Shown: positions 1 to 38,050 of the stretch, one piece after another
How positions within the stretch are numbered: position 1 is the first letter of the stretch
How the letters are laid out: every line of letters starts with the position of its first letter
Made by a program: the position numbers and the translations under genes
Source: Microcaldota archaeon
GTDB taxonomy: Archaea > Micrarchaeota > Micrarchaeia > Anstonellales > Anstonellaceae
Direction of reading: 5' to 3'
DNA length: 38,050 nucleotides
Assembly (NCBI GenBank): GCA_026413765.1
Contig: JAOAKI010000008.1
Location: 1-38,050 of the forward strand
Notes under the pieces: generated by a model
The model's database searches: none
The model's input: the letters and a program-made list of their open reading frames with translations, nothing else
Told to the model about the DNA's origin: nothing

Positions 1-3000
1 AAAGTTGAGTTTGAGATTTGGTTTTGGGAGGAGGAAAGCAAATGCAAGCCATAGGAAGAGAAAGAGCCTGCTGTTGTTGATGAGATGGAAGTGTTTGTCG
101 AGGAATCAAGATAGATGCCATAGCCATTTGGCTGGCTGGAATTTGCAGTGGTGTTCGTGATTGTTGCGTTTGAGACATATTGAAGGCGGATTGCGTGCGT
201 GAAATTTGAGACTCTGCAATTTCGGATTGTTGTGTAGGGCTGGTTGGAGAAAATTCCTTCTGTGCTTGAAGCGTTGGTTCCTGTGATTGAGTAGCCTTGG
301 CAGTCAAGGGTAATGTTGCTTGCAGTGATTGAAAAGCAAGAGCCGGATGCGCTGATCGATTGGTTGAGTGTATAGACTGTGTTTGGAGATGAGAGTGCGC
401 CACAAGATGAGATGTTGGGGTCGATTTGGATGTCCCCAAGCGAGATGTTGAATGTGCCGGAAACGAAATTGTCCGTCAAAAGCTCAAGAATGAAGGTTGC
501 TTGGCCGCCTTTGAGGTGCTCTTGGCTGAACTCAAACGAAGTTGAAGGCTCGGAAAGAAGATAAGAATGCCTTGCTTTGATTTTTTCTTCTGTTTGGATG
601 CCTTCTGCACCTTCCGCTTGCGTTGCTTCCCTTACCGTGTAGTAGTCAATTGTTTCTTGCACAACTGGGTAGATTCTTACCTGATGCACTGCTGGGCCGC
701 TTGTGATTATGTGCTGAGGCAGAAGCTCAATTGGCTGGCTGAAGGCAGGTGTCCGGACAAGATAGTAGTGGTAGGTCCCCCAAGGCATGATGATCGCAGA
801 GGGGTCTTCAAGCGTGATAGTGATGCCTTTTTCGGATTTTGTGGACACATCAAGAGGAAAGTAAAGCTTATCGACAAAATAGCTGTAATTGAATGTCTGG
901 TTTGTGGCATTGATGGAAAAGTTTTGCGGTGCAAATGTGGAATTGTTGATGATGGCGTTGTAGATGTCTAGTCTGCTGAAATTCACGAGGATCCCAGAAT
1001 GGTTGTATTCGATGGGGACGCCGGTTGATTTGAATCGCCAGGCAAGCTCAGAAGGCAGAAGCGAGCTGTCGGACTGCAAAAGAAGCGCTGCTGCTGCCGC
1101 GACATGCGATGCTGCAATCGAGGTTCCTGAGCGAGTCTCAGCACCCTGCAGACCACTTGCAGTGATTGCCTCGCCGGGGGCAAGCAAATCAACTAGCAGG
1201 TTGATGTTAGAAAATTCTGAAATCGAGTCGTTTTTGCTTGTGGAGGCAACTGCAACCACGCTTTGCGAGCATGCAGGAGCGGTGATGTATCGCTTGTCGC
1301 CGAAACTTCCTGATGAGGCGACTGCAAAAATACCTTCTGAAACTGCGGCTGCCGCAGCTTCTGCGACAGGGTCTGCCTCGCAAAACTCAGAATACTCGCC
1401 GCCGCCAAAGCCCATCATCAAGATTTTTATTGAGCCGCCCTTCGCAAGCTGGCGGCAATAGTCAATCCCTGCAATTACATCCGAAGCCCATCCTTGCCCG
1501 TTTGTCGAAAGGACTCGGACCGAAACAATCGTTGCGTTGGGGGCAATCGAATGGATCACTGAAGCCATGAATGTGCCATGGCCATTGTCATCTGAAGCGT
1601 CTTCGTCGCTGTCGACGAAATCATAGCCTGAAATTGCGCGCCCGCCAAGCGAAGGCTGGGCAAAATCAACGCCAGTATCAAGCAAGCAAATTGCAATTCC
1701 TTCGCCATCAAGCCCAAATTCGCTGCGGGCAACATCTCCACGCACAAGGGGGATGGAATCAGCAAGTGCGGCAGTGACAATTTTGTCCTCGTATATCTCT
1801 TCTGCACCAAGCAGCGCAAGGAGTGAGAGGTCTTCGGCATCAATTTGCACGACTTGCAAATCGAAATTTGGTATTGACTTGACCAGGATTATTTCTTCTT
1901 GCGGCGCAAGAGAAGGAAAATATTGTTCGGTTGGCTCTGCTGCCTTCTCGCTGGCTTTTTCAGGCGGGATTTCTGAGCCAGCTTCTTGGAGCCTAATCAT
2001 CCCCGCAGGCGCAAGGCGAATTTGGGAAAATAGCGGCTTCAATTTCGAAAATAATGATGCGATTGGTTTTGGGGCTGCATGATTGGCGCTTGAGGAATAG
2101 GTGCTTTGGGGCGTATGAATTGCAGAAATTGCTTGCGAAATAGTTGCGCCTTTCTTTGTCTTGACAATCGCGCGGACCGACTCGTTTCTTTCAAGCTTTT
2201 CCAAAAGTTCGTTTGAAATCTCAATTTCTTTGCCTTCCCCAAACGAAATTATCGAAGTGTATTTTCCGCGCGAAACAACATTGAAGCGCGGCTTTTTGTT
2301 TTCCGCAAAAAACTCCACATTTTCGGCAGGCAAAGGCATCCGCTCGGGAAGCACGATTGCCCACTTTGAAGGGGCAAAAGAGGCAATTTTGAAAGAAATT
2401 TGTTGGCGGCTGCCATCCTGGCTTACATATTGTATCTTGAGGTTGGAAAAATCAGGCTCAAGCCCCGCAAAATACGTCACATTCAACTCAGCAGCAGGAG
2501 GCTGAGGATTGTAAGCGAAGAAATCAAGCGAATAGGGAGTTGGGGGGACAAGAATTCCAATCAAAGCCCAAACGCCGTGGCTTAAAGAAAGTATGATGTG
2601 CGGCACGACATAGCTGGATTGCGCGGTGGTCAAGCGGACGCCAAGGTTTGAAAAGTCCAGCTCCAATCCCTTGAAATAAGAAACATTGAATGAGAGAGGA
2701 GTGAGGGCTGCTTGAGGGTCTTCTGAAAAATTATAGTAAAGCAAAGAAGAGTCAAAAGAAATGTTGGGTGCGGTCAGGTTCTCCGAAGCAATATTTTCTT
2801 GCACAAAGGAAGATACGTTTTCTTGCTCATTTTGGCTTGGAGAGAGGTTCTGCTCTGCTTGCTCAGAAGGCAGCAGACTTTCAGATTGAGTCAAGTTCAG
2901 GGCAGCTTCAGCCGACTTGGCAAGAACAAAAACAGCAGTCTGCGGGGAGGCAGAGACATTCAGCAGCGCTTTTTGGCCGGGAATGACTTCGACGAAGGTG

Positions 3001-3224
3001 AAATTGAGAGTCTTGTTTTCCTCTGATTGCAAAACCAGATTTGAAAAGTCTGGCTCAAGAAACTCAGAGTAGTTGACTTGCAGCAAAAACCAGTCGGTTG
3101 CTTTTGCAGTGGTTGAGGATGCGCTTGGCTGTTGGGCATCATCAGGCAGATTTTGGAAGGTGAGCAACTGCGGTATTGCAAATAAGGCCAAGAGAATAAA
3201 AAAACGGTCGATCTTACCCCTCAC
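1..3224 (-). CDS. Secreted subtilisin-like serine protease (S8) with beta-helix C-terminal region, partial
   Basis: The frame is open from a GTG at 3224 to the left edge, at least 1074 residues, and the C-terminus is missing. An AGGTG site precedes the GTG, and the first 22 residues form a signal peptide (charged start, then FFILLALFAI). Three similar segments with the motif xPDFSNL or LDFSNL start near residues 56, 188 and 255; they resemble DUF2341-type beta domains (inference). The S8 domain spans about 500-730: Asp516 in LLDTG, His549 in DNGHGT, Ser702 in SGTSIAASH. The usual AAGNxG oxyanion motif reads SSGSFG, so Ser640 stands where Asn is expected. From about residue 930 the chain is rich in Asn, Thr and Ser with NosD/right-handed beta-helix-like repeats. 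It probably acts outside the cell on surface proteins. It is the last of four surface-protein genes and has its own TATA box. Confidence 0.85.
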   Translation of the reverse strand, partial: MRGKIDRFFILLALFAIPQLLTFQNLPDDAQQPSASSTTAKATDWFLLQVNYSEFLEPDFSNLVLQSEENKTLNFTFVEVIPGQKALLNVSASPQTAVFVLAKSAEAALNLTQSESLLPSEQAEQNLSPSQNEQENVSSFVQENIASENLTAPNISFDSSLLYYNFSEDPQAALTPLSFNVSYFKGLELDFSNLGVRLTTAQSSYVVPHIILSLSHGVWALIGILVPPTPYSLDFFAYNPQPPAAELNVTYFAGLEPDFSNLKIQYVSQDGSRQQISFKIASFAPSKWAIVLPERMPLPAENVEFFAENKKPRFNVVSRGKYTSIISFGEGKEIEISNELLEKLERNESVRAIVKTKKGATISQAISAIHTPQSTYSSSANHAAPKPIASLFSKLKPLFSQIRLAPAGMIRLQEAGSEIPPEKASEKAAEPTEQYFPSLAPQEEIILVKSIPNFDLQVVQIDAEDLSLLALLGAEEIYEDKIVTAALADSIPLVRGDVARSEFGLDGEGIAICLLDTGVDFAQPSLGGRAISGYDFVDSDEDASDDNGHGTFMASVIHSIAPNATIVSVRVLSTNGQGWASDVIAGIDYCRQLAKGGSIKILMMGFGGGEYSEFCEADPVAEAAAAAVSEGIFAVASSGSFGDKRYITAPACSQSVVAVASTSKNDSISEFSNINLLVDLLAPGEAITASGLQGAETRSGTSIAASHVAAAAALLLQSDSSLLPSELAWRFKSTGVPIEYNHSGILVNFSRLDIYNAIINNSTFAPQNFSINATNQTFNYSYFVDKLYFPLDVSTKSEKGITITLEDPSAIIMPWGTYHYYLVRTPAFSQPIELLPQHIITSGPAVHQVRIYPVVQETIDYYTVREATQAEGAEGIQTEEKIKARHSYLLSEPSTSFEFSQEHLKGGQATFILELLTDNFVSGTFNISLGDIQIDPNISSCGALSSPNTVYTLNQSISASGSCFSITASNITLDCQGYSITGTNASSTEGIFSNQPYTTIRNCRVSNFTHAIRLQYVSNATITNTTANSSQPNGYGIYLDSSTNTSISSTTAGSFSSYGLHLLSSSQNQISNST

Positions 3225-3245
3225 TTTCCCGCACCTGAAGGCAGC

Positions 3246-3272
3246 AAAAAAGGCAAGCCCAAAGCCTTTTTT
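3246..3272 (-). promoter_or_regulatory. Perfect 9-bp hairpin with A6/T6 ends before the subtilase gene
   Basis: AAAAAAGGC and GCCTTTTTT are separated by a 9-base loop. It can serve as an intrinsic-type terminator for the upstream gene, which ends at 3327. It also falls at the predicted transcription start (about 3273) of the protease gene, so it could form a 5' hairpin on that mRNA. Confidence 0.5.
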
Positions 3273-3295
3273 GTGCTATTAAAACTCAGAAAAGG

Positions 3296-3303
3296 TTTAT
3301 AAA
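3296..3303 (-). promoter_or_regulatory. TATA box of the subtilase gene
   Basis: TTTATAAA lies 72 bases before the GTG start, in the 102-base gap after the upstream gene. It predicts a start site near 3273 and a leader of about 50 bases, so the protease can be transcribed separately from its upstream neighbours. Confidence 0.5.
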
Positions 3304-3326
3304 TATGCCGAGATTTCTCAGACGTA

Positions 3327-5078
3327 TTATTTTCTCTTTTTTTCTTCAGGAAAGATTGGCTTGATGGAGATGCCTTTTTTGGCATGCCATCTTGGCTGCC
3401 GAGAGGGCGGGCGGCTTTCCTCTTCTTTGCCAGAAGATTCCTCAAATTGCAGCGACCTTTCGTATTCTGCGTCTATTGCTTGCTCTTGCTCCCTGAACTT
3501 AAGCTCTTTGTGGGCAAGAGGAGGCCGCACTGGCTCGAATGCGGCGCCGACTTCTTTGTACTTCTTTTCGAAGAATTTCTTGCCTCCAACTGCCAAGCCC
3601 AGGGCAATAAGCGCAAACAAGGCGGTGATCGAAAGCAGCAGAAGCTCATAGGGCGGCCTTTGCGCTACGCAGATAAAAGGAAACTCTTTGCAAATTTGTC
3701 TTTCCAACTGGCGCCAAATTTGTGCAAGCGAAGCTGGCTCTTGTGGGGGGGCGGGTGAAGGCAGCTCAGGGCTGCAGCTTTCGACATTGAAAAAGTCAAT
3801 TGTAGTGCAATTTGACACATCATAGCAGTGCTGAGTGCGATAGCCATCCTCTCCGCAAGGACCCCAAGGCTCGCAATATATGCTTACAACGCAAGTGGGA
3901 GTAGTCTGCGGTGGCTGCTGCGTCTGGTTGAACGGAACAAGGTTCAAAAATGGATTTCCTCGGTTGGCGGAAAGTATTATCGGGATTGAGAAGCTTTCCA
4001 CCCTGGATTGGGAAATTTGCCTGTTTATAGAATAGGTAAGGCTGCGCGACTCGCCTGGGGCAAAGACAGGGAAAATGAAAAATACGGTGGAGCCCTTGAT
4101 TGAGTTGTAAGGAGGGCTGAAAGTGATTTCTTGGATCTGCGCAAACTGTGGCGGAATCGTGTCTTGGAAGACGAAGTCATACATTGTGCATTCCGGACCA
4201 CCTTTGTTTGTCAAAGTAGTGATAAGGACCGAATAGTCTTGCGAAACAGTAAGGCTCCTTCGCACATTGACAGTACAGATGATGCCTCCTCCGAGATTGA
4301 CTTCGATGTCAACCGAGGGGAGCGGAGTGTAAGAAAAGCCGCCACCTCCACCGCCGCCAGCTGCGCTGGGTCCGCTTCCGCCGCCACCAGCGCCTCCGCC
4401 GCCACCTCCACCGCCGCCTCCACCACCGCCGCCTCCACCGCCTCCGCCGCCACCTGAGAAAGGCTTGCACTTGAGGTCGACAGAAAGAAAGTAGAGGGTA
4501 GGCGTGGCATTTTTTGTTGGAAGCATGAATTGGAAATCATAAAGCATTCCATCAAATCCAGGCTGGTCATCAAGAACAGGCATGATGAAGACAAGGTTTC
4601 CTGCAGTGTCTTGCAAAAATCCCATCTTGAAGGTATTGGGCATCGGTGAGAGAGTATATGCAGTAGGCACGTTCGTAAGCATCCCAAAGCTTGCAGTCTG
4701 AAAAGTTGAATTCTGAGTAAATGTCGCATATGCGCCCTGGGCAGGGTCGTTTATGAATTCTTCGAGGACAGAAAGATTGCCTGCTGTTGCGTTATAAATA
4801 ATCCCAGAGGAATTTGAAAAAAGAATATTCAGGATTTCAATTCCTTCAGTGCACATTGATCCCCCTGTCCCTATGGTCTTGTAAGAGACTTGGCCAGGGA
4901 TTGCGTTGATCGTCAGTGAGCTGAATGCCGAAAGCGAAGCTTGTCCAACTACTGCATGCCAGCTTGAATTTTTCGCTTGGACAGCAAGCGATGCATTCGT
5001 AAAATTGCCGCCTTCTGTGGAAATGTTTGCAGCAAAGAGAATAGAAGAAAGAAAGAGAAAGGCTGCGGCGAGCTTCAA
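3327..5078 (-). CDS. TM-anchored surface protein with poly-glycine tract and Cys-rich module
   Basis: No known family is recognised as a whole. A TTG at 5078 is preferred as start: it lies one base after the stop of the upstream gene, follows a GAGGCGAGGT stretch, and puts the signal peptide LKLAAAFLFLSSILFA at the very N-terminus. An ATG at 5138 would add 20 residues but bury the signal. The 583-residue product has an N-terminal domain beginning STEGGNFTN that resembles the small protein at 6846-7520, then 21 glycines (209-229) and further Gly/Ala/Ser linker. A beta domain follows, possibly DUF11-like. Next is a Cys-rich stretch (about 395-436) with a W-x2-C-x5-R-x3-C pattern resembling thrombospondin type 1, one TM helix (about 477-500) and a charged cytoplasmic tail. 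It is probably an envelope protein; its role is unknown. Confidence 0.8.
   Translation of the reverse strand: MKLAAAFLFLSSILFAANISTEGGNFTNASLAVQAKNSSWHAVVGQASLSAFSSLTINAIPGQVSYKTIGTGGSMCTEGIEILNILFSNSSGIIYNATAGNLSVLEEFINDPAQGAYATFTQNSTFQTASFGMLTNVPTAYTLSPMPNTFKMGFLQDTAGNLVFIMPVLDDQPGFDGMLYDFQFMLPTKNATPTLYFLSVDLKCKPFSGGGGGGGGGGGGGGGGGGGGGAGGGGSGPSAAGGGGGGGFSYTPLPSVDIEVNLGGGIICTVNVRRSLTVSQDYSVLITTLTNKGGPECTMYDFVFQDTIPPQFAQIQEITFSPPYNSIKGSTVFFIFPVFAPGESRSLTYSINRQISQSRVESFSIPIILSANRGNPFLNLVPFNQTQQPPQTTPTCVVSIYCEPWGPCGEDGYRTQHCYDVSNCTTIDFFNVESCSPELPSPAPPQEPASLAQIWRQLERQICKEFPFICVAQRPPYELLLLSITALFALIALGLAVGGKKFFEKKYKEVGAAFEPVRPPLAHKELKFREQEQAIDAEYERSLQFEESSGKEEESRPPSRQPRWHAKKGISIKPIFPEEKKRK
4392..4454 (-). 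repeat. GGN trinucleotide tract coding 21 glycines
   Basis: Twenty-one consecutive glycine codons mix GGC, GGT and GGA, followed by Ala, four Gly and then more Gly-rich sequence to about 4335. The mixed codons argue for an established linker rather than a very young single-codon expansion, though slippage could still change its length. Confidence 0.9.
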
Positions 5079-5079
5079 A

Positions 5080-6795
5080 TCAACTACCTCGCCTCCTCTT
5101 TTCTTTCTTGAAAAATAAAAAGTAAACTGCTGCAACAACCACTATTGCCAACGCTGCCAGCAAGGCAAACTCAACAACACCAAATTCTGCCTGGCGCTTT
5201 TCTATCTCAAGCTGGACAGAATAGGTGGCTTTTTTGGTCAGAAATCCTCTCCTTGCGCCATAATCTACTGAAACGGCTATCTCTTTGTTGAGCTCAAGCT
5301 CTTTTTGAGAAAGCTGCAGCGGGAATTCCTCCACGACCATCGAATAAGGCTCGATTTGCCTGATTGATGCGGCAGTGATCTTCATCGGCATATTCGATTC
5401 GTCGACTAATGTAAGCTGGACAAAGAAGAAGGCAGGCTCTTGCGCGTTGTTTTTAACTGAGACTGAAAGGGTCTGTTTTTCTGGGAAATATTTTGCATTG
5501 CGGACCGAGAGGTTGCTTTTGTCCACATATTCAACCGAAAGGAGGTTCCCAGTGAAAGTCCTGAACTCCTCAAGCGAGCGCTTTGAGCTGCCAAACTTGA
5601 CAAGAACGGTTGCAGTTATGTTGCCTTCCAAAACAGAGGATAGGTCCAATGGGTACTCAAGCCCAAATGACTGTCCTCTTTCAATCAGAGTTGTTTCCGG
5701 CTGGCCAAAAATCTTGAAGTCAGCCCCATTGACCCTTATTTTTACCTCAGCATTGAAATAAAGTGGTCCGCTGCCGCTGTTTTCCAAACCGACCATCACC
5801 TTTTTTGCACGACTGTCGTAGAAAACATCAGTGATTGAGAGATTGGGCTTGTAGGCAGGCAGAATAAAAACATCAAGCGCAAGCGTTCCTGACTGGGTTG
5901 CCGGCAATGCCTGCGCAAATTTCACAAGCACGCTCATCGATTTGGAAATCCCTTCCTGCGCAAATTCATTTCTCATCCTCTCGCGCATGTCATAGACTGG
6001 ATTTATCAGATCTTGCCCAATTAAAAGAACTCCTGCCACCTTGCCTGCCTTGACTTGCTCTTTGAGGAAATCATAAGTGACTTGCGGCACGAGGCGCCCG
6101 CTAAGAAGGATTGGCACTGGCCCAACCATTCCGTCTTCGATCGATGCCCCATCCGACATTATCAGCCTTTCAGCCGGATACTCTGAAAGCATCTCCCGCA
6201 CAAGGGCAACATTATCCTCGTATTTGTCCTCTCCTTTGCCGATTCTTTTTGAAGCAAGAGGTGAAAGCTCTTGCAGGACTTTGTTTTCAAGATAGCCGTA
6301 AAGTATGATTTTTTTGCCTGAAACGATTTTTTTTACTTCTTCCAGGTTATCTGAGTTTGCCAAAATCACATAAGCTTTTTTGGCATACGCATAAGGCAAC
6401 ACTGAGATTGCGCTGTCAGAATAAGATGCGTCAACAATAATGAAGCTGTCTGCGCCAGAAAGCTTTGCAAGCTCAAGATTGGTTTTGCCTCCGTCAGTGG
6501 ATTGGAAAAGCTCGACTTGGTTGTTTTGTGCCCTCAATTCGCTTTCAACAAGACCAGAAATCGGTGCGTCTGCCGACTGTATAAGAAATACTGCTTGGTT
6601 CGAGCCTATCTTAACAACAAAAATCTCTGGGGAGGAAGACTGAGACATGAAGCGCACAGGCATTCCTTTCACTGCCGCATAAAAAATGCCAGAAAGCACA
6701 TCTCTTCCGTCATGCGAGTTTATTGCAACGATTGAGGCAGAAAAAGAAAAAGAAAGTAAAATGAAAAAAGCTAAAACAAATGACAACCTACCCAT
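5080..6795 (-). CDS. TM-anchored surface protein with cell-wall-binding-repeat-2-like domain
   Basis: A 571-residue protein with signal peptide (residues 1-20), a large extracellular part, a C-terminal TM helix (about 539-560) and a KKEKRRR tail. Residues about 106-260 have the pattern of cell wall binding repeat 2 (CWB2): IIVDASYSDSAISVLPYAYA, then KKIILYG, then a RIGKGEDKYEDN segment like the RxxGxDRYxT signature. About 318-530 is beta-rich and CARDB-like (LSITDVFYDSRAKKV, LENSGSG). The ATG at 6795 follows a GGGAGGGT site. The next gene starts one base after its TGA, so the two are probably translationally coupled. CWB2 binds wall polymers in Firmicutes, but archaeal copies lack that target, so the partner here is unknown. 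Confidence 0.75.
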   Translation of the reverse strand: MGRLSFVLAFFILLSFSFSASIVAINSHDGRDVLSGIFYAAVKGMPVRFMSQSSSPEIFVVKIGSNQAVFLIQSADAPISGLVESELRAQNNQVELFQSTDGGKTNLELAKLSGADSFIIVDASYSDSAISVLPYAYAKKAYVILANSDNLEEVKKIVSGKKIILYGYLENKVLQELSPLASKRIGKGEDKYEDNVALVREMLSEYPAERLIMSDGASIEDGMVGPVPILLSGRLVPQVTYDFLKEQVKAGKVAGVLLIGQDLINPVYDMRERMRNEFAQEGISKSMSVLVKFAQALPATQSGTLALDVFILPAYKPNLSITDVFYDSRAKKVMVGLENSGSGPLYFNAEVKIRVNGADFKIFGQPETTLIERGQSFGLEYPLDLSSVLEGNITATVLVKFGSSKRSLEEFRTFTGNLLSVEYVDKSNLSVRNAKYFPEKQTLSVSVKNNAQEPAFFFVQLTLVDESNMPMKITAASIRQIEPYSMVVEEFPLQLSQKELELNKEIAVSVDYGARRGFLTKKATYSVQLEIEKRQAEFGVVEFALLAALAIVVVAAVYFLFFKKEKRRRGS

Positions 6796-6845
6796 TTATA
6801 CCCTCCCGAAGAGATTGGAAAAGAAAAAAAATAAAAACATGGCGA

Positions 6846-7520
6846 TTATGTCTCAAGCTCTATGTAGAAGTAATAGGTTTCAACTGCGCTTGGGGTTGTT
6901 GGGACCATGATTTCATAGTGCACCCCTTCATTTGCATAGTTCTTTCCTGTGTTGTTGAGATTGGTGCAGAAAGCAAAGGCGTTCTTTGTTGTTGTCGTGC
7001 CATTGAAGAGGGCAACCACCGTGAAGCTGCTGCTCCCCTGCAGCTTAGAAGCTGGAGCACCTGAAATAAGCTGCCCAGAGATATTTATTGAGCTTGTCGT
7101 GTTGAAAGTGTTTGTAGCATTGTCGATTGTTCCAAGGCTCCAGAGGGTGTTCATTGCAGAAAGGTTGGCTCCTGAAAGTGTTGGACCTGGGAAAGCACTT
7201 GCAGTGGAAAGGCAAACCTCTCCACTCCCATTTGCAGTGCTGTATGCCCAGCTATAGACGATGTTTTCTGCTGAGTCTTGAAGCCTTATTGCTGCGCCTG
7301 AAACTGTGCCAAAGAAGTCCGCCCATTTGGTGGTAAGCTGGACTACGCCTGAAATATTGACATTGCTAATGTTGCCGCCCTCAGTCACTCTGGATGCAGC
7401 GCCTGCTGTGCCTGTCCACCTTGCCCTATTTACTTGCGTGGAAAGCGTAGCGTTGGTTATGGCATAGACAGTGTCTGCAAACAGAAGAAAGCCGAGGACA
7501 ATGAATATCATCCATCGCAT
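6846..7520 (-). CDS. Small secreted protein with TEGGN-type domain
   Basis: A 224-residue protein with a clear signal peptide (MRWMIFIVLGFLLFADTVYA) and no other TM segment. The body is rich in Asn, Thr and Ser with many N-x-S/T sites. Two anchor segments match the N-terminal half of the poly-glycine protein downstream: TEGGNISN versus TEGGNFTN near the start, and HYEIMVPTTPSAVETYYFYIEL versus a matching YDFQFMLP...YFLSVDL segment near the domain end. The two genes therefore share a domain of about 200 residues. Translation starts at an ATG after a GGAGGCGAT Shine-Dalgarno, and a TTTTTAAA box lies about 35 bases further upstream. This is the first gene of the surface locus. Function unknown; a structural or adhesive role is a guess. 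Confidence 0.75.
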   Translation of the reverse strand: MRWMIFIVLGFLLFADTVYAITNATLSTQVNRARWTGTAGAASRVTEGGNISNVNISGVVQLTTKWADFFGTVSGAAIRLQDSAENIVYSWAYSTANGSGEVCLSTASAFPGPTLSGANLSAMNTLWSLGTIDNATNTFNTTSSINISGQLISGAPASKLQGSSSFTVVALFNGTTTTKNAFAFCTNLNNTGKNYANEGVHYEIMVPTTPSAVETYYFYIELET

Positions 7521-7744
7521 GCTGATCGCCTCCGAGCATAAATGATAAGTAAAAAAACTTTAAAAAGTATTCGATTTGCCAGGCTAGGAATCTTGTTGGC
7601 TCAAGTTCCCGCCTGTGCAACACTTTTTTCAACTCAGAAAGCCAAAAGCACCATTCGTATTTTGTCTTGCCAGAATTAAACACAAATAACAACTTAGAGA
7701 GGATACACTAACAACGTTTAAATGTTTTATACACAAAAGCTGTC

Positions 7745-7762
7745 GAGCGCATATTGGCGCTC
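7745..7762 (+). terminator. GC-rich hairpin followed by TTTT
   Basis: GAGCGC and GCGCTC enclose a 6-base loop, followed by TTTT. Outer AGCTG/CAGCT sequences can extend the stem across an internal loop. No gene ends just upstream, so it may belong to a short unannotated RNA starting after the TTTAAATG element near 7717, or be chance. Confidence 0.25.
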
Positions 7763-7799
7763 TTTTGCAGCTAAGCGGGGCATCTTGATACCATACATA

Positions 7800-7807
7800 T
7801 TTAAATA
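7800..7807 (+). promoter_or_regulatory. TATA box of the 7841 membrane protein gene
   Basis: TTTAAATA lies within a longer A/T run about 37 bases before the ATG. A GAGGTGA Shine-Dalgarno at 7829-7835 decides for the ATG at 7841 rather than the GTG at 7832, which lies inside that site. Confidence 0.5.
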
Positions 7808-7840
7808 TTTACTACCACAATAAAATATGAGGTGAAACAG

Positions 7841-8920
7841 ATGAATGTATTTCAGAAGAATGGGGGGAAAAATAATGATACTGAAGTAAACAATCTGAAA
7901 AACTCTAAGATCAGCACATTCTTTAATCGTATTTTGGGTAAGGAAAAGGGAGAAGAGAAGGACAATAGCAATCTGAAAAACTCGATCAGCACATTCTTTA
8001 ATCGTTTTTTGGGTAAGGAAAAGGGAGAAGAGAAGGACAAGAGGACAGAAGAAAATTTTGGCTCGGGTTGGGTTAGTTTTGAAGAAAAAGAAATCGAGAA
8101 GAAATCTCTGAAAAGTAGAATGAATATTAAGGAGAAAGTTGGAAAAATTAAAGGTTATATTAAGAATACAGGTAAATATGTTAAAACTGGTTTGTCGATT
8201 TTTGTCAATCCAGATATTGTATCAACTGGAGTTAAAGCAAGCATAATTGGTCTTGCGGCAGGAGGGATTGGAAACTTTCTTTACACTGGAAGATTTTCTG
8301 TCATTCAAAACGCTCTTATGAGCGCATCAAGTTGGATAGTTGCAAATCCGCTAATAACTGCAGGAGTAATTGTGGCGATTGCGTCGTTCAAGACGATAAT
8401 TGAAAAAATCTTTAAGCCGAAAAACGAGCTTACTGAAGAAAAAATAAACACGTACAGTGCAATAAAGAAAATAACAGAAAAGATTGGCCTTTCTTACTAT
8501 ATAATAAAACAGCCCCTATTGATTGCAGCAGGAGTGCTTGCAGGTGCTGACCTTGTAGTCGGCATGGCGCAAGGAGGGTTCTTTGGAGGTATTGGGAAGG
8601 TTATTTGGGATATTGGGAAAATAATTGGGATGGCAGGAAATGCCATCTATTCTAACCCAATACCAGTAATTGGAGCGATATTCGTGATGATGTCGATCAG
8701 AAAATTCCAGAAAAAAGTTTCTTCGACTGCTTCAAGAAAATTGGATGAAATGATTACTAAATTGGAAAGAGCAGAAGATAAGAAATTGAACGAGATTGCA
8801 TTTGAAGTCACAAAAGAGATGGCAGTTGACCCAGTTAAGGCGCTTCAATTGTTAGAGGAAAAAGTTGGGAGAGATGGAATTTCAAGGCTGAAGAATGACC
8901 CTCTAGAAGGGCGGCTTTGA
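7841..8920 (+). CDS. Multi-pass membrane protein of unknown function with duplicated N-terminal segment
   Basis: A 359-residue protein, not recognised. The first ~90 residues are polar and highly charged and contain a near-perfect tandem repeat of 24-25 residues (ISTFFNR.LGKEKGEEKD twice). A basic linker and several hydrophobic segments follow: around GVKASIIGLAAGGIGNFL, ANPLITAGVIVAIASF, LLIAAGVLAGADLVVGMAQG and NPIPVIGAIFVMMSI. The last ~70 residues form a charged helical tail. Codon use is richer in ATA, AAA and GGA than in the flanking genes. It is a single-gene unit on the opposite strand to its left and right neighbours. The composition and isolation allow a recently acquired or fast-evolving gene. 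Confidence 0.7.
   Translation: MNVFQKNGGKNNDTEVNNLKNSKISTFFNRILGKEKGEEKDNSNLKNSISTFFNRFLGKEKGEEKDKRTEENFGSGWVSFEEKEIEKKSLKSRMNIKEKVGKIKGYIKNTGKYVKTGLSIFVNPDIVSTGVKASIIGLAAGGIGNFLYTGRFSVIQNALMSASSWIVANPLITAGVIVAIASFKTIIEKIFKPKNELTEEKINTYSAIKKITEKIGLSYYIIKQPLLIAAGVLAGADLVVGMAQGGFFGGIGKVIWDIGKIIGMAGNAIYSNPIPVIGAIFVMMSIRKFQKKVSSTASRKLDEMITKLERAEDKKLNEIAFEVTKEMAVDPVKALQLLEEKVGRDGISRLKNDPLEGRL
7892..8040 (+). repeat. In-frame tandem duplication inside the membrane protein gene
   Basis: Copy 1 (7892-7965, 74 bases) and copy 2 (7970-8040, 71 bases) differ only by a 3-base TAA insertion and one A/T change. The reading frame is kept across both. The near identity points to a recent duplication. Confidence 0.9.
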
Positions 8921-8953
8921 AAAGGCAAGGCAGAGGCAAGTGGTGACTTTTGC

Positions 8954-9211
8954 CTAATACTTAAACAAATCTCTTACTGCCTGCTCGATATTTTCGGTCA
9001 TTTCTTTTGTGGCAGTCTCAGAAGGCTTAGGCTGGCTTGATTGGGGAGGCTGAAAACCAAGCAGAGAGGATAGGCTTACATGAATGCTTGCAAGGCAGGA
9101 AGGGCATCTTCCTGACACGGCAACCTCATCCACCAGCATTTCAGAGGCAAACTCAAATGAGGATGCCGCTCCGCACTTGCAAGTGAAATATTTTTTGACC
9201 GATACCACCAA
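8954..9211 (-). CDS. Small zinc-ribbon protein
   Basis: An 85-residue protein with a Cys11-x-Cys13 ... Cys36-x2-Cys39 arrangement (TCKCG, GRCPSC), the pattern of a treble-clef or zinc ribbon site. A Pro/Ser/Gln linker (about 52-68) and a short acidic helix follow. It starts at TTG (9211) or the next codon, GTG (9208), after a GGTGGTGG run. It lies 56 bases after the GlmS stop on the same strand and may be cotranscribed. Function unknown; nucleic-acid or protein binding is typical for such folds. Confidence 0.6.
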   Translation of the reverse strand: MVVSVKKYFTCKCGAASSFEFASEMLVDEVAVSGRCPSCLASIHVSLSSLLGFQPPQSSQPKPSETATKEMTENIEQAVRDLFKY

Positions 9212-9267
9212 ACCACCACCACAAAATGCACATGCTCAGTTAATAATGCTTGCTCCGAAATGAACAA

Positions 9268-11025
9268 TTACTCGACTGTGACTGATTTTGCAAGGTTTCT
9301 TGGCTTGTCCGGGTCTCTTCCAAGCTTTGTTGCCATGTAATATGCCAGAAGCTGCAGAGGAATTACATAAACGATGGGGATTTCTTCGGTTTCGCAGGGC
9401 GGAAGCTTGATGCAAAGCTTTGATTTCTCAAATGCCTCTTTGCTGTCTGAAACTATGACGATTTGCGCATTTCTTGCCTTGCATTCCTGGATGTTGGAAA
9501 GCATTTTTGGGAGATTCTGGCTGGAGGGAGCAAGAGCAACCACCACGACGTTCTCATCCAAAAGCGAAAGCGGGCCGTGCTTCAATTCTCCTGCAGGATA
9601 GGCTTCCGCATGCAAATAGGTGATCTCCTTCAGCTTGAGTGCGCCTTCCAATGCGGCAGGGAAAGCCATTCCCCTTCCGATGAAAAAGAAATCTTTTCTC
9701 TTACAAAGAATCGAAGCGATTTTTTCTATCTCCTCAGAGCTTTTCATCAGCTGGGCGATTTTTGAAGGCAAGCCGTGCAGCTTTGCAAGCTGTGCCTTTT
9801 TGCCGCTGAGCAAAAGGGCAATTTTGAGCAAGACTGCAAGCTGGCAGATGAATGATTTCGTCGCCACCACCGCGATTTCTGGCCCTGCTCCAATCAAGAC
9901 ATTTGCGTCGGCCTCGCGGTAAAGCGAGCTTCCTGCGACATTCGTGATTGCAATTATTTTTGCCCCCTTGCCTTTCGCAAACCTCACTGCGGCAAGCGTG
10001 TCGGCAGTTTCCCCTGACTGGCTGATTGCAACCACTACCTTGTCTTTTCCAGACCACAAGTTGGCAAATTCCGAGCCTATGATCACATCCACCACTGTCC
10101 CTGTGCCTGCTTGCAATGCTGTCTTGAACACAAGGCCAGCATAATAGGAGCTGCCGCATGCCACAACGCAGAAAGATTTTTGGTTTTTCAAAAGTTGGAC
10201 CGCTGCAGAGACATCTGCCGCAAGCGCCTCTTTTACTTTTTCTTCCTGCTCTGAAATTTCCTTGAGCATAAAGTGGGGGTAGCCGCCTTTTTCTGCCATC
10301 TGGGCGGTCCACTCAACATAATGGACTGCTCTTTCAGCTGGCATTCCTTCCTTGTTGTATATCAGGCATTTGCCGCTGGTCAAAATCGCTCTATCGCCGT
10401 TTTCCAGGTAGATGACTTTTTTGGTATATGGAAGCAATGCAGGCACGTCGCTTGCGCAAAACATCTCTCCTCTGCCAACTCCAATAATCAGTGGTGACCC
10501 ATTTCTTGCCAAATAAAGCGTTTGCTGGCCTTTTTTCATTGCGGCAATAGCCCAGCTTCCCGAAAGCTTGGAGATTGCGGAGGCAAACGCATCCGCCGCG
10601 TTTTTTGTACTTTTTAGCTCTTCTTCAAACAGATGCGCAATTACTTCGGTGTCAGTTTCGGATGTGAAAGAATGCCCGCCAGCAATCAAATTCATTTTCA
10701 ACTCATCAAAATTCTCAATCACGCCATTGTGGACGATGAAAACCTCTTTTTTGCAATCACAATGCGGATGAGCATTTTGCTTTGTGACTCCCCCGTGCGT
10801 GGCCCACCTTGTGTGCCCAATCCCAACCTGACCGCTAAGCTGCAAAAAATTGTACTTGGAGTGGATTTGCTCTATCCTTCCGCTGTCTTTTATGACCTTT
10901 ATTTTCTTTTGCCTCTGCGTTGCAATTCCTGCAGAGTCATAGCCGCGATATTCGAGCGCTTTCAGACCCTCATAAAGCACTTGCGAAGCGTTTCGGAAGC
11001 CAACATATCCAATTATGCCGCACAT
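9268..11025 (-). CDS. glmS: Glutamine--fructose-6-phosphate aminotransferase (isomerizing)
   Basis: Makes glucosamine-6-phosphate from fructose-6-phosphate and glutamine, the first step to UDP-GlcNAc and surface glycans. The 585 residues cover the full family length. MCGIIGYVG exposes the catalytic Cys after Met removal; RGYDSAGIA and HTRWATHG belong to the glutaminase domain (about 1-220). Two SIS sugar-isomerase domains follow, with SQSGETADT in the first and EGALKLKEITYLHAEAYPAGELKHGPL in the second. The C-terminus DKPRNLAKSVTVE is the conserved tail that shapes the active site. A TATA-like element near 11047-11060 lies 25-30 bases before the ATG with no Shine-Dalgarno, suggesting a leaderless mRNA. 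GlcNAc demand fits the many N-x-S/T-rich secreted proteins of this window. Confidence 0.96.
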   Translation of the reverse strand: MCGIIGYVGFRNASQVLYEGLKALEYRGYDSAGIATQRQKKIKVIKDSGRIEQIHSKYNFLQLSGQVGIGHTRWATHGGVTKQNAHPHCDCKKEVFIVHNGVIENFDELKMNLIAGGHSFTSETDTEVIAHLFEEELKSTKNAADAFASAISKLSGSWAIAAMKKGQQTLYLARNGSPLIIGVGRGEMFCASDVPALLPYTKKVIYLENGDRAILTSGKCLIYNKEGMPAERAVHYVEWTAQMAEKGGYPHFMLKEISEQEEKVKEALAADVSAAVQLLKNQKSFCVVACGSSYYAGLVFKTALQAGTGTVVDVIIGSEFANLWSGKDKVVVAISQSGETADTLAAVRFAKGKGAKIIAITNVAGSSLYREADANVLIGAGPEIAVVATKSFICQLAVLLKIALLLSGKKAQLAKLHGLPSKIAQLMKSSEEIEKIASILCKRKDFFFIGRGMAFPAALEGALKLKEITYLHAEAYPAGELKHGPLSLLDENVVVVALAPSSQNLPKMLSNIQECKARNAQIVIVSDSKEAFEKSKLCIKLPPCETEEIPIVYVIPLQLLAYYMATKLGRDPDKPRNLAKSVTVE

Positions 11026-11046
11026 GGAAAGCTTTTTTTTGAATTT

Positions 11047-11060
11047 ATTTTTAAATATTT
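11047..11060 (-). promoter_or_regulatory. TATA-like element of glmS
   Basis: AAATATTTAAAAAT on the minus strand, centred about 28 bases before the glmS ATG, with no ribosome binding site between. This is the layout expected for a leaderless archaeal mRNA. Confidence 0.5.
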
Positions 11061-11091
11061 CGCTTAGTGCAACAGAAAGATTAATAAATGG

Positions 11092-11286
11092 CTATAGTAT
11101 CTCAGCAACTGCAAAAGTCCGCTTGACAGTTTTTATTTTTATCTTGATTTTTTGACCTACAGGCGCGCCGGGGATGAAGATGACAAAGCCTTCTATATGT
11201 GCAATCCCGTCCCCTCTTGCGCTTTTTGCCTCAACCAGAACCTCATATTCTTCTCCTTGCTCGACCGGCCTTCCTATCCACTTCAT
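11092..11286 (-). CDS. Stand-alone TRAM-domain protein
   Basis: A 64-residue protein made almost entirely of one TRAM domain: GRPVEQGEEYEVLVEAKSA, then RGDGIAHIEGFVIFIPGA, then VGQKIKIKIKTVKRTFAVAEI. TRAM is an RNA-binding beta-barrel found in tRNA-modifying enzymes; in archaea single-domain versions act as RNA-binding or chaperone-like proteins. A CTTATAAC element centred about 26 bases before the ATG suggests a leaderless transcript. Its specific RNA targets cannot be seen from sequence. Confidence 0.85.
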   Translation of the reverse strand: MKWIGRPVEQGEEYEVLVEAKSARGDGIAHIEGFVIFIPGAPVGQKIKIKIKTVKRTFAVAEIL

Positions 11287-11318
11287 AGGGTTTCTTTTGG
11301 AGCTGCAAGTTATAAGCC

Positions 11319-12365
11319 TTAGCGGAATGGGCGGGTTCTTCTCCTAAGCCTGAAAAGCAGCGGGTTTGAATTGAGCCGTGAAAAAAGCCTGCTGTAGGCG
11401 CGCTCGAATTCTTCAGGGTCAAGGGCTGCCCTCAAGTCTGCCTCGATAAGGATTGCAGGGTATGCATAGGCTTTGTGCAAGCAAGACAAAGAATGGACAA
11501 AGGAGGCAATCTGGGAAAATGTCTTTGGCCCTGCCAGGAATTCAACCCGCAGCGGCCGGTCTTCTTTTGCAGGCCTCAGGTAAAATGACGCGATTTTTTC
11601 TGCCCATTCCCCCAAATCTTTAAGCACTTGATGCTTTGAGGGAGAAGAAGAATACCTGAAAGCTGCGGTGCGCTCTCCTTCATTGAGCAAAAAGAAAAGA
11701 AAGGAGCTGTCAGTTGCGTTGCGGAGCTTTTCTTTTGCAAAATCAATCTGCCCAAGCAGCTCAACAAAGCGCCTGCTTCTGCTGTCCTTGATTATTCCGC
11801 ACAGAGTGCATCCGCTCTGGAAGCATTGCTCATAAAGCTTCCTGTAGAGCTGCACTACCTCTTGGTAGAGGCTGAACAGGCCAGACTCTTCGTTTGGCTT
11901 GTCTGAGACCAATGGGGCAATCGAGCCGTCCAAAAGAAGATAGTCGGGCTGGAATTTCGCCACAATCTCTTGCGCGCAGGAAAGCTCGCTTTTGAGCCTG
12001 ACAAGCCCTTTGTGCCATGCAATCTCGTAGTTTTCAAGCCCTCCCATCACATCATAGTGCGCCTTTGGCAGCGAAGAAGGGTAATAAGAGTGCTTTTTTG
12101 GAGAGCCATTCTCGTATTCAAACACCACGCCTGCAGTGCGGCATACAAGGAAATCGAACCCGTGGAGCTCCTCGCCCACAATCCCGCAGTCCACTGCAGC
12201 AACCTTCGCATCGATGCGCATGCTTTCAACTTTATAGTAAAGTCGCTCTTCAAGCAGATTCTCAAGCTGCTGGATCTGCCGCAGCTTGCTTGCCAGCTGC
12301 TGCCTTTCTTGGGAGATGCTTTCGATTTGCCTTGCAATCTTTTCAAGCTCTTGGCCATCTTGCAT
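11319..12365 (-). CDS. nurA: NurA-type 5'-3' nuclease
   Basis: NurA is the nuclease that works with the HerA ATPase in archaeal DNA end resection. Starting at the ATG at 12365 gives 348 residues, a normal family length. Longer upstream frames overlap the divergent Pth2 gene antisense and are not credible. An N-terminal coiled coil (about 1-45) is followed by motif I AAVDCGIVGEELHG, motif LLLDGSIAPL with the conserved Asp, and IIKDSRSRRF, typical of NurA. A C-terminal AYPAILIEADLRAAL segment resembles the conserved YP...A region. Motif I reads DCG instead of the usual DGS/DGG. HerA and Mre11-Rad50 are not in this window. The start codon and that of pth2 share a 46-base A/T-rich promoter region. 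Confidence 0.8.
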   Translation of the reverse strand: MQDGQELEKIARQIESISQERQQLASKLRQIQQLENLLEERLYYKVESMRIDAKVAAVDCGIVGEELHGFDFLVCRTAGVVFEYENGSPKKHSYYPSSLPKAHYDVMGGLENYEIAWHKGLVRLKSELSCAQEIVAKFQPDYLLLDGSIAPLVSDKPNEESGLFSLYQEVVQLYRKLYEQCFQSGCTLCGIIKDSRSRRFVELLGQIDFAKEKLRNATDSSFLFFLLNEGERTAAFRYSSSPSKHQVLKDLGEWAEKIASFYLRPAKEDRPLRVEFLAGPKTFSQIASFVHSLSCLHKAYAYPAILIEADLRAALDPEEFERAYSRLFSRLNSNPLLFRLRRRTRPFR

Positions 12366-12381
12366 AGTATTTAATAATACA

Positions 12382-12397
12382 ACATATTTTTTATTTG
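12382..12397. promoter_or_regulatory. Shared TATA region between nurA and pth2
   Basis: An A/T-only stretch in the 46-base gap between divergent start codons. It is centred about 26 bases from each ATG, so one element may serve two leaderless transcripts in opposite directions. Confidence 0.45.
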
Positions 12398-12411
12398 CAC
12401 AAGTGGATGCA

Positions 12412-12762
12412 ATGGGGCTCAAGCAAGCAATTGTTGTGCGTTCGGATCTGAAGATGGGGAGGGGCAAGCTTGCAGCGCAAGCTTCGCATGCCTCGCTTTT
12501 GGCATGCCGCATGGCAGAAAAGCACAATAGGGAATACGTAAACGAATGGGAAAAAGAGGGGCAAAAAAAGATTGTGCTCAAAGTAGCCAGTTTGGGCGAG
12601 CTTCTTGAGCTTTACGAAAAAATGAAAAAAGAAATCCCGTGCGCGCTTGTCCAAGATGCAGGGCACACGCAGCTTGAGCCTGGGACGATTACTTGCTTTG
12701 CGGCAGGCCCTGCTCCAGAAGAAAAAGTGGACAAGTTTGTCCGCCATCTCAAGCTATTGTGA
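12412..12762 (+). CDS. pth2: Peptidyl-tRNA hydrolase, archaeal type (Pth2)
   Basis: Releases peptides from peptidyl-tRNA that has dropped off the ribosome. The 116-residue product fits the Pth2 family from end to end: MGLKQAIVVRSDLKMGRGKL, AAQASHASLLAC with the conserved Gln/His region, then PCALVQDAGHTQLEPGTITC with the conserved DAGxTQ motif, and AAGPAPEEKVDKFVRHLKLL. The ATG at 12412 begins at the conserved family N-terminus. The gene overlaps the 3' end of the convergent debranching-enzyme gene by 9 bases. Confidence 0.95.
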   Translation: MGLKQAIVVRSDLKMGRGKLAAQASHASLLACRMAEKHNREYVNEWEKEGQKKIVLKVASLGELLELYEKMKKEIPCALVQDAGHTQLEPGTITCFAAGPAPEEKVDKFVRHLKLL

Positions 12763-14709
12763 TATCTTTTGCTGGAGCTGCTCTTTTGCCAAAAGCTCTC
12801 TTTTGATTTTCACATAGATGCGCAATATTTCTGCAACGCTCCATGCTTGGCTTGGCGCCCCTGCTGGCTTTGCAGTGGAAGGCTCATAAAGCTCAGGCAG
12901 GCTGCCTATGCACCCTTCGCTCATTTTCTCGGCAATCGGCTTCAGCGATGCCAGGATTTGCGGATGGCTTCCGGGATAAACTTTCAGCTGGGCATCATAA
13001 AATGGCCCAAGCAGCCAGGGCCATATCATCCCTTGGTGGTAAGCCCAGTCCCTGCTTTGCGGCCCGCCACGGTAATTCTCGCAATAGCGGCTGTCATCGC
13101 TTGCAAGCGTCTTGAGCCCCAGCGGAGTGTAAAGCTTCGAGCGCACTGCGTTGAACACATATTTTTGCTGCAAGCTGTTCAGGGGGCTTTTTGAAAGTGC
13201 GACTGCAAATATTTGGTTTGGCCTGAAAGATGCGTCATTTGGCTCTATGACATCAAAAAGCCAACCTTCAGTTGAAACAAATTTCTGGAAATTCATCTCA
13301 ACCTGATCGATTATCTGCCTTATCAGATCGGCAGTTTTCCTGTCTTCAAACTTCTCCGCCAGCTCAAGCGCAAACGAAAGCCCGGAGTACCACAATGCGT
13401 TTATCTCGACAGGCTTGCCTTTTCTTGGCGTCACCGCAACCCCGTTGACTTTTGCATCCATCCAAGTGGAGGCAGGCTCTGCAACATAAATCAGTCCATC
13501 CTGGTCCATCCGGACGAGCCGATTGCCTTCCACATAAGAAGCAATTATTTGGCGAATGTATTTCCATAGATGCTCTCTTGTGAAATTTTCATCATGCGTG
13601 TGGTCAAGATAGTGCTTTGCTGCGTTTATGAACCAAAGAGAAGCATCAGCAGAGGTGTAATGGGCAAACTCGTTCTCATCGATGAAGTTTGGGATTAGGC
13701 CGTCTTGCATCATCCTTGCCCATGAAAGCAGCACTTCGCGCGCCAGCGAGTATCTGCCGGTGCACAAAAGCAGTCCTGGCAGCGCTATCATTGCGTCTCT
13801 TGCCCATTCGCTGAACCAGGGGAAGCCTGCGATTATGCCTTTGTGCTTTTCGGTGGCAACCACAAAAGCATCGGACGCGATAAGCAGCCTTTCTGCAAAA
13901 TCAGTCAACTCTATGCCGGCTGCCTTTTTGAACAGGAGTTTGAGGTGCTCAAAGCGGACGGCCTGCTTATCCAAAATGCGCAAGGCGTCCTCAACTTCCA
14001 CATCCTCAAGGGAAGCAATAATGTGCGCCTCCTCTTTTGGACCCATCTTTAGTTCAATTGTGCCTGGACAAGCCAAATTTTCGGTATAATAGTAGCCCCT
14101 TTCTTTCTCTATCTCATATGTCATGTCATAGTACTTTTGGTGGTTGCTCTTTACCGTCCCTTCGTGCGCCCATATCACCATATTGGCAGGAGAGTTAATC
14201 CTAAAGCCTGCCTTTTCGGTGGTGAAGTCCAAATCGCTTTTCCCACGGTCAGCATGGATTTGCCGCGGCGCAAGAAGAGGCGAGATTTTCAGCGTCACTT
14301 CCTCGCCGCAAACAACGCGGTAGGAGACTACTGCGGTACTTTTCCCATAAAGCATCCTGACCGACTTTTCAAGCTTGGTGCTGTCGATTGAATAGTAGAA
14401 AGTTGGGTGGTGGTGGAAGCTGAAGCCTGTTTGGAATTTGTATCCAGTTGGGTAGATAGTGCCAGGGTAAGAATTGGTTGAAAGTGGAAATGTTTTCTCC
14501 CCCAAAACAGCCTCTTCTTCCAGCTTTGAAAGCATCACGTGCCTGTTGCTGCTGCTGCCACCCAGCGGCGCCACCAAAATGCCGTGGTATTTCCTGCTAT
14601 TCATGCCTATGACTGTTGAGGAGGCGTACGCCCCGTTTCCGCTGGCAATCAGCCACTCTAGATATTTTGCTTGTGAGGGGACCAAGTCGAAAGCAGAAAT
14701 CGCTATCAT
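12754..14709 (-). CDS. Glycogen debranching enzyme (amylo-alpha-1,6-glucosidase, GH133 type)
   Basis: Removes alpha-1,6-linked glucose branches from glycogen-like polymer. The 651-residue product starts at the ATG at 14709; upstream in-frame codons lie in the promoter region. The N-terminal beta-sandwich (about 10-215) has NGAYASSTVIGMNSRKYHG and GYKFQTGFSFH, typical of the GDE_N domain. The C-terminal helical catalytic domain has GFPWFSEWARDAMIALPGLL, followed by SADASLWFINAA, TWMDAKVNG and YRGGPQSRDWAYHQGMIWPW, all signatures of archaeal debranching enzymes. It indicates storage polysaccharide turnover. No glycogen synthase or phosphorylase is in this window. A TTTTTATT element centred about 26 bases before the ATG suggests a leaderless mRNA. 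Confidence 0.92.
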   Translation of the reverse strand: MIAISAFDLVPSQAKYLEWLIASGNGAYASSTVIGMNSRKYHGILVAPLGGSSSNRHVMLSKLEEEAVLGEKTFPLSTNSYPGTIYPTGYKFQTGFSFHHHPTFYYSIDSTKLEKSVRMLYGKSTAVVSYRVVCGEEVTLKISPLLAPRQIHADRGKSDLDFTTEKAGFRINSPANMVIWAHEGTVKSNHQKYYDMTYEIEKERGYYYTENLACPGTIELKMGPKEEAHIIASLEDVEVEDALRILDKQAVRFEHLKLLFKKAAGIELTDFAERLLIASDAFVVATEKHKGIIAGFPWFSEWARDAMIALPGLLLCTGRYSLAREVLLSWARMMQDGLIPNFIDENEFAHYTSADASLWFINAAKHYLDHTHDENFTREHLWKYIRQIIASYVEGNRLVRMDQDGLIYVAEPASTWMDAKVNGVAVTPRKGKPVEINALWYSGLSFALELAEKFEDRKTADLIRQIIDQVEMNFQKFVSTEGWLFDVIEPNDASFRPNQIFAVALSKSPLNSLQQKYVFNAVRSKLYTPLGLKTLASDDSRYCENYRGGPQSRDWAYHQGMIWPWLLGPFYDAQLKVYPGSHPQILASLKPIAEKMSEGCIGSLPELYEPSTAKPAGAPSQAWSVAEILRIYVKIKRELLAKEQLQQKISQ

Positions 14710-14772
14710 ATAAGGAAATTTGTATTTGATAATAAAAATGTTTATGTCTGAAGTTTTTGTCTTGTAGTTGGG

Positions 14773-14810
14773 TTTAAAAATCTTGAGAGAAAAATCTGCC
14801 AAAGGAGGTG
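14773..14810 (+). promoter_or_regulatory. TATA box and strong Shine-Dalgarno of the thioredoxin-fold pair
   Basis: TTTAAAA at 14773-14779 predicts a start near 14801. GGAGGTG at 14804-14810 then lies at the beginning of a very short leader and decides for the ATG at 14816 over in-frame upstream codons. Confidence 0.5.
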
Positions 14811-14815
14811 CAACG

Positions 14816-16003
14816 ATGGCGCCAAAAGAAGAAAACATCGAAAAAGGAGAATATGTTATAGGCATAGCGATATTGCTTGCGGCAATCCTGATTTCTGCTT
14901 CAGTTTATCTTTCCGCCACTGGCATTGAGAAGGCAGTGGCAGCTCTAAAGCTGCAAGCGTCTGCGCCCACATCCACACAGCAGGCAAGCCAGCAAATCAA
15001 GCTTTACATCATAAGCGACCGAAGGTGCGCAGATTGTGCAGGTTTGGTTGAGCAGATATTGCCACAGCTTCGGTCAGTGGTTCAAAACTTGGATGTTGAG
15101 CAATATGATTATTCTGACTCGAAAGGAAAGGCGCTGTATATACAATCAGGAGGCGACAAATACCTGCCTTTGTTCCTTTTCGAGCCGACAATCAAGTCCT
15201 CTGCCAGCTATGCGCAGCTTGCCCAATTTCTTGACGAGGCTGGGCAGTATTTGTCATTGCGCATAGGCTCAGAGTTTGACCCTGAAGCAGAAATTTGCGG
15301 AAATGGCATCGATGATGACAAAAACGGAGCAACCGACTGCCAGGACTCTGAATGCAAATCAGACATTTCCTGCATCGAAAAATTGGATAAGCCAAAAGTC
15401 GAGGTTTTTGTGATGAGCTACTGCCCATACGGCATCCAGATGCAAAAAGGGATGCTGCCTGTCGTTGATCTTCTTGGCGACAAGGTCGACTGGAATGTAC
15501 GCTTCGTAAGCTACATAATGCATGGGGAGACTGAGGCTTATGAGAACCAGCTGCAATATTGCCTGCAGCTGCAGAACAAAAGCAAATATTTCAAATATCT
15601 CAGTTGCTTTTTGAACAACTCGAAATCAGAGGAATGCCTTGCAACGATTGATATAGACAAGAAGAAGCTCCAAAGCTGCTTGAATGAAACAGACAGCAAA
15701 TTCAACATAACTGCAAACCTGAAAAACACTGCTACCTATCTGAGTGGGAGATACCCGCTGTTTCTGGTTGACGATGCCGAAAATAAAAAATACGGAGTGC
15801 AGGGCTCGCCGACATTTGTGATCAACGGTGTAGTCAACGAACAGCAAGGCAGAGACCCGCAAAGCATTTTGCGAACTGTCTGCATGGGATTCAAGAACCC
15901 GCCCGCCGAATGCTCTAAGCAGCTTTCTAGCCAAGCCTATGTGCCTGGCTTCGGCTTCAGTTACCAGGCGTCCGGAGCGGTTGCTGCAGGGGCGTGCGGC
16001 TAA
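14816..16003 (+). CDS. Membrane-anchored two-domain thioredoxin-fold protein
   Basis: A 395-residue protein. Residues about 8-35 are an N-terminal anchor, with IEKGEYVIGIAI just before and into the TM helix. A first redoxin-like domain carries DRRCADCAGL (CxxC). A short CGNGIDDDKNGATDCQDSEC segment follows, with the spacing of an Asp-rich calcium-binding loop closed by Cys. A second DsbA/GILT-like domain has VMSYCPYGIQMQKG with a CPYG motif, a Cys-rich helical insert (SCFLNNSKSEECL) and the cis-Pro loop QGSPTFVINGV. The active sites face outward, so disulfide exchange on exported proteins is likely. It is followed 13 bases later by a second protein with the same anchor. A single-Cys CPYG instead of CxxC suggests reductase or isomerase chemistry, but this is open. 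Confidence 0.8.
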   Translation: MAPKEENIEKGEYVIGIAILLAAILISASVYLSATGIEKAVAALKLQASAPTSTQQASQQIKLYIISDRRCADCAGLVEQILPQLRSVVQNLDVEQYDYSDSKGKALYIQSGGDKYLPLFLFEPTIKSSASYAQLAQFLDEAGQYLSLRIGSEFDPEAEICGNGIDDDKNGATDCQDSECKSDISCIEKLDKPKVEVFVMSYCPYGIQMQKGMLPVVDLLGDKVDWNVRFVSYIMHGETEAYENQLQYCLQLQNKSKYFKYLSCFLNNSKSEECLATIDIDKKKLQSCLNETDSKFNITANLKNTATYLSGRYPLFLVDDAENKKYGVQGSPTFVINGVVNEQQGRDPQSILRTVCMGFKNPPAECSKQLSSQAYVPGFGFSYQASGAVAAGACG

Positions 16004-16016
16004 AAGGAGGGAGAGC

Positions 16017-16538
16017 GTGATAAGTAAAATAGAAAAAGGAGAGTATGTAATTGGGATTGCGATTATCCTTGCAGCAATCCTGATAGCAGCTACAATATAT
16101 ATCAGCTTTTCAAATGTCCAAAAGGTGATTCTTTCTAAATCTTCTGCCGAGACAGCAAAGGCATCATCGCTATCTTCCCCTTCTCAGCCCACACAATCAG
16201 TACCCAAAGAGCTTTCTTTCACAAAAGAAGTGACTTTAGATTTTCTTTATGCTGACTGGTGCCCACACTGCCAAAAAATGAAGCCAATTGTCGCAAAGCT
16301 TGAGGGTCAGCTTCCTGCTGAGCGCTTCACTGTGCGAAAATGGAGAGACGAGGACAAAAACACGCCCCCAGTTGCTTCAGTCTATTCATATTATATCGGG
16401 AAGGGGCTATTTAGAGGCGGATTCCCAACTTTCATCATAAATGGAGATGAAAGAAAAGAGGGGGAAATGTCTGAGGCTGCCTTCAAGGATTGGGTTTGCA
16501 GCAAGTTTTCATCGCCAAAGCCTACCGCTTGCGCATAA
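16017..16538 (+). CDS. Membrane-anchored thioredoxin-like protein
   Basis: A 173-residue protein starting at GTG (16017) after AAAGGAGGGAGAGC. Its first 25 residues, IEKGEYVIGIAIILAAILIA, nearly repeat the anchor of the upstream gene. A Ser/Pro-rich linker leads to a thioredoxin fold with YADWCPHCQKMKP (CPHC active site) and the cis-Pro loop GGFPTFIINGD. CPHC is the DsbA-type dipeptide associated with an oxidizing potential. The gene is tightly linked to the two-domain protein before it, so the pair probably works as an extracytoplasmic thiol relay. No DsbB- or VKOR-like membrane oxidase is visible in this window. Confidence 0.85.
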   Translation: MISKIEKGEYVIGIAIILAAILIAATIYISFSNVQKVILSKSSAETAKASSLSSPSQPTQSVPKELSFTKEVTLDFLYADWCPHCQKMKPIVAKLEGQLPAERFTVRKWRDEDKNTPPVASVYSYYIGKGLFRGGFPTFIINGDERKEGEMSEAAFKDWVCSKFSSPKPTACA

Positions 16539-16596
16539 GCTTCAGCAGTGCCTTGCTATCCTTCCTATTTTTATTTGTTTCAGCGAATTTAGCTTT

Positions 16597-17364
16597 ATGT
16601 CTTCTTTCCAAGAATTCATCGCCTCTTGCCTTCTTGGGGCAGCAGCCAGGATTGAAAAGGAGAGGGCAAGCCTTTCAATCAAGCGCAAAGGAAGAAGAGA
16701 CATGGCGACATCTGCCGACTTGGCATCCGAAAAATTCATCGCTGCAAAAATAAGCAAGGAATTCCCGGGCGCAAAGATTTTCTCAGAGGAAAGCTTTTTT
16801 GAGAAAGAGCTGGAGGCAGAATCGCTGTTTGTCATCGACCCGATCGACGGCACTCACAATTTCATTTGGGGGATTCCCCTTTACGGAGTATCAGTAGCGC
16901 ATTATTCTTTTGGCAAGCCGCTGGCAGGCGGAATCTACCTTATCCCGCAAAAAATGCTTCTTTATGCCGAAAAAGGAAAACAAGCGACACTGAACGGGAA
17001 AAAAATTTCGGTCTCGAAGACCTCTCGCCTTGAGGATTTCTTTCTGCTTTGCGACAGCAGGCTGCATATCATAAAAGAGCAAGGATGGCTTGACAAGCTT
17101 GCGTTTTTGGAGGAAATAAGCCAGCATACGCGGTTTTTGGGCTCCACTATTTATGAAATAGGGTATGTGGCATGCGGCGTGGCGGATGCGCAGATTTCGT
17201 TCAAGCTCAAGCCGTATGATTTTGCGGCTGCGGCATTCATAGCGCAGCAGGCCGGCGCAAAAGTGACTGATTTGGAAGGGAAGCCCTGGTCGCTTGAAAG
17301 CCGCACTCTGCTTTCATCGAACGGAAAGCAGCACGCAAGAATTTTGGAGATATTTCAGTCATGA
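16597..17364 (+). CDS. Inositol monophosphatase / fructose-1,6-bisphosphatase family phosphatase
   Basis: A 255-residue magnesium-dependent phosphatase with family motifs in order: SADLASEKFI, FSEES (metal-binding Glu), DPIDGTHNF (two metal-binding Asp), and KPYDFAAAAFIAQQAGA with the third metal-binding Asp. Archaeal members often act on both inositol phosphates and fructose-1,6-bisphosphate, so the substrate is not fixed by sequence. The ATG at 16597 is preferred because a TATTTTTATT box is centred 27 bases upstream and earlier in-frame codons fall within the preceding gene. The 3' end overlaps the convergent membrane-protein gene by 10 bases. Confidence 0.88.
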   Translation: MSSFQEFIASCLLGAAARIEKERASLSIKRKGRRDMATSADLASEKFIAAKISKEFPGAKIFSEESFFEKELEAESLFVIDPIDGTHNFIWGIPLYGVSVAHYSFGKPLAGGIYLIPQKMLLYAEKGKQATLNGKKISVSKTSRLEDFFLLCDSRLHIIKEQGWLDKLAFLEEISQHTRFLGSTIYEIGYVACGVADAQISFKLKPYDFAAAAFIAQQAGAKVTDLEGKPWSLESRTLLSSNGKQHARILEIFQS

Positions 17365-18011
17365 CTTGCCTTTTTCTTGTCAATCTTGATGTGCGCAAGC
17401 AATATTGAGATGGAGACAAAAAGCGTGCTTAGCAGGAGTATGGCAAGCGCAAGAAAGCCTCCCAAGGCAGCCAGGTTCAGGAAAGCAAACCCTTCCCTAA
17501 GCCTTGCTTTTGAATTCTCAAGCTCGGATTTTGCGTTCTCAAAGCCAACGCTTGACTGCCTGAGGGCCTCTGCAGCCTCTGAAAGCGACATTGATGTTTT
17601 GTTTGCTGTTCTTGCAACCTCGAAAAGCTTGGCTGAAGCCTGCCTCAGTGAGTTTGCAGAAGAGGAAAACCTCGCATCCAGCGAAAAAGGCGGCACTTTT
17701 GCGATGTCAGAAAGAGTGTCTGAAATGTTTTTGCTTGCGGAAGCATAGTGCATCACGCCTTCGTTCAGCAACGATATTGTAGCCTCGGTGTTTTTTGCGG
17801 CAGCCGAGGCAGTTGTCAGTATCAGCCCGAAATTTTCAATCTGCACTGAGACAGAATCCAGCTGCGCAAATACCGCCTTTTCGATGTTTTGCAGGAAAAG
17901 GAAGGTGGCGACATATGCGGCTATGCACATCAATAGCCCTATTGCGCTTATTCCTGCGGATATCGCAGCCAGCGCGGTCTCTATCTTTGAAAGGAGCTCT
18001 TGAATAATCAT
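17355..18011 (-). CDS. Two-TM membrane protein with extracytoplasmic helical domain
   Basis: A 218-residue protein with a TM helix at about 20-41, a long Ala/Ser/Leu-rich helical region (about 45-180; coiled-coil-like, with SLSEAAEALRQ and NAKSELENSKARLREG) and a second TM helix (about 183-208), then a Lys-rich cytosolic tail. The ATG at 18011 follows GGTGATC and is preferred over GTG at 18020. It starts 13 bases after the stop of the NHL-propeller protein, so the two are probably cotranscribed and may form a complex. The topology loosely recalls chemoreceptor-like or septum-associated coiled coils. No family assignment can be made. Confidence 0.65.
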   Translation of the reverse strand: MIIQELLSKIETALAAISAGISAIGLLMCIAAYVATFLFLQNIEKAVFAQLDSVSVQIENFGLILTTASAAAKNTEATISLLNEGVMHYASASKNISDTLSDIAKVPPFSLDARFSSSANSLRQASAKLFEVARTANKTSMSLSEAAEALRQSSVGFENAKSELENSKARLREGFAFLNLAALGGFLALAILLLSTLFVSISILLAHIKIDKKKASHD

Positions 18012-18024
18012 GATCACCACTTGC

Positions 18025-19935
18025 TTATTTTTTTCTTGACTTCAGATAGATATACATTCCTCCGGCCAGCGCGCCTGCAAGGCCAAACAAAAGCAGGCCA
18101 GCTGCTGCCGCGGAAGACATTGTTTGTGCTTCTTTGACTTTTGCGGCTACTTCCTCTTTTACTCTATTTGCCATCGCAACGGCAAGCTGTGGGTTTGAGT
18201 ATGCCATTTCCTTTGCTTCCTTGAGCCTTGCATGCTGTGCGGAGAGATTTGGCGGAAAAAGCATCTGCTTTGATGCGCTTTCATTTATCTCAAATTCGAT
18301 CACGCTTAAATTTGCAAGCGCGGCATCGATTTCCTTTATGTTCGCAGAAAGCGTGCTTTCAAAAGCTCCAAGCTCAATTTCTGCAAGCTCCAGCGTCTGC
18401 CTTGCGGAGTCAAACAGCCCTTCAGAAATTTCCCTTGAAGCATCATTGAGCAATTTCTCCAAATTTTTGGTGTCAATCTTTTGCTTGTATTTCTGCACTT
18501 TGTCCCTGATGGCATCAAGTCGATATTCCGCGTTTTTCTTCCTTGACTCAAGCTTCTTTCTCTCATTTGCCTTTTCTTCCAATGCTTTGCTTTCTTGGAA
18601 AGAGCTTATTTGCTTGGCGAAAGCATCCACTGTCTGGTTGAGCTTCAAGACCTCGTCTGCAGCTTCTACATATTTTTTGTCTGAAAGCAGGGAAGAGATT
18701 TCGGATGATTTCCTTTCGATTGCCTGAAGCTGCTCTGCAAGCTGGCTGTCCAATGATTTTGACTTCAGCGAAGCGATTCTGTCATTGATGCTTTTCATCA
18801 TTTGCTTTAAGCGCACATCGAGTTGCATCCCAAGAACATATGCACTTTCTTTTGCCTTGGCTATTATTCTTTGCGCAATGCTTTCGGCGGCAGAAAACAG
18901 CATCTGCTGGTAGAGACTTTGCGCCTCGGCAAGCTCTTGCTCAAATGAGGCTGCAGCAAGCTCAAGCCCTGCCTTTTTTGCTACCTCTTGTAGGCGGTAG
19001 AGGGCCTGCGCTTCCTGCTTTGCAAGCATAATCTTTTCGCTGACAGAATCGTTTGCCAAAGAAAAGTTGATGGCAAACACATGGACCATGCGGTTCCCGC
19101 TGTCAGCGACATACAGCTTGCCGCTTGCAACCGCTACGTCCTCCGGATAAGAAAAGGAGAGGTTGCCTGCCTTTGAAATCACTGCGATCGGGTAGCCGTC
19201 CAAACTGAAGACAACGACTCTATTGCTGTTTTTGTCTGCCACATAAAGCCGGTCCTCGTATATCGCAATGCCGCGAGGCGAAAGGAGCTGCACGCCGCCT
19301 TTGCCTCTGCCTATTGCGCCTTCAAATGTCCAATTTTTGCTATAGACAAAAATGACTTGCTTGCTGCTATCTGAGATATAGAATTTTTCCTTATAGAATT
19401 CTACATCTGCAGGGGAAGAAAGCTGCCCATCCGAGCCGCCTTTCCCAACAATCACGTCTTCGTAGGATTTGGTGAGCTTTGAATAGGCGACCAGCTGCGC
19501 ATTGTCTTGGTCAGTGATATATAGAAAATTGTCGCCCACTGCGATTCCGCTTGCCTTGCCTATGTTTGTTGCCGGATTCCACCTTTCCACGTTTGAACCT
19601 TCTTGGGCATAGAATTTTATCCACCCGCCATCCGCAATGTAAATTGTTTGCCCTTCAATTGCAAGCCGCATAGGGTTGTTCAGCGAATTTTCTCCTTGCG
19701 GGTCGACTATCCTGATTCTCTGCGTCTTGTTTTGCTGGAAACTGGCATTCATTACATAGAGCCAGTTGTTGCCTTGGTCCAAGACAAAAAGCTTTTCGCC
19801 AAGCACTGCAACTGCAGCAGGCTGGGAGAACGCAAGATCATCGGTTGGATCATCCGGGTTCGTGCCATTGTAGCTTCCCAGGTGCAAAAAATGCGCATTC
19901 TGAAGCCCCAAAACCAAAAGCAAAATCCACCATCT
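18025..19935 (-). CDS. Envelope protein: NHL-type beta-propeller, coiled coil and C-terminal TM anchor
   Basis: A 636-residue protein. A signal peptide (MRWWILLLVLGLQNAHF) is followed by an NHL/SMP-30-like six-bladed propeller (about 25-300) with repeats such as SQPAAVAVLGEKLFVLDQGN, LSSPADVEFYKEKFYISDSS and SYPEDVAVASGKLYVADSGN. Residues about 310-600 are long charged helices (coiled coil). The C-terminus has a TM helix (GLLLFGLAGALAGGMYIYL) and KSRKK. The ATG at 19935 is chosen because a TTTAAAAT box is centred 27 bases upstream and it starts the signal sequence exactly. Extracellular NHL propellers usually bind ligands or proteins. With the partner just downstream it may form a surface sensor or scaffold; this is inference. 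Confidence 0.75.
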   Translation of the reverse strand, partial: RWWILLLVLGLQNAHFLHLGSYNGTNPDDPTDDLAFSQPAAVAVLGEKLFVLDQGNNWLYVMNASFQQNKTQRIRIVDPQGENSLNNPMRLAIEGQTIYIADGGWIKFYAQEGSNVERWNPATNIGKASGIAVGDNFLYITDQDNAQLVAYSKLTKSYEDVIVGKGGSDGQLSSPADVEFYKEKFYISDSSKQVIFVYSKNWTFEGAIGRGKGGVQLLSPRGIAIYEDRLYVADKNSNRVVVFSLDGYPIAVISKAGNLSFSYPEDVAVASGKLYVADSGNRMVHVFAINFSLANDSVSEKIMLAKQEAQALYRLQEVAKKAGLELAAASFEQELAEAQSLYQQMLFSAAESIAQRIIAKAKESAYVLGMQLDVRLKQMMKSINDRIASLKSKSLDSQLAEQLQAIERKSSEISSLLSDKKYVEAADEVLKLNQTVDAFAKQISSFQESKALEEKANERKKLESRKKNAEYRLDAIRDKVQKYKQKIDTKNLEKLLNDASREISEGLFDSARQTLELAEIELGAFESTLSANIKEIDAALANLSVIEFEINESASKQMLFPPNLSAQHARLKEAKEMAYSNPQLAVAMANRVKEEVAAKVKEAQTMSSAAAAGLLLFGLAGALAGGMYIYLKSRKK

Positions 19936-19969
19936 CATACACAACCAACTCATCGCATATTTTAAATTC

Positions 19970-21202
19970 TTATGCAAGAAGGCCAAGCGCCATCAGCTCT
20001 TGCACTATTGCTTTGCTGCTTTTCTTCTGCTGCGCCACTCCATCTGTATTTGCCTGGAGCGCAACCGAAGTCGCAACAGCAGGCACAACCGATCTGTCGA
20101 ATGCATCCGGCACAACAATTCCATGCGGGATTTTTTCTTCTGCTGCCATTGCGATTGCATCCGCGGCAGCAAGCTTCATGCCGTCGGTTATCTTCTTTGC
20201 CCTCACCAACAGCGCTCCTCTGAAAATCCCCGGAAAGCCAAGCACGTTGTTGATCTGGTTCGGCAAATCTGCCCTTGCGGTGCCATAAACTGCACAGCCT
20301 GCGCTTCTTGCCTCCTGCGGAGAGATTTCAGGTATTGGATTAGAGAGCGCAAAAATTATTGGGTCGCTTGCCATTTTCCTGATATCCTGCGCAGCAAGAA
20401 TGTTTGGCGAAGAGACCCCAATGAATGCATCTGCGCTCCTCAAAGCGTCTTTCAGCGAGCCTCTTTCGGAATTTTTGTTCAGCTTTGCAAGCTCTCTTTT
20501 GTGCGGCGGAAGGTCACCATCCTCATGCAAAATTCCGCTCCTGTCGCAGACAAGAATGTTTCGGTAGCCTGCCTTGGAAAGAAGCTTTGCTATTGCATAG
20601 CCTGCCGCGCCTGCCCCTGCTATCACAACTTTTATTTGGCTTTGCTTTTTCCCAACAAACTTCAATGCATTTTTCAGCGCAGCAACCACCACGACTGCTG
20701 TCCCATGCTGATCATCATGGAAAACAGGTATGTTTAGCTCTTGCTCAAGCCTTTTTTCTACCTCAAAGCATTTTGGCGACTCGATATCCTCAAGATTTAT
20801 CCCGCCAAAGGCAGGGGATATGTTTTTCACCGTCTGCACGATTTCGTCGGCGTCTGTGCAAGAAAGGCAAATCGGAAAAGCATCGATATTTGCGTATGAT
20901 TTGAAAAGGACCGCTTTGCCTTCCATCACAGGCAGGGCAGCATAAGGTCCAAGGTTGCCTAGCCCAAGGACTCGCGTTCCATCCGAAACTACTGCAACAC
21001 TGTTCCACTTTAAAGTAAGCTCGTAGGCTTTCTCCCAGTTGTTTGCGATTTCTTTTGCAACATATGCAACCCCAGGAGTGTATGCAAGCGCAAGCCCTTT
21101 TTTCGTATGCGCATTTGCCTTTGCCGCAACTGCAAGCTTGCCTCTCAGGGTTTTGTGCAGCTTTATTGCTTCTACCCAGATTTTTTCTTTCTTTTTTTCC
21201 AC
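19970..21202 (-). CDS. Malic enzyme (NAD(P)-dependent, decarboxylating)
   Basis: Converts malate to pyruvate and CO2 with NAD(P)+ reduction. The 410 residues match the short prokaryotic malic enzymes. Motifs are LAYTPGVAYVAKEI (catalytic Tyr region), VVSDGTRVLGLGNLGPYAALPVMEGK, NLEDIESPKCFEVE (metal-binding Glu-Asp), VFHDDQHGTAVVVVAAL, and the Rossmann motif VVIAGAGAAGYAIAKLL. The C-terminal half has ADAFIGVSSPN and FALSNPIPEI. Cofactor choice is not resolved. The GTG at 21202 follows AGAGGG. It links C4 acids to pyruvate in an otherwise fermentative-looking gene set. Confidence 0.95.
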   Translation of the reverse strand: MEKKKEKIWVEAIKLHKTLRGKLAVAAKANAHTKKGLALAYTPGVAYVAKEIANNWEKAYELTLKWNSVAVVSDGTRVLGLGNLGPYAALPVMEGKAVLFKSYANIDAFPICLSCTDADEIVQTVKNISPAFGGINLEDIESPKCFEVEKRLEQELNIPVFHDDQHGTAVVVVAALKNALKFVGKKQSQIKVVIAGAGAAGYAIAKLLSKAGYRNILVCDRSGILHEDGDLPPHKRELAKLNKNSERGSLKDALRSADAFIGVSSPNILAAQDIRKMASDPIIFALSNPIPEISPQEARSAGCAVYGTARADLPNQINNVLGFPGIFRGALLVRAKKITDGMKLAAADAIAMAAEEKIPHGIVVPDAFDRSVVPAVATSVALQANTDGVAQQKKSSKAIVQELMALGLLA

Positions 21203-21321
21203 TGCAACAACCCTCTTGAACTTGCGCTATATTTCTTGCCGATCAATTTAAAGCAATCGCTGTTTTGCAGGCGCAAAATTTTTAGCCTGCTTTTGCGAAA
21301 ATAAAATTGGGTGCAGATTTG

Positions 21322-21981
21322 CTAGTTCTTTTCTGAGAAAAACGCGGATTTTCTGATGTACGGGTATATTTCTTGGAGATTTACCAACACAAACACGCTG
21401 TTGCTGTTGCTTGCCAAATAGCTCTCCATGCTCTGCTCTACGACTTTTCCTTTTGAGCTCGAAGCATGTATCACTGTCTGCTGTCTTTTGCTGCTCTCGA
21501 TTTTTTCAGCAGTGACTAAATAATGGCGGCAAAAATAAAGCTTGCCCTTGCCTTCGTTCATCTGCTTGAGCATCTCTTTTGCCTCATCTATGGTCTGGAC
21601 AAACTTTATTCCTCCGTCCTTTCCTTTCCATACAGCATAATCGCCTGCTTTGAAAAACTTGAGCAGCTCTTGGTTGTTTGCTTCTTTCAGGCGCATCAGG
21701 AGCATACCGCTGGGAATTTCTTTTTTTGCAAGCTCTTCTGCGCTGAATATCTGAATGCTGCTTACTTTTTGGACCTCATTTAGCAGCCTTCCGCCATTGA
21801 CAAATTTTTTAGCATCAACATCATTCTTTAGAGCATGCAAAATCAGTGTCACGCAGTTATATTTTTCAGGGCCGTTTCCGTATTCCTTACCGATTTTTTC
21901 TCTTAGGCTATTAATAAAATTGTCGATGAAATAGGTTGCTTCGTTTTTTCTAGAAGAGGTTGCTTTGTCTTTAAACTCCAT
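21322..21981 (-). CDS. Putative NlpC/P60-like (papain-fold) protein
   Basis: A 219-residue protein starting at ATG 21981; TTG at 21999 is an alternative. Residues around KYNCVTLILHAL place a Cys at the start of a helix, as in the nucleophile position of NlpC/P60 and related folds. AGDYAVWKG resembles the conserved GDxxxW segment. A His (FCRHYLVTAEKI) starts a strand, followed by QTVIHASSSKGKVVEQSMESYL, the usual end of these domains. There is no signal peptide or TM, so it would be cytosolic unless exported otherwise. Archaea lack standard peptidoglycan, so an amidase or peptidase on another substrate is more likely. The assignment is from pattern only. A divergent A/T-rich promoter is shared with the gene at 22047. 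Confidence 0.55.
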   Translation of the reverse strand: MEFKDKATSSRKNEATYFIDNFINSLREKIGKEYGNGPEKYNCVTLILHALKNDVDAKKFVNGGRLLNEVQKVSSIQIFSAEELAKKEIPSGMLLMRLKEANNQELLKFFKAGDYAVWKGKDGGIKFVQTIDEAKEMLKQMNEGKGKLYFCRHYLVTAEKIESSKRQQTVIHASSSKGKVVEQSMESYLASNSNSVFVLVNLQEIYPYIRKSAFFSEKN

Positions 21982-22023
21982 CCTCTGCAGCCTCGACAAG
22001 CTTATTATTCAGATAAATATAGC

Positions 22024-22040
22024 TATAAATATTAATAAAC
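22024..22040. promoter_or_regulatory. Divergent A/T-rich promoter region
   Basis: TATAAATATTAATAAAC gives a TATA candidate for the plus-strand gene. Together with TATTTATC at about 22010-22017 it also serves the minus-strand gene starting at 21981. Confidence 0.45.
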
Positions 22041-22046
22041 ACAGAC

Positions 22047-22520
22047 GTGAAGGAAACGAAACCTATTAGAGATAGGCAGAATAGGATGGCAGATGCCTTC
22101 AAGGCAAAAGAAAACGCAGCATGCTGCTTTGAAGGCCAATATAGTCAAAGAAGGCAGGAAGAGCTTGCAAAGCATGCCTGCACTGAAAGCAGCAACATCT
22201 TCGTGGGAGGCTGGGAGCTGATATTGAAAGTCAGGACAAAAGATTTTGACAAATATCGCGAGTTTGTCAAAAAGAGGAACAAGCAAAATAAAGACAAGCG
22301 GCTTGCTCAAGCAGCTGAAAACACAGCTCAGCAGACAAGAAAAAAGCTGGAGCTGCTAAAAGGAAGATTGATTTTCATTTTTTTCTTTTGCGGCAAAATA
22401 CATTTTTTCCATTCTTGCAATGTGGCCGAGCTGCCGCAATTCCAGTCTTATTGCCCTGATTCTGCGCAAAATGTCGATGAATGGAACTTGGACAATCCCG
22501 ATTGCCGCATCCACAATTAG
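22047..22520 (+). CDS. Small charged helical protein; 3' third overlaps a convergent gene
   Basis: Not recognised. The frame starts at GTG 22047 about 20 bases after a TATA box; an ATG at 22086 is a fair alternative. The first ~105 residues look real: basic, helical, with EELAKHACTESSNIF, GGWELILKVRTKDFDKYREF and a Lys-rich helix. The last ~50 residues lie antisense to the convergent membrane-protein gene, are rich in Phe, Cys and His, and look like read-through. A stop codon exists in the +1 frame near 22357, so a natural end or a one-base frameshift near there would give a protein of about 104 residues. Confidence 0.45.
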   Translation: MKETKPIRDRQNRMADAFKAKENAACCFEGQYSQRRQEELAKHACTESSNIFVGGWELILKVRTKDFDKYREFVKKRNKQNKDKRLAQAAENTAQQTRKKLELLKGRLIFIFFFCGKIHFFHSCNVAELPQFQSYCPDSAQNVDEWNLDNPDCRIHN

Positions 22521-23219
22521 CTCCCTTATTGATTCTCTCTTGAAAGCATCATATTCTTTTTCAGCAGCTTCTTTGGCCTTTCCTTTCAGCCTGGCTGCAA
22601 TCGCATCCATCAATATGTGCTGGAAAACGTCAAGAGCGTTACCTACCCAATTCATGGCTCGCATCAAAGGCGCAATTACAGCAAGCGCAAATAAGGAATA
22701 TTTGAAGAGCGGCTTGAAGCTTTCCATCATTTCTTGGATGCTGGCTTGTCCTCTTTTGATGCAGGAGATGGCTATGGCGGTTCCGCATACCAAGCTTCCC
22801 CAGAACACCAATAGCGAAAGTGCCTCGTTGCAAATGTCTATCTTTGAGCCGAATTTTGCAAGGCGGAAAGCGTTTTTGACGCCAAGAAAGTCAATAATCT
22901 TCTGCTCGTCCAATCCAATTTTTTTAAGCATCTTTGTTTTTTGCTTCATCATCCAGTTGGTAGCCTTTGATATTTCGCCCGAAGCTTTCCAAAGCAGGCT
23001 TTCTTTGCTTCTTTTTTGCTCTGCACGCTCAAGCTCTCTTTCTGCAAGCTTGTCGAAAAACACAGAAAGCTGCCCTGGCTCCTTTTTTTCGGTTTGCTTT
23101 AGGACAGAGGCAGTCGCGTCAAGAATTTTGTAATAAAATGTTCTTTTTTTGCCTATTTCTTCGGCTGGACTCGGAAAAGGAAGCTTTTTCTCTCTGCCCG
23201 AAAATTTATAATACCACAT
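22356..23219 (-). CDS. Unknown membrane protein with long charged N-terminus
   Basis: A 287-residue protein with no recognised family. Residues 1-125 are charged and helical (KLAERELERAEQKRSKESLL). Two hydrophobic segments follow (about 135-152, LSLLVFWGSLVCGTAIAI, and about 174-192, LFALAVIAPLMRAMNWVG). A helical C-terminal half ends in a Lys/Glu-rich tail. The ATG at 23219 is supported by a TTTTATAT box at 23242-23249, centred 27 bases upstream with no Shine-Dalgarno, the leaderless pattern seen elsewhere here. Its 3' end overlaps the convergent small gene by 165 bases. Confidence 0.65.
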   Translation of the reverse strand: MWYYKFSGREKKLPFPSPAEEIGKKRTFYYKILDATASVLKQTEKKEPGQLSVFFDKLAERELERAEQKRSKESLLWKASGEISKATNWMMKQKTKMLKKIGLDEQKIIDFLGVKNAFRLAKFGSKIDICNEALSLLVFWGSLVCGTAIAISCIKRGQASIQEMMESFKPLFKYSLFALAVIAPLMRAMNWVGNALDVFQHILMDAIAARLKGKAKEAAEKEYDAFKRESIRELIVDAAIGIVQVPFIDILRRIRAIRLELRQLGHIARMEKMYFAAKEKNENQSSF

Positions 23220-23294
23220 ATATTATTTTTTTACCACAAAAATATAAAAGGCTTTTCGGTTCTGGCAAAAAGTCCAAAGAAAGCCAGGAATTTT

Positions 23295-24080
23295 TTACAA
23301 GCCAAGCGCAGAGCCCAGATGCGCTGCAGTTTTGAGAACGATGTTTGGCTTGTCTGAAGGAGGAGCAGAGGCGATGTCTTCTTTTTTTGAAACTCCGGAA
23401 AGCACTAAAACAGATTTGAGGCCTGCTTTGTTTGCCATCCGAATGTCGATATCGAGCCTGTCACCGACAAATATTGCGTCAGAAGGCGAAATGTTGTGAC
23501 TTTTAAGAAGCATTTCAAGAAGATAGGTAGATGGCTTGCCTATAATTACATCTGGGGCTCTTCCGCTTGCATAGCTGAGCAATGCTCCGATTGCGCCGCT
23601 TCCTGGCGCAAGTCCCTTTTCGGTAGGCCAGGTTGGGTCGTTGTTTGCAAGGATGAAATGCGCGCCTTTGTTGAGGCACAAAAGCGCATTGCGGAGCTTT
23701 TCATAAGAAATTGCGCGGTCCAAGCCGCAAACAAGAAATTTGGCATCCGAGCTGGAGGTTATTTTTGCTTGTGCCACACTAGCAAGCTCGCTTTTTAGCC
23801 CTTCCTCTCCAATCACAAAAACTTTCTTTTTTGTGCCAAAATTGTCAAGCAGGTATTTGGCGCAGCCAAAAGAGGAAGTCATGATGTTGCTTTGCTGCGT
23901 GCGAATGCCAAAAGAGGCAAGGTGCAAGACATACTGCTTTCTGCTTTTTGTCGCGTTGTTGGTGAGGAAAAAAACTGGAAGCTTTTTTTGCAGCCTTGCA
24001 ATCTCCTGAGGCACACCAGGAATCGCATGCTTGCCGACGTAAACTACGCCGTCGAGGTCAAAAACAACAGCTTTAATCAT
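23295..24080 (-). CDS. HAD-superfamily IIA sugar phosphatase (NagD-like)
   Basis: A 261-residue HAD phosphatase of the NagD / 4-nitrophenylphosphatase subfamily. Motif I is VVFDLDGVVYVG (nucleophile and acid/base Asp), followed by FLTNNATKSR (motif II Thr/Asn), a cap domain, Lys in IIGKPSTYLLEMLL (motif III) and IFVGDRLDIDIRMANKAG (motif IV). Members hydrolyse nucleotide or sugar phosphates or phosphoglycolate. The substrate here is open. A CTTTTATTTT box centred about 26 bases before the ATG suggests its own leaderless transcript. Confidence 0.92.
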   Translation of the reverse strand: MIKAVVFDLDGVVYVGKHAIPGVPQEIARLQKKLPVFFLTNNATKSRKQYVLHLASFGIRTQQSNIMTSSFGCAKYLLDNFGTKKKVFVIGEEGLKSELASVAQAKITSSSDAKFLVCGLDRAISYEKLRNALLCLNKGAHFILANNDPTWPTEKGLAPGSGAIGALLSYASGRAPDVIIGKPSTYLLEMLLKSHNISPSDAIFVGDRLDIDIRMANKAGLKSVLVLSGVSKKEDIASAPPSDKPNIVLKTAAHLGSALGL

Positions 24081-24110
24081 AGCCAGCAGTAGGCAAAGAA
24101 AAAATAAAAG

Positions 24111-24302
24111 CTAACATCCAAGAAATGGGCTCTTTTTCATAAGCTCCTCGAATTTTTTATAGCTTGGATGCTTGTCTTTGGCAACTTCTGCAATTGGACC
24201 GCTTTCGCCCATCCAGGCAGTTTTTTCTTCAATTTTGCGGAAAAAAACCGAAAGCCCTGCAAGCGTCGGATGATTTTTTTGGACACTTGTCAACTTTTGC
24301 AT
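24111..24302 (-). CDS. Small protein of unknown function, second of an overlapping pair
   Basis: A 63-residue protein starting at ATG 24302, preceded by AAGGTGAGC, a good Shine-Dalgarno located inside the upstream small gene. The sequence is soluble and mixed: MQKLTSVQKNHPTLAGLSVF, then KIEEKTAWMGESG, then HPSYKKFEELMKKSPFLGC. It ends 30 bases before the HAD phosphatase gene on the same strand. No family is recognised. The coding frame overlaps the end of the 24290-24469 gene by 13 bases, typical of a coupled pair. Confidence 0.5.
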   Translation of the reverse strand: MQKLTSVQKNHPTLAGLSVFFRKIEEKTAWMGESGPIAEVAKDKHPSYKKFEELMKKSPFLGC

Positions 24303-24469
24303 ATGCTCACCTTGATTGCTGCCACCAAAAGGTCCAACACCGGCTTGCCAGAGGCAGAGCAATCGTCAACAAGCGCTGAAAGGCTTGCATCAGATGCAAA
24401 ATGCTTCTGGGCTGCCAGTTGTTGCTGTAATTTCCATGAAGACAGCAGATGCAATTGTGAGGGCATCAT
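24290..24469 (-). CDS. 59-residue small protein, first of an overlapping pair
   Basis: Starts at ATGATG (24469/24466) and reads MMPSQLHLLSSWKLQQQLAA, then HFASDASLSALVDDCSASGK, then PVLDLLVAAIKVSICKS. The middle and end look like a folded small helical protein rather than random sequence. An AATATT-type element centred about 27 bases before the ATG fits a leaderless start. Its last 13 bases overlap the next small gene, whose Shine-Dalgarno lies inside it. The arrangement resembles a two-gene small-protein cassette, but no toxin or antitoxin family is recognised. A single gene broken by a frameshift is the alternative. Confidence 0.4.
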   Translation of the reverse strand: MMPSQLHLLSSWKLQQQLAAQKHFASDASLSALVDDCSASGKPVLDLLVAAIKVSICKS

Positions 24470-24681
24470 TTTATAAAAAAGTACATAAATGAATATTTTT
24501 GAACATTAAAAAAATCTTTCAGAGGCCGATTTGGCAAATGGGCACAAAAAAGAAGGCAGATGCAAAGCAAAACCGGCATTTTATTGCGCGCACAGAGGCA
24601 GAGCAGCCATTTTCTTAAAGAAAAAATTGCGCATGGATTTGACTTGTGATTTGCCTTTGTTGGTTTTTCTTTTGCTTGCTT

Positions 24682-24688
24682 ATTTAAA
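24682..24688 (+). promoter_or_regulatory. TATA box of the tRNA-Tyr/tRNA-Asp unit
   Basis: ATTTAAA lies 26-32 bases before the first base of tRNA-Tyr and probably drives both tRNAs as one transcript, since only six bases separate them. Confidence 0.55.
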
Positions 24689-24713
24689 GATTTCCCCAAT
24701 ATTAAAAAAGATG

Positions 24714-24821
24714 CCCGCCATAGCTCAACCTGGTAGAGCGCCTGGCTGTAGAAACCAGCGGCGGCCAGCAATTGGGCTGGCAGTCATCAGGATGTTGTGT
24801 GTTCAAATCACACTGGCGGGA
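24714..24821 (+). tRNA. tRNA-Tyr (GUA) with intron
   Basis: The acceptor stem CCCGCCA/TGGCGGG is perfect and gives the C1-G72 pair typical of archaeal tRNA-Tyr, with discriminator A. The D arm is GCTC/GAGC, the T arm GTGTG-TTCAAAT-CACAC. The anticodon stem CCTGG/TCAGG closes once a 34-base intron (24752-24785) at the canonical 37/38 position is removed, leaving loop CTGTAGA with anticodon GTA. The mature length is 74 bases. CCA is not encoded. Confidence 0.93.
24752..24785 (+). other. tRNA-Tyr intron at position 37/38
   Basis: A 34-base intron containing a GCCAGC/GCTGGC hairpin and an alternative CCAGC/GCTGG helix. The bulge-helix-bulge can be drawn only in relaxed form (a GCTG/CAGT central helix with uneven bulges), so the exact ends may be off by one or two bases. 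Confidence 0.75.
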
Positions 24822-24827
24822 TAGTGC

Positions 24828-24918
24828 GCCTCGATGGTGTAGTGGTCAGCATTCGAGATTGTCAATCTCGCGACCCGGGTTCGAAACCTCTCTGGAGGCG
24901 AATTTCCCGGTCGAGGCG
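24828..24918 (+). tRNA. tRNA-Asp (GUC) with T-loop intron
   Basis: Acceptor GCCTCGA/TCGAGGC with G73, as usual for tRNA-Asp. The anticodon stem CGAGA/TCTCG has loop TTGTCAA and anticodon GTC. The T stem CCGGG/CCCGG is separated by 26 bases instead of 7; removing a 19-base intron (24886-24904) restores the loop TTCGAAT. The D arm closes with GTGT/GCAT, including two wobble pairs. The mature length is 72 bases and CCA is not encoded. Two more flanking bases can extend the acceptor pairing in the precursor. Confidence 0.92.
24886..24904 (+). other. Non-canonical tRNA-Asp intron at position 59/60
   Basis: The precursor folds as CCGGG, TTCG, AAA bulge, CCTC, loop TCTG, GAGG, CGAA, TTT bulge, CCCGG. 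This is a strict bulge-helix-bulge: two 3-base bulges around a 4-bp helix. Cutting after the second base of each bulge yields exactly the standard T-loop. Confidence 0.85.
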
Positions 24919-25034
24919 CTAATCATAGCTAACCCTATAGCCAACAGTCTAGCAAGAAGAAGAACTTGAAAAAGCAGAAAGTGGCAAAAAAGAAAAAAAA
25001 GAAAGAGTCATCTAGTTTTGTGTCTGTTTTAGGA

Positions 25035-25457
25035 TTAGTTTTTGACTTTCACTTTGACTTTGGTTCCTTTTGGCTCTTCTTTTGGAACTGTGATTTTTAG
25101 AACTCCGTCTTTGTATTCGGCTTCTGCCTTGTCTGCTTTCACTGCGGTCGGCAGCCTAATCATGCGCTCAAAGGACCCTGCTCGTATCTCTTTGCAGTAA
25201 TAGTTCTTTTGCTTTTCTTCTTTTTCTTCTTTTCTTTGGCCCGAAACCTTCAGGTAGTTTCCCTCGAACGTTATCTCTATCCCGTCGCCCTGGAAGCCTG
25301 GCGCGTTCATCTTGACGACAATGTTGTTGCCGTCATCATAGACATCGGTTGCAAGATCGGCAAGGCCAGGCCTAGTTGCAAAGAACGGGAAGTCTTCGTC
25401 AAAAAACCTCTCAAGGTCAAGCTCTTGGAATGGTTTCCACCTTACAAGACCCACCAT
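25035..25457 (-). CDS. hsp20: Small heat shock protein (Hsp20 / alpha-crystallin family)
   Basis: An ATP-independent chaperone that holds unfolding proteins. The 140-residue product has a short N-terminal arm (KPFQELDLERFFDEDFPFF), then an alpha-crystallin domain with DVYDDGNNIVVKMNAPGF, GIEITFEGNYLKVSGQRK, RMIRLPTAVKADKAEAEYKD, and GVLKITVPKEEPK, the conserved A-x-x-x-n-GVL-x-I-x-x-P signature. The charged C-terminal tail lacks a clear I-x-I motif. The start is ATG 25457 or GTG 25466, after GGGGGTGG. Unlike most first genes here it has a leader of 20-30 bases. Its TATA box is flanked by two matching dyads, which suggests tight repression outside stress. Confidence 0.93.
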   Translation of the reverse strand: MVGLVRWKPFQELDLERFFDEDFPFFATRPGLADLATDVYDDGNNIVVKMNAPGFQGDGIEITFEGNYLKVSGQRKEEKEEKQKNYYCKEIRAGSFERMIRLPTAVKADKAEAEYKDGVLKITVPKEEPKGTKVKVKVKN

Positions 25458-25485
25458 GCCAACCACCCCCGAAAAATTGCTTTGG

Positions 25486-25504
25486 TGTTAATATCATATT
25501 AACA
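25486..25504 (-). promoter_or_regulatory. Hsp20 operator 1 (dyad over the start site)
   Basis: TGTTAAT-N5-ATTAACA, a perfect dyad, covers the predicted transcription start about 27 bases downstream of the TATA box. The arms are identical to those of operator 2. Confidence 0.75.
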
Positions 25505-25509
25505 TAGGG

Positions 25510-25517
25510 TTTATAAA
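25510..25517 (-). promoter_or_regulatory. TATA box of hsp20
   Basis: TTTATAAA sits between the two dyads, which are 32 bases apart centre to centre, about three helical turns. Binding to either dyad would interfere with TBP/TFB or with polymerase loading. Confidence 0.7.
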
Positions 25518-25536
25518 TGTTAATACCAAATTAACA
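25518..25536 (-). promoter_or_regulatory. Hsp20 operator 2 (dyad over the BRE)
   Basis: TGTTAAT-N5-ATTAACA, a perfect dyad with a different spacer from operator 1, directly adjoining the upstream side of the TATA box where TFB would bind. Confidence 0.75.
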
Positions 25537-25563
25537 CCCATTTGCAAAAAAAGCGACAAAAAG

Positions 25564-26355
25564 CTATTTGATAAGTTTGAGGAATTGCATTGCGGTCTTT
25601 GCATGGGCGATTGGCATTGATTGCCCAGGCTGGTCGAAACTGCCAAAAACCACCGGACCAAATGCAAAGGAAGGAGAAATGGCGCGGTAAACAAACGCCT
25701 CATCATGGCCGATGAGCTTGCGTATCTTTATATTAGGGGTGCCTGCTTTCTCAAGCAGTCGGCTGGCAAGCAAGTAAGATCTTGAGTCCGAATAGCCGTC
25801 AATATAGCAGTGGGTGGTGTCGTAGAGGTAAAACGCCTTCGTATCGTCTTTGCTGAGTGCTAACCTGTAGTGCGGGACAAGAAGCTTAGGGTAGGTAACG
25901 TCGATTGCAACGCAAAAAGAAGGCACAAGGTGCCGCTTTTTCAGGATGCGCACCACCTCTTTTGCACTGCGGGCAAAAACAGAAGGGAAGGCAGGGGCGG
26001 CTTCTTCTGAAGCAGTAAAGAGATGAATGCAGCTGCCTTTCTTTGCTTTCTTTTTTGCAAGCAGAATATTCAAAGCGCAGCCTACCGCATTATCCAGCAC
26101 GCCCAAAGCAATGCCGTTTTTTATGATGGATTTTTTCATATCAGAAGGCCTTATGCGGGAATCTACGTCGATGTGCGATGAGAAAAGCTTCAGCGGCTTG
26201 CCGCTGCCTTGCTCAACCCAGATATTCCCATATTCATCGTAATATGGGCAAAGCCCAAGCCCCTCAAGCTTCTTGAAGATAAATGTCCTCCTTTTGCCTC
26301 TTCTTTTTTCGCCATCAAAATGAAGGCGGGCAAGCTGCCCAATCAGCTCTTGCAT
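25564..26355 (-). CDS. Zinc metallopeptidase of the M20/M28/M42 clan
   Basis: A 263-residue di-zinc peptidase-like protein with all expected ligands in order: FSSHIDVDSR (His, Asp), GVLDNAVGCALN (bridging Asp), TASEEAA (catalytic Glu, ligand Glu), AIDVTYP (Asp) and PIAHAKTAM (last His). It is shorter than typical M42 aminopeptidases (about 350) and seems to lack the inserted dimerization domain. Aminopeptidase activity is likely, but deacylase or carboxypeptidase relatives exist. It diverges from the ATP-grasp gene at 26407 across a short A/T-rich promoter region. Confidence 0.8.
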   Translation of the reverse strand: MQELIGQLARLHFDGEKRRGKRRTFIFKKLEGLGLCPYYDEYGNIWVEQGSGKPLKLFSSHIDVDSRIRPSDMKKSIIKNGIALGVLDNAVGCALNILLAKKKAKKGSCIHLFTASEEAAPAFPSVFARSAKEVVRILKKRHLVPSFCVAIDVTYPKLLVPHYRLALSKDDTKAFYLYDTTHCYIDGYSDSRSYLLASRLLEKAGTPNIKIRKLIGHDEAFVYRAISPSFAFGPVVFGSFDQPGQSMPIAHAKTAMQFLKLIK

Positions 26356-26406
26356 GTTTCAATTGCAACATATCTGCTAAAAATGATTTCCGTGCAATAA
26401 ATCCAG

Positions 26407-27714
26407 ATGACCACGCAGAACGGCGCGCAAGAAAAAAAGAAATTGAAGTTCCTTTTTGTGTCAAACGAAGCCCTCATCGGAGACTTGGCATGGCAAGTGA
26501 AGAAAGAAGGGCATGAAGTGAAATACTATATCCACGAAAAAGAGCAAAAGGATGTCTGCGACGGGTTTGTGGAAAAATGCGAGGACTGGAAAAAGGAGGT
26601 GGATTGGGCAGATTTGATAGTCTTCGACGACATAGGTTTTGGAAAAGAGGCAGAAGAGCTGCGCAAGCAAGGAAAACTGGTGATTGGAGGAAGCATTTAC
26701 ACCGACAAGCTTGAGCTTGACAGGCAATTTGGGCAAAAAGAGCTTGAGTCGGTTGGCGTCTCGATTATTCCGCAGTGGAATTTCACCTCTTTTGACGATG
26801 CTGCAGAGTTCATAAGGAAAAATCCAGAAAGATACGTGCTGAAGCCTTCTGGGCTTGCGCAAAACGAGAAAGAGCTGCTTTTTGTCGGGCAAGAGGAGGA
26901 TGGCAGGGACATCCTGGAAATGCTGCAGAGGTACAAGAAAGTGTGGGGAAAGAAAATAAAGGAGTTCCAATTGCAAAAGTACATATCGGGTGTTGAGGTT
27001 GCAGTTGGCGCGTTTTTCAACGGCAAAGAGTTTGTCGGGCCCATAAATGTGAATTTTGAGCATAAGCGAATGTTCCCTGGCGATATTGGCCCTTCGACAG
27101 GAGAGATGGGCACCTCGATGCTCTTTTTGCAAAATAGCCCAATTTTCAACTCAACCCTTGCGAAGATGAAGGAAAAGCTGGCAAGCTCAGGCTATGTCGG
27201 CTATATTGATGTCAACTGCATAGTCAATTCGCGCGGAATCTACCCACTTGAATTCACAAGCAGGTTTGGCTATCCGCACATAAGCATAATGATGGAGGGA
27301 GTGCTTTCGGAATGGGGGCAGTTCCTCTATGGGCTTGCAAAAGGGGAAAAGCCAGAATTCCGGACAAAGCGGGCCTTTGTGGTTGGCGTTGTGATAGCAG
27401 TCCCGCCTTTCCCATTCCGCGACCCAGAAGCATTCAGGAAATATTCAGAAGATGCGTCAATAATTTTCAAGAAGCCAAACTATGAAGGGATACACTTGGG
27501 CGACGTGAAGCTTGACGAAGGAGATTGGAAGCTTGCAGGGAACAGCGGCTATGCGCTTGTTGTCACAGGCTCAGGAACGACAATGGAGGAGGCAAGGAAG
27601 GTGGCATATAATCGCGTAAAGAACATACTAATACCAAATCTCTTTTACCGCACTGACATCGGAAAAAGATGGGTGGAAGACCGGGACAAGCTTACTATGT
27701 GGGGTTATCTGTAA
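26407..27714 (+). CDS. PurD-like ATP-grasp ligase
   Basis: A 435-residue protein of the phosphoribosylamine-glycine ligase (GARS) type. The N-terminal Rossmann-like domain (FLFVSNEALIGDLAWQVKKE) lacks the usual GxGxREHA start. The ATP-grasp core includes RYVLKPSGLAQNEKELLFVG, EFQLQKYISGVEVAVGAFFN, PGDIGPSTGEMGTSM (equivalent to the GARS DGDxGPNTGGMG) and GYIDVNCIVNSRGIYPLEFTSR. The C-terminal domain has VVTGSGTTMEEARKVAYNRV. It joins an amine to a carboxylate using ATP. No other purine-synthesis gene is nearby and several motifs differ from true PurD, so the substrate may be something else. It overlaps the convergent Cys-rich gene by 20 bases. Confidence 0.82.
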   Translation: MTTQNGAQEKKKLKFLFVSNEALIGDLAWQVKKEGHEVKYYIHEKEQKDVCDGFVEKCEDWKKEVDWADLIVFDDIGFGKEAEELRKQGKLVIGGSIYTDKLELDRQFGQKELESVGVSIIPQWNFTSFDDAAEFIRKNPERYVLKPSGLAQNEKELLFVGQEEDGRDILEMLQRYKKVWGKKIKEFQLQKYISGVEVAVGAFFNGKEFVGPINVNFEHKRMFPGDIGPSTGEMGTSMLFLQNSPIFNSTLAKMKEKLASSGYVGYIDVNCIVNSRGIYPLEFTSRFGYPHISIMMEGVLSEWGQFLYGLAKGEKPEFRTKRAFVVGVVIAVPPFPFRDPEAFRKYSEDASIIFKKPNYEGIHLGDVKLDEGDWKLAGNSGYALVVTGSGTTMEEARKVAYNRVKNILIPNLFYRTDIGKRWVEDRDKLTMWGYL

Positions 27715-28543
27715 GCTGCTTTTTGGAAAAGACAAACCCCAAGAGCAAAAGCCCAATGAATGCTGCTGGGCAGCAGAAGCACGAAAAAGGCGAGGCAGAT
27801 TTTTCAGGGGTGGGGACAGTTGCATTTCCTGCGATCAAATCCATCGTTCCGGCAATCGGAAGCTGTGAAGGCGCAACGCAGCGGTTGCCCTCTGCAGACA
27901 TGCCTGCTGGGCAGCCGCATTTTTGTGCATTGTCAACCAGAACTGCCGAGCCGGTCTCGGAAATGACGCACTCTTTTGGCTTTGAGGTGGAGCAGCTGCC
28001 TGCTTCAGTGCCATCAACGCAAAGCAGGATGCATGATTCTCCTTTGCGCACTGTTCCAGACTTGCAGGGGCAGTCGGATGCCTTGTCAACTAGCTGACCG
28101 CTGACGCATTTCTTCCCGCTTGACTTAGGAGAGCAAGTGCCTTCTGGAACGATTACGCCTGAATCATTGCACGGGATGAATTCGCAAGTTATGCCATTTG
28201 GCGCAACCTTCATCCCTTGAGGGCAGCCGCAAGCTGAAGAATTGTCGACCAGTTGGCCTGCAACGCACTGCTTTGGCTTGTTGAGCGAGCATTTGCCTGC
28301 CTCAGTGCCGTCTGCACATTTTGCCTGCACGCAGGTCGCATCGTCTCCTTGGCCTTGCTGCACCCATCCTGGAACGAGATTGCATGGGCACAATTGAAGA
28401 TAAGGATGCAATTTTCCGTCAATGCAATAAAGTCCAGGTGTCACTTTTGAGCAGCTTCCATGCTTTGTGCCGTCAACGCAAGGGGCAGTGCCTGCAAAAA
28501 TAACGCCTAAAAGCAAAAGAACAAAGAATGACAGCTTGCGCAT
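27695..28543 (-). CDS. Cys-rich repeat surface protein with C-terminal TM anchor
   Basis: A 282-residue protein: signal peptide (MRKLSFFVLLLLGVIFAGTA), then about four degenerate repeats of ~45 residues with the frame C-x-DGT-x2-G-x-C-S ... KP-x2-C-x2-G-x-LVD-x4-C-x-C-P-x-G ... C. A short linker leads to a final hydrophobic segment (CCPAAFIGLLLLGFVF) with KK. Six or so Cys per repeat suggest disulfide-stabilised beads outside the cell. The repeat is not a named domain I can identify. A redox pair able to form such disulfides is encoded at 14816-16538. The gene lies 30 bases after cca on the same strand. Confidence 0.75.
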   Translation of the reverse strand: MRKLSFFVLLLLGVIFAGTAPCVDGTKHGSCSKVTPGLYCIDGKLHPYLQLCPCNLVPGWVQQGQGDDATCVQAKCADGTEAGKCSLNKPKQCVAGQLVDNSSACGCPQGMKVAPNGITCEFIPCNDSGVIVPEGTCSPKSSGKKCVSGQLVDKASDCPCKSGTVRKGESCILLCVDGTEAGSCSTSKPKECVISETGSAVLVDNAQKCGCPAGMSAEGNRCVAPSQLPIAGTMDLIAGNATVPTPEKSASPFSCFCCPAAFIGLLLLGFVFSKKQLTDNPT

Positions 28544-28573
28544 GCTTCACTTTTTGCGCTAAACAATAAAAAA

Positions 28574-29932
28574 TTATGTTATTTTGGCAAAGAAATAATC
28601 GGAAAGGAAGCTGCAATATTTTGGCTGTACGATATTTGTGCCCTCGTATATCTTCGCCCCTTTCAGCCGATCTTTCATATGGGCTGGCACCCCTCTGCCA
28701 GCCTTGCATTCCTCAGCCAGCGCAGAAAGTGCATCAACTGTCTTTCTTCTTTCTATTGCCACTACCCTGTCATGCTCCAGATGGATGTTGAGGGCAGAGG
28801 AGTGCTTCTTGATGAAAGCCTCAGTGTCTTTTGCAAAATAGATGGATGGGCCGACCAATTTCTGCACTGAAGGGAGGCGGCGGCTTTCAAGCTCGATGAA
28901 TATTGCGCATTCAGCCCCATCGCTCCAGTGGTAATAGCCAAAAACCCTAAATCCGCGCTCACCAAGCCGCTGCGCCAAAGCCTGAGTCGTCTTTTTCAGC
29001 TGAGGCCAAAGGACATCCGGGACAACGTGCGGGGCAGGAAAGCTTGCAAGAAGGCAGCAGCTTCCCCTTGCCCGAATCTCCTTTTTGATTTGCAGCGGCG
29101 AGAAGGACTTTCGCTGGGGGAAGAAAAAGCGCACAGAAGGGCTCTGGAGGAATTTGCGCGCGCTGAAAATGAAGCGCGACAGAGAAGTCTGCGCAACGAC
29201 TGCTGCAACGTTTCTTTTTGGGTCGATAGGGTCGATGACAACTAAGGGAGATTGGAAAAACTTGCGCGGGCTTTCAGTGTAATATTGAGCAATATCGATC
29301 GCAGGCTCTCTCCATTCTGACGCTGCCTCCAAAAGCAAGACAAACGAGCCATAATGGGAAATCAAAAGCTCGCATAGGTACCCAGAAAATCCCTCCACCC
29401 TCAGCTCAGCGCCATAAATATCCAAGGCGGCCAAGAATGCTTTCAGCAGCCGAACATCGTCTTTTTGCTGGGCAGAAAGGGTTGAATTGATGTATTTTGT
29501 GTGCAAAATCGAGCGGTCAACCGAGGAGCCTTTCTGGTCAATTTTGGTTATGTTGTACGCAGGCACAACGTCTGCCTTGTATTTTCCGATTTTGACCTGA
29601 AGATAAGGATGCTCCGCATAGCGCGCCTCAACTTTTAATCCAGAAAATGCCTTGCGCGCATAGCTGAGGCCGAGCAATGCAATCTCATGATGGGAATAGT
29701 GCCTTGGAAAAAGAAGGAAAATGTCAAATTCGTTCTTCCCTTTCAAGTCGGTGTCTTTTGCAAGCGAGCCGGCAAGCTCTAATTTCACAGAGGATGGCAC
29801 GACTTTCGCAAGCATGCCAATAAGCTTATTTGCAGCCGCAAGCTTTGCAGCTCTTTCTTTTTGCGTTGGCTTGATCCTCTTCAAAACTTCGGAAAGCACT
29901 TTTTTTGTTTCATTTGGGTTTTTGCAGCGCAT
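28574..29932 (-). CDS. cca: CCA-adding enzyme (tRNA nucleotidyltransferase, archaeal class I)
   Basis: Adds CCA to tRNA 3' ends without a template. The 452-residue product has the class I signature LAGSLAKDTDLKGKNEFDIF with Glu68 and Asp70, and a third carboxylate, Asp121, in GKYKADVVPAYNI. This triplet matches that known for the Archaeoglobus enzyme. Central and tail domains carry DDVRLLKAFLAALDIYGAEL, GFSGYLCELLISHYGSF and PLVVIDPIDPKRNVAAVV. Both tRNAs in this window lack encoded CCA, so the enzyme is essential here. A GAGGCGAAACTG site precedes the ATG, 11 bases after the transaldolase stop, so it is part of the sugar-phosphate operon. Confidence 0.96.
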   Translation of the reverse strand: MRCKNPNETKKVLSEVLKRIKPTQKERAAKLAAANKLIGMLAKVVPSSVKLELAGSLAKDTDLKGKNEFDIFLLFPRHYSHHEIALLGLSYARKAFSGLKVEARYAEHPYLQVKIGKYKADVVPAYNITKIDQKGSSVDRSILHTKYINSTLSAQQKDDVRLLKAFLAALDIYGAELRVEGFSGYLCELLISHYGSFVLLLEAASEWREPAIDIAQYYTESPRKFFQSPLVVIDPIDPKRNVAAVVAQTSLSRFIFSARKFLQSPSVRFFFPQRKSFSPLQIKKEIRARGSCCLLASFPAPHVVPDVLWPQLKKTTQALAQRLGERGFRVFGYYHWSDGAECAIFIELESRRLPSVQKLVGPSIYFAKDTEAFIKKHSSALNIHLEHDRVVAIERRKTVDALSALAEECKAGRGVPAHMKDRLKGAKIYEGTNIVQPKYCSFLSDYFFAKIT

Positions 29933-29943
29933 CAGTTTCGCCT

Positions 29944-30591
29944 CTATCTTGCTTTGGCAGCAAGATAATCCTCCAAGAATTTCTTTATGCCTTTTTCAGT
30001 GAGAGGGTGATAAAACATCTTTTCAAGTACTTCTGGTGGCATTGTCACTATATGCGCCCCGATTTGGGCCGCTTCTATCACGTGCTTCTCGTTTCTCACT
30101 GATGCTACAATAATTTGAGTCTGGAAGTTGTAGTTTTTGTAGATCTGGGCAATTTGCCTGATGAGCTCGATGCCATCCACGTTTATGTCGTCGAGCCTTC
30201 CAACGAAAGGAGAAACATAGGTCGCCCCTGCTTTTGCAGCCAAAATGGCCTGGCTGGCGCTGAACACTAGCGTGACGTTTGTTTTGATGCCCTCTGCTGA
30301 AAGCGCGCGGACCGCCTTCATGCCCTCTTTCCCCATCGGTATCTTGACAACCACGTTTTTTGCCCATTTGGCAAACTCTTTCCCATCTTTGATCATTCCT
30401 TCTGCGGTCTCTTCTGCGCCCTCAACCGACACTGGGCCGCTTACAATCTTGCAAATCTCGGCTATGACATCTTTTTGCTTTTTGCCGGATTTCAGGATCA
30501 GCGTCGGGTTGGTGGTGACACCATCCACAAAACCAAGCCCAGCAAAATGCCTTATCTTTTCAACGTCTGCGCTGTCAAGAAAGATTTTCAC
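29944..30591 (-). CDS. tal: Transaldolase (TalC-like)
   Basis: Moves a dihydroxyacetone unit between sugar phosphates in the non-oxidative pentose phosphate pathway. The 215 residues form a single small TIM barrel. Motifs are FLDSADVEKI, GVTTNPTLI, Schiff-base Lys83 in VVVKIPMGKEG, TNVTLVFSASQAILAAKAGATYVSPFVGRLDDI (in two pieces). Glu58 in PVSVEG occupies the position that is Glu in transaldolases and Gln in fructose-6-phosphate aldolase, favouring transaldolase. The GTG at 30591 is chosen because GAGGTGAT lies just before it and the family N-terminus (KIFLD) starts there. It follows the transketolase C gene by 4 bases. Confidence 0.93.
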   Translation of the reverse strand: MKIFLDSADVEKIRHFAGLGFVDGVTTNPTLILKSGKKQKDVIAEICKIVSGPVSVEGAEETAEGMIKDGKEFAKWAKNVVVKIPMGKEGMKAVRALSAEGIKTNVTLVFSASQAILAAKAGATYVSPFVGRLDDINVDGIELIRQIAQIYKNYNFQTQIIVASVRNEKHVIEAAQIGAHIVTMPPEVLEKMFYHPLTEKGIKKFLEDYLAAKAR

Positions 30592-30595
30592 AAAA

Positions 30596-31576
30596 TCACC
30601 TCTTATTGGCATGCTGCCTTGCAACCTTTGCAATCCCTTCTGCATCAAGGCCGTGCTTTGATAGCACCTGCTGCCCTGGCCCGGATTCTCCAAACGACAT
30701 TTGCACTCCATGCCTTATCACTGGCACTGGGTAAGAGCAGGAAAGCGCCTCGCAAACAGCGCTTCCAAGCCCGCCTTTGACCTGGTGGTCCTCGACGGTG
30801 ACGATTGCGCCGCAATGTCGTGCGAGTTTTTCAAGCGCAGCAGCATCAGGATGTGAAATTGTGTGCATGTTTGCAACTGCCACAGAGATCCCCTCTTTCT
30901 CCAGAATCGAGGATGCGACAAGCGAGGGGAAAACCATGTTGCCTGTCGCAACGATCGCCAAATCGCTGCCATCGCAAAGCAAATTCAATTTCCCAAGCTC
31001 AAATGGCGTTTCTTCCGAGGTAAATATCGGCAGCTTGCCTCTTGTGCAGCGTATGTAAAATGGACCCGGCGTCTTCCAGGCGGCAAAAACTGCTTTATAT
31101 GCCTCATTGTAGTCGCATGGGCAAATTACCGTCATGTTAGGCAGACAGCGCATGAGCGCCAAGTCTTCAAGCATTTGGTGGGTTGCGCCATCCTCGCCTA
31201 CGTCAAGGCCGGCATGCGAACCTTCAATCTTCACATTCGCTTCGCCATAACATATGGTTGTCCTTATCTGCTCCCAGTTCCTGCCCGGGCAGAAAGCCGC
31301 AAATGCCCCAATAAAGACTGTCTTGCCGCTATAGCCAAGCCCGGCGGCAACCGATGCCAAGTTTTGCTCTGCGACACCCACATTGAAGAACCGGTTCGGG
31401 AATTTCGAGGCAAATTTCGAAAGCTGCACCGAGCCGGCAACGTCGGCAGAAAGCGCAACAACGTTTTGGTCAAGCTCGCCTATTTTCGCAACCGCATCCC
31501 CGAAAGCCTCGCGGGTGGCAGCAGAAGCAAGAGGGCCGAAGATGTCCTTTAGGTGCATCTCTTGAACAAAGTTCAT
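30596..31576 (-). CDS. Transketolase, C-terminal subunit
   Basis: The 326-residue pyrimidine-binding and C-terminal domains of a split transketolase. Motifs are LSADVAGSVQ, FFNVGVAEQNLASVAAGLGY with the catalytic Glu that activates TPP, SHAGLDVGEDGATHQMLEDL, YIRCTRGKLP and the C-terminal VEDHQVKGGLGSAVCEAL. It overlaps the N-terminal subunit gene by 4 bases (ATGA) and precedes transaldolase by 4 bases, so all three are tightly coupled. Confidence 0.95.
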   Translation of the reverse strand: MNFVQEMHLKDIFGPLASAATREAFGDAVAKIGELDQNVVALSADVAGSVQLSKFASKFPNRFFNVGVAEQNLASVAAGLGYSGKTVFIGAFAAFCPGRNWEQIRTTICYGEANVKIEGSHAGLDVGEDGATHQMLEDLALMRCLPNMTVICPCDYNEAYKAVFAAWKTPGPFYIRCTRGKLPIFTSEETPFELGKLNLLCDGSDLAIVATGNMVFPSLVASSILEKEGISVAVANMHTISHPDAAALEKLARHCGAIVTVEDHQVKGGLGSAVCEALSCSYPVPVIRHGVQMSFGESGPGQQVLSKHGLDAEGIAKVARQHANKR

Positions 31577-32427
31577 AATTCCGCCTCGATGATTTTCCTT
31601 TCTGCCGCCAGCTCTTCAAGAGCTTGCCTTGCCTCTTCTGCCTTTGGGGCTTTGCCGTGCCACTCGTGCTTGTTTTGGGCAAATGAAACGCCTTTTCCAG
31701 GAGTAGTGTATGCGACAATCATTGTTGGCTTTCCTTTGGTTTGCTTTGCTTTAGCCAAAGCAGAGATGATCTGCTGGTAATCGTGGCCGTTTATTGAGAT
31801 TGCGTTCCATCCGAATGCGCGGTATTTTTCTGCCAAATCCCCAAGCGGCATGACTTGCTCGGTGTTTCCGTCAATTTGGATATAATTCCTGTCACATATC
31901 GCGACAAGATTGTCAAGACCATATTTTGCGGCAAACATCACTGCTTCCCAGGTGGCGCCTTCCTGGTGCTCGCCATCCGAAGTTATGCAATAAACCCGAA
32001 AGCCTGCGCTGTCGAGCCTGCCGGCAAGCGCAATCCCGCATGCGATCGCGAGCCCTTCGCCAAGAGGGCCTGAAGAAGTCTCAACAGGAAGCCAGTGCCT
32101 GCTTGGATGGCCCTGAAAAGGAGAGCCAAGCTTCCTCAAAGAGAGTGTTTCTTCGACCCGAAAGAATCCTGCGCGAGCCATTGCCGCATAAAGGATTGGG
32201 GCACAGTGCCCATTGGAAAGGACAAGCCGGTCGCGCATTGGGTCAGAAGGGTTGCTTGGGTCATAGTGCATTTCATGGAAATAAAGGACTGAAAAAATGT
32301 CTGCAAGCCCAAGCGGGCCGGCGGTATGGCCCGAGCCTGCAGCGGCAAGCATCCTGATGACATCGCAGCGGAGAGTGTTTGCCATGAGCTTGAGCTCTTT
32401 GATTGAGTTTAGCCTTAAAGGTGGCAC
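31573..32427 (-). CDS. Transketolase, N-terminal (TPP-binding) subunit
   Basis: A 284-residue TPP pyrophosphate-binding half. Motifs are AAGSGHTAGPLGLADI, RDRLVLSNGHCAPILYA, QGHPSRHWLPVETSSGPLGEGLAIA and the metal/TPP motif SDGEHQEGATWEAVMFAA ... ICDRNYIQIDG. The first residue of the GDG motif is Ser instead of Gly. The GTG at 32427 follows GGGAGGTTATC, a strong Shine-Dalgarno. It heads the transketolase-transaldolase-cca run. Confidence 0.95.
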   Translation of the reverse strand: MPPLRLNSIKELKLMANTLRCDVIRMLAAAGSGHTAGPLGLADIFSVLYFHEMHYDPSNPSDPMRDRLVLSNGHCAPILYAAMARAGFFRVEETLSLRKLGSPFQGHPSRHWLPVETSSGPLGEGLAIACGIALAGRLDSAGFRVYCITSDGEHQEGATWEAVMFAAKYGLDNLVAICDRNYIQIDGNTEQVMPLGDLAEKYRAFGWNAISINGHDYQQIISALAKAKQTKGKPTMIVAYTTPGKGVSFAQNKHEWHGKAPKAEEARQALEELAAERKIIEAEL

Positions 32428-32479
32428 TTTGATAACCTCCCATCACCAAATTTGTAAGGCAAGTTTTATAATCAGAGCT

Positions 32480-33124
32480 TCAAGCAGATGAATGCGCAGA
32501 GAGCGCATCCTGCAAAAGCTCTTCTATCGCTTTTTTTGGGTCTGGCTTGGAAAATATCGCGGATGCCGCAGCAAACATTGTTGCGCCTGCCTTTGCGGCA
32601 CGCCTGACTGTTCCAACCTCCACGCCTCCATCAATCTCGACTTTTGCGCCAGCCAAAGAAAGCTCCTTTATCTTCGGCTCCATTGACGCAAGGTATTTTT
32701 GTCCAGAAAAGCCTGGATAGACCGTCATCACAAGGACGTGGGAAATTTGGCCTAAGTAAGGGATGGCTGCTTGCGCAGGAGTATCAGGCGAGAGTGCAAG
32801 CGCTGCCTTGCCCCCAAGCTTTCTTATTTGCGAAATTGCCGAGCCAATGTCCTCCAATGCTTCAACGTGAACTTCGTATATAGCGCCTTTGTGACTTATC
32901 TTCTTGACAAAATCAAGCGGGTCTTCGACCATCAGATGGTATTGCGCCTCCAAGCCAGAAGGGATAGGGGGAAAAAATGCGGGGTCAAGCGTTTTGTTTC
33001 GGACGAACTTGCCATCCATTACATCTATCTGTATCCGCTTCACATACGGCTGGACAAGGCGGACTTTGGCTTCAAAGTCTTCTTTGGTATAAGAAAGAAT
33101 TGCAGGAATTATTTCTATGCCCAT
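32480..33124 (-). CDS. rpe: Ribulose-phosphate 3-epimerase family
   Basis: Interconverts ribulose-5-phosphate and xylulose-5-phosphate, supplying transketolase. The 214-residue TIM barrel has IPAILSYTKEDF, QIDVMDGKFVRNKTLDP, YHLMVEDPLDFV, VLVMTVYPGFSGQKYL and KVEIDGGV. The usual metal-ligand HxD reads Gln-Ile-Asp (Gln32, Asp34), and the usual NPGFGGQ reads YPGFSGQ. His63 and the Asp in EIDGGV are kept. The ATG at 33124 is preferred over ATG 33145: it starts the family N-terminus and lies 5 bases after the thpR stop. Either metal binding is altered or the substrate is a related ketose phosphate. Confidence 0.82.
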   Translation of the reverse strand: MGIEIIPAILSYTKEDFEAKVRLVQPYVKRIQIDVMDGKFVRNKTLDPAFFPPIPSGLEAQYHLMVEDPLDFVKKISHKGAIYEVHVEALEDIGSAISQIRKLGGKAALALSPDTPAQAAIPYLGQISHVLVMTVYPGFSGQKYLASMEPKIKELSLAGAKVEIDGGVEVGTVRRAAKAGATMFAAASAIFSKPDPKKAIEELLQDALSAHSSA

Positions 33125-33129
33125 CGATT

Positions 33130-33663
33130 TCACTGCTTTTTGCATGCAAAATATTCTTTTATATTTTCGTATATTGGGCCAGGCGGGGTGAGCCTGCTTT
33201 TGATAAGGAAAAAAGATTCAACGCGGAATGAGATGGAAAATGGCGGTTGGCTCAAAAAATCCTGTATGTCGGCTGCAGATTTTGGCGCCCTTGCGACTGT
33301 CAAATGCAATTTGAAATCCTCTTTTGGAAGACCAAGGAAAGAGAGCGCAGAGCTGACCTTTTTGGCAAGCTCCTCTGCCTCTCTTGAAATTCCTCCCACC
33401 CAGATTGCCTTTGGGAAAAAGGCGTTTGGGAAAGCGCCTACAGTAGAAAGAGAAAGCTCAAAGCTATCAAAAGATACGCCTTGGAGAGCATCCGCTACCT
33501 TCTGCGCATCCTTTTCGCCAACTTCCCCAATGAATTTCAACGTTATGTGCAGGTTTTCTGGCGGGACGAGCTTTACTCCTAGCGCATCTTTAAGCGGAAG
33601 ACATACCCTTTGCAATTCTGGGATTGCGGAGGGTGGCGGTCTTATTGCAACGAAAAGCCGCAT
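33130..33663 (-). CDS. thpR: RNA 2',3'-cyclic phosphodiesterase (2'-5' RNA ligase family)
   Basis: A 177-residue 2H phosphoesterase with both HxTx motifs: His39-Ile-Thr41 in NLHITLKFIGEV and His120-Leu-Thr122 in FKLHLTVARAPK. The N-terminal MRLFVAIRPP is typical of the archaeal family. Members act on RNA 2',3'-cyclic or 2'-5' bonds; the physiological substrate is generally unclear. A TTTTAAAT-type box centred 27 bases before the ATG suggests a leaderless start, and rpe follows in the same direction after 5 bases. Confidence 0.93.
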   Translation of the reverse strand: MRLFVAIRPPPSAIPELQRVCLPLKDALGVKLVPPENLHITLKFIGEVGEKDAQKVADALQGVSFDSFELSLSTVGAFPNAFFPKAIWVGGISREAEELAKKVSSALSFLGLPKEDFKLHLTVARAPKSAADIQDFLSQPPFSISFRVESFFLIKSRLTPPGPIYENIKEYFACKKQ

Positions 33664-33742
33664 AAGCGAAGTTAGGCGTTTGCAAATTTAAAATAGTTGA
33701 CAGAGCAGATAAAAATAAAAGGAATGAAAGCAAATTTCATCC

Positions 33743-34090
33743 ATGGCTGACTATATTGGCATTCTGAATATGGTGCTGAAAATAGCAAACATTGGCATTG
33801 CTGCCTATTTGATTTGGCTTGTGACCAGAATGTACTTGAGCGACAGAGGGGGCTCTTTTTCCAATTCCCTCAAGATAATGCTTGTTGCGCTGCTTCTTTT
33901 TTTCAGCGCAGAGTTTGCGTCGACTTTCCGCTTGATTGACCAGGAAACCCAAAAAACAATCGATTCGCTTTTTTTCTTTGTATTTTTGCTTTTGCTTTTG
34001 CTGGCATTGATCAAAATTAGGCACAGTGGCCTTGCCCACGACCATTTGGTGAAAAAGAAGCTGAAGGCAAAGATTGTGGATGTTGAATAG
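33743..34090 (+). CDS. Small three-TM membrane protein
   Basis: A 115-residue protein with three hydrophobic helices (about 8-26, 42-60 and 74-92) and a basic cytosolic tail (HLVKKKLKAKIVD). No family recognised. An ATAAAAATAAAA element is centred about 27 bases before the ATG. It precedes tatD by 3 bases and is likely cotranscribed with it and the NYN gene. Confidence 0.65.
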   Translation: MADYIGILNMVLKIANIGIAAYLIWLVTRMYLSDRGGSFSNSLKIMLVALLLFFSAEFASTFRLIDQETQKTIDSLFFFVFLLLLLLALIKIRHSGLAHDHLVKKKLKAKIVDVE

Positions 34091-34093
34091 CGG

Positions 34094-34834
34094 TTGATTT
34101 CCTTGGCAGAATACCGTTTTGCGGACGCGCATTGCCATCTTGATTCGTGCATCTGCCTAATCCCGGCAGACATGCTGATAATCAGCTGCGGGACTTCGCA
34201 CCAAACAAACGTCAAAAACGCAAAACTTGCAGCTGCTCACGAAAACGTCTACCTTTGCGCAGGCATCTCTCCGCAAGAGGCAATGAAGCACCCAAACATC
34301 AAGATAAAGCTGGCGGAGTGGGAAGAGGCAATACAAAAAGAGATTGCAGGGTGCGGGAAGTTGGTTGGGATTGGCGAGATAGGGCTGGACTATTATTGGG
34401 CAAAGACGCAAGAGGAACGGTTTTTGCAGCACGAATGCTTCATTTCGCAGCTGCAGCTTGCAGAAAGGCTTGGGCTGCCTGCGGTGGTGCATTCAAGAAA
34501 CGCTGAAAAGGAATGCATCGAGATTCTTGAGAACTTCAATCTCGACTATCTCTTGCACTGCTATTCTGGAGATGCAGAGCTGGGAAAGCATGCGACCGCA
34601 AAAAGAGGATGGATTTCGGTCCCGCCGCTGAGAAGCAAAAGAAGGATCGAGATGGTGTCCCAGCTGCCGACTGAAAAGCTATTGGCAGAATCCGATGCCC
34701 CTGGCATAGGTAGCGAGCCTGCGGATGCGGCTGAAGCAATAAAAATAATTGCGGACGCAAAAAAGCTGCCTGAAGAAGAGGCAAGGAGGGCGACGCTTAC
34801 CAATACTGCTAAATTCTTCCGGATAAAAAGGTGA
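34094..34834 (+). CDS. TatD-like metal-dependent hydrolase
   Basis: A 246-residue TIM-barrel hydrolase. Motifs are ADAHCHLD (His13, His15), GIGEIGLDYYW (metal Glu), LPAVVHSRNAEKECIEIL, LLHCYSGDAELGKHA and LLAESDAPGI (metal Asp). TatD proteins act as 3'-5' DNases or related phosphoesterases. A TTG at 34094 or 34103 begins translation; neither has a clear Shine-Dalgarno. Its end overlaps the possible GTG start of the NYN gene by 4 bases. Confidence 0.9.
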   Translation: MISLAEYRFADAHCHLDSCICLIPADMLIISCGTSHQTNVKNAKLAAAHENVYLCAGISPQEAMKHPNIKIKLAEWEEAIQKEIAGCGKLVGIGEIGLDYYWAKTQEERFLQHECFISQLQLAERLGLPAVVHSRNAEKECIEILENFNLDYLLHCYSGDAELGKHATAKRGWISVPPLRSKRRIEMVSQLPTEKLLAESDAPGIGSEPADAAEAIKIIADAKKLPEEEARRATLTNTAKFFRIKR

Positions 34835-34839
34835 GTCTT

Positions 34840-35310
34840 ATGTGCGCAGGAAATATGCTTGACAAAATAAAGTCCATCCTGCAAAGGAAAAAGAAGGACC
34901 GGAACATAGCTTTGCTGATTGATGGACCAAACGTGATAAGAAAGGACGTGAGGCTTGATTTGGTCCAAGTGAGAAAAAGTGTCGAGCAATATGGGCAAAT
35001 AAAAGTGGCGAAAATATTTTTGGACCAGTACGCCTCAGACAAGTTGATTGAAGCGATGACAAACCAAGGCTATGAGCCGATAATAACGACAGGCGATGTA
35101 GATGTGACAATGGCGGTTGAGGCGATGGTGCAAGTCTACAACCCGCATATTCAGGCAATTGCGCTGATGACCCGCGATATTGATTTCCGGCCTGTGCTGG
35201 TGAAGGCAAAAGAGCTGGGCAAGGAGACGATTGTAGTCGGAAGTGAGCCTGGCTTTTCGGTAGCCTTGAGGAACACTGCAGACATCGTGATTATTGCGCA
35301 GCAAAGGTAA
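34840..35310 (+). CDS. NYN-domain (LabA/DUF88-like, PIN-related) putative nuclease
   Basis: A 156-residue protein with IALLIDGPNVIRKD (first Asp of the PIN-like site), TTGDVDVTMAVEAMVQ (Asp pair), ALMTRDIDFRPVLVKAKELG (DxDF with Asp) and VALRNTADIVI. These match the archaeal NYN family of putative metal-dependent RNases. The ATG at 34840 follows AAGGTGAG and is preferred over GTG 34831. It is translationally linked to tatD. RNA processing is likely but the target is unknown. Confidence 0.87.
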   Translation: MCAGNMLDKIKSILQRKKKDRNIALLIDGPNVIRKDVRLDLVQVRKSVEQYGQIKVAKIFLDQYASDKLIEAMTNQGYEPIITTGDVDVTMAVEAMVQVYNPHIQAIALMTRDIDFRPVLVKAKELGKETIVVGSEPGFSVALRNTADIVIIAQQR

Positions 35311-35312
35311 GC

Positions 35313-35750
35313 CTAGAGCGCCTCAAGAAAGCTGATGACCTCTTTGTCGTGCTTTGCAGGGTCTACAGTCATGAAAGATTTGAGCAGGCGCCCATCTTTC
35401 CCAATGATGAATGTGCATCTTGAAACGTTCCCGTTTTTTATTGCTCCAAACTTTGTGGCAACTTCTTTTTTGGTGTCTGAAAGAAGAGGGAATGGCAGCG
35501 AATATTTTTTTGCAAAATTTGAATGAGACTGGACACTGTCTGCCGAAACTCCGACCACTTGCGCCCCCAGCTTTTTGATTTTCTCATAGCTGTCTCGGAA
35601 ATTGCATGCTTCGGTAGTGCAGCCGGGCGTGTCATCTTTTGGATAAAAATACAGCACGACCGCCTTATCCTTGAAATCAGAAAGCCTTACCATCTTGCCC
35701 GACTGGTCAGGGAGAACAAAATCAGGCACTTTTTGGCCAACCGAAACCAT
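35313..35750 (-). CDS. bcp: Peroxiredoxin, Bcp/PrxQ type
   Basis: Reduces hydrogen and organic peroxides using thiols. The 145-residue product carries DDTPGCTTEACNFRD with peroxidatic Cys44 and resolving Cys49, spaced as in two-Cys Bcp proteins, plus FPLLSDTKKEVATKFGA and TFIIGKDGRL. The ATG at 35750 follows a GGTGGTGCG site and matches the family N-terminus. Its end is only 2 bases from the convergent NYN gene. Confidence 0.95.
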   Translation of the reverse strand: MVSVGQKVPDFVLPDQSGKMVRLSDFKDKAVVLYFYPKDDTPGCTTEACNFRDSYEKIKKLGAQVVGVSADSVQSHSNFAKKYSLPFPLLSDTKKEVATKFGAIKNGNVSRCTFIIGKDGRLLKSFMTVDPAKHDKEVISFLEAL

Positions 35751-35813
35751 CGCACCACCAAAGCAAAAATACGCGAAGGCATTTTTGAACATTTATACCA
35801 AAATTTGGGAGTT

Positions 35814-37517
35814 TCAGCACGAGTAGATGAAAGTGAGGTGGCTTCTGGATTTTTGGTCCAGCCTGCAATAGCCATATCGCTCAAATTGGACGATTGCTCC
35901 TTGCGGAAGCTCGATGCAAGAAGGCTCGCAAAAGCCGCTTTGCTCCTGGAGGCTGTCTTGTCTGAAATTGCCCTCATCGTCAAAGAGAGCGCCGGGCTTC
36001 TGCACAATGCAACTTACTGCCCCCTCGAATGGAACCCATTGGATTTTCTTTTCGACTTCGCCAGTCTCTTCCTTGAAGGTTGCAATTAGCTTGTTGCTTT
36101 CTTTTTGCACCAGCTGCACATTGTAGAGGTCTTTCAAGCGGAACACCTCGCCTGGCTGGAGAGCTTTTGCATCCTCGCCAGAGATGTAGAATCGGCTGCC
36201 GACAATCAATGAGCGCGAGCCCAAGTCAATGTTGGGGTGGTTTTTGATAGCAACTCCGCGAGGACTGACATTTTCAATTTCAAGAAGGACTGGGTCTGGC
36301 ACAAAGAATCGCCTTTGCGCCTTGCGGTCAAGGAATTTCCTATTGAGCCAAAACAGCTTCTCATAACCTGGCTGGCTTTCAACTTTTGAAAGACCAAACT
36401 CCAAGACAAATTCGCGTATTGCTTCTGGCACTATGCCTCTCCTTCTCAATCCCGCCAACGTAGGAAGGCGAGGGTCAGAAAAGCCATCGACTTTGCCTTC
36501 CTGCACGAGCGGCAAAATAAGCCTCTTTGACACTGGCGCATTCTTTATCTCAAGCCGCGCAAACTCAATGAGTTGCGGCTTGCGCAAGCTGAGGGCGTCG
36601 AGGATCGCAAAATAAAGCTCATTTCTCAGCTCATATTCTTTTGTTCTCATGGCATGTGTGACGCCTTCAAGCGAATCCAAGATGGAGACAGAAAAATCAT
36701 AGGAAGGCCAGCAGCAATATTTGTCCTTTTGGCGGTAGTGCAGCTTCTTGACAATCCTAAACAGTGTGGGATCGCGCATCACAGTATTCTCAGATGACAT
36801 GTCGCCTGCAAAGCGCATGATCGCTTGCCCTTCATCAAAGAAGCCTTCTTTCATCTTCTCAAAAAGCTGCCGGTTTTCTTCTATCGTCCTTGACCTGCAT
36901 CCGCACGCAGTCTTTGATTCTCTGGACTTTTTGATTGCTTCTTGGCTGCAAGTGCAGATATAGGCTGCTTTTGCGGCAAGCAGCCTGTCTGCGTAATCGT
37001 AAAGGGCTGGCATATAGTCTGAAGTGTAGGATTCTTTGTCCCATTTTATCCCAAGCCAAGCAAGCCCTTCTTTTATTGCATCCACGAATTCTTGGCTTTC
37101 CTTTTCCGGATTGGTGTCATCAAAGCGCAAGATCATCTTTCCAGAATATTTCCTTGCGCATTCGAAATCCAGCCAAGCCGCCTTTGCATGGCCAATGTGA
37201 GGATAGCCTGATGGCTCAGGGGGAAAGCGGGTGACGACTTGGCCTTCGATGGCAAAAGGCAGGGCAAGCTCTTTCTTTTTCTCTTCCTCTTTTGCTTTGA
37301 ACTCGAACTTCGAAAGCTCTTGCTGGATTTGCTGCAAAGAAAGCATGTTCACTTTTTCAGCTTCTTGCGCAACAAGCCGAGCAACCTCTTTCATGTCGGA
37401 TTTTGCGGCTGGGTACTCTGCAACGACTTTGCCTATTATCTTGGAGGGCATTGCCTTTCCGTGGTCGGCGGCATTCTTTAGAGCATGCTTTCGAATTATC
37501 TCTTGCAAACTTGCCAT
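35814..37517 (-). CDS. gltX: Glutamyl-tRNA synthetase, archaeal type
   Basis: Charges tRNA-Glu. The 567-residue product has the archaeal/eukaryotic GluRS layout: helical N-terminal region (about 1-85), Rossmann core with FPPEPSGYPHIGHAKAAW (HIGH motif), RFDDTNPEKE, a Cys-rich site CTCSQ ... ACGCR likely binding zinc, PSYDFSVSILDSLEGVTHAMRTKEYE, and a KMSKS-type loop PVSKRLILPLV. The C-terminal half is the all-beta anticodon-binding domain of the archaeal class, not the helical bacterial one. The start is ATG 37517. Gln-tRNA would be made by a separate amidotransferase, not seen here. Confidence 0.95.
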   Translation of the reverse strand: MASLQEIIRKHALKNAADHGKAMPSKIIGKVVAEYPAAKSDMKEVARLVAQEAEKVNMLSLQQIQQELSKFEFKAKEEEKKKELALPFAIEGQVVTRFPPEPSGYPHIGHAKAAWLDFECARKYSGKMILRFDDTNPEKESQEFVDAIKEGLAWLGIKWDKESYTSDYMPALYDYADRLLAAKAAYICTCSQEAIKKSRESKTACGCRSRTIEENRQLFEKMKEGFFDEGQAIMRFAGDMSSENTVMRDPTLFRIVKKLHYRQKDKYCCWPSYDFSVSILDSLEGVTHAMRTKEYELRNELYFAILDALSLRKPQLIEFARLEIKNAPVSKRLILPLVQEGKVDGFSDPRLPTLAGLRRRGIVPEAIREFVLEFGLSKVESQPGYEKLFWLNRKFLDRKAQRRFFVPDPVLLEIENVSPRGVAIKNHPNIDLGSRSLIVGSRFYISGEDAKALQPGEVFRLKDLYNVQLVQKESNKLIATFKEETGEVEKKIQWVPFEGAVSCIVQKPGALFDDEGNFRQDSLQEQSGFCEPSCIELPQGAIVQFERYGYCRLDQKSRSHLTFIYSC

Positions 37518-37625
37518 ATTGCAATTAAGCAAAAAAGGGTTAAGAGGCTAACGCAAGCGCTATCTCTCTTGGCGGCTTTCCCAGTCAGCGTTCAGACAGC
37601 CAAAATTCAAGTGGGAGATATAGCT

Positions 37626-37700
37626 ATGGCAAAACGAGTCAGCTTCCGCAGGAGCAGTGGCGAGAAGATCACTTTTTACAGCACCCGCAAGCAGAAATAA
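37626..37700 (+). CDS. Possible 24-residue basic protein
   Basis: ATG 37626 is preceded by GGGAGATA at a good distance. The reading is MAKRVSFRRSSGEKITFYST then RKQK, nine basic residues and beta-prone. It lies in the 243-base gap between gltX and the IPP isomerase gene and diverges from gltX. It is too short for statistical support; the Shine-Dalgarno and ribosomal-protein-like composition are the only evidence. Confidence 0.3.
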   Translation: MAKRVSFRRSSGEKITFYSTRKQK

Positions 37701-37760
37701 TCGCATGCACTTGCCATAAAACAGCGCTGTCAGCTAGAGAAACTCTGCCAAGAAGCGCAG

Positions 37761-38050
37761 TTACTTTTCTGCATAAATTGAAGGATTGATGCCAGCCAGC
37801 CTCATCTCTTCTGCTGTCTTTCCTGTTATAAAAAGGCGCGCTTTTGAAAGCGCTGCCAAATCTTTTGAGCCGCAAAGAAGCATTGCGGTGCGAAGCTCGC
37901 TTTTCCAGACCGCAATTTCTTTTGCAGGGTCTTTTGAGCGGATGAATGGCAGCGCAGCGCCTGCATACGATGCCCCCAAAGCAATTGCTTTTGCGCAATC
38001 CAGCCCATTTCTTATTCCGCCGCTTGCAATCACTGGCAGAATCCTGCAGC
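37761..38050 (-). CDS. fni: Isopentenyl-diphosphate delta-isomerase type 2, C-terminal part
   Basis: The right edge cuts this gene; 95 C-terminal residues remain. LPVIASGGIRNGLDCAKAIA is the conserved phosphate/FMN-binding loop of type 2 isomerases, followed by LGASYAGAALPFI and a helical end with ELRTAMLLCGSKDLAAL. The enzyme interconverts IPP and DMAPP for archaeal lipid synthesis. The catalytic and most FMN-binding parts lie outside. Confidence 0.88.
   Translation of the reverse strand, partial: CRILPVIASGGIRNGLDCAKAIALGASYAGAALPFIRSKDPAKEIAVWKSELRTAMLLCGSKDLAALSKARLFITGKTAEEMRLAGINPSIYAEK

Follow-up and report, generated by a model that had tools for sequence, protein, structure and literature searches.

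Position 59/60 is a listed non-canonical position of archaeal tRNA introns, with Crenarchaeota and Nanoarchaeota as rich sources (PMC4090602). Introns at this position, the strict bulge-helix-bulge (BHB) motif, and the wide range of substrates that epsilon2 splicing endonucleases accept were all known already (PMC4090602, PMC4033280, PMC6379350, PMC12397907). For the epsilon2 enzyme of ARMAN-2, a report describes Y236, H251, and K282 as catalytic and adds that Y160 and K161 of the so-called ARMAN-specific loop matter for cleavage (PMC12397907).

Here, we describe a tRNA gene with a predicted intron at this position in a Micrarchaeota genome, found in a window of 38,050 nucleotides (i.e., the whole stretch of DNA that was analyzed). 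Judging from the sequence, we consider it almost certain that positions 24828-24918 are a functional, and probably the only, tRNA-Asp(GUC) gene of this archaeon with a BHB intron in its T-loop that is removed by splicing.

Anatomy of the tRNA-Asp gene and its T-loop intron

24714-24821, plus strand: tRNA-Tyr(GUA) gene with an anticodon-loop intron of ca. 34 nt, six bases upstream of tRNA-Asp
24828-24918, plus strand: tRNA-Asp(GUC) gene (from sequence, fold, and a tRNA-Asp model)
24828-24885, plus strand: exon 1 with acceptor 5' strand, D arm, anticodon arm, T stem 5' strand, and T-loop positions 54-59
24861-24863, plus strand: anticodon GTC
24875-24879, plus strand: outer BHB helix, i.e., T stem 5' strand CCGGG, pairing with CCCGG at 24906-24910 (from the fold)
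24880-24883, plus strand: central helix 5' strand TTCG (exon, positions 54-57), pairing with CGAA at 24899-24902
24884-24886, plus strand: 5' bulge AA^A with the predicted 5' splice site 24885/24886
24886-24904, plus strand: 19-nt intron ACCTCTCTGGAGGCGAATT at 59/60
24887-24898, plus strand: inner hairpin CCTC-TCTG-GAGG of the intron (helix CCTC/GAGG, loop TCTG; from the fold)
24899-24902, plus strand: central helix 3' strand CGAA (intron)
24903-24905, plus strand: 3' bulge TT^T with the predicted 3' splice site 24904/24905
24905-24918, plus strand: exon 2 with T60, T stem 3' strand, acceptor 3' strand, and discriminator G73

The two halves of the T stem are separated by 26 nt (TTCGAAACCTCTCTGGAGGCGAATTT, i.e., TTCG-AAA-CCTC-TCTG-GAGG-CGAA-TTT), and the elements that the sequence-only reading had proposed for this stretch (TTCG/CGAA between AAA and TTT bulges, closed by CCTC/GAGG) are borne out base for base. 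They form a strict hBHBh' motif of two 3-nt bulges and a 4-bp central helix, all Watson-Crick. This is the minimum-energy fold of the T arm at -14.6 kcal/mol, and it makes up 67% of the arm's ensemble (probability 0.67). A point against the reading is that the cloverleaf with the BHB reaches -32.5 kcal/mol compared to a global minimum of -35.4 kcal/mol, with the difference located in the D and anticodon arms. Cutting both bulges 3' of their second base would leave TTCGAAT as the T-loop, which places the intron at 59/60 with a predicted exon junction of ...GGGTTCGAA + TCCCGG..., and an alignment with uninterrupted tRNA-Asp genes from within the genus likewise places the insertion at 59/60. The 19-base intron and the standard T-loop originally proposed hold. 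After splicing in silico, the gene yields a complete tRNA that folds as tRNA-Asp in ARAGORN.

Contrary to the expectation that the gene would be missed without an intron model, common tools still call the gene but misplace its 3' end, with ARAGORN reporting a tRNA-Asp at 24827-24901 and the Rfam tRNA model a match at 24828-24900 (33.8 bits). A tRNA-Asp model made from 16 intron-free sequences (the window's own and those of 15 relatives) spans 24828-24918 across the intron with 85.6 bits (E 2e-17), a score that is owed in part to construction because the spliced window sequence is one of the training rows. The shared call of an end at 24900/24901 would fit an intronless tRNA-Asp that ends near 24900 and has an odd T arm. 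However, this reading would come with several non-standard pairs, scores far below the spliced form with the Asp model, and drops the T stem and 3' end kept by relatives, so that we give it practically no weight.

Another reading would be a pseudogene broken by a small insertion, with the real tRNA-Asp encoded elsewhere or absent from the assembly. The insertion does break the T-loop and the assembly comes in 17 contigs, but the acceptor, D, anticodon, and T arms are all intact and the genome has several further isoacceptors with an interruption at this very position. In addition, a strict BHB is a rare outcome of chance: among random 19-mers at the Asp site, both four-pair helices arise at a frequency of ca. 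1e-5 to 3e-5 with Watson-Crick pairs only and of ca. 5e-4 to 6e-4 if G-U pairs are allowed, while the same minimum-energy fold appeared in 2 of 20,000 random inserts. The search for a second complete tRNA-Asp gene that the sequence-only reading had called for found none among the matches in the host genome (840,152 bases, rated 100% complete with 1% contamination), an absence that is not absolute in a 17-contig assembly; of the genome's own tRNA loci, the one that the Asp model scores second is tRNA-His, at 61.5 bits. We therefore regard a pseudogene as very improbable.

Splicing enzymes and the neighboring tRNA-Tyr gene

Besides the functional, spliced tRNA-Asp gene that we favor, the genome encodes a tRNA-intron endonuclease of 397 aa, which matches the epsilon2 enzyme of ARMAN-2 over its full length (4FZ2; E 1e-130). 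Its residues Y238, H253, and K284 correspond to the catalytic Y236, H251, and K282 of ARMAN-2, and its loop residues Y162 and K163 to Y160 and K161 of the ARMAN-specific loop. The type of splicing endonuclease, which had been proposed as a check, is thus ARMAN-type epsilon2. The enzyme is 78% identical to those of MAGs named Micrarchaeota, which together with the 4FZ2 match supports the earlier guess of a DPANN host. An RtcB ligase is encoded as well (PF01139, 589.5 bits).

The genome additionally encodes an EndA-like protein of 190 aa (C10:19244-19813) in which the catalytic Tyr is kept while His and Lys are replaced. Every other genome of the genus has a counterpart with ca. 50-58% identity, and there are weaker matches in the order, part of which are the epsilon2 enzyme itself. 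This small protein may serve the epsilon2 endonuclease as a structural partner. The same window also carries genes for a CCA-adding tRNA nucleotidyltransferase (28574-29932) and a Glu/Gln-type tRNA synthetase (35814-37532).

A relative (G014) also has the pair of tRNA-Tyr and tRNA-Asp, and in a genome of the same genus (G007) tRNA-Asp follows a Tyr-like 3' end. The two genes are probably co-transcribed. A scan for bacterial-type promoters and terminators yielded nothing useful, its models being bacterial and the host archaeal. We propose that a transcript, probably joint with tRNA-Tyr, would fold the T arm into the BHB and thereby displace the normal T-loop, with the TTCG of the T-loop pairing with CGAA of the intron so that the two 3-nt bulges become exposed. 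In each bulge, the epsilon2 endonuclease would cleave ahead of the third base and thereby set the 19-mer free, after which ligation of the exons by RtcB would restore the T-loop TTCGAAT. We infer transcription, cleavage, and ligation of tRNA-Asp in this scheme, the latter two from the known enzymes.

T-loop introns in this genome and across Micrarchaeota, and a 70-nt repeat

At least seven tRNA genes of this genome have strict or near-strict BHB introns at 59/60 (isoacceptor names of interrupted tRNAs were given by hand). Three of these introns are short, i.e., those of tRNA-Asp (19 nt), tRNA-Arg(UCG) (16 nt), and tRNA-Leu(UAA) (16 nt). The others are long:

C7:11694-11990: tRNA-Gly(UCC) locus with an intron of 225 nt
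C7:32116-32363: tRNA-Gly(GCC) locus with an intron of 175 nt
C7:33416-33715: tRNA-Gly(CCC) locus with an intron of 204 nt
C3:95-405: tRNA-Arg locus (CCG by hand) with an intron of 214 nt

The central helix is present in the long introns (with three of four pairs in tRNA-Gly(CCC)) and in tRNA-Leu(UAA), and the inner helix adjoining the 5' bulge was seen in some but not all of them. T-loop inserts also occur in tRNA-Leu(UAG), tRNA-Ser(GGA), and tRNA-Lys(UUU), which stand outside the count of seven with splice sites that are not fixed. Among the interrupted genes, tRNA-Gly(UCC) and tRNA-Gly(GCC) score under the family cut-off, and tRNA-Gly(CCC) is unreported by default tools.

With 175-225 nt, the four long introns exceed the range of 11-129 nt given for archaeal tRNA introns (PMC4090602). 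Each of them is built on a 70-nt repeat (GGGGGCACTAAACTGACACAAGCTTCCCCCTGAGGGCTCACCCCCGAACGAAAAACAAATGTTTGGGGGT), present once or twice in tandem, which belongs to a family of ca. 25 pieces in this genome. A tentative interpretation, which we consider possible but rather doubtful, is that the T-loop of Micrarchaeota tRNAs is a favored landing site of BHB introns and that in this genome the 70-nt repeat family spreads into T-loop introns (three tRNA-Gly and one tRNA-Arg). The introns of 175-225 nt would then show a mobile repeat in the course of creating introns, and tRNA-Asp, with its 19 nt, could preserve an older and minimal state.

Members of the repeat family also lie immediately downstream of tRNA-Val genes and of tRNA-Ala(GGC), as well as elsewhere. 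Sites outside the long introns include:

C7:51061-51365, repeat site
C7:55860-55987, repeat site
C16:12627-12751, repeat site
C12:19580-19817, repeat site
C3:50112-50285, repeat site
C1:10535-10597, repeat site

The tandem arrays look more decayed with distance from the tRNA. Among relatives, G007 (L211) has a repeat copy inside an intron in the anticodon loop of tRNA-Arg(UCU), while G002 (L214) and G012 (L212) have one behind tRNA-Val. A copy also lies at the end of contig C1 together with CTGTCTCTTATACACATCT (C1:137575-137593), which resembles a transposase sequencing adapter, and contig C3 begins with a duplicate of the Arg tRNA found at this contig end. Introns in the D arm were observed in three tRNA-Val genes and tRNA-Glu(CUC) (C7:51369-51435, C7:55789-55857, C16:12755-12820, and C12:19976-20052).

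A pattern for short 59/60 introns in any tRNA (GGGTTCRAA-N(5-35)-YGAAWWTCCC) matched in 174 of 301 Micrarchaeota genomes, i.e., more than half, while the reversed pattern used as control gave 0. We compared exon base 57 with its intron partner in 96 matches, which were copied by hand and chosen irrespective of the intron base but with G57 cases from further down the list deliberately taken in, and counted 71 A-T, 16 G-C, 3 G-T, and 6 A-C combinations. A57-T or G57-C is thus present in 87 of the 96 (Fisher p 9e-11, uncorrected for relatedness), and this covariation supports the central helix beyond one fold. When the intron was removed in silico from 30 fetched loci, ARAGORN called a tRNA across the junction in 26, compared to none of the 30 in unspliced form.

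The sequence-only reading had considered a 59/60 intron unusual for a DPANN genome, which does not hold since T-loop introns are widespread in Micrarchaeota and 59/60 is among the listed non-canonical positions (PMC4090602). The gene in the window adds a case to known 59/60 BHB introns, and what appears new is how frequent T-loop introns are among Micrarchaeota, together with the long introns bearing repeats. We found no description of either in the literature, though most subscription papers lay outside this search and novelty is not proven. For its BHB models, tRNAscan-SE 2.0 relies on training data from Crenarchaeota/Euryarchaeota and Thaumarchaeota (PMC8450103); given this training, tRNA sets of DPANN archaea may look incomplete though they are complete. 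As T-loop introns are apparently common in Micrarchaeota and such genes are missed or mis-delimited by default tools, these results should be of use for annotation and for studies of how introns evolve.

tRNA-Asp introns of relatives and comparison with known systems

The proposed survey of relatives for the same intron gave a divided answer. Among the ten genomes of the genus that were searched for tRNA-Asp (own included), Asp T-loop introns are present in G007 (41 nt) and G002 (44 nt, along with an intron at 37/38), while six have a tRNA-Asp uninterrupted at 59/60, with one copy lacking its final base at a contig end; in G009, no clear match to tRNA-Asp was obtained. The Asp site thus differs among members of one genus, which implies intron gain or loss at the genus level. 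In the rest of the order, five genomes have Asp T-loop introns of 21-77 nt and four have Asp introns at 37/38, and nine genomes of one family (f7) carry an intron in the D-loop of tRNA-Asp, not in the T-loop. A first pattern search of the phylum for Asp alone, which misses longer introns and those accompanied by an additional 37/38 intron, found four true cases, all in the window's own order; five further matches were intronless Asp genes followed by T-arm-like or integrase sequence.

Aligned by eye, the 19-nt intron and the longer Asp T-loop introns of relatives gave no convincing alignment. The Asp T-loop introns of G007 (L125) and G034 (L130), which belong to different families, have a 20-nt stretch in common with one base differing, suggesting conservation or transfer of the intron. 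A spread of this block to other tRNAs was considered and dismissed, as its only other matches (with two mismatches) had no tRNA around them. Presence and absence within one genus, together with the repeat-bearing introns, make intron gain and loss directly testable.

As an addition to splicing of a functional tRNA-Asp, the intron might persist by selection, e.g., by shielding the T arm from integrases that attach there. Intron protection against integrases is discussed in a review (PMC4090602), and in other families of the class the 3' end of tRNA-Asp overlaps or adjoins the start of tyrosine recombinase genes, but no such integrase lies beside the inspected Asp genes of the window's own order and we consider this contribution unlikely. 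At four of those loci in other families (L171, L172, L173, and L175), the start of a tyrosine recombinase gene (PF00589) lies within tRNA-Asp or immediately after it and a second T-arm-like GTTCGAATCCCGA follows just beyond the gene, so that tRNA-Asp looks like an integration site there.

The tRNA-Asp intron resembles the described archaeal 59/60 BHB introns in position, strict hBHBh' motif, and a length within 11-129 nt, though its host belongs to the Micrarchaeota and 19 nt are too short for a sequence argument on common descent with Thermoproteales introns. It shares its junction with the circularly permuted tRNAs of Thermofilum that are joined at 59/60 (PMC3978253), whereas the exon order is normal here and the insertion is a simple intron. 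Closest on the side of the enzyme is the epsilon2 system of ARMAN-2 (Micrarchaeum), with a three-unit endonuclease and the same catalytic and loop residues in both, to which the genome of the window adds a small EndA-like protein lacking the catalytic His and Lys.

Follow-up and report, generated by a model that had tools for sequence, protein, structure and literature searches.

The archaeal heat-shock transcription factors identified as of a 2022 review are Phr and HSR1 only (PMC9133787), and both are found in arCOG01684 (PMC5852551). Phr of Pyrococcus and Thermococcus is an autoregulated winged-helix heat-shock regulator with hsp20 as a target, and its site in the start region blocks the recruitment of RNA polymerase; the Phr operator has been given as TTTA / TGGTAA / AAAA (PMC9133787). 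HSR1 of Archaeoglobus fulgidus is also autoregulated and also targets hsp20, using the dyad operator CTAAC-N5-GTTAG (PMC9133787). The thermosome is in neither regulon, that of Phr comprising Hsp20 and an AAA ATPase (PMC10653856). Two further systems serve as references here. The CIRCE operator of HrcA reads TTAGCACTC-N9-GAGTGCTAA, and HspR/HAIR of actinobacteria is a repressor encoded with the DnaK operon that it controls.

The system described here consists of 19-bp dyads in chaperone promoters of a Micrarchaeota genome, together with a linked winged-helix protein of 149 aa, in the following called REG. REG is similar to Phr in being an archaeal winged-helix protein; its autoregulation, its control of hsp20 and its use of a site in the start region are inferred. 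As for Phr and HSR1, the putative operator is present in the promoter of the regulator itself (32/32 closer orthologues). The sites cover hsp20 as in Phr and HSR1, but also the thermosome, dnaJ and grpE-dnaK promoters, and the site search gave none outside these four chaperone loci. Thermosome, DnaK and DnaJ have not been described as HSR1 targets, and HSR1 has hsp20 as operon partner whereas REG has grpE-dnaK. The putative REG operator, TGTTAATAY-N-RTATTAACA, is neither the Phr nor the HSR1 operator, and the arms of the HSR1 dyad are oppositely directed with a different spacing. When the REG family profile was compared with chain 2p4w, an ArsR-family protein which we take to be the Phr structure, the match covered 39 residues with an E-value of 0.14, and several other wHTH proteins ranked higher. 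The likeness to Phr and HSR1 pointed out in a preliminary description of the locus held for the inferred mode of working, while membership of the same family is unproven at the sequence level, the HSR1 sequence not having been compared.

The likeness to HrcA/CIRCE lies in the gene order regulator-grpE-dnaK-dnaJ (dnaJ in part of the REG genomes), in autoregulation, which for REG is inferred, and in dyads at Hsp70 and Hsp60 promoters. An HrcA origin of REG was considered and dropped: the HrcA domain PF01628 was found in 0/39 genomes, including this one, against 7/14 positive control genomes. Furthermore, no HrcA model was among the profile matches of REG members, REG also differs from HrcA in its length of 149 aa, and the REG operator, read directly, is not CIRCE. 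HspR shares with REG that it is encoded with the DnaK operon, but it is of the MerR type whereas REG matches winged-helix models of the ArsR/TrmB/MarR type. Neither this operator nor any Micrarchaeota heat-shock regulator was found in a search of the open-licence literature.

Dyads in chaperone promoters of the genome

The genome is a Micrarchaeota MAG of 840,152 bp in 17 contigs, and the window, i.e. the whole stretch of 38,050 nucleotides that was analysed, is its contig C11. According to the preliminary description, TGTTAAT-N5-ATTAACA occurs twice, 32 bases apart centre to centre, with one copy over the predicted hsp20 transcription start and the other over the BRE. This held: both copies are exact matches and have the hsp20 TATA box between them (Table 1). 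Dyad B extends from behind the TATA box to about the predicted start, and dyad A covers the BRE because it abuts the TATA box; the start itself is predicted from TATA spacing and has not been mapped. In transcriptional order, the promoter consists of dyad A, TTTATAAA, CCCTA, dyad B, about 28 bases and ATG, this ATG being the likely start codon rather than the GTG. The Hsp20 protein matches NCBIfam Hsp14 with an E-value of 1.2e-22, which is below the cut-off. The 7+5+7 dyad of the preliminary description was confirmed and extended, as conserved bases continue past the 7-base arms. Its suggestion that a dimeric regulator contacts the arms is still an inference without binding data.

Table 1. Positions of the dyads, of hsp20 with its TATA box, and of REG
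Feature	Position	Strand	Basis and remarks
Dyad B, TGTTAATATCATATTAACA	window 25486..25504	no strand	exact match to TGTTAAT-N5-ATTAACA; perfect 9+1+9 palindrome
Dyad A, TGTTAATACCAAATTAACA	window 25518..25536	no strand	exact match; directly upstream of hsp20 TATA box, over BRE
Predicted hsp20 TATA box, TTTATAAA	window 25509..25516	-	direct reading; between dyads A and B
hsp20, controlled gene (inferred)	window 25035..25466	-	ORF; Pfam PF00011 (HSP20) E 4.5e-23; start GTG 25466 or ATG 25457
hsp20 promoter dyads	window 25486, 25518		pattern search
dnaJ promoter dyad	C3:126583		pattern search
Thermosome promoter dyads	C16:7852 and 7883		31 bp apart around TATA box
REG-grpE-dnaK promoter dyads	C3:36442, 36462, 36493		spacings 20 and 31
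REG, 149-aa winged-helix protein	C3:36521-36967 (= L010:4122-4568)		first gene of REG-grpE-dnaK operon

Within the window, 2 matches were seen when 3 mismatches were allowed, against 1.46 expected. This count is limited to the window and uninformative, although both matches are exact. Three checks had been proposed in the preliminary description: a genome scan for the dyad near the TATA boxes of chaperone and proteasome genes, a search for a regulator of the winged-helix type that has the dyad in front of its own gene, and a comparison of orthologous hsp20 promoters. All three were run with favourable outcomes, and the interpretation as a whole is supported.

The genome was scanned by pattern search. 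Exact copies of TGTTAAT-N5-ATTAACA number 4, where base composition would give about 0.005, and all are in chaperone promoters, i.e. those of hsp20 (2), dnaJ and the thermosome. Two copies with one mismatch precede the operon of the wHTH gene REG, grpE and dnaK. Allowing up to 2 mismatches gave 8 places, compared with 3 for the reversed pattern, and all 8 fall in the four chaperone promoter regions; every exact or near-exact copy is adjacent to a TATA box in a chaperone promoter. The chaperones were identified by profile search (GrpE 131.5 bits, DnaK 756 bits, Cpn60/TCP-1 617 bits, and DnaJ), with the thermosome and DnaJ proteins also above the NCBIfam cut-offs. No dyad was found at other heat-shock genes of this genome using the looser pattern TGTYAAYRN3YRTTRACA with 2 mismatches. 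Since this pattern added only three weak places, none at chaperone promoters, with a control of 7 against 10, a wider regulon is not claimed.

Three other features of the window were observed. In a secreted-looking protein (ORF 3327-5138, - strand), a long run of glycines is encoded by a GC-rich tandem repeat at 4338-4455. A membrane-protein-like ORF (7832-8920) has a 75-bp unit repeated twice near its start, at 7891-8040, and a tRNA-Asp (GTC) lies at 24827-24901, just past the 3' end of hsp20 on the opposite strand.

REG, a winged-helix protein

The regulator search proposed in the preliminary description led to REG, which heads the grpE-dnaK operon and has two or three dyads in its promoter (three within 2 mismatches). 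In Pfam, REG matches wHTH models only: HTH_5 (25.2 bits, cut-off 22) and HTH_24 are above cut-off, and TrmB, MarR and other models are below. HTH_5 is matched by 16/25 aligned REG members. The AlphaFold2 model (pLDDT 88.8) predicts a winged helix followed by a C-terminal helix of 48 residues, which would suit dimerisation. The closest structural neighbours in VIA-align are of the TrmB type with Z about 9-10.6, reflecting the common wHTH only, and the absence of Phr from that list carries no meaning. The neighbours of REG in the PDB are ordinary TrmB/ArsR/MarR-type proteins, and a Foldseek search of the model against the PDB gave no match at E 0.001 or better. By sequence models and fold, REG is a winged-helix DNA-binding protein of the ArsR/TrmB type.

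The named close relatives of REG are all from Candidatus Micrarchaeota MAGs, except four records labelled merely 'archaeon'. Across the phylum, 222 of the 295 sampled genomes have a REG homologue (E at most 1e-6). The homologue adjoins grpE-dnaK in nearly all loci read; at one locus (L136) hsp20 alone is found beside it. The dnaJ gene is within the REG operon in some genomes and separate in others.

Two observations on REG and its surroundings are added here. Cys27 lies where helix 1 ends. At least 90% of the 25 REG sequences in the alignment share it, and a cysteine is present at the matching place in the homologues of families f12 and f13; a redox input is possible. Additionally, the REG promoter has as its third dyad an upstream one (L010:4043-4061) that faces a divergent gene pair at L010:3416-3991 and overlaps a TATA-like stretch oriented toward it; dyad and pair together span about 35815-36460 of contig C3. 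One gene of the pair encodes a LonB-type protease and the other a small lipoprotein-like protein, and the pair is conserved divergently in several relatives. Co-regulation of Lon is possible.

Dyads and promoter layout in related genomes

The 20 genomes of the family contain 34 dyads with no more than 1 mismatch, whereas the reversed-pattern control gave 4. Matching the site coordinates to gene positions placed all 34 upstream of REG (20), hsp20 (6), dnaJ (6) or the thermosome (2). In the closer orthologue group the dyad is present in 32/32 REG promoters, compared with 0 for the reversed control (at most 3 mismatches). Bases 8 and 9 of each half-site were free in the search pattern, and among 112 half-sites from REG promoters base 8 is A in 100 and base 9 is T or C in 88; the true site is therefore close to TGTTAATAY-N-RTATTAACA. 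Besides REG, Hsp20 genes of families f3 and f10 are preceded by sites that are exact or have 1 mismatch.

Coverage of the family chaperone promoters is incomplete, as a dyad was found in 2/15 thermosome promoters tested, plus two hsp20-thermosome tandems. One site (G063:C15) precedes a short ORF that is not a chaperone gene. One genome of family f8 (G079) has two clear hsp20-REG sites and five further sites with 1 mismatch, of which three were inspected and none is at a chaperone gene. The further sites are likely chance matches in an AT-rich genome.

The comparison of orthologous hsp20 promoters showed that the two-dyad layout is kept, with different spacers, in another species of the same genus (G017; Hsp20 78% identical at the protein level), where the dyads are 31 bp apart around TTTATAAA. 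The thermosome promoters of both species have the same layout around the TATA box. The dnaJ promoters have the BRE-side dyad only: among the 9 genus-level genomes in which dnaJ was found, the dyad is directly before the TATA box in 8, and in the ninth dnaJ sits in the REG region. The same TATA box abuts the dyad in the hsp20 promoter of G017 and in most genus-level dnaJ promoters. The dyad position upstream of TATA is conserved among hsp20, dnaJ, thermosome and REG promoters. Within a REG promoter, neighbouring dyads have spacings of 20 (9 times), 31 (8), 32 (2), 34 (2), 51 (2) and 44 (1), and 20, 31-32 and 51 bp are close to whole helical turns. In six genomes the REG start codon is inside a dyad, mostly with a TATA-like box upstream, which would fit a leaderless transcript with a covered start site, as inferred from sequence alone.

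Where REG diverges, the pattern is different. In the 43 genomes of family f2, which have a divergent REG homologue, TGTTAAT dyads are at background (17 against 19 in the control). In families f12 and f13 (homologues of 60-75 bits), the related TGTCAA-N7-TTGACA, also 19 bp long, is exact in 9/27 REG promoters and present with at most 1 mismatch in 16/27, compared with 18/3000 random stretches of the same loci. At three f2 loci (L134, L135 and L149), divergent REG and grpE share an intergenic TTTAACA-N3-TGTTTAA; read as AAC-N5-GTT, it agrees with the HSR1 box of Archaeoglobus in polarity and spacing. The operator type tracks the REG lineage, which is a correlation resting for f2 on few cases (three promoters).

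Proposed mechanism and alternative explanations

The sites, their exclusive association with chaperone genes, the linked regulator and the conservation of sites, layout and gene order are shown. The reading that we consider likely is that the dyads are operators of REG, acting as a dimeric, autoregulated repressor of hsp20, dnaJ, the thermosome gene and REG-grpE-dnaK that is released on stress; binding by REG, dimerisation, repression and the stress signal are all inferred. One REG dimer would occupy each 19-bp dyad, and a distance of 31-32 bp between dyads, or about three helical turns, would place two dimers on the same face of the DNA. With one dimer over the BRE edge and the second between the TATA box and the start site, access of TFB/TBP and RNA polymerase would be blocked. 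In unstressed cells REG would keep the four chaperone loci, including its own operon, repressed, and it would let go upon heat or protein-folding stress. The place of REG in the operon suggests feedback through DnaK/GrpE, and simple thermal unfolding would explain the release just as well. These archaea are uncultured, and neither binding nor expression nor heat-shock data are available for them.

The first alternative, which we regard as unlikely, is that REG binds the dyads as an activator or dual regulator recruiting TFB/TBP on stress. Archaeal activators can help TFB from immediately upstream of the TATA box, and this is where the lone dnaJ dyad is found. Blocking is better suited by the second dyad between TATA and start site in the hsp20, thermosome and REG promoters, and by those REG promoters having their sole dyad over the start codon. 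The position of the sites favours repression, but the single BRE-side dyad of dnaJ also allows activation, and there are no expression data to decide.

Secondly, the dyads could be the heat-shock operator of another regulator, e.g. a Phr/HSR1 relative, with REG as a mere neighbour. The winged-helix class is common, and binding by REG is inferred without binding data. This explanation is nevertheless very unlikely, as REG is linked to grpE-dnaK in relatives, the promoters of its close orthologues always carry the dyad, and where REG diverges its promoter has other dyads in place of the TGTTAAT dyad.

It is even less probable that the dyads function as RNA hairpins, i.e. as an RNA thermometer or attenuator. 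They are inverted repeats near translation starts, but the arms are conserved in sequence, beyond complementarity, between genes and species. This function was dropped in view of dyad A, which precedes the TATA box and should escape transcription. Chance AT-rich palindromes, for which only the near-expected 3-mismatch count of the window speaks, are all but excluded by the exact genome-wide counts, the exclusive chaperone association and the conservation.

Returning to REG as a repressor, a bolder reading can be given, to which we incline only slightly: that REG represents an undescribed, phylum-wide family of archaeal heat-shock repressors, separate from Phr/HSR1, which jointly controls the Hsp70, Hsp60, Hsp40 and Hsp20 genes of Micrarchaeota and holds the position of bacterial hrcA. 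Its operator would have changed between lineages (TGTTAAT dyads, TGTCAA dyads, TTTAACA-N3-TGTTTAA) with the place beside grpE-dnaK kept.

As the REG protein and its 19-bp sites are small, in vitro tests of the model need no culture of the organism. Judged by its sites, REG is a candidate for a third archaeal heat-shock regulator, without a clear sequence match to Phr and in a DPANN phylum, and these sites tie Hsp20, DnaJ, the thermosome and GrpE-DnaK together. The archaeal Hsp70 system is widely held to be of bacterial origin, and an indigenous repressor at the place of hrcA would therefore show how an acquired operon was wired into TBP/TFB promoters. If the model is true, this would be a heat-stress control system new for this archaeal branch, present in most of the phylum beside the main chaperone genes.
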